Shown here in pieces: positions 1 through 30,412 of a stretch of 30,412 nucleotides of DNA; position 1 is the first letter of the stretch, and each line of letters begins with the position of its first letter. This DNA is from a virus. The stretch is taken from the IMG/VR virus record IMGVR_UViG_3300005613_000289, positions 1 to 30,412 of that record. The stretch is one strand, 5' to 3'. The notes below the pieces were generated by a model. The model made no database searches. It had not been told where the DNA came from and saw nothing but the letters and a program-made list of their open reading frames with translations. The translations under genes and the position numbers were made by a program.

Positions 1-1285
1 TATTTCCATCATTTCCAACTGTAATATCTTGCTGAAATCCATAAAAATTATCAACATCAGCTCTTGAAGTTCCATCAAGGGCTCTTATGTTACTAAATAA
101 TTGATAACCTATTGCATTATTTATGTGTGTACTATCTGAGCCTGTTGGTTGGCTATTTATATTATTAGAAATCCCCCTTATGTTAGTAGAATGTCCTTGA
201 GTTTTATTTACTAAAGCTGTTATTGGCGATATTAAAATCAAGCTATCATTATAGTCAGTAACTTTAATATCAATATCTTTAAAATTGAGTTTCCCTGCAT
301 TAATTCCTGTATTATTGTTTATAACTGTATTATGAAAAGTATTTCTAAATGTCTTGATTGCTAACAATTCATTATCAATATTTAATGTTAAATTTACGTC
401 ATTCAAAGTATCGTTAGCAGTAACATCTATATCAGTAAATGTTTGTCTTATTCTGCTTTCTGCTAGTTCTAAAGTATCAGTAATCTTAACATTATCTGTC
501 GATATTGTTGGACTTATAGTTGTTCCTGTTTTACTCCAATAAGATGATACACTGTCAGAAATATAAGTCTTAATAGCTTTCTCTGTAGGGACTGCTAGAT
601 CTGAATTGCCAGCAAAAGTACCATCCCTAGAAAACTCATTCATAAAATTAACTAGATCTATGCCTCCTCCATTTAAAACTATATCTCCTGTCTCTCCTTT
701 TAATTTAATAGTATTATCATGAGTACTAGATTTGTAGAGGTTTAATTCTACTGGTCTAGTAAAATTTAATGCATTATTCCCTAACTCTAATCCTGTCTGA
801 GTAAATGTGCATTGGCTCTGAAAGGCTCCAGAGATATAATCATATATGGTTAATCCTGCATCAGTTAGTATAATCCTATCTTTAAGTCCATCCCAGTCCT
901 GGAGCTGTATATTTGCTCCTGATATTAGGGTCTGAGCTGCTGCTCCAGATGAGGAGTATTGTAGAAAATTTCCTGCTGTCTTAGCAGCTGAGGTACCCAT
1001 GATTAGCTCTCCAGTTCCCTGCAGTCTTACAGAATCATTAGGATTAACTGGATACAAAGTGCCATTAAACCTCCCCCAGTATGATGAGGATGTAATAACA
1101 TAATTAGCTATAGAGTCTAGGGATATTCTCCTACTCTTATATGCAAATAAAGTATCCTTATCTATCATAAAATAGGATCCTCCTGAGTTTGTGGTCTCTG
1201 GTAACTCACTAATCCTCTTTTGGCTCTGTCCATATGATAACAGGCTAATGCTAATCAAAAGGAATACAAATACTAATTTTTTCAT
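1..1285 (-). CDS. Exported tail-fibre-like protein, 3' end outside window
   Basis: The frame is open from an ATG at 1285 to the left edge (428 codons, no stop), so the C-terminus is missing. The first 20 residues form a signal peptide: MKK, then a hydrophobic run (LVFVFLLISISLLS), ending YGQ, which fits cleavage by signal peptidase I in Bacteroidota. The rest is rich in Asn, Thr, Ser, Ile and Asp, with short beta-prone segments such as LELGNNALNFT and IVLNGGGIDLVNF and an AVPTEKAIKTYI segment typical of long fibre-like proteins. It lies 23 bp after the gpX-like gene, at the end of the tail module where fibres are usual. From its position I infer a fibre or a surface-exposed adhesin. A signal peptide is odd for a virion protein assembled in the cytoplasm. 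A C-terminal intramolecular chaperone domain would be expected to the left but cannot be seen. Confidence 0.75.
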   Translation of the reverse strand, partial: MKKLVFVFLLISISLLSYGQSQKRISELPETTNSGGSYFMIDKDTLFAYKSRRISLDSIANYVITSSSYWGRFNGTLYPVNPNDSVRLQGTGELIMGTSAAKTAGNFLQYSSSGAAAQTLISGANIQLQDWDGLKDRIILTDAGLTIYDYISGAFQSQCTFTQTGLELGNNALNFTRPVELNLYKSSTHDNTIKLKGETGDIVLNGGGIDLVNFMNEFSRDGTFAGNSDLAVPTEKAIKTYISDSVSSYWSKTGTTISPTISTDNVKITDTLELAESRIRQTFTDIDVTANDTLNDVNLTLNIDNELLAIKTFRNTFHNTVINNNTGINAGKLNFKDIDIKVTDYNDSLILISPITALVNKTQGHSTNIRGISNNINSQPTGSDSTHINNAIGYQLFSNIRALDGTSRADVDNFYGFQQDITVGNDGN

Positions 1286-1308
1286 ATTACAAATTTAATA
1301 AATTTTTT

Positions 1309-1614
1309 CTAAATATCTACTATTATAAAATCTCCTCCATCAGTAACCACATAGTCTCCATCCTGAGTAGCTAATACAAATCCTGCATATGCCTGACCAT
1401 TACTATACTTAATGTCCTCAGTATCTCTCTTTTGGTTAATTTTTCTTATCCCTATAGTATCATCATAAATAATCTCCTGACCTACATAGATCTCGCTATC
1501 ATACCTTAAAGTAGGATTATGAGATAATAGATCATCCATATACTCTATCCCTCCATATGCCTGGAGGCACATATCGAAAATGCTTTGATTATTTTTAGAT
1601 ATTATAGTAGTCAT
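1309..1614 (-). CDS. Tail protein X-like / LysM-like baseplate protein
   Basis: This is a 101-residue protein. Its first half reads as a LysM-like fold of the phage tail protein X kind: SIFDMCLQAYGG (about residues 11-22), then a helix, LLSHNPTLR, and VGQEIIYDD (about 44-52). That is the pattern of an entry helix, an 'xNP.L' loop and a 'G..I' strand. Proteins of this family sit at the baseplate hub and help join the spike complex to the tail. The second half (VLATQDGDYVVTDGGDFIIVDI) is a short repetitive beta segment of unknown role. The start codon overlaps the stop of the gp25-like gene by one base (TAATG), so the two are translationally coupled. The family call rests on motif resemblance and position. 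Confidence 0.6.
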   Translation of the reverse strand: MTTIISKNNQSIFDMCLQAYGGIEYMDDLLSHNPTLRYDSEIYVGQEIIYDDTIGIRKINQKRDTEDIKYSNGQAYAGFVLATQDGDYVVTDGGDFIIVDI

Positions 1615-1955
1615 TATATCAGGCTTTTAGTATTGTCAGTAACTTTCTCAGCTGATTGAATATATATATTTTTGATCTCTAGATCATCAGTTATAATCTG
1701 CATCTCCTTAACGCTATAACCATCCTTTCCAGTCTCTACTCTAATTTTCTGCTCTAACTGTCTAACATCCTGAGGAGAGTCTAAATCATTAATTATATCT
1801 ACTCCCAGAGTAGGGTTTTTTCGAAAATTTCCTTTTGATGCATTTAATATAGCAGCTAGATGCTGCTCAGGAGCATCCCCTAACTTAAAATCTCCATCCT
1901 TAAACTGGATAACCCCATTAGAATTTAACTGCATGTCTCCCTCTTGTACTGGCAT
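1614..1955 (-). CDS. Baseplate wedge protein, gp25/Mu gp46-like
   Basis: The product has 113 residues, close to the usual length of T4 gp25-like and Mu gp46-like wedge proteins. The family pattern is visible: a strand-rich N-terminus ending KLGDAPEQHLAAIL (about residues 25-38), then KGNFRKNPTLGVDI, in which a small-residue/Pro/Gly loop precedes a conserved acidic residue, then a helix QDVRQLEQKIRVET and a terminal strand. Such proteins form part of the wedge around the hub and connect to the J-like protein and the sheath. It follows the spike gene by 5 bp and is coupled to the gpX-like gene. The J-like partner, which usually follows directly, is instead encoded far away at 17328-18158. Confidence 0.75.
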   Translation of the reverse strand: MPVQEGDMQLNSNGVIQFKDGDFKLGDAPEQHLAAILNASKGNFRKNPTLGVDIINDLDSPQDVRQLEQKIRVETGKDGYSVKEMQIITDDLEIKNIYIQSAEKVTDNTKSLI

Positions 1956-1960
1956 AATAT

Positions 1961-2503
1961 TTAATGTTTAAATAAAGGGTTTTCTAAATTTGCTTTCACT
2001 GTAGGAGTCAAAGGAGATAAAAACAGAGCTGTAGCTGCTGTCTTTAAAGCTAATCCTCCATCACTTGGGACCACTACCCAGGTCTTTAATAAGTTTGTTA
2101 TTTTATTTACCTCAGACTCCAAATTATTTAATTTTGTAACTAGATCATTAACTTTAACCATCCCATCATTAAAACCTCCCCTAAATATTATCTCATCTAC
2201 CTCTGATGTAATAGAGATAAATGCATTATTAGGTCCAGTAAAGGTAATAATAACTATACTATTAACCTGAGGTTTTATATATAATCCTGCTGTTTGTTGT
2301 ACTTGCTGGATTTTAACATCAGTTAAATTAGGCTCATCATCAAAAAAAGAGACCTCACATAATGCAGTAGCATCATCTACACTAACTATCTTAGCTACTT
2401 TAGAGTATAGCTCCATATCCTTTAATGAGAATTTTAATAGGAGCTGGAATGCCTCTAATAATCCTTTTGTCTCATCTGTTTTCCTAGTCTCCTGCTTAGC
2501 CAT
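1961..2503 (-). CDS. Baseplate spike protein, Mu gp45-like
   Basis: The 180-residue product has the expected layout of a gp45/gpV-type central spike. An OB-fold-like N-terminus (SKVAKIVSVDDATALCEVSF, about residues 35-54) is followed by KIQQVQQTAGLYIKPQVNS and IVIITFTGPNNAFISI, the strands found near the spike base. After a Gly-rich FRGGFNDG segment comes a short coiled region (VNDLVTKLNNLESEVNKI) and a C-terminal tip. The tip ends NPLFKH; I do not see the HxH iron-binding motif known from P2 and Mu spikes. I chose the ATG at 2503, which overlaps the hub stop as TGATG; a TTG one codon upstream is less likely. The neighbours, hub before and gp25-like wedge after, match Mu gene order. Confidence 0.7.
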   Translation of the reverse strand: MAKQETRKTDETKGLLEAFQLLLKFSLKDMELYSKVAKIVSVDDATALCEVSFFDDEPNLTDVKIQQVQQTAGLYIKPQVNSIVIITFTGPNNAFISITSEVDEIIFRGGFNDGMVKVNDLVTKLNNLESEVNKITNLLKTWVVVPSDGGLALKTAATALFLSPLTPTVKANLENPLFKH

Positions 2504-3543
2504 CAAATAGATACTTTTATCCCTAATTCTAAACTTTGTCTATATCCTCCATCTACATCTAGAGAGGTTATAACTCCTACACATTTATAATTATCATTTA
2601 TCTCAGGTCTGGTATTATCAATTAATTTAATATTATCTCCATGCTGTACTCTAGGCTCCCCATAGATAACTACATTACCATTAACTCCAGTAAATGAAAT
2701 AGATTGTAATTTTCTCCTAACAGCATCCTCTAGAGTAGCCTTATCTATCTGATCATTCTCTCCTAGATCGATATTACCAGTTATGGATCCACTAGGTTTA
2801 GTATCAGATACTACTATCTCATTTCCTTTCCCATATGTAGCATATACTATAATTTTTTCTCCAGATCTTTGCTGGGATACTCCTTTAACTATGGTCTGAT
2901 CAGCTGTAGCCTCTTTAAAATTAATAGAGCTTTCTCCTACAGGGACATTTCCCTGGAAATCTGCTGTTATTAGTTTCTCTGTACCTAAATTCTCATTTAG
3001 TCCTCCTCCTACTATCAAAACTCCATTTCTAAAGTATGAATATAGGCTAAATTTATCTCTCATTAAATTGAGAATATCAAATAAGCTAGCATCTTTTAAT
3101 ATTTTAATATCTCCTATACCAGCATCAAAGATTCTTTTTTCTCCTGTAAATATCTGATTAAATAACTCTGTAGTTGTAGTATTTCTAAGGAGGATAGATT
3201 TGTCTATAGTGGTCCTCTTATATAAATAGGCCTCATCCTCACATATTATAGTAGCTGTCTGATCAGGTATGATCTCAGAGATGTATCCCTCAAATATTGT
3301 CTCCTTATTAGGATAGTATCCCATCTCAATAGCAATAGGATCTCCCTGTTTAAAAGTATCACTTATTTTTAGACCTAATCCTGGGATCTGGTTTACTATC
3401 TGGAGAGTAGCTCTATCTGTAAATTCATTTCTCCTACTTTCTATTAATATGCTAGATGCTAACCCTAGTAAACTAGCTTTATTGAATATTAGACTAGATA
3501 CTGAGTTATCATTTACTATTATATTAGAGAAAGGTCTTAACAT
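2503..3543 (-). CDS. Baseplate hub protein, Mu gp44 / late-control D-like
   Basis: At 346 residues it is close to Mu gp44 and the late-control gpD family, which form the trimeric hub that holds the spike. The sequence is beta-rich, with typical hub signatures: LQIVNQIPGLGLKISDTFKQ and GDPIAIEMGYYPNKETIFEG near residues 45-90 (first barrel, with the Y-N-x-x-x-x-F-x-G turn), then ISEIIPDQTATIICED, and an RRKLQSISFTGVNGNVVIYG segment near 280-300. A late PRVQHGDNIKLID loop resembles the second barrel. It lies between the tape measure gene and the spike gene, the usual position. No peptidoglycan-degrading domain is visible in it. Confidence 0.75.
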   Translation of the reverse strand: MLRPFSNIIVNDNSVSSLIFNKASLLGLASSILIESRRNEFTDRATLQIVNQIPGLGLKISDTFKQGDPIAIEMGYYPNKETIFEGYISEIIPDQTATIICEDEAYLYKRTTIDKSILLRNTTTTELFNQIFTGEKRIFDAGIGDIKILKDASLFDILNLMRDKFSLYSYFRNGVLIVGGGLNENLGTEKLITADFQGNVPVGESSINFKEATADQTIVKGVSQQRSGEKIIVYATYGKGNEIVVSDTKPSGSITGNIDLGENDQIDKATLEDAVRRKLQSISFTGVNGNVVIYGEPRVQHGDNIKLIDNTRPEINDNYKCVGVITSLDVDGGYRQSLELGIKVSI

Positions 3544-3545
3544 TT

Positions 3546-5201
3546 CTAGCTAGTTACCTGTACATCTGCTAAAGCTCCTAATAGAGCCTGGCTAATCTGT
3601 TTTCCTATATTCTCAGCACTCTCCTTAACTGAGTTAAGAGTCATTTCTTTAACTCCTGTTAGTTGCTGTATATTAATATTAAATTGTTTAATGCCTCCTG
3701 ACTGTACTACATTCTCTCCCACTTCTTTAGCTACATTAGGATCTACTGATGTAACTGGAGGGACTAATCCTGATACTATACCATCCTCAGCTACAGCCTC
3801 CTCATCAGACAGCATCCATATTTTAGCTAACTCTACAGCATTTTTAGCAGCTTTTAGCTTTCTTATTTTGCTCTGTTTATCATATAGGATCTCCTGCTGT
3901 AAAACTTGTTTTTCCAGAGCTTTTATCTGCTTGCTAGCCTCAGTCTCTAGAGTTTGGCTCATTCTTTTTTGAGCTCCCTCCCAGTCTCCCTGGAATGCTA
4001 ACTCAAATGACTCCCCTAACCTAACAAACCAGGCCTTAATTTTTTGTCCTATATTTTTAATCCCTAACCAGAGTAACTCAAATCCATTTTTTATCCTTTG
4101 CCACTGCATTTTAAGATTTTCCACAAAACCCTCCCAGCCTAATTTCATAAACTGGACAATAATATCCCATGTTTTTCCTAAATCTTTCCAGTTATCTTTA
4201 ACCCAGATAATAGCAGCTACTAGAGCAGCTATAGCTATTATAATTAAAGCAATAGGATTAGCACTCATAACAGCATTTAAAACAGCCTGGACAGCTGTCC
4301 AGACCTTTATAGCTATTATAATGGTCCCTATAACTGCTACTACAGTAGCTATAGTAGTTACTAGCTTAGAAAATGTCTCCTCATTTCTATCTACCCAGTC
4401 TGCCATAGCTCCAAAAATCCTAGATAACTTACTAACCATAGGGAGCAGAGCCTTTCCTATTTTCTCCTGTATATCTCCAAATCTATTAGAGAGCTGTTTT
4501 AATCCTCCAGCTCCTGCATCAGCAGCAGCCTTAGCAGATCCTCCATACTGAGTCTCTAGCTCACTTAATATCATAGACTGAGCCTCTGCTAAATTTCCAG
4601 TTTGAGCTAATTGTTTAATTACTGCTTTTTGCTCATCAGAAAACTGGATCCCAGCTTTACCTAATGCTCCTAGATTAGCTACAGGATCATTCATAGCCTT
4701 ACCTAGCATAATAGATGTACTCCTCAAACTCTCAGCACTAGCCTCAGCTCCATATAGTCTGCTAGTTACATCTAGAGCAGACTGCTGAATCCTATCAAAC
4801 TCTCCACCAGCTATATTAGTAAAAGTCAGTATTTGAGCAGTTACTCCCTGTAATATATCCTCATCAGAAAATAAAGAATTTTTTTGGAAATCACTAGCCA
4901 TCTTAGTAAGCTCCTCGAATGTTTTACCTGATACATTCTGAGTAGTTTGCAGACCCTGCCTAACTTGTGCCATAGCCTGCTCCTGGATATTAAATGCTCC
5001 TATAGTCTTTTTAACAAACATAGAGATCCCTGTAATAGCTATCCCTACTCCTAGATTAGAAATTCTTTTACTCATACCTACTACAGCAGAATTAACTCTG
5101 CTTATAGTAGCTCTCATTCTTTTTAATGCTCCTCTCATCCTTTTGATAGTAGGAGACATTTTGTCTACTAATCTTACTACATATGTAACTACATTAGCCA
5201 T
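3546..5201 (-). CDS. Tape measure protein
   Basis: This 551-residue protein sets tail length and is the longest complete gene in the window. Residues 1-55 are basic and amphipathic. A helical region (60-260) includes TLETEAS-like and Ala/Gln-rich stretches and the segment LSNRFGDIQEKIGKALLPM common in Mu-type and TP901-type tape measures. Two hydrophobic segments follow (about 285-303 and 315-337, VVAVIGTIIIAIKVW and ANPIALIIIAIAALVAAIIW), then a WKD/W-repeat region and a coiled coil. By the usual rule of about 1.5 angstrom per residue the tail would be near 80 nm, which is an inference. It follows the chaperone frameshift gene and one small gene, as in many contractile phages. Confidence 0.9.
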   Translation of the reverse strand: MANVVTYVVRLVDKMSPTIKRMRGALKRMRATISRVNSAVVGMSKRISNLGVGIAITGISMFVKKTIGAFNIQEQAMAQVRQGLQTTQNVSGKTFEELTKMASDFQKNSLFSDEDILQGVTAQILTFTNIAGGEFDRIQQSALDVTSRLYGAEASAESLRSTSIMLGKAMNDPVANLGALGKAGIQFSDEQKAVIKQLAQTGNLAEAQSMILSELETQYGGSAKAAADAGAGGLKQLSNRFGDIQEKIGKALLPMVSKLSRIFGAMADWVDRNEETFSKLVTTIATVVAVIGTIIIAIKVWTAVQAVLNAVMSANPIALIIIAIAALVAAIIWVKDNWKDLGKTWDIIVQFMKLGWEGFVENLKMQWQRIKNGFELLWLGIKNIGQKIKAWFVRLGESFELAFQGDWEGAQKRMSQTLETEASKQIKALEKQVLQQEILYDKQSKIRKLKAAKNAVELAKIWMLSDEEAVAEDGIVSGLVPPVTSVDPNVAKEVGENVVQSGGIKQFNINIQQLTGVKEMTLNSVKESAENIGKQISQALLGALADVQVTS

Positions 5202-5203
5202 AT

Positions 5204-5458
5204 TTAATTAACTGCAATAATTAAAGGGAATTCCTTTTTTAAAGTCTCTATAGCTTTCTCAGTTATTTTATCATCAGTGCTATTATTTTTAACAAATAAA
5301 GCATTATCAGAATTATAAGGATTTTTATCTAGCATGATCTCAGGATCTACTAAATTAGTTAATTTTCCTTTCTCACTAATTGAGTAATGATTTTTAGATC
5401 CATCTGGACCTAGATTAGAATTAATGAAAATCTGATTAATATATCTCTTATTTTTCAT
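5204..5458 (-). CDS. Small protein between tail chaperone and tape measure
   Basis: The product is an 84-residue soluble protein that I do not recognise. I start it at the ATG at 5458 (MKNKRYINQIF); a TTG two codons upstream is possible but would be only 7 bp from the stop of the frameshift product at 5471. The sequence is Asn/Lys-rich with an acidic middle and a C-terminal helix (EKAIETLKKEFPL). It has no signal peptide or membrane segment. Its stop lies 2 bp before the tape measure start, so it is probably co-translated with it. A role in tail assembly is inferred from position only. Short genes at this place are often poorly conserved. Confidence 0.6.
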   Translation of the reverse strand: MKNKRYINQIFINSNLGPDGSKNHYSISEKGKLTNLVDPEIMLDKNPYNSDNALFVKNNSTDDKITEKAIETLKKEFPLIIAVN

Positions 5459-5470
5459 AAACAAATATTT

Positions 5471-6084
5471 TTAAAACATTTTCTTTAAGGCCTTTACAAC
5501 TGCATTTTCAGCTATTGTCTCCTGTATTAAATAAAAACGCTGAATAGCCTTTACATCTGCAGACCAGTCAGCGAAATCCTTTTTTATATCTCCACTATTA
5601 TAATCATCCTCCCCCTTTCTAAAGTGGAATAATATTAAATCATCATAAGACTCTACAGGCTCATCATCCAGCTTAATATCTAATTTTTTTTTAGCTCTCC
5701 AGCTTCAAACTGGGTAACAATCTCAGCAAGTGCTAAAGATGCTATAGCTTTATAAATTATATTTTTTCTAATCTGCTCATCTCCACTAACCCAGCCATAT
5801 TCTAGGACATGCTCTCCAGCTCCCATTAAATTTAGCTCTATCTTATTCTTAGCTCCTAAAATAGTCATTTTACTATATGCTCTTTTTAGGATTTGGAAAG
5901 TAGGTTTAACTACACATTGAATAGATTTAATAACCTTAACCTCCAGGATGGGATCTCCCTCCTCATCTGTCTCAGGTTTTTTATTCTTACCTAGTTTTGG
6001 AATTCTTTCTATTTCTGTAGGTACAATTACAGTATAAGTACCATCAGACTCATTAATCTGAGCCTTTTTGTCGATTTTCTCCAT
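5471..6084 (-). CDS. Tail assembly chaperone, -1 frameshifted long form
   Basis: If the ribosome slips back one base on the A9 run (5684-5692 on the plus strand as T), translation leaves the 0 frame after Lys133 and enters a frame that stays open for 71 codons, ending at a TAA at 5471-5473. The extension begins KLDIKLDDEPVESYDD and continues with plausible protein sequence (FRKGEDDYNS, DFADWSADVKAIQRFYLIQE, NAVVKALKKMF). The total is about 204 residues. Without the slip, 216 bp between the chaperone and the next gene would be empty in an otherwise tightly packed operon. This is the G/GT arrangement known from lambda and many other tailed phages. I infer it from sequence; protein evidence is not available. 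Confidence 0.85.
5680..6084 (-). CDS. Tail assembly chaperone, unshifted form
   Basis: This 134-residue form is made when ribosomes do not slip. The protein starts with an acidic/basic mix, then carries repeated short strands around residues 18-55 (TYTVIVPTEIERIP and LEVKVIKSIQCVVKP) and helices towards the end (IYKAIASLALAEIVTQFEAGELKKN). This helical ending just before a run of nine A residues (minus strand) is what is seen in gpG-like proteins of lambda and gp41-like proteins of Mu. Such chaperones coat the tape measure before the tube polymerises. It lies 25 bp after the tube gene and upstream of the tape measure, the canonical place. The identification comes from position and the shift site, not from strong sequence similarity. 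Confidence 0.8.
   Translation of the reverse strand: MEKIDKKAQINESDGTYTVIVPTEIERIPKLGKNKKPETDEEGDPILEVKVIKSIQCVVKPTFQILKRAYSKMTILGAKNKIELNLMGAGEHVLEYGWVSGDEQIRKNIIYKAIASLALAEIVTQFEAGELKKN
5684..5692 (-). promoter_or_regulatory. Slippery run for -1 frameshifting
   Basis: Nine consecutive A residues on the minus strand are read in the 0 frame as CTA AAA AAA AAT TAG. The phase fits the A AAA AAA heptamer of -1 slippery sites, and the 0-frame stop TAG follows immediately, which usually raises efficiency. I did not identify a clear downstream stem-loop or an upstream Shine-Dalgarno stimulator. Confidence 0.8.
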
Positions 6085-6109
6085 TGTGTTGTGATTTAAA
6101 GGTTTATAT

Positions 6110-6541
6110 TTAATCTAATATCTGGATTATTCCAGCTACTATATCATAAGTCATTACTATCTCATCATCTCCCTGAGCAGTAGATACTCCATCATTTTTA
6201 AACTCTAGAGCTGTTACATTAACTCTAATAATATTACCATTATCATCATCAAAAGTAACTACTAAAACTCCTGGAGGGACATCAGTCATATCTCCTACTG
6301 GAGCAAATGCTTTCTGCAAAATATTTCTAGTTTCTATGTCTAGATCCATTGATCCAGTAACATCCTTAACTCCTCTACCTCTACCTACAGCATAGACTCC
6401 AGCTCCAAACTTGTTATTTTTTTCCTGTTCTACTTTGATGTCTATAGCTCTAATTCCAGGTAATTCTACTCCATTAAAAGTAAATTTTCCATCTGAGAAA
6501 CTGTAGCCTATTAAGTTAAATGGTGTATTTCTGTATGACAT
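6110..6541 (-). CDS. Tail tube protein
   Basis: The product has 143 residues, similar in size to contractile-tail tube proteins (Mu gpM is 118). Tube-like features are: FTFNGVELPGIRAIDIKVEQ (about residues 19-38), which makes the first strands; a Gly-rich loop (GAGVYAVGRGRGVKDVTGS, about 46-64) followed by MDLDIETRNIL, matching the 'G..d.tGs..l' inner strand; and a closing pair (VNVTALEFKNDG and DEIVMTYDIVAG). These proteins stack as hexameric rings inside the sheath. The gene is directly after the sheath gene (13 bp) and before the chaperone, the order of nearly all contractile phages. The start ATG is unambiguous. Confidence 0.85.
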   Translation of the reverse strand: MSYRNTPFNLIGYSFSDGKFTFNGVELPGIRAIDIKVEQEKNNKFGAGVYAVGRGRGVKDVTGSMDLDIETRNILQKAFAPVGDMTDVPPGVLVVTFDDDNGNIIRVNVTALEFKNDGVSTAQGDDEIVMTYDIVAGIIQILD

Positions 6542-6554
6542 ATCTTTATCCTCC

Positions 6555-7760
6555 CTATGCTATTGCAGGATTTCTCAATCCTATTTTAATACTAATTGTT
6601 TTAGATGATCCTACAGGGACCAAACCTATAATTATTTCTATTTTTTCGGTAGATATTACATTCTGAGCTGGATCTATAGTTATAGCATCTATCTGCAGTC
6701 TCCCTGTTCTACCATCTACACTAAGCTCCACATTATTTCCAGATTTGCCTCCTATCATATTATCCTGTATAGCATTATAAGCTACAGCTCTTAGATACTC
6801 AATAGTATCAGGAGTTAATTTTCCAGTAGTAGCATCTACATAAGCTGGTCTATCAACACTAGGGAGAGTAGCATCATATACTAAAACAGAGGCCTTATCT
6901 ATAACTCTACCATAATTTAAGATTTTAAAATCATTAGTAGATAATGTAGATGATCTACCATCACTCATATAAGTACCAGTAGATCTAGGGTATTTTCTAG
7001 GGATATTAATCCCTATAGCTGCTTTAGCATCTATCTGAGTTTGAGTATAATTTTTAATGGATGTACCTACTACATCTACAAAAGCATAATCACTCCAGTT
7101 AAGGCCTGATATATCTCCTGTCTGGACCCAACTAGGTTTTTGATGTACTGGTCTCCCAGCATATAAACCTAACCATGTACCAGTAGCTCCACATTGTCCA
7201 GAGTTACCAGTATGAACAGCTAGAGCTAATGATCCTACAGTTATATCCTGTACACAATCATATAAAACTCTATCAGCTCCATCAGTAGCAGTAGATGGAT
7301 CTATAGTAGATAATGTTCCAGAAAAAACTACTCTAACTGGGAGAGCTGCATCATCAAACATAGCCTTAGCTTTAGTTTGTAGAGCATCTATCTGAGTAAC
7401 TCCTACTACAGTAACTGCACTATTATATCCTATTAATCTGATATTATCATTAAAATCTGTTATAGCTGATAATTTAGCTGCAGAGAATACATCTGTAGTA
7501 AGCATAATAAATAATAGAGCATCAGGAGCTAATCTAAAAAACTCATTAGCATGATACCAGATATGTTTACAATCTATAAGGCCTGTCTCCTCTACTCCTA
7601 AAGCCTCAAGAGCCTGCATATTAGCTACCTCTTTAACTGCATTATCTACCCATCCTACAGGTAAAACTCCTACCTCAATTATTAATCCAGTATATTTATC
7701 TGTATTTTCAGAGGTTAAACCTAATCCTCCGTTTTGAATTTCTATAGTTACCTCACCCAT
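6555..7760 (-). CDS. Contractile tail sheath protein (DUF2586-like)
   Basis: At 401 residues this is the sheath that contracts to drive the tube through the host envelope. The N-terminus (EIQNGGLGLTSENTDKYTG) and the segment HIWYHANEFFRLAPDALLFIM (about 66-86) fit the DUF2586 sheath family found in Bacteroidota phages. The C-terminal part has the typical sheath ending: GRVIDKASVLVYDATLPSVD, IEYLRAVAYNAIQDNMI and terminal strands (TEKIEIIIGLVPVG, KTISIKIGLRNP) that interlock with neighbouring subunits. Its presence, followed by the tube gene, shows a myovirus-type tail. It lies 40 bp after the coiled-coil gene in the same operon. Confidence 0.85.
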   Translation of the reverse strand: MGEVTIEIQNGGLGLTSENTDKYTGLIIEVGVLPVGWVDNAVKEVANMQALEALGVEETGLIDCKHIWYHANEFFRLAPDALLFIMLTTDVFSAAKLSAITDFNDNIRLIGYNSAVTVVGVTQIDALQTKAKAMFDDAALPVRVVFSGTLSTIDPSTATDGADRVLYDCVQDITVGSLALAVHTGNSGQCGATGTWLGLYAGRPVHQKPSWVQTGDISGLNWSDYAFVDVVGTSIKNYTQTQIDAKAAIGINIPRKYPRSTGTYMSDGRSSTLSTNDFKILNYGRVIDKASVLVYDATLPSVDRPAYVDATTGKLTPDTIEYLRAVAYNAIQDNMIGGKSGNNVELSVDGRTGRLQIDAITIDPAQNVISTEKIEIIIGLVPVGSSKTISIKIGLRNPAIA

Positions 7761-7800
7761 TGGAATATTATTTTAGTGTTTTTATTGTGCTAATATACTA

Positions 7801-8358
7801 CTATACTTTTTTAGCTGCTTTTAATTCAGCTGTTAGATCTGTTACTTTAACTGTTAGATCTGTTTTAGCAGCATCTAGATCAGCTATCTGAGCATCAGCC
7901 TGCTCTAATTTTTTCTTTAGGCCATCTAGATCAGCATTAGCTACCTTTAGATCATCCTGAGCAGCTTTTAGCTTAGCCTGTAGATCTTCTATAGTTTCTT
8001 TAGTAGCAGCTGCCTGATCTTTGATAAACTGATCTTTCTCAGCTAATTTACTTTCTAATTTAGCTACTTTTGGATCATTATCAGAAAGTCCCTTAAAAAT
8101 AGATTTAGTGCTATCTCCTTTCTCTACTCCCTCTAGAGCCTTAGCTCTATTAACTACAAATAAATTTTCTATTTTGTTTTTTTCCTGCTGGAAAAATGCC
8201 TCTGATAGATCTGAGAATATTTGTATTTTTCCATTGATTTCCAAAACAGCTACTTTATCTATAACTAATCTATCACAGATATTAACAATTTTTTTGCATA
8301 CGCCTGCAGGAATATCTAAAGAAACTTTACCATTACCTATTATACCCTCAATTTTCAT
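7801..8358 (-). CDS. Coiled-coil protein of the head-tail module
   Basis: I do not recognise a family. The 185-residue product has two parts. Residues 1-60 form a compact basic domain (KVSLDIPAGVCKKIVNICDRL, then VAVLEINGKIQIFSD). From about residue 95 to the end it is an almost continuous heptad-like helix rich in Lys, Ala, Asp and Leu (for example EDLQAKLKAAQDDLKVANAD). The gene sits between the capsid cassette and the sheath gene. In that position a head-completion, decoration or assembly-chaperone role is possible. A hairpin terminator candidate (8413-8438) separates it from the upstream capsid pair, so its level may be lower than that of the capsid protein. Confidence 0.7.
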   Translation of the reverse strand: MKIEGIIGNGKVSLDIPAGVCKKIVNICDRLVIDKVAVLEINGKIQIFSDLSEAFFQQEKNKIENLFVVNRAKALEGVEKGDSTKSIFKGLSDNDPKVAKLESKLAEKDQFIKDQAAATKETIEDLQAKLKAAQDDLKVANADLDGLKKKLEQADAQIADLDAAKTDLTVKVTDLTAELKAAKKV

Positions 8359-8412
8359 AATATTATATTTTGTATTGTTATTATTAAATTATTAACTTTC
8401 TACTACCCAAAA

Positions 8413-8438
8413 AGCTGGAGACTATTGCAACCCCAGCT
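8413..8438 (-). terminator. Hairpin after the capsid cassette, possible terminator
   Basis: On the minus strand AGCTGG and CCAGCT form a 6-bp stem around the 14-nt loop GGTTGCAATAGTCT, followed by TTTTT and then GGG. The short U run suggests partial termination between the capsid pair and the downstream tail genes. The same loop appears, inverted, in the hairpin at 10065-10094. Confidence 0.5.
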
Positions 8439-8459
8439 AAATGATAATTTTTATATAGA

Positions 8460-8909
8460 TCAATTATTTAAAAACTTGACTTCTAATACCTTTACTACTG
8501 CCTGGATAGTAGATGCTGATCCTGTTATAGTCCATCTCCAATATTCATAATTTTTACTGGATTCAGTCATAGTAAAAGTAGTATCCCCAGTCATACTCCA
8601 GGTAACAGTACTAATATCAGTATATGCAGCTGAATTATGGATTTTGCCTGAGCTAACTATAGTAACTGATGCAGCTCCTCCTACAGAGTCAATATCAAAA
8701 TAAGCAGATGCTATAACACTCTCAGTATTTAAATTCTGTAGCTGAAATACATAAGTAGAGTCTCCTATACCTATAGTATCTTTAGCTCCCAGATTGAAAG
8801 TGTATTTTGTCTCATTATATGTCAGCTTATCAGACTTATCCTGAGCATTAATATTTCCAATACTGCAAAACAGCAGAGCTATCACTAAAATTCCTATTAA
8901 TTTTTTCAT
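8460..8909 (-). CDS. Exported beta-rich protein directly after the capsid gene
   Basis: The 149-residue product begins with a clear signal peptide: MKK, a hydrophobic core (LIGILVIALLFCSIG) and a NINAQ cleavage site near residue 22. The mature part is about 125 residues of Thr/Ser-rich beta strands (KYTFNLGAKDTIGIGDSTYVF, SVTIVSSGKIHNS, DTTFTMTESS, YEYWRWTITGS), suggesting an Ig-like or small beta-sandwich fold. Its position, 36 bp after the major capsid gene, is where decoration proteins usually lie. A cytoplasmic decoration protein would not need a signal peptide, so it may be a surface or periplasmic protein, or the leader may be retained as a hydrophobic tail. There is no lipobox at the cleavage site. 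The function is unknown. Confidence 0.75.
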   Translation of the reverse strand: MKKLIGILVIALLFCSIGNINAQDKSDKLTYNETKYTFNLGAKDTIGIGDSTYVFQLQNLNTESVIASAYFDIDSVGGAASVTIVSSGKIHNSAAYTDISTVTWSMTGDTTFTMTESSKNYEYWRWTITGSASTIQAVVKVLEVKFLNN

Positions 8910-8945
8910 TATATTAATTTTTTAATTAAAAACTCAATTATTTAT

Positions 8946-10025
8946 TTATTCTGCTCCTCCTGGCTGGATTTTTTCTACTATCATAACAATACCTTTATTA
9001 TCTGATCTGCCTCTAGTAGCTCCAAATCTAACCTCACTAGCATAAACATCTCCTTTATATATAGGACTATTCATCCATGAATATACTTTAGGGGATCCCT
9101 CAGCTCTGTACATCAATTTATCTGACCAAATAGGCATAGCATTAGCATCAGTAGTACCATCTACAGCTCCTCCTAGAGCTATTTTAGTATATGTACCAGC
9201 TCCTCCAGTTTGAGTATCATATAAAACATTATAGTTACCAGCATCAGAAATTCTAGGATCTAGAATAAATACTCCTCCTATTTTTCCTACTATTCCATCC
9301 TCTACCATCTTAGTAAAACCACCTTTCAAATAATCAATATCTAATTCTTTTACTAAGTCATTATATTGTTGAGGAGTAGGTAATGCATATAATTTAGATC
9401 CTTTAGGGAGTTTCTGAGATTTTAAAATAGCTACAGCATTATTAATATCTTTTTTAGCTATACCTAATACATTAGTAGCACTATCCACCTCAGATAATCT
9501 CTGGGTCCCAGTAGAATCAATAATATAACCCTCAGTATTATCATCTAAAGCCCATTCTATAATAGCATAATCAGCTATCTCATTCTGTATAGCATTTGCA
9601 TGAGCCTCTAGCATATCCTGTCTAGAGTTATATGATAATTCTGTCTCCTCTGGAAAGTTGATAACCTGAGGATCTGTACCAAAGTATTCAATTGTATAAG
9701 TTTTATTAGTATTTCTACGAACTGTAACGGTTCCAGTAGCACTATGGTCCCCATTAGCTAGGGTCTCAGCATTAAATTTCCCTTTAGTTACTGTAGGATT
9801 TCCTGCTGATTGTGGTAATTTCATTGTTTTTCCTTTACCAGCAAATCTGCTATCCTGCTTTGAGAACTTCAAAAAAGAGTTATCAGGATTGAAATACTTA
9901 GCTATCTCAGCTGAGTACATAGTAACTCTAGCCTCTGTAGCATTTTGGATTTTTGGATCGTCAGACTTATAATTCCTTAAAGCTGCAACCTCACTACTAT
10001 TCATTAAAACTCCTTTAGTTTCCAT
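8946..10025 (-). CDS. Major capsid protein
   Basis: The product has 359 residues, in the normal range for an HK97-fold capsid protein. The mostly alpha N-terminus leads to a strand pair containing KTYTIEYFGTDPQVINFPEE (about residues 107-126), a long spine-like helix (SRQDMLEAHANAIQNEIADY, about 133-152) and an A-domain section (INNAVAILKSQKLPKGSKLY and PTPQQYNDLVKELD, about 195-230). The C-terminus has the VFILDPRIS and VYASEVRFGATRGRSDNKGI segments typical of capsid proteins of this group. It follows the protease/scaffold gene and precedes tail genes, as in Mu and FluMu-like phages. I did not find a distinct promoter; it is probably transcribed from the unit that starts near 11340. Confidence 0.85.
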   Translation of the reverse strand: METKGVLMNSSEVAALRNYKSDDPKIQNATEARVTMYSAEIAKYFNPDNSFLKFSKQDSRFAGKGKTMKLPQSAGNPTVTKGKFNAETLANGDHSATGTVTVRRNTNKTYTIEYFGTDPQVINFPEETELSYNSRQDMLEAHANAIQNEIADYAIIEWALDDNTEGYIIDSTGTQRLSEVDSATNVLGIAKKDINNAVAILKSQKLPKGSKLYALPTPQQYNDLVKELDIDYLKGGFTKMVEDGIVGKIGGVFILDPRISDAGNYNVLYDTQTGGAGTYTKIALGGAVDGTTDANAMPIWSDKLMYRAEGSPKVYSWMNSPIYKGDVYASEVRFGATRGRSDNKGIVMIVEKIQPGGAE

Positions 10026-10064
10026 CTTATTTAATTATTAAATTATTATTTATCTTTTACCTAG

Positions 10065-10094
10065 AAAACCAGGGTTGTAATAGTCTCTGGTTTT
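10065..10094. terminator. Hairpin between protease/scaffold and capsid genes
   Basis: AAAACCAG and CTGGTTTT form an 8-bp stem around the 14-nt loop GGTTGTAATAGTCT (plus strand). On the plus strand the stem runs into seven T residues, as in an intrinsic terminator for antisense transcripts. On the minus strand, the coding direction, it is preceded by an A run and ends TTTTCTAGG, so it would be a weak terminator or an RNA processing/stability element ahead of the capsid message. Confidence 0.5.
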
Positions 10095-10121
10095 TTTATT
10101 ATTTATTATTATTATTATTTA

Positions 10122-10658
10122 CTATTTTTTATTTACCAGCTCCTGGAATTCAGATGTATTATGCATTTTAATATAATCTCCTCTTAGAGACTCATCAGAC
10201 ATGCCACTATCTAAATATTTCTTAGCATTAACTAGAGATTTAGCTTTAGCCTCATCAGGAGTATCATCATTATTCTCATCATTTTTACCCTCTACTAAAT
10301 CTAGATCTTTAGATTTGTTATAAATTTCTTTTTTTGGTAGAGCTTCTATCATCTCTTTAACAGAGTCAAAACCTAAAGTAGAGATATGTTTATTATAAAT
10401 CTCTTTAGACTCTTTAGTTATTCTACCCTCTTCAATAGCCTGCTCTAAAAATGGCTCATGTTCTTTACTTTCAAAATCAGTAACTTTCTTTTTTAAGTTA
10501 GTTATTTCTGTTTTATCTGAATCAGCTTTCTCCTCAAAAGCTGTATTAGCTTTAGTTAGTTTAGCATTATCATCTAAAATAGACTGAACTGCATTAGTGA
10601 TAACCTCATCAGATGCATCAGCATGTAATCCTAATTTTTGAGCTATTTCTTTTTTCAT
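10122..10658 (-). CDS. Candidate nested scaffold protein from internal start
   Basis: An in-frame ATG at 10658 (Met219 of the protease gene) would give a 178-residue scaffold without the protease domain, starting MKKEIAQKLGLHADASDE. In Mu (gpI and gpZ) and lambda (gpC and Nu3) the scaffold is made in this way from inside the protease gene. The domain border falls just before this Met, after a low-complexity acidic linker (EEDTDNKNIKTKENRI). There is no Shine-Dalgarno, but none is expected in this phylum. This is inference by analogy. Confidence 0.5.
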   Translation of the reverse strand: MKKEIAQKLGLHADASDEVITNAVQSILDDNAKLTKANTAFEEKADSDKTEITNLKKKVTDFESKEHEPFLEQAIEEGRITKESKEIYNKHISTLGFDSVKEMIEALPKKEIYNKSKDLDLVEGKNDENNDDTPDEAKAKSLVNAKKYLDSGMSDESLRGDYIKMHNTSEFQELVNKK

Positions 10659-11312
10659 GATCCTATTTTCTTTAGTTTTAATATTTTTATTATCTGTATC
10701 CTCCTCAATTTTGGAGCTATTAACTATTTCAAAAACTTCCTTTTGTGTTGCATTTTCTGGAATATCAATACTATTTTTAATATTGATAATCTTATCTACA
10801 AAACCATTATCTTTTAACTCAGATCCTACAAATACTTTCTCTTTTTTCATTAAAGATCTCAAAGTATTTTTATTAATTCCAGTTTTGCTAGATAGTATCA
10901 TAACAATAGCATCCCTAGCATCCATTAACTCCTGTTTTGTTTTGCCCTCAGGCATATCATCTATTTTTACTCCATTATCATAATCAGGCTCATGTACTAG
11001 GGTCCTAGCATATGGATAAGCAGATCTATGACCTTTAGATCCTCCTGCTAATAACCATCCAGCAGTAGAGTCAGCTATACCCATATTTATAGTCTCTATG
11101 ATATTTCCTGCAGCCTGAAAAGCCTGCATAGATGAGAGTATTAAGTATCCAGCATAGACACCCCCTCCAAAGGAATTAATACGAAATCTAACATGTTTTC
11201 CAACTGTATTAAATAGCTCCTCAGCTATCTCATTAGCTTTATAATTATCAATATTCCTATTAATAAGAATCTCAGGAATACCATCTGCAGCTAAGTTAAA
11301 AAGTTTATCCAT
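10122..11312 (-). CDS. Prohead maturation protease fused to scaffold (ClpP-type, Mu gpI-like)
   Basis: This is a 396-residue protein. Residues 1-180 are a ClpP-fold protease: VRFRINSFGGGVYAGYLIL (41-59) holds the Gly-rich loop, IADSTAGWLLAGG carries the probable nucleophile Ser82, and ARTLVHEP carries His107. The remainder is a charged helical scaffold (about 219-396) with heptad-like stretches (KLTKANTAFEEKADSDKTEI), ending in a short segment that may bind the capsid protein. Such proteases cut scaffold and themselves once the prohead is complete. The gene heads the long structural operon, with its own operator-type promoter at 11333-11372. Confidence 0.85.
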   Translation of the reverse strand: MDKLFNLAADGIPEILINRNIDNYKANEIAEELFNTVGKHVRFRINSFGGGVYAGYLILSSMQAFQAAGNIIETINMGIADSTAGWLLAGGSKGHRSAYPYARTLVHEPDYDNGVKIDDMPEGKTKQELMDARDAIVMILSSKTGINKNTLRSLMKKEKVFVGSELKDNGFVDKIINIKNSIDIPENATQKEVFEIVNSSKIEEDTDNKNIKTKENRIMKKEIAQKLGLHADASDEVITNAVQSILDDNAKLTKANTAFEEKADSDKTEITNLKKKVTDFESKEHEPFLEQAIEEGRITKESKEIYNKHISTLGFDSVKEMIEALPKKEIYNKSKDLDLVEGKNDENNDDTPDEAKAKSLVNAKKYLDSGMSDESLRGDYIKMHNTSEFQELVNKK

Positions 11313-11332
11313 ATTAGAAAATAGAATTTTCG

Positions 11333-11372
11333 CAACTTTATAGACTGTAAAATTATGTAGAATGATTCTAAA
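11333..11372 (-). promoter_or_regulatory. Promoter of the protease-capsid-tail unit with palindromic operator
   Basis: The 17-bp element at 11356-11372 reads TTTAGAATCATTCTACA on the minus strand. A -7-like TAAAGTTG (11340 to 11333) follows after 15 bp; it departs from TAnnTTTG at one position. The start codon at 11312 is about 20 bp further on. It is the only promoter-like site I see for the genes from 11312 to the left edge. Confidence 0.6.
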
Positions 11373-11460
11373 TAAAAAATAAATATTGAATTAATTTTAA
11401 AAAAAGTATTTAAATAATTGATTATCACATACTAAAAAATATATATGTAGAAAATTATCT

Positions 11461-11508
11461 TTATACTTATACTTATCTTTATAATTATACTTATACTTAT
11501 CTTTATAG
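11461..11508. repeat. Two tandem copies of a 24-bp AT-rich unit
   Basis: The 24-bp unit begins TTATACTTATACTTATCT and its two copies (11461-11484 and 11485-11508) differ only at the last base. They lie in the 342-bp divergent gap between the protease gene and the plus-strand gene at 11655, between the two operator sites. From 11373 to 11460 I see nothing but AT-rich sequence. Confidence 0.85.
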
Positions 11509-11551
11509 CTAGAGTTTTGCTAGAGCTTTGCTGTAGCTTTGCTAGAAATTG
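11509..11551. repeat. Four tandem copies of an 11-bp unit
   Basis: CTAGAGTTTTG, CTAGAGCTTTG, CTGTAGCTTTG and CTAGAAATTG (the last one base short) follow the 24-bp repeats without a gap. A TATATTTG (-7-like, plus strand) lies just after them at 11554-11561. They might be protein-binding iterons or simple slippage products. Confidence 0.8.
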
Positions 11552-11591
11552 CATATATTTGATACATAGGTTTATATGGCTCTAGTAGTAA

Positions 11592-11628
11592 TTTATATTC
11601 ATTCTAAACAGTTTTTATAGTAGTTTTG
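11592..11628 (+). promoter_or_regulatory. Promoter of the first plus-strand gene pair with operator
   Basis: The operator TTTATATTCATTCTAAA (11592-11608) is followed after 12 bp by TAGTTTTG (11621-11628), a perfect TAnnTTTG. The ATG at 11655 comes 26 bp later. The proximal half ATTCTAAA starts 20 bp upstream of the -7 element, where the -33 element normally sits. Confidence 0.75.
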
Positions 11629-11654
11629 AGCATTGTTAAATTAATACTTATATT

Positions 11655-11849
11655 ATGAATAAAATTAGAGTTATTTCCAGGATACTAGTTAGTCCATTTA
11701 TTTTAGGAGTTTTTATAGTTAGTTATATTTTTTTAGCTATAAGACATTTTATTAATTTTGTTAGGTTTGGAGGAGAGTTTATCACTTACCAAAAGGATGA
11801 GCTAACTAAGATAGATGATATTTACAAATATATAAAACAAAGTATTTAA
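11655..11849 (+). CDS. Small membrane protein, plus-strand accessory gene
   Basis: The 64-residue product has an N-terminal hydrophobic stretch of about 28 residues (from VISRILVSPFILGVF to YIFLAIRHF), enough for one transmembrane segment, followed by a short soluble tail ending KIDDIYKYIKQS. Basic residues precede the helix, which suggests the N-terminus stays in the cytoplasm. I do not recognise a family. It is on the strand opposite to the structural genes, has its own operator-controlled promoter, and its stop lies 1 bp before the next start, so the two form a unit. Small membrane proteins expressed separately from virion genes are often superinfection-exclusion or lysis-related; nothing here decides that. 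Confidence 0.6.
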   Translation: MNKIRVISRILVSPFILGVFIVSYIFLAIRHFINFVRFGGEFITYQKDELTKIDDIYKYIKQSI

Positions 11850-11850
11850 T

Positions 11851-12105
11851 ATGGAAAAAACTATTAAAAGAGGAGATCTAGTGGAGGTCTCTATAATTGG
11901 AAAAAAGGATGCATATGGACATCATGATGATGAGACCAGCAGACTAATTAGACAGCAGATACTAAATGCCTCATTTACTGTAGAGGCTGCAGCTCTTAAA
12001 AAGGATGGATTTTATACATGTATTCTAAAACCTATACTAAAGGATAAAAGGATCCTTAAAGTAGATATTATAAATTTTAGCTCAGTAAAATTAGAGAAAC
12101 TTTAA
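11851..12105 (+). CDS. Small soluble protein, plus-strand accessory gene
   Basis: The product has 84 residues and is mixed basic and acidic, with no membrane segment. The N-terminus TIKRGDLVEVSIIGKKD looks like a small beta-barrel entry strand, and a histidine/acid cluster follows (YGHHDDETSRLIRQQIL). The C-terminal half has strands (FYTCILKPIL, KVDIINFSSVKLEKL). No family is recognised. It is coupled to the preceding membrane-protein gene. Its TAA (12103-12105) abuts, back to back, the TAA of the minus-strand gene at 12106, leaving no room for a terminator, so transcription would run antisense into the tail-completion genes. Confidence 0.6.
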   Translation: MEKTIKRGDLVEVSIIGKKDAYGHHDDETSRLIRQQILNASFTVEAAALKKDGFYTCILKPILKDKRILKVDIINFSSVKLEKL

Positions 12106-12642
12106 TTAGGGTCTAATCTCAGGTTTAGGACTAACTACTATATCAGGATTATCTCCTATAAATGTTTTTTGATTATCACTAGCTACATCCTCAAATACTC
12201 TCATCCCAAAGGTTATCTGATGCTCCATTAATGAGCTATGTAGTACATCCTGGACCTCAGATATTTTAGTTATTCTTTTAAATGTACAGTCTGGGATCCT
12301 TTTGTTATTGAATTTTTGGACTGCTAGATCAGCTAATCTCCATAACTCATCCATAGACTTCTCTTTATCCTTATAATTCCTTATGGTTAAATGGAGAGTA
12401 ACATTAACAGGAGTAACTCCAGATGATTGTATATTCTGCATTCTAGAAAAATACTGCTCATCCTCAATAGCTGAAAACTCAAAATAACAGACTGTTCTAG
12501 GGATACTAGTCTCTAATACTTCATTTCTTATATTACTATTCCAAATATCAAATTTAGCATACTCCTTAGTATCATCTATTTTCAAAATATCATTAATACC
12601 AGTCTTAAAATAATCCTTAACAACTTTTCTCCAGTCTGACAT
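12106..12642 (-). CDS. Candidate tail terminator / neck protein
   Basis: The 178-residue product resembles tail-terminator-type proteins in layout. An N-terminal helix (WRKVVKDYFKTGINDIL) is followed by strands and a repeated pattern ending VNVTLHLTIRNYKD, a long helix (SMDELWRLADLAVQKFNNK), then KRITKISEVQDVLHSSLMEH and a strand ITFGMRVFEDV. That helix-strand-helix-strand scheme is shared by gpU-like and gp37-like proteins, which cap the tube and join it to the head. It follows gpG by 1 bp and is the last gene of its unit. The family assignment is structural inference only. Confidence 0.5.
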   Translation of the reverse strand: MSDWRKVVKDYFKTGINDILKIDDTKEYAKFDIWNSNIRNEVLETSIPRTVCYFEFSAIEDEQYFSRMQNIQSSGVTPVNVTLHLTIRNYKDKEKSMDELWRLADLAVQKFNNKRIPDCTFKRITKISEVQDVLHSSLMEHQITFGMRVFEDVASDNQKTFIGDNPDIVVSPKPEIRP

Positions 12643-12643
12643 A

Positions 12644-13069
12644 TTATAAAAATATTTTATTAATTTCAGTTTCTATCTGTAACTTAACTTTTTTCTCTAA
12701 TACAGTACTTTTGCCTATAAACTCCCTCTCATCATTTACATGCTCAGCATATGGGACATCAGTAGAGGTCCCTACTACAATATTTCCAAAATTAGTATGC
12801 CTCTTATCTATATCTCCCATGAGATCTCCAGAGTTAATATTTATAGATGTAGGTCTGCTATCCTTTCTCTTTCTAGCTGCATATTTCTCTGATAGAGCTT
12901 TCCATCCTGAGAGAGATTTATTAGTCTGGCCTCCTCCCTTTCTAAATCCTGCTATAAAATGGATCTTAACTATATTAGCAATCTTATAAGGGAGTACTCT
13001 CTTAAAATTAATTATTTGCCTCTCATTAGGAGTCTTAAATTTCCCTATTTGCCTAACTCCACTACCCAT
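12644..13069 (-). CDS. Virion morphogenesis protein, Mu gpG-like
   Basis: The 141-residue protein matches the phage virion morphogenesis (tail completion) family. A basic N-terminal helix is followed by SGWKALSEKYAARKRKDSRP (about residues 53-72), in which W..L......K is the family hallmark, then ININSGDLMGDI (about 75-86), the 'L..sG.L..s' motif, and later IVVGTSTDVPYAEHVNDE (about 95-112) with the typical 'YA..h' motif. In Mu and P2 this class completes tail assembly and head joining. It begins after the DUF6046-like gene with a 1-bp spacer from its stop, so the unit is tightly packed. Confidence 0.8.
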   Translation of the reverse strand: MGSGVRQIGKFKTPNERQIINFKRVLPYKIANIVKIHFIAGFRKGGGQTNKSLSGWKALSEKYAARKRKDSRPTSININSGDLMGDIDKRHTNFGNIVVGTSTDVPYAEHVNDEREFIGKSTVLEKKVKLQIETEINKIFL

Positions 13070-13588
13070 CTATCCAAATTTACTAAAATCTATAGCAAAA
13101 TCACTAACCATCAATATACTTAAAGGATAATCATTAATACTCCCCTCCTGGCCTGCATCAAAACTCTCTATTACTACATAATCAATAGAGAAAATGCTAT
13201 TTAGGAATTTACTTAATACTCTTACTCTCTCAGGGACCCTCTCCAGTTTGCTAAATGCCTGCCATTTACCAGAGGGAAAGGAGAGAATACTATTTATAGA
13301 TCCATTTATACTAATTACATAGTCATTCAGTGTTATATACTCCTTAACCTCCCCATCCTGTCCATTTATTGAGCTTTTAACAATCTTTTTAGATCTATTA
13401 ATATTTATCCTGGCATCATCTAGCTTTAACTCTGGATATGTTATTATATTCCCATCTAGATCCTGGAATTTTCCTGCAGGAAAAATAACATTATCTATAA
13501 CAGGAGTACCCAGCTGAGATATTCCTACTGGAATAGCAAAAGTAGCCTTATCATTTAGTTTAGTAATTACACTCTCAAAACCTCCCAT
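13070..13588 (-). CDS. DUF6046-like phage protein
   Basis: The 172-residue product resembles the DUF6046 family of Bacteroidota phages as I remember it. The key stretch is RSKKIVKSSINGQDGEVKEY followed by ITLNDYVISINGSI (residues about 65-98), a beta hairpin pattern. Later come LSKFLNSIFSIDYVVIES and a final SDFAIDFS strand. The family occurs in contractile-tail and related gene clusters but has no proven function that I can name. The overall resemblance is to small baseplate or tail-associated beta proteins such as those that carry LysM-like ends. It starts 2 bp after the MuF gene and abuts gpG. Confidence 0.55.
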   Translation of the reverse strand: MGGFESVITKLNDKATFAIPVGISQLGTPVIDNVIFPAGKFQDLDGNIITYPELKLDDARININRSKKIVKSSINGQDGEVKEYITLNDYVISINGSINSILSFPSGKWQAFSKLERVPERVRVLSKFLNSIFSIDYVVIESFDAGQEGSINDYPLSILMVSDFAIDFSKFG

Positions 13589-13590
13589 AA

Positions 13591-14547
13591 TTAATATCCT
13601 TTAGGTAACTCAAATCCAAAATTATCATTTAACTGTCTCTTAAACTGTTTAGGGACCTTAAAATATTCGTGTTTTCCTACTCCCTTATCTTTAAATATAT
13701 AGTTTTTCTTAGCAGGATTTCCCTTAAAAGATGTATCAGTTTTAAAGTCATTATTAACTAGCTTAGTCTGCTTAGTTACTTTTGATTTAGCTGTAGGTTT
13801 AGCCTCATCACTTTGCTCCCATCTACAGTAACAATTCCATCCATTTTGAGGAGATATATTATCAGCTGCAGGATCTCCTACTTTAAATGTCAATCCCTCT
13901 AGAGCTGCATGAGAGGGTCTAACTCTATCATTTTGAGTAGTCCTGTAGATTATATATGGGAAAATATCCTGCTCATCTATGATCTTTAATCCCTGTTTAG
14001 CATTCTGAGACTGAGTAAATACAGAGTTTTGCTCTGTTTTTAACCAGTTTTCATTAAACTGGGAGTTTATCCTGCCTGCAAACTCCTTAAACTCTGGGAA
14101 AGGTCTCTTAGCTCCATTAGCATCAAAAACTACTTTAGTTAATGCTTTGGCCTCCTGCCATGTTTTGGCTGCAGAGAATTTAGCTATATTTTGTCTATAC
14201 ATTATAGCTCTCTCTAATTGTAATATATCCTCTCCCTCTTTTAGATTTCCCCATCCTTTATGCAGACTATCATCCAGAGTCTTAAATGTAAAATTAAAAA
14301 CATCAGTAGCTAATTTAGATTTAGCTAAGGAAAATAGGTTTAACTGTCCAGAGAAAATCTCTGTTAAATAGAGATCTATATCTTTTTGAGTTAAATTGTT
14401 AATATCTTTTAATTTTGATTTAGATAATTTAGCCTCACATATAGCAAAAGCCTGATCACTACTATAATCCTCATGCATCAGAAAACTCATGCAGCTAGAA
14501 ATATATTGCTTATCAGTTTGTCCCTTATGTGGTTTAGGTATTGGCAT
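13591..14547 (-). CDS. MuF-like head morphogenesis protein (SPP1 gp7 family)
   Basis: The 318-residue product has three parts. Residues 1-45 (PIPKPHKGQTDKQYISSCM, then AFAICEAKL) carry a short Cys-containing motif found at the start of several phage head proteins. A helical region follows to about 195. The MuF domain lies at about 197-245: YIIYRTTQNDRVRPSHAALE with R208, R210 and H213, then PQNGWNCYCRWE with C239 and C241, the conserved metal-like 'R..H..l.g...p....NCrC' signature. Members are minor head proteins packaged with DNA. A basic C-terminal tail (VPKQFKRQLNDNFGF) has no toxin domain I can see. The gene is separated from the portal gene by the fibre module and two plus-strand genes. 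Confidence 0.85.
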   Translation of the reverse strand: MPIPKPHKGQTDKQYISSCMSFLMHEDYSSDQAFAICEAKLSKSKLKDINNLTQKDIDLYLTEIFSGQLNLFSLAKSKLATDVFNFTFKTLDDSLHKGWGNLKEGEDILQLERAIMYRQNIAKFSAAKTWQEAKALTKVVFDANGAKRPFPEFKEFAGRINSQFNENWLKTEQNSVFTQSQNAKQGLKIIDEQDIFPYIIYRTTQNDRVRPSHAALEGLTFKVGDPAADNISPQNGWNCYCRWEQSDEAKPTAKSKVTKQTKLVNNDFKTDTSFKGNPAKKNYIFKDKGVGKHEYFKVPKQFKRQLNDNFGFELPKGY

Positions 14548-14808
14548 TTATAACAGTTTTCTAGCTATTAAACTTAGATGATTTTGTTTTCTAATATGGA
14601 ATTTATGCTGTATAGCTTTGAGAGGCTCTACCTCCCTAAATTTGACTATAGTAGGATTAACTGGTAGATCTTTAGACTTATAAAGGTCTGATTTATTACA
14701 GACATTATTATAAGTCATGAAGTTTAAAGAGTATCTAAAATACACTTTATTTCCCTCAGTACCAGTAACATAAATCTCTCTATATTTACCTAAAAATAGA
14801 AAATACAT
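14548..14808 (-). CDS. Small unknown protein leading the MuF unit
   Basis: The product has 86 residues from the ATG at 14808 (MYFLFLGKYREIYV). A TTG five codons upstream is less likely because it overlaps the -7 element. It is basic and beta-rich at the start, then Lys/Arg-rich near the end (HKFHIRKQNHLSLIARKLL). No signal peptide or domain is recognised. The -7 element TATATTTG ends only 4 bp before the ATG, so the transcript would be leaderless or nearly so. The stop lies directly before the MuF start, so translation is probably coupled. Its role is unknown; it could regulate or chaperone MuF. Confidence 0.55.
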   Translation of the reverse strand: MYFLFLGKYREIYVTGTEGNKVYFRYSLNFMTYNNVCNKSDLYKSKDLPVNPTIVKFREVEPLKAIQHKFHIRKQNHLSLIARKLL

Positions 14809-14812
14809 ATTA

Positions 14813-14846
14813 CAAATATACAAAAATTATTTAGAATGATTATAAA
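14813..14846 (-). promoter_or_regulatory. Promoter of the MuF-gpG unit with operator
   Basis: On the minus strand the operator reads TTTATAATCATTCTAAA (14846 to 14830). A perfect -7 element TATATTTG (14820 to 14813) follows after 9 bp and lies 4 bp before the ATG. It is divergent from the promoter at 14864-14900. Confidence 0.75.
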
Positions 14847-14863
14847 CAGCTGTAAAAAGTTAA

Positions 14864-14900
14864 TTTAAATTGATTCTTAATAAAATTATTTAGTACTTTG
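14864..14900 (+). promoter_or_regulatory. Promoter of the second plus-strand gene pair with operator
   Basis: The degenerate operator TTTAAATTGATTCTTAA (14864-14880, 14 of 17 consensus positions) is followed after 12 bp by GTACTTTG (14893-14900), which matches the TTTG half of the -7 element but not the TA. The ATG at 14937 is 36 bp downstream. Confidence 0.55.
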
Positions 14901-14936
14901 TTTAGTCAATAATGACAAAAACTAAAAACTTATACC

Positions 14937-15221
14937 ATGTTAAAAGCATTAGTAGTAGCTGCCCTCTTATTTGTACTATATGACAATAAGAAACTTAGAG
15001 CTAAAAGAGAGGTTAATATATACCTAGAGACATTAGATCTATATCCAGCATTTGAGAAAATAAAGTCTATAATAGACAGCTCTGTTACTCCTCAGCAGTT
15101 TGAGGATGCCTGGAAAATGATTAACTTATTTAAACATAAATACCAGAATATAAATTATACTCTCAAATTGAGGGAAATGTTTTTTGCTGTATCTAAATTA
15201 AAGGAGGCCTATCATGTATAA
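14937..15221 (+). CDS. Small membrane-anchored protein, plus-strand accessory gene
   Basis: The 94-residue product has a short hydrophobic N-terminus (LKALVVAALLFVLYD, residues 2-16) followed at once by basic residues (NKKLRAKRE), the pattern of an uncleaved anchor with the rest in the cytoplasm or periplasm. The remainder is helical (EKIKSIIDSSVTPQQFEDAW, KLREMFFAVSKLKEAYHV). No family is recognised. It is opposite to the structural genes, is controlled by its own operator-type promoter and overlaps the next gene by 8 bp. Its arrangement, a membrane protein first and a soluble protein second, copies that of the 11655-12105 pair, although the sequences are unrelated. Confidence 0.6.
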   Translation: MLKALVVAALLFVLYDNKKLRAKREVNIYLETLDLYPAFEKIKSIIDSSVTPQQFEDAWKMINLFKHKYQNINYTLKLREMFFAVSKLKEAYHV

Positions 15222-15543
15222 AATAATGAAAATTAATATTACAGAGGATCTATCTAAATTAGAATTAGATGAGGTCTGGACTGATGGGAATACATCACAC
15301 TACCAAAAAGAAACTACTCTAGAGTATGATAAATTTGATATAGATGTTAAGGCCAAAATAGAGATAGTATATAAAACAGATCCAGGAGATATAGACCATC
15401 CTCCTACATCTGAGGAGGACTATAGAGATTTATTTTGTATGGAATTTAAAATCTGGACCAAAGATGGGGAGGAGATCTCTAAAAATGATCTAGAAATAGT
15501 GTTTAATGAGGATGAGGTTAGAGACAGTATCTCTATTAGTTAG
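15214..15543 (+). CDS. Small acidic protein, plus-strand accessory gene
   Basis: The product has 109 residues and is strongly acidic, with a beta-rich pattern: KINITEDLSKLELDEVW, FDIDVKAKIEIVYKTD, then MEFKIWTKDGEEISKNDLEI. No family is recognised. An AAGGAGG sequence lies 5 bp before the ATG at 15214, a perfect Shine-Dalgarno match that is unusual here and may be chance because it is inside the previous coding frame. A second Met four codons on is also possible. The TAG stop overlaps by 3 bp the stop of the converging fibre gene, so there is no terminator space and transcription would run antisense into that gene. Confidence 0.6.
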   Translation: MYKIMKINITEDLSKLELDEVWTDGNTSHYQKETTLEYDKFDIDVKAKIEIVYKTDPGDIDHPPTSEEDYRDLFCMEFKIWTKDGEEISKNDLEIVFNEDEVRDSISIS

Positions 15544-16505
15544 TAATAATATTCTATAGTAACAAATCCTCTATTTAAACCTGGAGGAGTCTCAAATGCT
15601 ACAGCATCAAAATTTCCCCCAGTTGTAATTCTTAACCTAATATTAGTGGAGTTTATCTCATAGATACCTCCATCATTATTATTAGATCCAAAATTCTCCT
15701 GCCCTAATACATAATATGTAGTATCTAAGTCAGTCCTAATTATTGCTGATACTGATTTAATAGTTTTCCATTTAGCTCCTAATCCATGAGGGACATCATG
15801 AATATTAGCTCCAGCTCCAGCAGTAACATTCATATCCCAGTCTCCTATATCTACTACCTTTTGAGTAGTTGGTATAACTTGCTTTAATCCTGCAGGAGTA
15901 ACTCCCAGATTAGATACTAATCCAGTTAATGTCTCTACCAGTGTAGCAAACCTAATAATCCCATATACAGAGGTATTAGCCTGCTTAGCTTGCAGTTTTA
16001 GAGGAGTTATAAAATTTAGATCATTGGTCCCAGCATTGGTCTCAGCTTGTGTAGCTATTTCTGCTACTCCTTTTTGAGTCTCTGTAGCTTGTGCTAAATG
16101 TTTTGCTATAGCCTCCTGTACTCTTAATCCTCCAGCAGATGTATAATTAAAAGCTCCAGTTATATCTACATAGGCCTCTATAAATTTTCTAGTACCCAAA
16201 GATGCAGCACTGGCATAAGTTTTTAGATTAGTATTAGTCTCTCTTTTTTTGATATTTACAGGAAATGTTAATCCTGTAGCAGCTGGAAAATAACAAACCT
16301 CTCCATCTAGGATCATAGCTCCCTCACTAATCTGATCAGCTCCAGGTCCTACTACTGTAGGGACCATCCCTGATAAAATACAATCTTCAAAACCATCAAA
16401 AAACTGAGTCCAAACTGCATACATCTCATCAGACATATCTAGAAAATCCTGAGCATTAGTAGGTCTACCTCCTAAGAGAGCTAAAAATCTTTTTCCTGTT
16501 ATCAT
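15540..16505 (-). CDS. Tail fibre protein with phage fibre repeats
   Basis: The 321-residue product has two copies of the short phage tail-fibre repeat: residues 143-171 (TQKGVAEIATQAETNAGTND, ending FITPLKL) and 179-209 (VYGIIRFATLVETLTG, ending TPAGLKQ). The N-terminal 90 residues (LGGRPTNAQDFLDMSDEMYA and following) should attach the fibre to the baseplate. The C-terminal part after 220 is a beta-rich region (IHDVPHGLGAKWKTIKSVSA) ending in EYYY and likely forms the trimeric tip that binds the host. There is no signal peptide, unlike the fibre-like gene at the left edge. It ends the portal unit, and its stop overlaps that of the converging gene. Confidence 0.8.
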   Translation of the reverse strand: MITGKRFLALLGGRPTNAQDFLDMSDEMYAVWTQFFDGFEDCILSGMVPTVVGPGADQISEGAMILDGEVCYFPAATGLTFPVNIKKRETNTNLKTYASAASLGTRKFIEAYVDITGAFNYTSAGGLRVQEAIAKHLAQATETQKGVAEIATQAETNAGTNDLNFITPLKLQAKQANTSVYGIIRFATLVETLTGLVSNLGVTPAGLKQVIPTTQKVVDIGDWDMNVTAGAGANIHDVPHGLGAKWKTIKSVSAIIRTDLDTTYYVLGQENFGSNNNDGGIYEINSTNIRLRITTGGNFDAVAFETPPGLNRGFVTIEYYY

Positions 16506-16508
16506 ATC

Positions 16509-16991
16509 TTAAAAATTAACTATTTCTACTATAGCAGGGATCCTAACATAGTTTTCTACTCCCTGCTTAATTAAATCATTCTGTAAGGATAATACTACTG
16601 GGACATTAACCTGGACCACTGGTACACTCCCACTCTCAGAGTCTAAAAATAAAAATGTTTCATAAGTAGGAGACTCAGAGTCTAATCCCATATAAATCTC
16701 AAAATTTGGAGACTCAGCATCCAGTCCTAAAAATACATCATTAGAATTTACTGTCTGACCTATAAAAATCCTCCTTAATACATCATCAAAAACATCATTA
16801 CAATAGGCCTCTAGTAGTATTTTTTCAGCACTATATAAAACTTTCTGCTCTATTACCTCTAGATCTGCATCTCTATCATTAACCTCTCCTAGAGATCCAC
16901 TATATGCATCAGATACAGCATTATTAGTAGGATTTCTCCAAAACCAGGGGATCCAGTTAAACCTAATTATGTCTAAATTTATAAAACTCAT
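16509..16991 (-). CDS. Baseplate-to-fibre linker candidate with 13-residue repeats
   Basis: The 160-residue product lies between the J-like region and the fibre gene, the place of gp48/gpI-like proteins that connect baseplate and fibres. No family is recognised. Residues 45-75 are helical with a single Cys. Residues 90-120 hold three tandem units of 13 residues beginning at Leu90, Leu103 and Leu116: LDAESPNFEIYMG, LDSESPTYETFLF and LDSESG. The end (VQVNVPVVLSLQND) is beta-rich. The ATG overlaps the stop of the upstream gene as ATGA, so the pair is coupled. A role at the fibre junction is inferred. Confidence 0.55.
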   Translation of the reverse strand: MSFINLDIIRFNWIPWFWRNPTNNAVSDAYSGSLGEVNDRDADLEVIEQKVLYSAEKILLEAYCNDVFDDVLRRIFIGQTVNSNDVFLGLDAESPNFEIYMGLDSESPTYETFLFLDSESGSVPVVQVNVPVVLSLQNDLIKQGVENYVRIPAIVEIVNF

Positions 16992-17326
16992 TTAGTATAG
17001 TTATCACAATTTATGCAGGAGCAGTATGGACAGTATTTATACTCTAGATCTGGATTTTTGCATAGACCAGAGGTTAAACTCTCCTGTTCAAAATGTTTAC
17101 AGTCTCTTACATCAGTTTTCTTAACCATCCTAAATAACTCTGGGTATTTTCTTTTAAAATAATTAGAGTTAGATCTAGCTTTTAGAAAAACCTGAGAGAA
17201 ATTAAATAAAAGAGGGTTAATATTTTCTCTTTTTATATTATACTTAATCCTCTTTAGCTCATCCTCTACCTCCTTAACAAATCTTAGAGCCTCCTTTTTA
17301 TGATAAGGATCCTTAAATTTATACAT
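16988..17326 (-). CDS. Cys-rich small protein, possible metal binding
   Basis: The 112-residue product starts with a basic helix-rich half (KEVEDELKRIKYNIKRENIN) and ends with a Cys cluster: CKHF, then GLCKN, then YCPYCSCINC in the last 40 residues. Six cysteines within this tail suggest a zinc or iron-sulfur site. I do not recognise the family. It lies between the J-like gene and the repeat protein, with a 1-bp spacer and an ATGA overlap, inside a tail unit, which makes a structural or assembly role likely. A regulatory protein is also possible. Confidence 0.5.
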   Translation of the reverse strand: MYKFKDPYHKKEALRFVKEVEDELKRIKYNIKRENINPLLFNFSQVFLKARSNSNYFKRKYPELFRMVKKTDVRDCKHFEQESLTSGLCKNPDLEYKYCPYCSCINCDNYTK

Positions 17327-17327
17327 A

Positions 17328-18158
17328 TTAGTTATAATTAGGGGTTAAAACTGCATCTTTGAAATATCCTGCAAATGTATTATATTTTTTACCAGCTGCT
17401 AGTATGATGTCTGTATATACTCCAGCTGCATCCTCTTTAGCCTCTGCTACAGAAAAAACTATATTAACTACTCCAGGGACTAGTAATATATTTCCTATTA
17501 ATTCTGATAGATAGAATGTCCCATCAAAATTATCATTAGTAAATGTATCTAAATAATTCTGTATAGCAGTCTCTACAGCTTTATCTCCTCCTATTAGCAG
17601 CTCTCCTGTAGTTGTATTGAATAACTGAGGATCTAGAGTAGCTGTAAATGTAAGTCTAATATCATCTGGAGTAGCTGATAGTATCTGGAGGAATGATGGG
17701 ACAAAATCTACAGTATCCCAGTAGGATGTAAATCCTGCAAGCTCAGCAGCATCTAGAGGAGTTACTACTCCTGCTACTAACTTAGCTATTTTTAATAATA
17801 CAATGGTCCCAGAGACTACTACTGCTACTCTCTCAATAATTTGCAGAGTCTCATCTACAGTAGCATAACTATACTGTCCATTACCATTATATATCAAAGT
17901 ATCTCCATGCTGATATAATTGAGATTTGCTAGAGTACCAGGGAGGGGTCCCTACTATTTGATTTAATAGTCTAGTCTCAGTCTCTGTAGAGAACACATCC
18001 CATGCTAACTCTATTGCATGAGCCTGCTGTCCATAAATATCAGCTAATAAGATATAAAAAGCTGTTTTAGATAAGCTAGTTAATTCTAAACTTAGTATAG
18101 GATCAGCTGCTATATCATCTAAAATCTGCTGTGCTATTTCCTCTGCTGTTCTAGCCAT
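17328..18158 (-). CDS. Baseplate J-like protein (Mu gp47-like)
   Basis: The 276-residue product has the layout of baseplate J proteins. An N-terminal helix-rich segment (RTAEEIAQQILDDIAADPIL, then ADIYGQQAHAIELAWDVFS) is followed by a beta section and a C-terminal region with GGDKAVETAIQNYLDTFTND (about 188-207) and GNILLVPGVVNIVFS (about 222-236), matching the 'i..yl......G..l..s.l...i..v.GV.....' ending. It forms the wedge bridging hub and fibres. At 276 residues it is shorter than Mu gp47 (about 350). Its ATG overlaps the portal stop by 8 bp. In most contractile phages this gene follows the gp25-like gene, so its place after the portal gene is unusual. Confidence 0.65.
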   Translation of the reverse strand: MARTAEEIAQQILDDIAADPILSLELTSLSKTAFYILLADIYGQQAHAIELAWDVFSTETETRLLNQIVGTPPWYSSKSQLYQHGDTLIYNGNGQYSYATVDETLQIIERVAVVVSGTIVLLKIAKLVAGVVTPLDAAELAGFTSYWDTVDFVPSFLQILSATPDDIRLTFTATLDPQLFNTTTGELLIGGDKAVETAIQNYLDTFTNDNFDGTFYLSELIGNILLVPGVVNIVFSVAEAKEDAAGVYTDIILAAGKKYNTFAGYFKDAVLTPNYN

Positions 18159-19524
18159 GATGTCTATTTAAATTATTTAATGCAGTATCTAATCCAGTAT
18201 CTCCTCCTAATGTATCTTTAGCCTCAAAAGTAAACCCAAAAGTCTCACTAAGCTCATCCTCATCTATTGAGTAGAAAGGTAGTAGCTTAGCTATCATCTC
18301 TGATTTATCTTTTAAGCTAAGTCTCTCAGTGTTATCCCATTGAAATTTATATCCATTAGGAATATTAAATCCTAGATGTCTCATTTTAGGGATCAGCTGA
18401 TCATTAACAACAAATCCAGCTACTCTAGCTAATGCATCAATAAATAAGGATGTATTATTCTCATGAGTTTCACTCTGAGACTTACTAGAGCCATTATCTA
18501 GGACCATTGTAGATCCTAACAATGATTTACTAATTTGTTCATCACATAACCTAATTAAATTCTCATATATTTGAGCTGAGGACATATTAGCAGTATCCCA
18601 TGTCTCAAACTCATCCTCCAGATCAGCTACAGCAAATTTATTGTTAGCAAAACCTTTTAACAGTTTAATTATATTTTCCTTTCTCTTAGGATCCTTAACC
18701 TGAGTTTTACCTATTACAGCTGGGACACCAAATGACTCATTAAACTCGGCCCAAAATCTAGATACCTCTGACTTATATAGATACCATCTTAGGACTGAGT
18801 TTAACTGCCCTAGTACATCAAAATATATATATATATACCAGCTTAAAAGAGGCTCCTCATCAAATTTATAAGCTACAGTAGAGTCATACTCATGCTTAAC
18901 TACTCCTCCTAGATCTGGTCTAACATGTTTCTGATTAACTGCCTTAACCCACTCAAATTTATCATTATCTGGACTAATGTCTCCTAGTTGCAATAATTGA
19001 AATCCAGTCATTTTAGCATCTACTACAATATCTAGGAAATCATAAAACCATCTAGACTGAAAAATAGCAGTAGCATCATCATTTTTCTCCCCATCCTGAT
19101 CAACTATATAAAATCCTTTAGATAATAGTCTAAATTTTAAAGTATTTACAGCTGCATTAATATGAGAGTCAATAATAGCATTCTCATACATATCTATTAT
19201 CCTAACCCAGTTAGGGTAGTAGTTTTTAGGCTGTGTAGCCTCTGTTATAGCATTTTTCCACTCTGTAGCAGTAAAGATCCTATAGTCAGTCCCAGTTATA
19301 TCACTAATTTTATCCTCAATATCTGGACTATTAGCATTTTCTGGATATGGACTAGGATCATAGTCAGACTTTATTAGGATAGATCTATTAACAGTAGAAA
19401 AATCCATATTGCTTAAAGCCTCTTTACTAGTAGCATCTCCTAAAGTGATAACCAGAGTATCATTTTTAATAAATGGAGATCTAACTTTATCTACAATGTT
19501 ATTAAATCTATCTTTTAATGTCAT
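18151..19524 (-). CDS. Portal protein, DUF935 (Mu gp29-like)
   Basis: The 457-residue product matches the DUF935 portal family. The N-terminal part has IIDMYENAIIDSHINAAVNT (about 108-127), a helix conserved near the start of these portals. The middle has EVSRFWAEFNESFGVPAVIG (about 251-270), whose 'W..F.E.fG.P...gk' pattern is the family hallmark. A Gln-rich segment (ENLIRLCDEQISKSLLG) and a C-terminal clip/crown region follow. The portal forms the dodecameric DNA gate. The start overlaps the stop of the DUF1320 gene as TAATG. It is expressed separately from TerL and lies 3 kb from it. Confidence 0.85.
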   Translation of the reverse strand: MTLKDRFNNIVDKVRSPFIKNDTLVITLGDATSKEALSNMDFSTVNRSILIKSDYDPSPYPENANSPDIEDKISDITGTDYRIFTATEWKNAITEATQPKNYYPNWVRIIDMYENAIIDSHINAAVNTLKFRLLSKGFYIVDQDGEKNDDATAIFQSRWFYDFLDIVVDAKMTGFQLLQLGDISPDNDKFEWVKAVNQKHVRPDLGGVVKHEYDSTVAYKFDEEPLLSWYIYIYFDVLGQLNSVLRWYLYKSEVSRFWAEFNESFGVPAVIGKTQVKDPKRKENIIKLLKGFANNKFAVADLEDEFETWDTANMSSAQIYENLIRLCDEQISKSLLGSTMVLDNGSSKSQSETHENNTSLFIDALARVAGFVVNDQLIPKMRHLGFNIPNGYKFQWDNTERLSLKDKSEMIAKLLPFYSIDEDELSETFGFTFEAKDTLGGDTGLDTALNNLNRHHG

Positions 19525-20108
19525 TAGTATGTATTATTGTCTGCTGTACTTCTCTCTCCCCAGCTTATGGCCTGACCAGGATCCTCCTGCTCAGTCTCAT
19601 CATCAGCATATGTTAATAATGGAATATCTAGACTAGTTATGCCCTTTTGGATTTTAACTAACTCAGCATTAGCATCCTTATTTCTATCAAACCAATAACC
19701 TGGAGAGTCTCCAGATCTATTTCTCCCTGTCAGACTATAGATCATTTTATCTACTATGATAGATACTAACAGAGCATTCCTATCATCCTTTTGCTCCCAG
19801 TAGGTCTCATCAGTTATAACAGTAGTAGCAGGGACATCCTTTAGAGCTACATATAATTTATACTCTCCTGAGTCTATAACATATACTCTCTGATTTTCTG
19901 TATATACCTTAGATGCATCATGTAGAGTAACCTCTCTAAATTCTGTATCTGTATCATAATAATGTCTAGTATGAGCTGCAGCTGCCTCTAATGCTTTTTT
20001 TTCTGTCTTAATCCAGTTATTATCATCTCCCTCTATTAGCTCCTCTAAGTTTGTAGCATTGATCTCAGCTATAAGGTCTCCTTTGACAATGTAGTTTTTA
20101 TAAAGCAT
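19524..20108 (-). CDS. gp36-like head-tail adaptor (DUF1320)
   Basis: The 194-residue product resembles DUF1320/Mu gp36, an adaptor below the portal. Signatures are IAEINATNLEELIEGDDNNW (N-terminal helix), AAAHTRHYYDTDTEF (helix with the conserved H..Y), and a late DRNALLVSIIVDKMIYSLTG (about 130-149) helix. A short beta insertion (VYVIDSGEYKLYVALKDVPA) lies between. I chose the ATG at 20108. It lies only 3 bp downstream of the -7 element TATATTTG, so the transcript is probably leaderless; a TTG two codons upstream is inside the promoter and can be ruled out. It precedes and overlaps the portal gene. Confidence 0.8.
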   Translation of the reverse strand: MLYKNYIVKGDLIAEINATNLEELIEGDDNNWIKTEKKALEAAAAHTRHYYDTDTEFREVTLHDASKVYTENQRVYVIDSGEYKLYVALKDVPATTVITDETYWEQKDDRNALLVSIIVDKMIYSLTGRNRSGDSPGYWFDRNKDANAELVKIQKGITSLDIPLLTYADDETEQEDPGQAISWGERSTADNNTY

Positions 20109-20111
20109 ATG

Positions 20112-20151
20112 CAAATATAGGCAAAGTATTTTAATTTAGAATAATTATAAA
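20112..20151 (-). promoter_or_regulatory. Promoter of the portal-baseplate-fibre unit with operator
   Basis: Minus strand: operator TTTATAATTATTCTAAA (20151 to 20135), then after 15 bp TATATTTG (20119 to 20112), a perfect -7 element, followed by CAT and the ATG at 20108. A second ATACTTTG (20129 to 20122) lies only 5 bp after the operator, which is too close. Confidence 0.75.
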
Positions 20152-20214
20152 TAAGGAAAATAAAAAAAGGATTATAAATAAATTATAACCCTCTTAGAAT
20201 CAGTTAGCTTTATG

Positions 20215-20448
20215 TTAGCTTATTTTTCCTGCTTTAATTTGTTTACATATGTATCTCAAATACCATATATTAGGGACTATCCTCCTGCTATCAGTATTAT
20301 ACTCCTCACATTCTTTTTTAATGTACTCCTTAGCCTGCTTTACTATATCGGTCCCATAATCATGGTTAAGGTTAAACATATTGATACTTTTATCAAATAC
20401 TGTACCTGGTTTATTTTCGTTTCTAATCCTAGTTAGATCTAAGCACAT
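20215..20448 (-). CDS. Unknown small protein
   Basis: The 77-residue product is soluble and charged (IVKQAKEYIKKECEEYNTDS), with a C-terminal helix (WYLRYICKQIKAGKIS). Two Cys residues and a Met/Leu-rich start are visible. No domain is recognised. It lies 2 bp after the gene at 20451 and is the last of the three-gene accessory unit that starts at 21226. After its stop there is about 100 bp to the start of the gp36-like gene; an imperfect operator half (TTAGAAT at 20194) lies there. Overlapping frames on the other strand have no supporting features. Confidence 0.5.
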   Translation of the reverse strand: MCLDLTRIRNENKPGTVFDKSINMFNLNHDYGTDIVKQAKEYIKKECEEYNTDSRRIVPNIWYLRYICKQIKAGKIS

Positions 20449-20450
20449 AA

Positions 20451-20777
20451 TTAAGGAGTTATATATTTAGCTTTGTCTAGTATTTCCTGCCATTGTGTTG
20501 GTTGGAGTTTATTCTTTTTTCTAATTTTATTGATACGTTTTAGTCCCTCTATACTGACTACTACCCATTTATTATCCTGAGTTAAGATAACACAATGTCT
20601 AGTATTATTGTCAGCTTTAGCTCCCTCATTAGCCATATCAACAGCTTTGTATTGATTATAAAAACTCCTGTCTTTATGGCTCTTTCCTGTCAGCTCCAGG
20701 ATTAAATATGCTGTAGATGAGAATAAAAATAATACTCCTAGAGTAATTAAATGGAATAATGATAAATAATAGTGCAT
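20451..20777 (-). CDS. Membrane-anchored small protein
   Basis: The 108-residue product begins with about 25 hydrophobic residues (YLSLFHLITLGVLFLFSSTA, then YLILEL), one transmembrane segment without a clear cleavage site. The rest is soluble and basic (GKSHKDRSFYNQYKAVDMAN, VVVSIEGLKRINKIRKKNKL). No family is recognised. It lies 11 bp after the Ala-repeat gene and 2 bp before the next one. Location in the accessory unit and a membrane anchor would fit a host-takeover, exclusion or lysis-timing protein, but nothing in the sequence decides among these. Confidence 0.55.
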   Translation of the reverse strand: MHYYLSLFHLITLGVLFLFSSTAYLILELTGKSHKDRSFYNQYKAVDMANEGAKADNNTRHCVILTQDNKWVVVSIEGLKRINKIRKKNKLQPTQWQEILDKAKYITP

Positions 20778-20788
20778 AATTTTAGTTT

Positions 20789-21226
20789 TTATAAATCGTT
20801 AAATGTTACCTCATTAGTCTCAAAGATAGTGATTAATTTATCTATTTGAGCAGTCCTAGCAGCATCCCAAGCAGCAGCCCTAGCAGCATCCCTAGCAGCA
20901 GCCAGCTCCTCTTTAGTTGCTTTACCATTTGCAAACTTTTCAGCTACATTACAGGCGTTTATGCTTCTCTTATCTGGGTCATCAATTAATTTTAGTGCTT
21001 TTCTGGCACACCATACAGCAAATAGTCTACATAGCCTATCTGATAAAAACTCAGGTCTTAATAAAACCCATAACATATCATCTTTAGATTGCGTCAAATT
21101 TCTATAATCTTTGATAAACCTAGAGATATTAGCCCTATAGTTTTCAGGGATTCCTATTTCTGTAGGGTCATAACATGGGCTTAAATTTCTTAGTCTCTTA
21201 ATTGTGATTTGCTTAAATTGTGTCAT
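20789..21226 (-). CDS. Phage protein with Ala-rich helical repeat (Imm5-like)
   Basis: The 145-residue product has a C-terminal Ala-rich repeat (AAARDAARAAAWDAARTAQI) after LCRLFAVWCARKALKLIDDP and NACNVAEKFANGKATKEEL. This combination, a W/C-A-R helix, a D-D-P-D-x-R turn, then alanine repeats, occurs in proteins that databases label 'putative immunity protein' (Imm5-like) and which are common in phages. There the label does not prove an immunity role. It starts about 22 bp after a perfect -7 element. The gene heads a three-gene accessory unit to the left of the repeat locus. Confidence 0.6.
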   Translation of the reverse strand: MTQFKQITIKRLRNLSPCYDPTEIGIPENYRANISRFIKDYRNLTQSKDDMLWVLLRPEFLSDRLCRLFAVWCARKALKLIDDPDKRSINACNVAEKFANGKATKEELAAARDAARAAAWDAARTAQIDKLITIFETNEVTFNDL

Positions 21227-21254
21227 GGCATTATAATTTTATATTAATAATAGT

Positions 21255-21291
21255 CAAAGATAATGATAAATCTATTTAGAATGAAACTAAA
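21255..21291 (-). promoter_or_regulatory. Promoter of the accessory unit at 21226 with operator
   Basis: Minus strand: operator TTTAGTTTCATTCTAAA (21291 to 21275), then after exactly 12 bp TATCTTTG (21262 to 21255), a perfect -7 element. The ATG at 21226 is 28 bp further on. The distal operator half is the weaker one. Confidence 0.75.
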
Positions 21292-21482
21292 TTACAGTTG
21301 AAAAACGATTGATAACAGTCAATAAAAATCATTAAAACGAATTTTAACTTAGTGTTGTAAACAATATTTGCTACATTTCTACATTTAATAAAAGTTTCAG
21401 CAAAATTGCCCATAAATATATTTTTCCTCCCCTCTTTGCTTTTTTCAAAAGCATTAAAATAGTTTCTTGCGATTTTTCTCAT
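21276..21482 (-). CDS. Doubtful small ORF at the left end of the repeat locus
   Basis: The frame encodes 68 residues (MRKIARNYFNAFEKSKEGRK at the start, then Phe/Ile/Cys-rich). Against coding: it has no recognisable domain, its last codons run through the operator at 21275-21291, and it follows directly on the non-coding array. In favour: its start is the first good ATG reached by a transcript from the promoter at 22272-22308. If expressed it would be a small basic protein. It could equally be part of the non-coding RNA. Confidence 0.25.
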   Translation of the reverse strand: MRKIARNYFNAFEKSKEGRKNIFMGNFAETFIKCRNVANIVYNTKLKFVLMIFIDCYQSFFNCNLVSF

Positions 21483-21520
21483 TTTTCACTGTCATTTTAT
21501 ATTTTTTGAAAACTCAAAAA

Positions 21521-21555
21521 TGAAACCCCTATAAACAGGGCGTTTCAGAGGGTCG
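21521..21555. repeat. 35-bp hairpin repeat, left copy
   Basis: This copy matches the one at 21980-22014 in 33 of 35 positions; the only difference is CG versus GC at the two bases following ACAGGG. Within it GAAAC-CCCT and AGGG-CGTTTC can pair as a stem with one bulge around ATAAAC. It ends AGAGGGTCG. It marks the left border of the 48-bp array. Confidence 0.85.
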
Positions 21556-21979
21556 AAAATCAAAAATGTTCAGACTTTTTGGTCTCTGAAAAGGTTTTCA
21601 ACTTTTGAACAAAATCAAAATACTTTTTTTTCGTTTTCAAGGTTTCTGATTTTTCGAAAAAAGGTTTGTACTTTTTTGTCAAGAAAAAACTTTCTGACTT
21701 TTGAAAAAAAACTTTTGACCTTGCGAGCAAAAAAATACTTTCTCAATTTTAAAAATTAGGTTTCAACTTTTTGGTTCAAATCTCAAAACCTTTTTTCAAA
21801 AAAAATACTTTGTACTTTTTAGTCGAAAACTCAAAACCTAAATTTCAAAAAAAAGGTTTGTACTTTTTGTTCAACTTTTCAAAAGTTCATTTTCGAAAAA
21901 AAAGTTTTGACTTTTTCGCTTCCAACTTAAAACCTTTTTGAAAGAAAAAAAGTTTTGCATTTTTTGAAATCTCGATTTT
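21556..21979. repeat. Array of about nine 48-bp units in exact register
   Basis: The plus-strand core ACTTTT ends at 21579, 21627, 21675, 21771, 21819, 21867 and 21915, every step 48 bp or a multiple; weaker copies end at 21723 and 21963. Units share a pattern of AGGTTTGTACTTTTT followed by mixed sequence and an A run, but differ at many positions. No indel breaks the register over 384 bp. Read on the minus strand in one frame the units give 16-residue repeats (KSTNLFFEI-stop-VLSFRL, KSTKYFF-stop-KKVLRFEP) with stops in most of them. Composition is A/T-homopolymer rich and unlike the flanking genes. Confidence 0.8.
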
Positions 21980-22014
21980 TGAAACCCCTATAAACAGGGG
22001 CTTTCAGAGGGTCG
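21980..22014. repeat. 35-bp hairpin repeat, right copy
   Basis: This is the second copy, same orientation as the one at 21521-21555. Here the pairing is CCCCT with AGGGG around ATAAAC, flanked by GAAA and TTTC with one bulged base. Both copies keep the hairpin although the two differing bases fall in the stem. It marks the right border of the 48-bp array. Confidence 0.85.
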
Positions 22015-22112
22015 CTTTTTCACTTTTTGCAAGTTCGTGCGATTTTTGCCAAAAAATCCTGAAACTTTTTATTTTTTTGAAAAAACTCAAAGAACGTTTT
22101 AATAATATCTTT

Positions 22113-22130
22113 TTCGCTTAAAAAAGCGAA
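22113..22130. other. Perfect 7-bp hairpin
   Basis: TTCGCTT and AAGCGAA pair around an AAAA loop, within TTTTCGCTTAAAAAAGCGAA. It stands between the 48-bp array and the promoter at 22272-22308, inside the candidate transcript. Confidence 0.6.
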
Positions 22131-22220
22131 GTTTGCCAACACACAAAAATATATTTATTACTTCAGTTCGTTTATTCGAAATTGTGCTGTAATTTCCGCA
22201 AATACAGATTTACAACACTA

Positions 22221-22249
22221 AATAAACCACATTAAAACGATGGTTTATT
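22221..22249. other. 9-bp stem-loop near the start of the candidate transcript
   Basis: AATAAACCA (22221-22229) and TGGTTTATT (22241-22249) pair around CATTAAAACGA. On the minus strand it begins about 17 nt after the expected transcription start. It could attenuate or stabilise the RNA. CATTAAAACGA occurs again at 21330-21340, beyond the other end of the locus. Confidence 0.6.
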
Positions 22250-22271
22250 ATTTACGTTATAAAACATTTTT

Positions 22272-22308
22272 CAAAGTTATGGGAAATACTATTAAGAATC
22301 ATTCTAAA
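22272..22308 (-). promoter_or_regulatory. Operator-type promoter directed into the repeat locus
   Basis: Minus strand: operator TTTAGAATGATTCTTAA (22308 to 22292), then after exactly 12 bp TAACTTTG (22279 to 22272), a perfect TAnnTTTG. The operator begins at the base after the TerL stop codon. No real gene follows; the first ATG is 4 bp downstream and opens only 11 codons. Confidence 0.75.
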
Positions 22309-23805
22309 TTACTCCTCACTAAAATTCCTTTGGAATACATTAACCTCCTCATATTCTACAGGCTTGCTAAATCTATCTTTCCACTCCCTATATTCACTAG
22401 AGAGAATAGTAGCTATAAATGTTCTTTTACAGTCAGAAAAATGACCATTTACCTCATAAGTTGCCTCTAATTCCTTATCCTTAAACTTCTTTTTGAGCAT
22501 CCCTCCATCCTTATCTGTTTTAACATCCACATAATCAGATATAGACGTTTTATTATTGTCTCCTACAATAATCTCCCATCCATCCCATCCCTCATAGAGA
22601 GCATTAACAAAATCTCCAGTACTAGCTACAGGAGGATTATTTCTAGGCATCCTATCAATGACATTATAAGATCTAGTTAACTCCTCCTCAAAGATCTGAT
22701 AAAAGGATCTCTTATTATCATCTATAGTATTTCTAGCTTTAGTAGAGACATCTCCATACATGTAGACAGTCTCATCATATCCTATACTATCTAAATACTC
22801 TTTAGTTTTTCTCCCAGCTCTAGATGCTGTATTGTCAGGATCCCTGCAGACTATCTCATCTATCTGGATGAGCTTTTTATCCTCTGGGTAGACTTGCCAT
22901 ACCTGGATAGAGATATATGGGAGAGCATTGTTATCTATAGATAGATGTATAGTAGTATCAGAGTCATATCTAATATTCTTAACATGTTTTTCTAGAGAGA
23001 AACTCCTCCAGAATTCATTACCAGTCTTAATCTGACCCCACTCTCCCAGACCATAAACCTGATAATCATAAGGAGCATGTATCCTACTCCACTCAAACTC
23101 ATCAATAGTATTTTGATCTACAAATCCATAACCCTTAACAGGATGTCCTACTATCCAAAAGTTATCTTTATATGTAGTCTTTATCAGTACAGAATTTCCC
23201 TTTTTATTAATTCTGACATAGGAGTTTTTATCTAGTTTGGAATATCCTGGACAGTCCTCTACTTCAGTAGGGAGATCTATCCATATGTCTTTATCTATTA
23301 CCTCAGTTTTAATCCAGTGAGTCTCAGATATAGGATTCCAGTCCATTAGTAGAGTCTGACCCTTAATACCTCTCATCCTCCTCCTGACCTCTTTTAGATC
23401 TATAAAAAAGAATTTAGATAACTCATTTAGGAATAACAATTTAAAACTAGATAATCCCTTAGCTTTCTCAGGATCATCCATGCCTCCAAAGGTAGTAATA
23501 TTGTCTCCTCTTTTAATCCATCTAGCTAGGACCTTAAAAAATGGAAATGCTTTGTTAATTTTCTCTGATATAGTTTTAAAGTCATTATAAACACTATCCC
23601 AGACAGTAGAGGACTCTTTGCGAAATACCTTAACATTAATTTTCTCTGATAATACTTTCTCCTGAGTTATTTGAGCAGCTGAGTAAGTTTTCCCAGCTGA
23701 GGACCCTCCATAAAAATAAATATATCTTACATCTGGATCCTCTATATACTTTTTTAGATGCCAGTATAAAGGGTTATAATCATTTTTATCAAAAATTAGT
23801 TTCAT
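22309..23805 (-). CDS. terL: Terminase large subunit
   Basis: The 498-residue product is the packaging ATPase and nuclease. Walker A is GGSSAGKT at residues 33-40, followed by the adenine-side segment SAAQITQEKV. Walker B with the catalytic Glu is LLFLNELSKF (about 123-132). The coupling region includes QTLLMDWNPISETHWI (about 149-164). The nuclease domain shows the first acidic strand IHLSIDNNALPYISIQVWQV and a second YMYGDVSTKARNT near 350-365. The family fits PBSX-type terminases. The ATG overlaps the stop of the preceding small gene (TAATG). Directly after the stop lies the operator of the promoter into the repeat locus. Confidence 0.9.
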   Translation of the reverse strand: MKLIFDKNDYNPLYWHLKKYIEDPDVRYIYFYGGSSAGKTYSAAQITQEKVLSEKINVKVFRKESSTVWDSVYNDFKTISEKINKAFPFFKVLARWIKRGDNITTFGGMDDPEKAKGLSSFKLLFLNELSKFFFIDLKEVRRRMRGIKGQTLLMDWNPISETHWIKTEVIDKDIWIDLPTEVEDCPGYSKLDKNSYVRINKKGNSVLIKTTYKDNFWIVGHPVKGYGFVDQNTIDEFEWSRIHAPYDYQVYGLGEWGQIKTGNEFWRSFSLEKHVKNIRYDSDTTIHLSIDNNALPYISIQVWQVYPEDKKLIQIDEIVCRDPDNTASRAGRKTKEYLDSIGYDETVYMYGDVSTKARNTIDDNKRSFYQIFEEELTRSYNVIDRMPRNNPPVASTGDFVNALYEGWDGWEIIVGDNNKTSISDYVDVKTDKDGGMLKKKFKDKELEATYEVNGHFSDCKRTFIATILSSEYREWKDRFSKPVEYEEVNVFQRNFSEE

Positions 23806-23996
23806 TAATTTAACTGATCTAACTGAAAAACTATTTTTAACCTGACTCTCCCTGCATTCTTAATAGCTATAGGCTCATGTATGGGAGTAGATTTATTAAC
23901 TATCTTAAATCTACATTCTGTATGCTCCTCCATGCATAACAGATCATCATCTGTAGCAGAGCAGGAGTACCTATCATCATAGATGCATTTATCCAT
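23805..23996 (-). CDS. Small Cys-motif protein, soluble paralogue
   Basis: The 63-residue product carries four cysteines in the order C-x7-C-x8-C-x6-C (CIYDDRYSC, SATDDDLLC, MEEHTEC), followed by RFKIV. The same spacing occurs in the N-terminal part of the neighbouring protein at 23989-24363. Four cysteines at fixed spacing suggest a small metal-binding or disulfide knot. The tail (AIKNAGRVRLKIVFQLDQLN) is basic. It sits between TerS and TerL, overlaps the upstream gene by 8 bp, and its stop overlaps the TerL start. No family is recognised. A role linked to packaging or to host interference is possible. Confidence 0.6.
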   Translation of the reverse strand: MDKCIYDDRYSCSATDDDLLCMEEHTECRFKIVNKSTPIHEPIAIKNAGRVRLKIVFQLDQLN

Positions 23997-24363
23997 TTTT
24001 TCTATACTTCTTATAGATCTTACCTAATTTAAGAGATAGTACTATAATTATGCCTATTATAGCAAATATAATCATAGTAACTATAAAAGGGATCCTATCT
24101 GACTTAGATAGATTTCTACTATTTTCCCTATAAACACATCCTAAAAGGAAAGTATTAAAAAAACAGTATCCTAGTAGGATCCATGAAAACAAACTACTTA
24201 TTATCATTTTTATTTTTTTAACTATTACTTTAAAATTACATCTATCAAATCCCTGAGAGCATAACAATGCATCTCCAGTAGCTAAACATATATAACTCTC
24301 ATCAAAGATGCATAGCTGCTCCTGCTCCTCCTCATCATTGTAGTTATCTAATATAAAATCCAT
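23989..24363 (-). CDS. Cys-motif protein with two membrane segments, paralogue
   Basis: The 124-residue product combines an N-terminal Cys motif, C-x7-C-x8-C-x6-C (CIFDESYIC, LATGDALLC, SQGFDRC) then NFKVI, with two hydrophobic segments: MIISSLFSWILLGYCFFNTF (about 54-73) and FIVTMIIFAIIGIIIVLSL (about 93-111), ending in a basic tail. The motif is duplicated in the next gene. Thus one copy is probably membrane-bound and the other soluble. It lies 7 bp after the TerS stop. No family is recognised. Membrane proteins are unusual between terminase genes; the pair may be a moron inserted in the packaging unit. Confidence 0.6.
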   Translation of the reverse strand: MDFILDNYNDEEEQEQLCIFDESYICLATGDALLCSQGFDRCNFKVIVKKIKMIISSLFSWILLGYCFFNTFLLGCVYRENSRNLSKSDRIPFIVTMIIFAIIGIIIVLSLKLGKIYKKYRKNG

Positions 24364-24370
24364 AGTATAA

Positions 24371-24898
24371 TTATTTATATGATATTTTAATCTCTCCAGT
24401 TAGATTAATGTCTCCAGCATGCTCAGTCTCTGACTTATCTTTTAGGCCTAAATCCCTAGCTATGATATTAGCATTTAGAAATCCTGCAGCTGCTCCAGTA
24501 AATTTCTGATTATAAATTATTTCTCGTATATGTGTAATGACTAGAGAAAAATCTTTATCCTCATCAGTTAATTTCTCGGCTGCTTTCTCTTTTATTGATT
24601 TCTCGAATTGATTGAAATACATTGTATTAACATGTAAAAAGCTACATAAACCATGCATAGTCAAAGCTCTCATTTTTGGTAGGTCTACTAATTTGATCTC
24701 CTCAGTATCTCTGGAGGTTTTTATTTTCTGTAAATTTGTCTCATATAGTGGGTTATCCTCACACCATTGAAAGTATTCACATGCAGCCTCTAACATAATA
24801 GTAGGAGTTTTGAATATCTTATCCCTGCCATGCTTAGCTCTAAGGGTCCAGAATTTATTCCCTTTCATTTTGTTGTTTTCCTGCTCATTATCACTCAT
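24371..24898 (-). CDS. terS: Terminase small subunit
   Basis: The 175-residue product resembles the DNA-packaging TerS family of Bacteroidota phages. KGNKFWTLRAKHGRDKIFKT (residues about 11-30) leads to a helix (PTIMLEAACEYFQWCEDNP), the DLPKMRALTMHGLCSFLHV helix-turn-helix (about 64-82), a second helical part and a C-terminal IARDLGLKDKSETEHAGDIN, in which the family's 'LgLkdk.e' ending is clear. I start at the ATG at 24898; the upstream TTG at 24916 falls inside the -7 element TATATTTG and is unlikely. It selects the packaging site and recruits TerL. It heads the packaging unit, which includes two small Cys-motif genes. Confidence 0.8.
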   Translation of the reverse strand: MSDNEQENNKMKGNKFWTLRAKHGRDKIFKTPTIMLEAACEYFQWCEDNPLYETNLQKIKTSRDTEEIKLVDLPKMRALTMHGLCSFLHVNTMYFNQFEKSIKEKAAEKLTDEDKDFSLVITHIREIIYNQKFTGAAAGFLNANIIARDLGLKDKSETEHAGDINLTGEIKISYK

Positions 24899-25185
24899 AG
24901 TCCTATTTTTGTACAAATATACGAAAATTTAATTAAATGGTTATAAAAGCATGTTAAGGATCCAGGAAATAACCATTTAAAAACCTGGACCCATTAACAC
25001 TAGCATTCTGGCAGCTTAACCCTCTTTCCTATAATTGGACATGTTACGCAAAAACACCTAATAGATGCCTGGAGGACATGTTTAAATAACTCCTTATTGA
25101 ATATTTATAAGTCTAGCATTATCTATCATTATAGGCAGCTTATGGACTCCTAGAGTATGGTTAGTCCCTTATACCTCCAGAGATT
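24899..25185. other. Non-coding gap upstream of TerS with repeated motifs
   Basis: These 287 bp hold no reading frame of note and are less AT-rich than the promoter gaps. Visible structure: an imperfect inverted repeat TCCAGG (24961-24966) with CCTGGA (24984-24989); direct repeats GGACATGTT at 25037-25045 and 25074-25082; paired repeats CTAGCATT (25000-25007, 25113-25120) with GGCAGCTTA (25010-25018, 25134-25142); an inverted repeat CTGGAGG (25069-25075) with CCTCCAG (25174-25180); and GGACT/AGTCC (25144-25148, 25163-25167). Cohesive-end or pac sites often lie just upstream of TerS, so a packaging site is a possibility; a structured RNA is another. Confidence 0.4.
24914..24947 (-). promoter_or_regulatory. 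Promoter of the packaging unit, degenerate operator
   Basis: A perfect -7 element TATATTTG (24921 to 24914, minus strand) lies 15 bp before the TerS ATG. Upstream, TTTATAACCATTTAATT (24947 to 24931) matches the operator in about 12 of 17 positions, with a 9-bp gap; the usually invariant proximal half is lost. This unit may escape the common control. Confidence 0.5.
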
Positions 25186-25500
25186 TTATTCTTTTTGCTG
25201 GAAATAGCTGTTAAGTTTTATAACTATCTCGTAGGATCCATGAGTAGCAATAAAATTCAATAAATCCACAGCATTTAATTTTTTTCTGTCAATACCATCA
25301 AAGGTAACATTAAAACCATGATTATCCACATAGACCAGATTATATCCTGTTTCACCTTTTTTGAGTTTGCATTTTTTCACTGAGTCTGGGATATAGAATA
25401 CATCATCCTCAATAATCTGGAGGATGGAAAACTCACTCCCCTCCACATATAGGAAATAGCTCTCCTCATCTCTTTTGTGTTTTATTAATTTACAGTCCAT
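25186..25500 (-). CDS. Unknown early protein
   Basis: The 104-residue product is a compact, mixed alpha/beta soluble protein. Features: a basic start (CKLIKHKRDEESYFLYVEGS), a hydrophobic strand (SILQIIEDDVFYIPD), a turn (KKCKLKKGETGYNLVYVDNH) and a C-terminal helix (NAVDLLNFIATHG). No family is recognised. It is the last gene of the replication unit, 1 bp after the coiled-coil gene, and ends at the border of the non-coding gap upstream of TerS. It may be a nucleic-acid-binding or host-control protein; nothing decides this. Confidence 0.55.
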   Translation of the reverse strand: MDCKLIKHKRDEESYFLYVEGSEFSILQIIEDDVFYIPDSVKKCKLKKGETGYNLVYVDNHGFNVTFDGIDRKKLNAVDLLNFIATHGSYEIVIKLNSYFQQKE

Positions 25501-25501
25501 A

Positions 25502-25798
25502 TTAAAAATCTCTTAATAATTTTATTTTGTTTCTTAATGCTCTGTTAGTAGTCCTAGAGGTTATGTATTTAGCCTCTATATCTTTTAGTCTATTAATTTC
25601 CATCTGTAACTCCTTTTTTTCTGTATGGATCTTAGTATTTCTAGCAAGCAATAAAGCTAATTTTTTCTGGAATCTCCTTTTAGATCCATAATTATAACCA
25701 ATGGTCCCAGCCTGATCTATAATTCTGCATAGATCTGCATGAGTTACATCCTCATCTAGATACTGCTCCTTTAATTTATGTAGCCAATGATCTAACAT
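25502..25798 (-). CDS. Unknown helical early protein
   Basis: The 98-residue product is nearly all helix, very basic, with a possible DNA-binding region (HADLCRIIDQAGTIGYNYGS, then KRRFQKKLALLLARNTK). The second half has heptad-like repeats (EKKELQMEINRLKDIEAKYI). It overlaps the end of the ATPase gene by 7 bp and is followed after 1 bp by the next gene. No family is recognised. Position beside a DnaC-like ATPase suggests an accessory replication protein, which is inference. Confidence 0.55.
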   Translation of the reverse strand: MLDHWLHKLKEQYLDEDVTHADLCRIIDQAGTIGYNYGSKRRFQKKLALLLARNTKIHTEKKELQMEINRLKDIEAKYITSRTTNRALRNKIKLLRDF

Positions 25799-26394
25799 CT
25801 GTAGGATCCTCCTGTTAGTGTTAAAAATATAAACATCTCATTAAATCTATCATATAACCTAGACTCATATACTTTCTTTAGAGTTTCTCTATCAAAATTA
25901 CTAGTACAGTGGGTCCTATATCCTCTTTTAAATAGTTTGTATCTAGAATGCAATACAAAAGGGACAGGAGCTAACTTAGTACCCATATAATTAATCATAC
26001 CATCAGGGACTATATCCAGCTCTCCTCCTATCTCATCTATCAGATACTCAATAGGTTTTTTAATAGCAATTTGATGAGGATTTACTCGTTTATTTTCTCC
26101 AAACCTCTCCAGAGCCTCAAATCCAGACTGCTCATACTTAGCTACTATATCATAAGTATCAGTAATTTGATAAGTTTTTCCCTGCATCTCTTTAAGATAA
26201 AATCTAAATATCTCCAGGAGCATAGATTTTCCTGTCCCTACTGGACCCATCAAAAATATACCTTTAGGATCATCAGAATTAAAGTGATTAATAATAGTTT
26301 CTATAACTTTGAGATTATTATCTCCTACTTTCAGCTCCTTTTTTAGATATTTTAGAGAGAATTTTTTAACTAGATCTATATTATTAATTATCAT
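25792..26394 (-). CDS. DnaC-like AAA+ ATPase, helicase loader
   Basis: The 200-residue product is a compact AAA+ ATPase of the DnaC/IstB type. Walker A is GPVGTGKS (residues 50-57), preceded by the GIFLM strand, and Walker B is YLIDEIGGE (about 114-122). Further on come a sensor-I-like HCTSNFDRETL (about 162-172) and an arginine-finger-like segment ESRLYDRFNEMF. The N-terminal 40 residues are short, so it lacks the longer helicase-binding domain of E. coli DnaC. It probably loads a host or phage replicative helicase onto the origin chosen by the initiator encoded just upstream, with which it overlaps by 11 bp. No helicase gene is in the window. Confidence 0.8.
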   Translation of the reverse strand: MIINNIDLVKKFSLKYLKKELKVGDNNLKVIETIINHFNSDDPKGIFLMGPVGTGKSMLLEIFRFYLKEMQGKTYQITDTYDIVAKYEQSGFEALERFGENKRVNPHQIAIKKPIEYLIDEIGGELDIVPDGMINYMGTKLAPVPFVLHSRYKLFKRGYRTHCTSNFDRETLKKVYESRLYDRFNEMFIFLTLTGGSYRC

Positions 26395-27055
26395 AATTCA
26401 TAGTATTTAAATCAGGTTTTTTAGATGCTGGTTTTTTAGCTGTCTCCTTTTGGTTTAAATAATTCTCAAACTTATTACTAAATAGAGTCTCAGGTCTGAG
26501 ATATTTCTCATATTCGGTCCCTATCCATTCAGCTACTTTAGTATCTATTACCTTTTTAAAGTTTTCTACAGTGTATTTCTCATTAATCCTAGCTATAATA
26601 AAAGATCTAGTTTTCTGAGATGAGGATCTGTAGTTAGTTTTAGCTACAGTATTTAGGTAGTCTACAATTTCTACTATTTTAGTAGCCTGTTCAGAGGTTT
26701 GCTCTGGGTTTGCTTTAGCTTTGCTAGCTTTTTTATTCCCTCCCTTTCTCCCTGCATCCTGTCTCTTAGTCCTAAGCTCAGATAATATATCAAACTGCTC
26801 ATTAAGAAAACTAATATTAATAAATCCAGTTTCTGTATCATGATAAATAATCTCCAGATCTATCAGGGATGAGATTAGATCCTCATCTCCTTTAAACTTT
26901 TTATTTACCATCTCTAGGGATATAGTACAATCCTTAACCCAGTAGTAGGAGCAAAGGTCCATAAAAAACCCTTTTAGCTGATAAGTCTCCAGGCTAATAT
27001 CTCCATTTTGCCACTCCTGAGGAGTAAATCTGAAATAAGGTAACTCCTTAGCCAT
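26384..27055 (-). CDS. Phage replication initiator (DUF1376-like plus Phg_2220_C-like)
   Basis: The 223-residue product has two recognisable parts. Residues 1-75 (AKELPYFRFTPQEWQNGDIS, then YQLKGFFMDLCSYYWVKDC) form the winged-helix-like N-terminus of DUF1376-type replication proteins. After a basic linker (KRQDAGRKGGNKKASKAKAN), residues about 128-200 match the conserved phage C-terminal domain: IVDYLNTVAKTNYRSSSQKT, then FKKVIDTKVAEW and YLRPETLFSNKFENYLN. The second half is the signature of Phg_2220_C. Such proteins bind the origin and recruit the loader, here the overlapping ATPase gene. The start overlaps the end of the winged-helix gene by 8 bp. Confidence 0.8.
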   Translation of the reverse strand: MAKELPYFRFTPQEWQNGDISLETYQLKGFFMDLCSYYWVKDCTISLEMVNKKFKGDEDLISSLIDLEIIYHDTETGFINISFLNEQFDILSELRTKRQDAGRKGGNKKASKAKANPEQTSEQATKIVEIVDYLNTVAKTNYRSSSQKTRSFIIARINEKYTVENFKKVIDTKVAEWIGTEYEKYLRPETLFSNKFENYLNQKETAKKPASKKPDLNTMNYDN

Positions 27056-27533
27056 TAGTTAGGATATTTTTTATGCTATTCAAATGGATTAATAAATTAT
27101 CTAGGTCTCCATATGGATTCCCATCAGTTTTAATCATAGCATCAATATAAATAGTAGCATTATTAGTCTCTATAGATGTTTTCAAAATCATCTCATCATG
27201 TTTCTTTAATAACTCCTCATACAGTTCCTTATAGGTTTTTTTCCTGACATTTGGAGGATCATTTTTAGATCTAACAGTATATACATTAACATTCTGTTTC
27301 TTAGATCCTATTTTCATTACTCTGTAGATCTTAATAGCCTGCTTATCATACATAAGCTCATTAATTCTACCTACTACAGTATTAATAGGGAGATTAGAAA
27401 AATGGGCCAGCTGCTTAGCTGAGCATTTTCCCATAAATTCTATAGCCTCAAATATAGCCTCCTGAGATTGATTTAAATTAGGCTTAATATTATCATAAGC
27501 CTCCAGACTGTTAGGGGATGTGTTACGATTCAT
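27048..27533 (-). CDS. Winged-helix protein heading the replication unit
   Basis: The 161-residue product carries a winged helix-turn-helix: NQSQEAIFEAIEFMGKCSAK, QLAHFSNLPINTVVGRINEL and AIKIYRVMKIGSKKQNVNVY (about residues 20-85). In the second helix, 'S..el...l.lp..tv.gRi..L' is the recognition pattern of small phage regulators. A charged tail follows. It could be the regulator of replication genes or part of origin recognition. The gene has its own promoter at 27563-27599, with a second operator at 27617-27633 upstream, the only tandem arrangement in the window. This raises the possibility of autoregulation. Confidence 0.7.
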   Translation of the reverse strand: MNRNTSPNSLEAYDNIKPNLNQSQEAIFEAIEFMGKCSAKQLAHFSNLPINTVVGRINELMYDKQAIKIYRVMKIGSKKQNVNVYTVRSKNDPPNVRKKTYKELYEELLKKHDEMILKTSIETNNATIYIDAMIKTDGNPYGDLDNLLIHLNSIKNILTNG

Positions 27534-27562
27534 AATATAAGATTTAAATAATTAATAAAGCT

Positions 27563-27599
27563 CAAAGATAAATTAAATTTCTTTTAGAATTAATCTAAA
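27563..27599 (-). promoter_or_regulatory. Promoter of the replication unit with operator
   Basis: Minus strand: operator TTTAGATTAATTCTAAA (27599 to 27583), then after exactly 12 bp TATCTTTG (27570 to 27563), a perfect -7 element. The start codon at 27533 is 29 bp further. Confidence 0.75.
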
Positions 27600-27616
27600 T
27601 AGGGATTCTAGTATAA

Positions 27617-27633
27617 TTTAGAATTGATATAAA
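27617..27633 (-). promoter_or_regulatory. Second, upstream operator copy
   Basis: TTTATATCAATTCTAAA on the minus strand, 14 of 17 consensus positions, 17 bp upstream of the first operator. It has no -7 element of its own and overlaps the end of the U tract of the terminator at 27640-27668. Confidence 0.6.
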
Positions 27634-27639
27634 TAAAAA

Positions 27640-27668
27640 ACCCCTAAATCAAATAATGAAATAGGGGT
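27640..27668 (-). terminator. Intrinsic terminator of the recombination unit
   Basis: Minus strand: ACCCCTA and TAGGGGT form a 7-bp stem around a 15-nt loop, followed directly by TTTTTATTTA. It lies 19 bp after the stop of the gene at 27688 and just before the promoter of the replication unit. Confidence 0.85.
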
Positions 27669-27687
27669 CCTGGAAAATAGGATTTAA

Positions 27688-28392
27688 TTACATATTAATA
27701 ATTACAATATCAGGAGAGATCTCCTCTATTTCCTTTATCTGATCATCAATATATCTATTAACAGTAGTTTGCTCAATCTCTTTAGCCTGAGGAGAGATGA
27801 GAGTACAGTTAAAATTCTCAGCATCTATATTAACCTCTAACTCTATTACCTCAGGATCTTTACCTTTGAAAATAGGTAAATTAACTTTAAAATTATCAGG
27901 TAAGTTAGATTCTACCTTTTGACGTTTTAGAATTGAGTAGTTACCTTTATTATCATTAGCATTCTCTATATCCTTATCTACTTTAGCTTTAAATTTTCTA
28001 AGAGATAATACTAATTTAGCAGCCTCATCAGATTTCTGAAAAAATGCTCTATTCATTTTAATAAAATCAGACAGCTCAAAAGTGGTCCAGGATTTCCCTG
28101 TATTGATTCCAAACTCTTTAAATTTACTATCTAATAGTATAGCTCCAGAGATATTAGAGCCTGTCTCATAATCCTCATTGACTTTTAGAGAGATCTCATA
28201 ATTATCTCTGTTTACTAGGATATGACATTTTTTAGGAGTTATCTCATCCTTTCTCTGTTTTAGATACCTAGCTACAGTATCAATTTGTCCAGAGATATTA
28301 ATCCCCTGGATAGCCTCTAGAGGTAAGGCCTCTCCTTTACGGATAATAAGCTCTCCCTCTTTACTTTGAACATTTAATTTAATTTCTTCCAT
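27688..28392 (-). CDS. Unknown protein of the recombination unit
   Basis: The 234-residue product is soluble and charged. It begins with small beta elements (IKLNVQSKEGELIIRKGEAL) and INISGQIDTVARYLKQRKDE, has a middle region (CHILVNRDNYEISLKVNEDY, then SWTTFELSDFIKMNRAFFQ) and an acidic C-terminus. The FIKMNRAFF segment recalls phage proteins encoded beside RecT (DUF2303-like), but I am not certain. It follows the coiled-coil gene by 11 bp and is the last gene before the terminator. A role in DNA recombination or protection of ends is inferred from the neighbourhood only. Confidence 0.55.
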   Translation of the reverse strand: MEEIKLNVQSKEGELIIRKGEALPLEAIQGINISGQIDTVARYLKQRKDEITPKKCHILVNRDNYEISLKVNEDYETGSNISGAILLDSKFKEFGINTGKSWTTFELSDFIKMNRAFFQKSDEAAKLVLSLRKFKAKVDKDIENANDNKGNYSILKRQKVESNLPDNFKVNLPIFKGKDPEVIELEVNIDAENFNCTLISPQAKEIEQTTVNRYIDDQIKEIEEISPDIVIINM

Positions 28393-28403
28393 TTTTAAAT
28401 AAT

Positions 28404-28835
28404 TTAATCGTTAGTACCACTTTTCCTAATTTCCATATGGACAGTTCTCTGTCCTCTCTCCTCCTCATTAGCTGGTCTAGAGTAAACTAGCTGTCCTCTA
28501 TTGTTATAATATCCTGTTAGACCCTCCTCATGATCTACTAGTTTATAACATTTGCCAAACTCAGACCTAGATCCAGTCTTAATCTGGGATAAAATAAAAG
28601 TTTTATCCTCCTGGATGGGTTTTAGTTTAACTTTATACTCACTCTTAATATCTTTTAGCTCATCCTGTAATCTGGACTCCTCTATAGATTTTTGAGCAAA
28701 ATTAGTCTTTAGCTCAGCTATTTCATGCTGATATAGTTTAACAGAGTAATCTAGATTCTCTACAGCATCACTGTTAGCATCTAGCATCTCTATTAATTCC
28801 TTTCCTTTTAGTGTTGGGAAAATTTGTTTTTCCAT
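28404..28835 (-). CDS. Unknown coiled-coil protein of the recombination unit
   Basis: The 143-residue product has a long helical region (LDYSVKLYQHEIAELKTNFA, then ESRLQDELKDIKSEYKVKLK) up to about residue 85, then a small beta domain (FGKCYKLVDHEEGLTGYYNN, RGQLVYSRPANEEERG). This arrangement, a coiled coil followed by a small domain, resembles phage proteins that accompany RecT, but I do not recognise the family. It lies 34 bp after RecT and 11 bp before the next gene, in a unit with one terminator. Confidence 0.55.
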   Translation of the reverse strand: MEKQIFPTLKGKELIEMLDANSDAVENLDYSVKLYQHEIAELKTNFAQKSIEESRLQDELKDIKSEYKVKLKPIQEDKTFILSQIKTGSRSEFGKCYKLVDHEEGLTGYYNNRGQLVYSRPANEEERGQRTVHMEIRKSGTND

Positions 28836-28869
28836 AGTTAAAATTTATTTATAATTAGTTAAAAATTTA

Positions 28870-29709
28870 TTAGTCTTTATTATCTGGGATAACCTCAGCA
28901 TCATCAAATATATGAGCATGCTCATCTACAGTCTCTATATCAGCTATCTCATTATTATGCTCATGAGATATAGCACTAATTAGCTGCTCAGAAAAATCAG
29001 TCTTAGGGAGGATCTTAAATAATCTCTTTAATGCAGTTTTTTTCCACATCTCAGCAGTAAAGGTCTCCCAGGGACTATATTTTCTCCCCTGCTCATTTTT
29101 CCAGCTCTCTGATGTAGCTCTAACTTTCTCTACATCCTCTTTATTTAATATTAGAAACTGAGATCCACCATCTCTAAAATAAGCTATAGCATATACAGCT
29201 ATCATCTCTCCTCTGTCAGTTAAGGTCTGAGAATGCTTTAAATATGGATCAGATCCTTTCCTAAAATCATATTTATCATTCTCATAGATAATATCACAAT
29301 CTATATTTTTTACAGCTCCTGCATCTGTTAGGAGTTTAATCATACCTATATAAGAAATATCTAAAACACAGTTTAGGCCATCTTTAGAATTTCTAGGGAC
29401 CAGATAAGCATATTTTAGAGCTGGATTTAATGATAATCCTGTTAGAGATACATTAATAATAGCATTCTTAATAGTCTCTGGAGTAGCTTTTTGTAGGTAT
29501 GTGTTTTGCCCTAGTATCTGTAAAGCAAAATTAGCCTCCCTGCTAAAATTCATGTTATACTCATTAGATTTCTCAAATGAGGCCTGAGCATTTTTTACTA
29601 TTGCCTGGATGGGAGACAATTTAACTACAGCTTTATTCTCTGAGACATTTTTTGCTACATTTTCTTTCTCTTTTTTGTCCTCTGGAATACTCATACTTTG
29701 TTGATTCAT
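28870..29709 (-). CDS. recT: RecT-type single-strand annealing protein
   Basis: The 279-residue product belongs to the RecT family. Characteristic segments are SREANFALQILGQNTYLQKA (about residues 54-73), TIKNAIINVSLTGLSLNPAL and YAYLVPRNS (about 80-110), CVLDISYIGMIKLLTDAGAV (about 114-133) and the C-terminal FTAEMWKKTALKRLFKILPK. The annealase loads on single-stranded DNA made by the nuclease encoded just upstream and pairs homologous strands. An acidic C-terminus (ADIETVDEHAHIFDDAEVIP) may interact with SSB. Its promoter contains the operator at 29757-29773. Confidence 0.9.
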   Translation of the reverse strand: MNQQSMSIPEDKKEKENVAKNVSENKAVVKLSPIQAIVKNAQASFEKSNEYNMNFSREANFALQILGQNTYLQKATPETIKNAIINVSLTGLSLNPALKYAYLVPRNSKDGLNCVLDISYIGMIKLLTDAGAVKNIDCDIIYENDKYDFRKGSDPYLKHSQTLTDRGEMIAVYAIAYFRDGGSQFLILNKEDVEKVRATSESWKNEQGRKYSPWETFTAEMWKKTALKRLFKILPKTDFSEQLISAISHEHNNEIADIETVDEHAHIFDDAEVIPDNKD

Positions 29710-29738
29710 GATGTATAATTTTAAATTAATAATATGTA

Positions 29739-29773
29739 AAAATATAATAAATTTTGTTAAGAATGATTCTAAA
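29739..29773 (-). promoter_or_regulatory. Promoter of the recT unit with operator
   Basis: Minus strand: operator TTTAGAATCATTCTTAA (29773 to 29757), then after 10 bp TATATTTT (29746 to 29739), a -7-like element lacking the final G. The operator starts at the base after the stop codon of the nuclease gene, exactly as it does after TerL. Confidence 0.6.
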
Positions 29774-30412
29774 TTAGTGGTTAAAATAATCCATAGGTTT
29801 AATGGCCCAGGGAGGGAGTTTTAATTCATTTATCCCATATCTATTCTCACACCAAACCTGATAACCTGGATAATTCCCTGTCTCTGTAGATTGTTTGTAT
29901 AGCATTAATAGCATTTCATACTCATATCTACCCTGAGATATAAACTGTGTCCCAGCCTCAAAGATATTAAATGCATATGGTCTAGCTTTCTCCTGAGCTA
30001 AAAAGAAAAATTTTTGTCTTAGTTTCCCTTTAGATAAATGCTCTATAATATCAGCATATAGAGCAGACTGTAAATGATAATTATACTTAGCAGCATCTTT
30101 AGTAAATCCATCTAGACTAGCATCTACACATGTTTTTAGATCTGTTATGATACGTTTATCAGCTCTCATATAATCTACTATAAGTTTTATATAGTATTCA
30201 TTACCAAACTTATCCTCCATTAAAACAAATAGGAATTTTTCTGCAATACCTTTAGATATTAAAGTCTTAGCATATGGATGAGAGTTAATTCTATATGCCA
30301 TATCTTTAATTATTTTGAGATCATCACTAGATATAATATTCTTATCTCCTGCATTTTCATGCTCTACAGCTAACCAGTCTTTATATTTTTTAGTAGATCT
30401 GGGAGACTTTAT
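29774..30412 (-). CDS. RecE-like exonuclease (PD-(D/E)XK, DUF3799-like), 5' end outside window
   Basis: The frame is open from the stop at 29774 to the right edge, so the N-terminus is missing; a Met at 30301 is internal, because good family-like sequence continues upstream of it (KKYKDWLAVEHENAGDKNII, then SDDLKIIKDMAYRINSHPYA). The catalytic core is YIKLIVDYMRADKRIITDLKT: the acidic residue of LIVD and the D and K of DLKT fit a PD-(D/E)XK nuclease. Further helices include YNYHLQSALYADIIEHLSKG, the conserved 'yhlQaa.Y' segment. It resects double-stranded ends for the RecT protein encoded next. The 212 codons visible would be most of the nuclease domain. Confidence 0.85.
   Translation of the reverse strand: MKSPRSTKKYKDWLAVEHENAGDKNIISSDDLKIIKDMAYRINSHPYAKTLISKGIAEKFLFVLMEDKFGNEYYIKLIVDYMRADKRIITDLKTCVDASLDGFTKDAAKYNYHLQSALYADIIEHLSKGKLRQKFFFLAQEKARPYAFNIFEAGTQFISQGRYEYEMLLMLYKQSTETGNYPGYQVWCENRYGINELKLPPWAIKPMDYFNH

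Follow-up and report, generated by a model that had tools for sequence, protein, structure and literature searches.

Type III antitoxins (ToxI, AntiQ, CptI, TenpI) are encoded as noncoding tandem arrays of short units, and the pseudo-ToxI array of phage ΦTE, which lies between phage genes, is expressed in infection and varies in unit number, mimics such an antitoxin and escapes defence by changing the number of its units (PMC3475682). BoxA works ahead of long noncoding RNAs and of CRISPR arrays, where it precedes a long untranslated repeat array (PMC7862264); in pre-rRNA leaders, boxA is accompanied by complementary flanks able to close the transcript as a leader–trailer helix (PMC10250234). 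GOLLD and ROOL are structured noncoding RNAs of several hundred bases encoded in phages (PMC12286853), and Racrs, the RNA-based anti-CRISPRs, are phage noncoding RNAs with a hairpin repeat (PMC10651486).

The phage element described here is, like the type III arrays, a tandem nucleotide repeat array, but its units are 47–49 nt long and only about 60% alike, hairpins fence it, and a boxA stands in front. No recognised toxin gene adjoins it: a ToxN-like endoribonuclease was not found directly downstream, where three ORFs have no Pfam match (in the first downstream gene, of 145 aa, no type III toxin domain was recognised), and at the other loci late genes or ORFs of unknown function lie beside the element. 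Because no toxin domain was recognised and the units are too unlike, we do not claim type III membership; pseudo-ToxI of ΦTE is the nearest functional precedent. Compared with CRISPR arrays, the element lacks exact repeats alternating with unique spacers, its units diverging along their full length. Solitary CRISPR arrays exist, and no cas genes were recognised among the scanned window proteins. In place of the unique ornate fold of GOLLD and ROOL the element has a tandem array, and no tRNAs were found in the window; in contrast to pre-rRNA, it lies inside phage late operons and carries a 48-base array instead of rRNA; and whereas Racrs carry a hairpin repeat, here two hairpin copies fence an array, and no CRISPR repeat was recognised that the 35-bp hairpin would copy. 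The first-pass annotation of this DNA knew of no system with this build, and that assessment holds: a covariance-model search against Rfam gave no match at or near threshold (the best in the window region, BTnc231, scored 20 bits, the cut-off being 80.4), and a literature search for the build found no paper. With some reserve, we lean towards reading the element, from its sequence features, as a noncoding RNA gene of Bacteroidota phages that is exchanged among unrelated phages, sits mostly between late genes and would be Nus-antiterminated at boxA.

Results

A 48-base array in a phage contig

The window is the whole IMG/VR record IMGVR_UViG_3300005613_000289 (30,412 bases), a complete record classed as linear. 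Its genes are those of a contractile-tailed phage (tail sheath, tape measure, baseplate, head protease, portal, terminase, RecT and replication genes), and its carrier is a phage of Bacteroidota. The closest GenBank relatives of its large terminase subunit (TerL) are from human-gut and Flavobacterium Winoviridae phages, at 36–39% identity (36% to TerL of Flavobacterium phage lotta8-1); the nearest TerL relative is that of viral contig L004, 55% identical, and a search of genomes found no TerL relative. The element occupies a 1,082-base gap between the terL stop (22309) and the start of the 145-aa gene (21226) (Table 1). The fenced array takes up about 500 bases of untranslated DNA, with the packaging genes on one side and the structural genes on the other.

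Table 1. Features of the element and its flanking genes (window coordinates)
Feature	Position	Strand	Evidence or remark
terL (terminase large subunit)	22309..23805	-	Adjoins element, upstream in transcription direction; Pfam Terminase_3 E=2.6e-25, PHROG TerL
Outer inverted repeat, 5' arm (possible closing stem)	22198..22241	-	Complementarity score
Element extent shared with L011, boxA to just past H2	21473..22097	-	blastn 79% over 676 columns
boxA GTTCTTTGA	22087..22095	-	Sole copy in 30.4-kb contig; 81 nt before H1
Proximal hairpin repeat H1, first in sense direction	21980..22014	-	33/35 identical to H2
Array, about nine 48-base units, noncoding	21556..21979	-	Autocorrelation, unit table, homologous array in L011
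Distal hairpin repeat H2	21521..21555	-	35 bp, same orientation as H1
Outer inverted repeat, 3' arm	21328..21371	-	Complementarity score; repeat listing
First gene downstream of element, 145 aa, unknown function	20789..21226	-	PHROG 18326

The first-pass annotation had described a 48-bp array in perfect register, bracketed by two 35-bp hairpin repeats in the same orientation, and this observation is real. Identity at lag 48 across the array is 0.596, against 0.310±0.030 in 1000 dinucleotide shuffles, in none of which the best lag between 20 and 99 exceeded 0.447. The register is kept over all units, since identity stays high at lags 96, 144 and 192 (0.576, 0.529 and 0.487). Written in 48-base rows, the minus strand places an AAAAAGT core in one column across about nine units, one of them weak, where a weak unit had been placed before; the partial similarity of the units is spread along their whole length. 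The repeat listing recovered both bracketing hairpins, which are 94% identical to each other, and the core of H1, CCCCTATAAACAGGG, recurs in other phage contigs. Four features had escaped the earlier reading: the larger extent of the element, the outer inverted repeat, boxA, and an alternation of A- and T-tracts every 24 bases, that is, every half unit. Curved DNA through A-tract phasing was considered and rejected, as power at 10–11.2 bases is below average and the tracts repeat every 24.

Each of the six frames of the element holds 5–12 stops, and it is therefore not coding now. The suggested coding ancestor of 16-residue repeats is not supported either, given these stops and the 49-base units, not a multiple of three, of the related elements in L010 and L016.

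Recurrence with unit length kept

Matching the hairpin core against viral contigs recovered relatives with the array and both hairpins in L010/L014/L016/L017 (one family), L011, L012, L020/L043/L046 (one family), L023 and L026; contigs L024 and L025 end within the element, and L013 has one hairpin and traces. Beyond the window, the build is thus found in five or more phage contexts, in or around late and packaging genes; the independent contexts number about six. Each array has about 7–10 units of 47–49 bases, and the period is kept (48 in L026; 49 in L010/L016; 47–48 in L012, L020, L043 and L046) although the unit sequences are completely different; L023 has arrays of the same period. Matches in L015 and L018 were judged to be chance, and L021, L044, L045 and L047 have only hairpin-like sequence in common with the element.

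The closest copy is that of L011. In the aligned arrays (86% identity) 363 positions match and 59 are substituted, and the only length changes are two indels of 1 base each and an insertion of exactly 48 bases; the two TerL proteins, however, are 27% identical over 268 aa. This is horizontal transfer with length held; blastn detected no similarity between these contigs beyond the element. As neighbouring units are 60% alike and corresponding units 86%, the units must have diverged before the two copies separated. Selection on spacing, proposed earlier from the absence of indels in the window array, is thus supported by the L011 comparison and by relatives that keep 47–49-base units with unrelated sequence; random indels or a lost register, named as the outcome that would have spoken for decay, were not seen. 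That the element is merely decaying low-complexity or formerly coding DNA, as its A/T-rich homopolymers, its loosely similar units and the stops in every frame might suggest, is highly improbable: the array is far better conserved between window and L011 than the terminases, with few indels, the same period occurs in unrelated sequences, and boxA is present.

In the window and L024 the element comes after terL, in L011 and L016 it stands ahead of terminase genes, in L020/L025/L043/L046 it comes after the portal and connector genes, and in L012, L013 and L026 its neighbours are head-protease or tail genes; it is absent from the terL-downstream region of L004. Across 84,980 species genomes of Bacteria and Archaea, a strict hairpin pattern gave only two matches, L023 with arrays and L022 without; as far as this pattern reaches, the element is mainly a viral feature. 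Isolated phages and plasmids searched for the array gave none, and all full elements come from metagenomic contigs; the one plasmid match, Haliovirga, looks like A/T chance.

A boxA in fixed orientation

The 9-mer GTTCTTTGA is the exact Bacteroidota rRNA boxA. Each of the five rRNA leaders checked, from Prevotella, Segatella, Aureibacter, Phocaeicola and Parabacteroides, contains it roughly 140–220 bases before 16S rRNA, where both place and sequence fit what would be expected of boxA. The match between the window and L011 contains it at its right end, on the minus strand. Eight of the 12 elements checked, in five independent contexts, have boxA 26–140 nt 5' of the first hairpin (window, L011, L012, L020, L024, L025, L043 and L046), always on the late-gene strand and never on the other, while a second-order Markov model predicts 3.1 copies in 417 kb (both strands), or about 0.0015 per 200-nt upstream stretch. 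No boxA was found within 200 nt upstream in L010/L016 or in L013, and the L026 contig ends too near to tell. A scan with the outer-stem pattern returned eight further contigs, all chance letter matches, none of which has boxA (0/8), against 5/5 of the true elements. Upstream of the array and in sense, the element thus has the boxA of its host group's rRNA leaders letter for letter, and its transcription is predicted to depend on NusB/S10 at this site. BoxA is a signal read in RNA, and its fixed strand is therefore the main reason for reading the element as RNA.

Position between late genes and a boxA in sense would also suit a cis-acting element of the late operon, in which untranslated RNA, hairpins and boxA set the ratio of upstream to downstream gene expression by attenuation, processing or stability. 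We find this improbable, as the element occupies many different junctions (behind terL, behind portal and connector genes, next to head-protease and tail genes), is absent from related phages such as L004, and would not need a long unit array for that role. Even less probable, to a degree that we would hardly defend it, is a DNA site for packaging (pac/cos) or a replication origin with repeated protein-binding sites. The element does lie beside terL in the window and L024 and near terminase genes in L011 and L016, and in L019 and the Bacteroides phages an isolated hairpin is close to such genes; yet connector, tail or protease genes adjoin it in L012, L013, L020 and L026, L023 has two copies, 10.5-base A-tract phasing is absent, and boxA and the strand bias are left unexplained.

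Folding and outer inverted repeats

On the sense strand, the array with its hairpins has a lower minimum free energy than shuffles in the window (z=-5.6), L020 (-6.7), L026 (-5.8), L010 and L016 (-4.2 each) and L011 (-4.0), although A/T-rich self-complementary repeats can score low without function; L012 has no fold surplus (z=-0.9). Sense energy is lower than antisense in seven of seven elements, and z in six of seven. When long-range pairs are allowed, energy falls in all elements, and the folds of L020 and L046 are largely rods. The A/U hairpins proposed earlier for the units survive in part: array plus bracketing hairpins folds significantly, but for the window array without these two hairpins z is no lower than -2.2, and a comparison of window and L011 gives no covariation support for pairing within the array. 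Covariation is weak throughout these comparisons, with 1–2 two-sided changes against 14–22 broken pairs for window versus L011, and 4–6 against 19–30 for L020 versus L046.

Beyond the hairpins, the window has an imperfect 44-base outer inverted repeat whose complementarity score, 42.5 against a shuffle mean of 26.4, was reached in one of 300 shuffles. Outer-arm complementarity exceeds all 300 shuffles in L010, L016, L020, L043 and L046 and is marginal in L012 (reached in 9/300); L011 has no outer stem (200/300). The arm sequences differ among the three families (window; L020/L043/L046; L010/L016). An interpretation of the outer repeats as convergent promoters, suggested by the window sequence, was dropped, such motifs not being common to other families.

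Outer inverted repeats in most families, though not in L011, are also what the strongest rival explanation would call terminal ones: a MITE-like mobile DNA element, that is, a large imperfect palindrome spreading among phages, whose RNA has no role and whose boxA only shields the late operon from Rho polarity. The varied insertion contexts with unrelated flanks, the two inverted copies in L023 and the absence from the relative L004 fit such an element. It does not account for a boxA on the sense strand every time, for the kept unit length or for the sense fold surplus; moreover, the strict pattern matches so few species genomes, no transposase is among the window PHROG matches, and the repeat list has no clear target duplication at the ends. 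We regard this explanation as rather unlikely.

Discussion

The RNA gene that we favour is suggested by recurrence, kept unit length, fixed-orientation boxA, outer inverted repeats, the sense-strand fold surplus and horizontal transfer, all read from sequence. The element would be transcribed from the late-gene strand, with the packaging, head and tail genes; host Nus factors would load at boxA on its 5' side, as on rRNA, and RNA polymerase could then cross an untranslated, A/U-rich tract of several hundred bases and escape Rho-dependent termination. The RNA, which we infer to be made and to accumulate, would then run from a hairpin through an array of about 7–10 units to a second hairpin, with an outer stem putatively joining the flanks in most families. 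The array units may offer a single partner the same binding or cleavage site many times over, so that the RNA would act as a decoy or antitoxin mimic; the most likely effector role, as far as can be inferred, is that of a decoy in lytic growth for a host protein that binds or cuts RNA.

The element is probably a transferable noncoding RNA that has gone unrecognised. A bolder form of the proposal is that it represents a new class of transferable phage array RNA, boxA-driven, hairpin-fenced, with about nine 48-base units, made late, and working as a decoy with many sites, or as an antitoxin mimic, against RNA-targeting Bacteroidota defence, with unit letters swapped between families and length kept; in this full form we consider it doubtful. 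If the RNA gene reading is correct, an undescribed transferable RNA gene is common to phages of an abundant bacterial phylum and is expressed by means of the host ribosomal-RNA antitermination signal; boxA, unit length and sense strand would offer a testable handle on a kind of RNA invisible to gene-based annotation, and the element would be a candidate anti-defence or structural RNA.

Related hairpins and other repeats

Contig L023 (3.9 kb, binned as Aminicenantes, probably a misbinned phage fragment) has its two inverted element copies, at 1-440 and 3330-3852, about 3 kb apart with a ParB-like gene between. In L019 the hairpin core lies upstream of the TerL gene, with a different 26–27-base A/T repeat; this TerL (L019:522-2918) is related to that of the window and seems to carry an intein-like insertion. 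An exact hairpin core without array occurs in a gammaproteobacterial MAG (L022:539-562), beside what resembles the 3' terminus of guaA, a frequent attachment site for islands. In Pseudomonas phage PfAC11 (L034:26-55), the hairpin TGAAACCCTGTAAACTGGACGTTTCAGAGG, also without array, lies near a gene annotated SeAvs3 and may be a chance match (E=0.6).

Two further occurrences, ahead of TerS in Bacteroides ovatus phages and as chromosomal repeats in Phocaeicola, are unfenced uses of the hairpin core and form no part of the main argument. In the Bacteroides phages BK687P2, BKO1-1, BK735P2, BO1, BO668P2 and BC422P2 (L027-L032), about 600 noncoding bases preceding the gene for the terminase small subunit (TerS) include the hairpin TGAAACCCCGATGAACAGGGCGTTTCAGA, 93% identical to the window hairpin over 29 nt (E=1e-3) and flanked by complementary repeats that differ by phage (CTTTCCA/TGGAAAG versus CATTC/GAATG). 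In Phocaeicola massiliensis, a dispersed intergenic repeat (L033:2850-3050, L038:1290-1560 and L039:1350-1560) has CCTCCTTTCA/TGAAAGGAGG arms that enclose the hairpin AACCCCCATCAACAGGGCGTTTCA, which resembles the phage hairpin, and no array.

The window holds other repeats. In the gene after the element, in-frame 24-bp repeats (20849-20903) encode an alanine-rich AARDAARAAAWDAAR segment of its product. An intergenic gap at 11455-11546 contains tandem repeats, first of 24 bp (TTATACTTATACTTATCTTTATAA) and then of 11 bp (GCTAGAGCTTT); the kilobase that holds them is the only one of the contig in which GC skew becomes positive.
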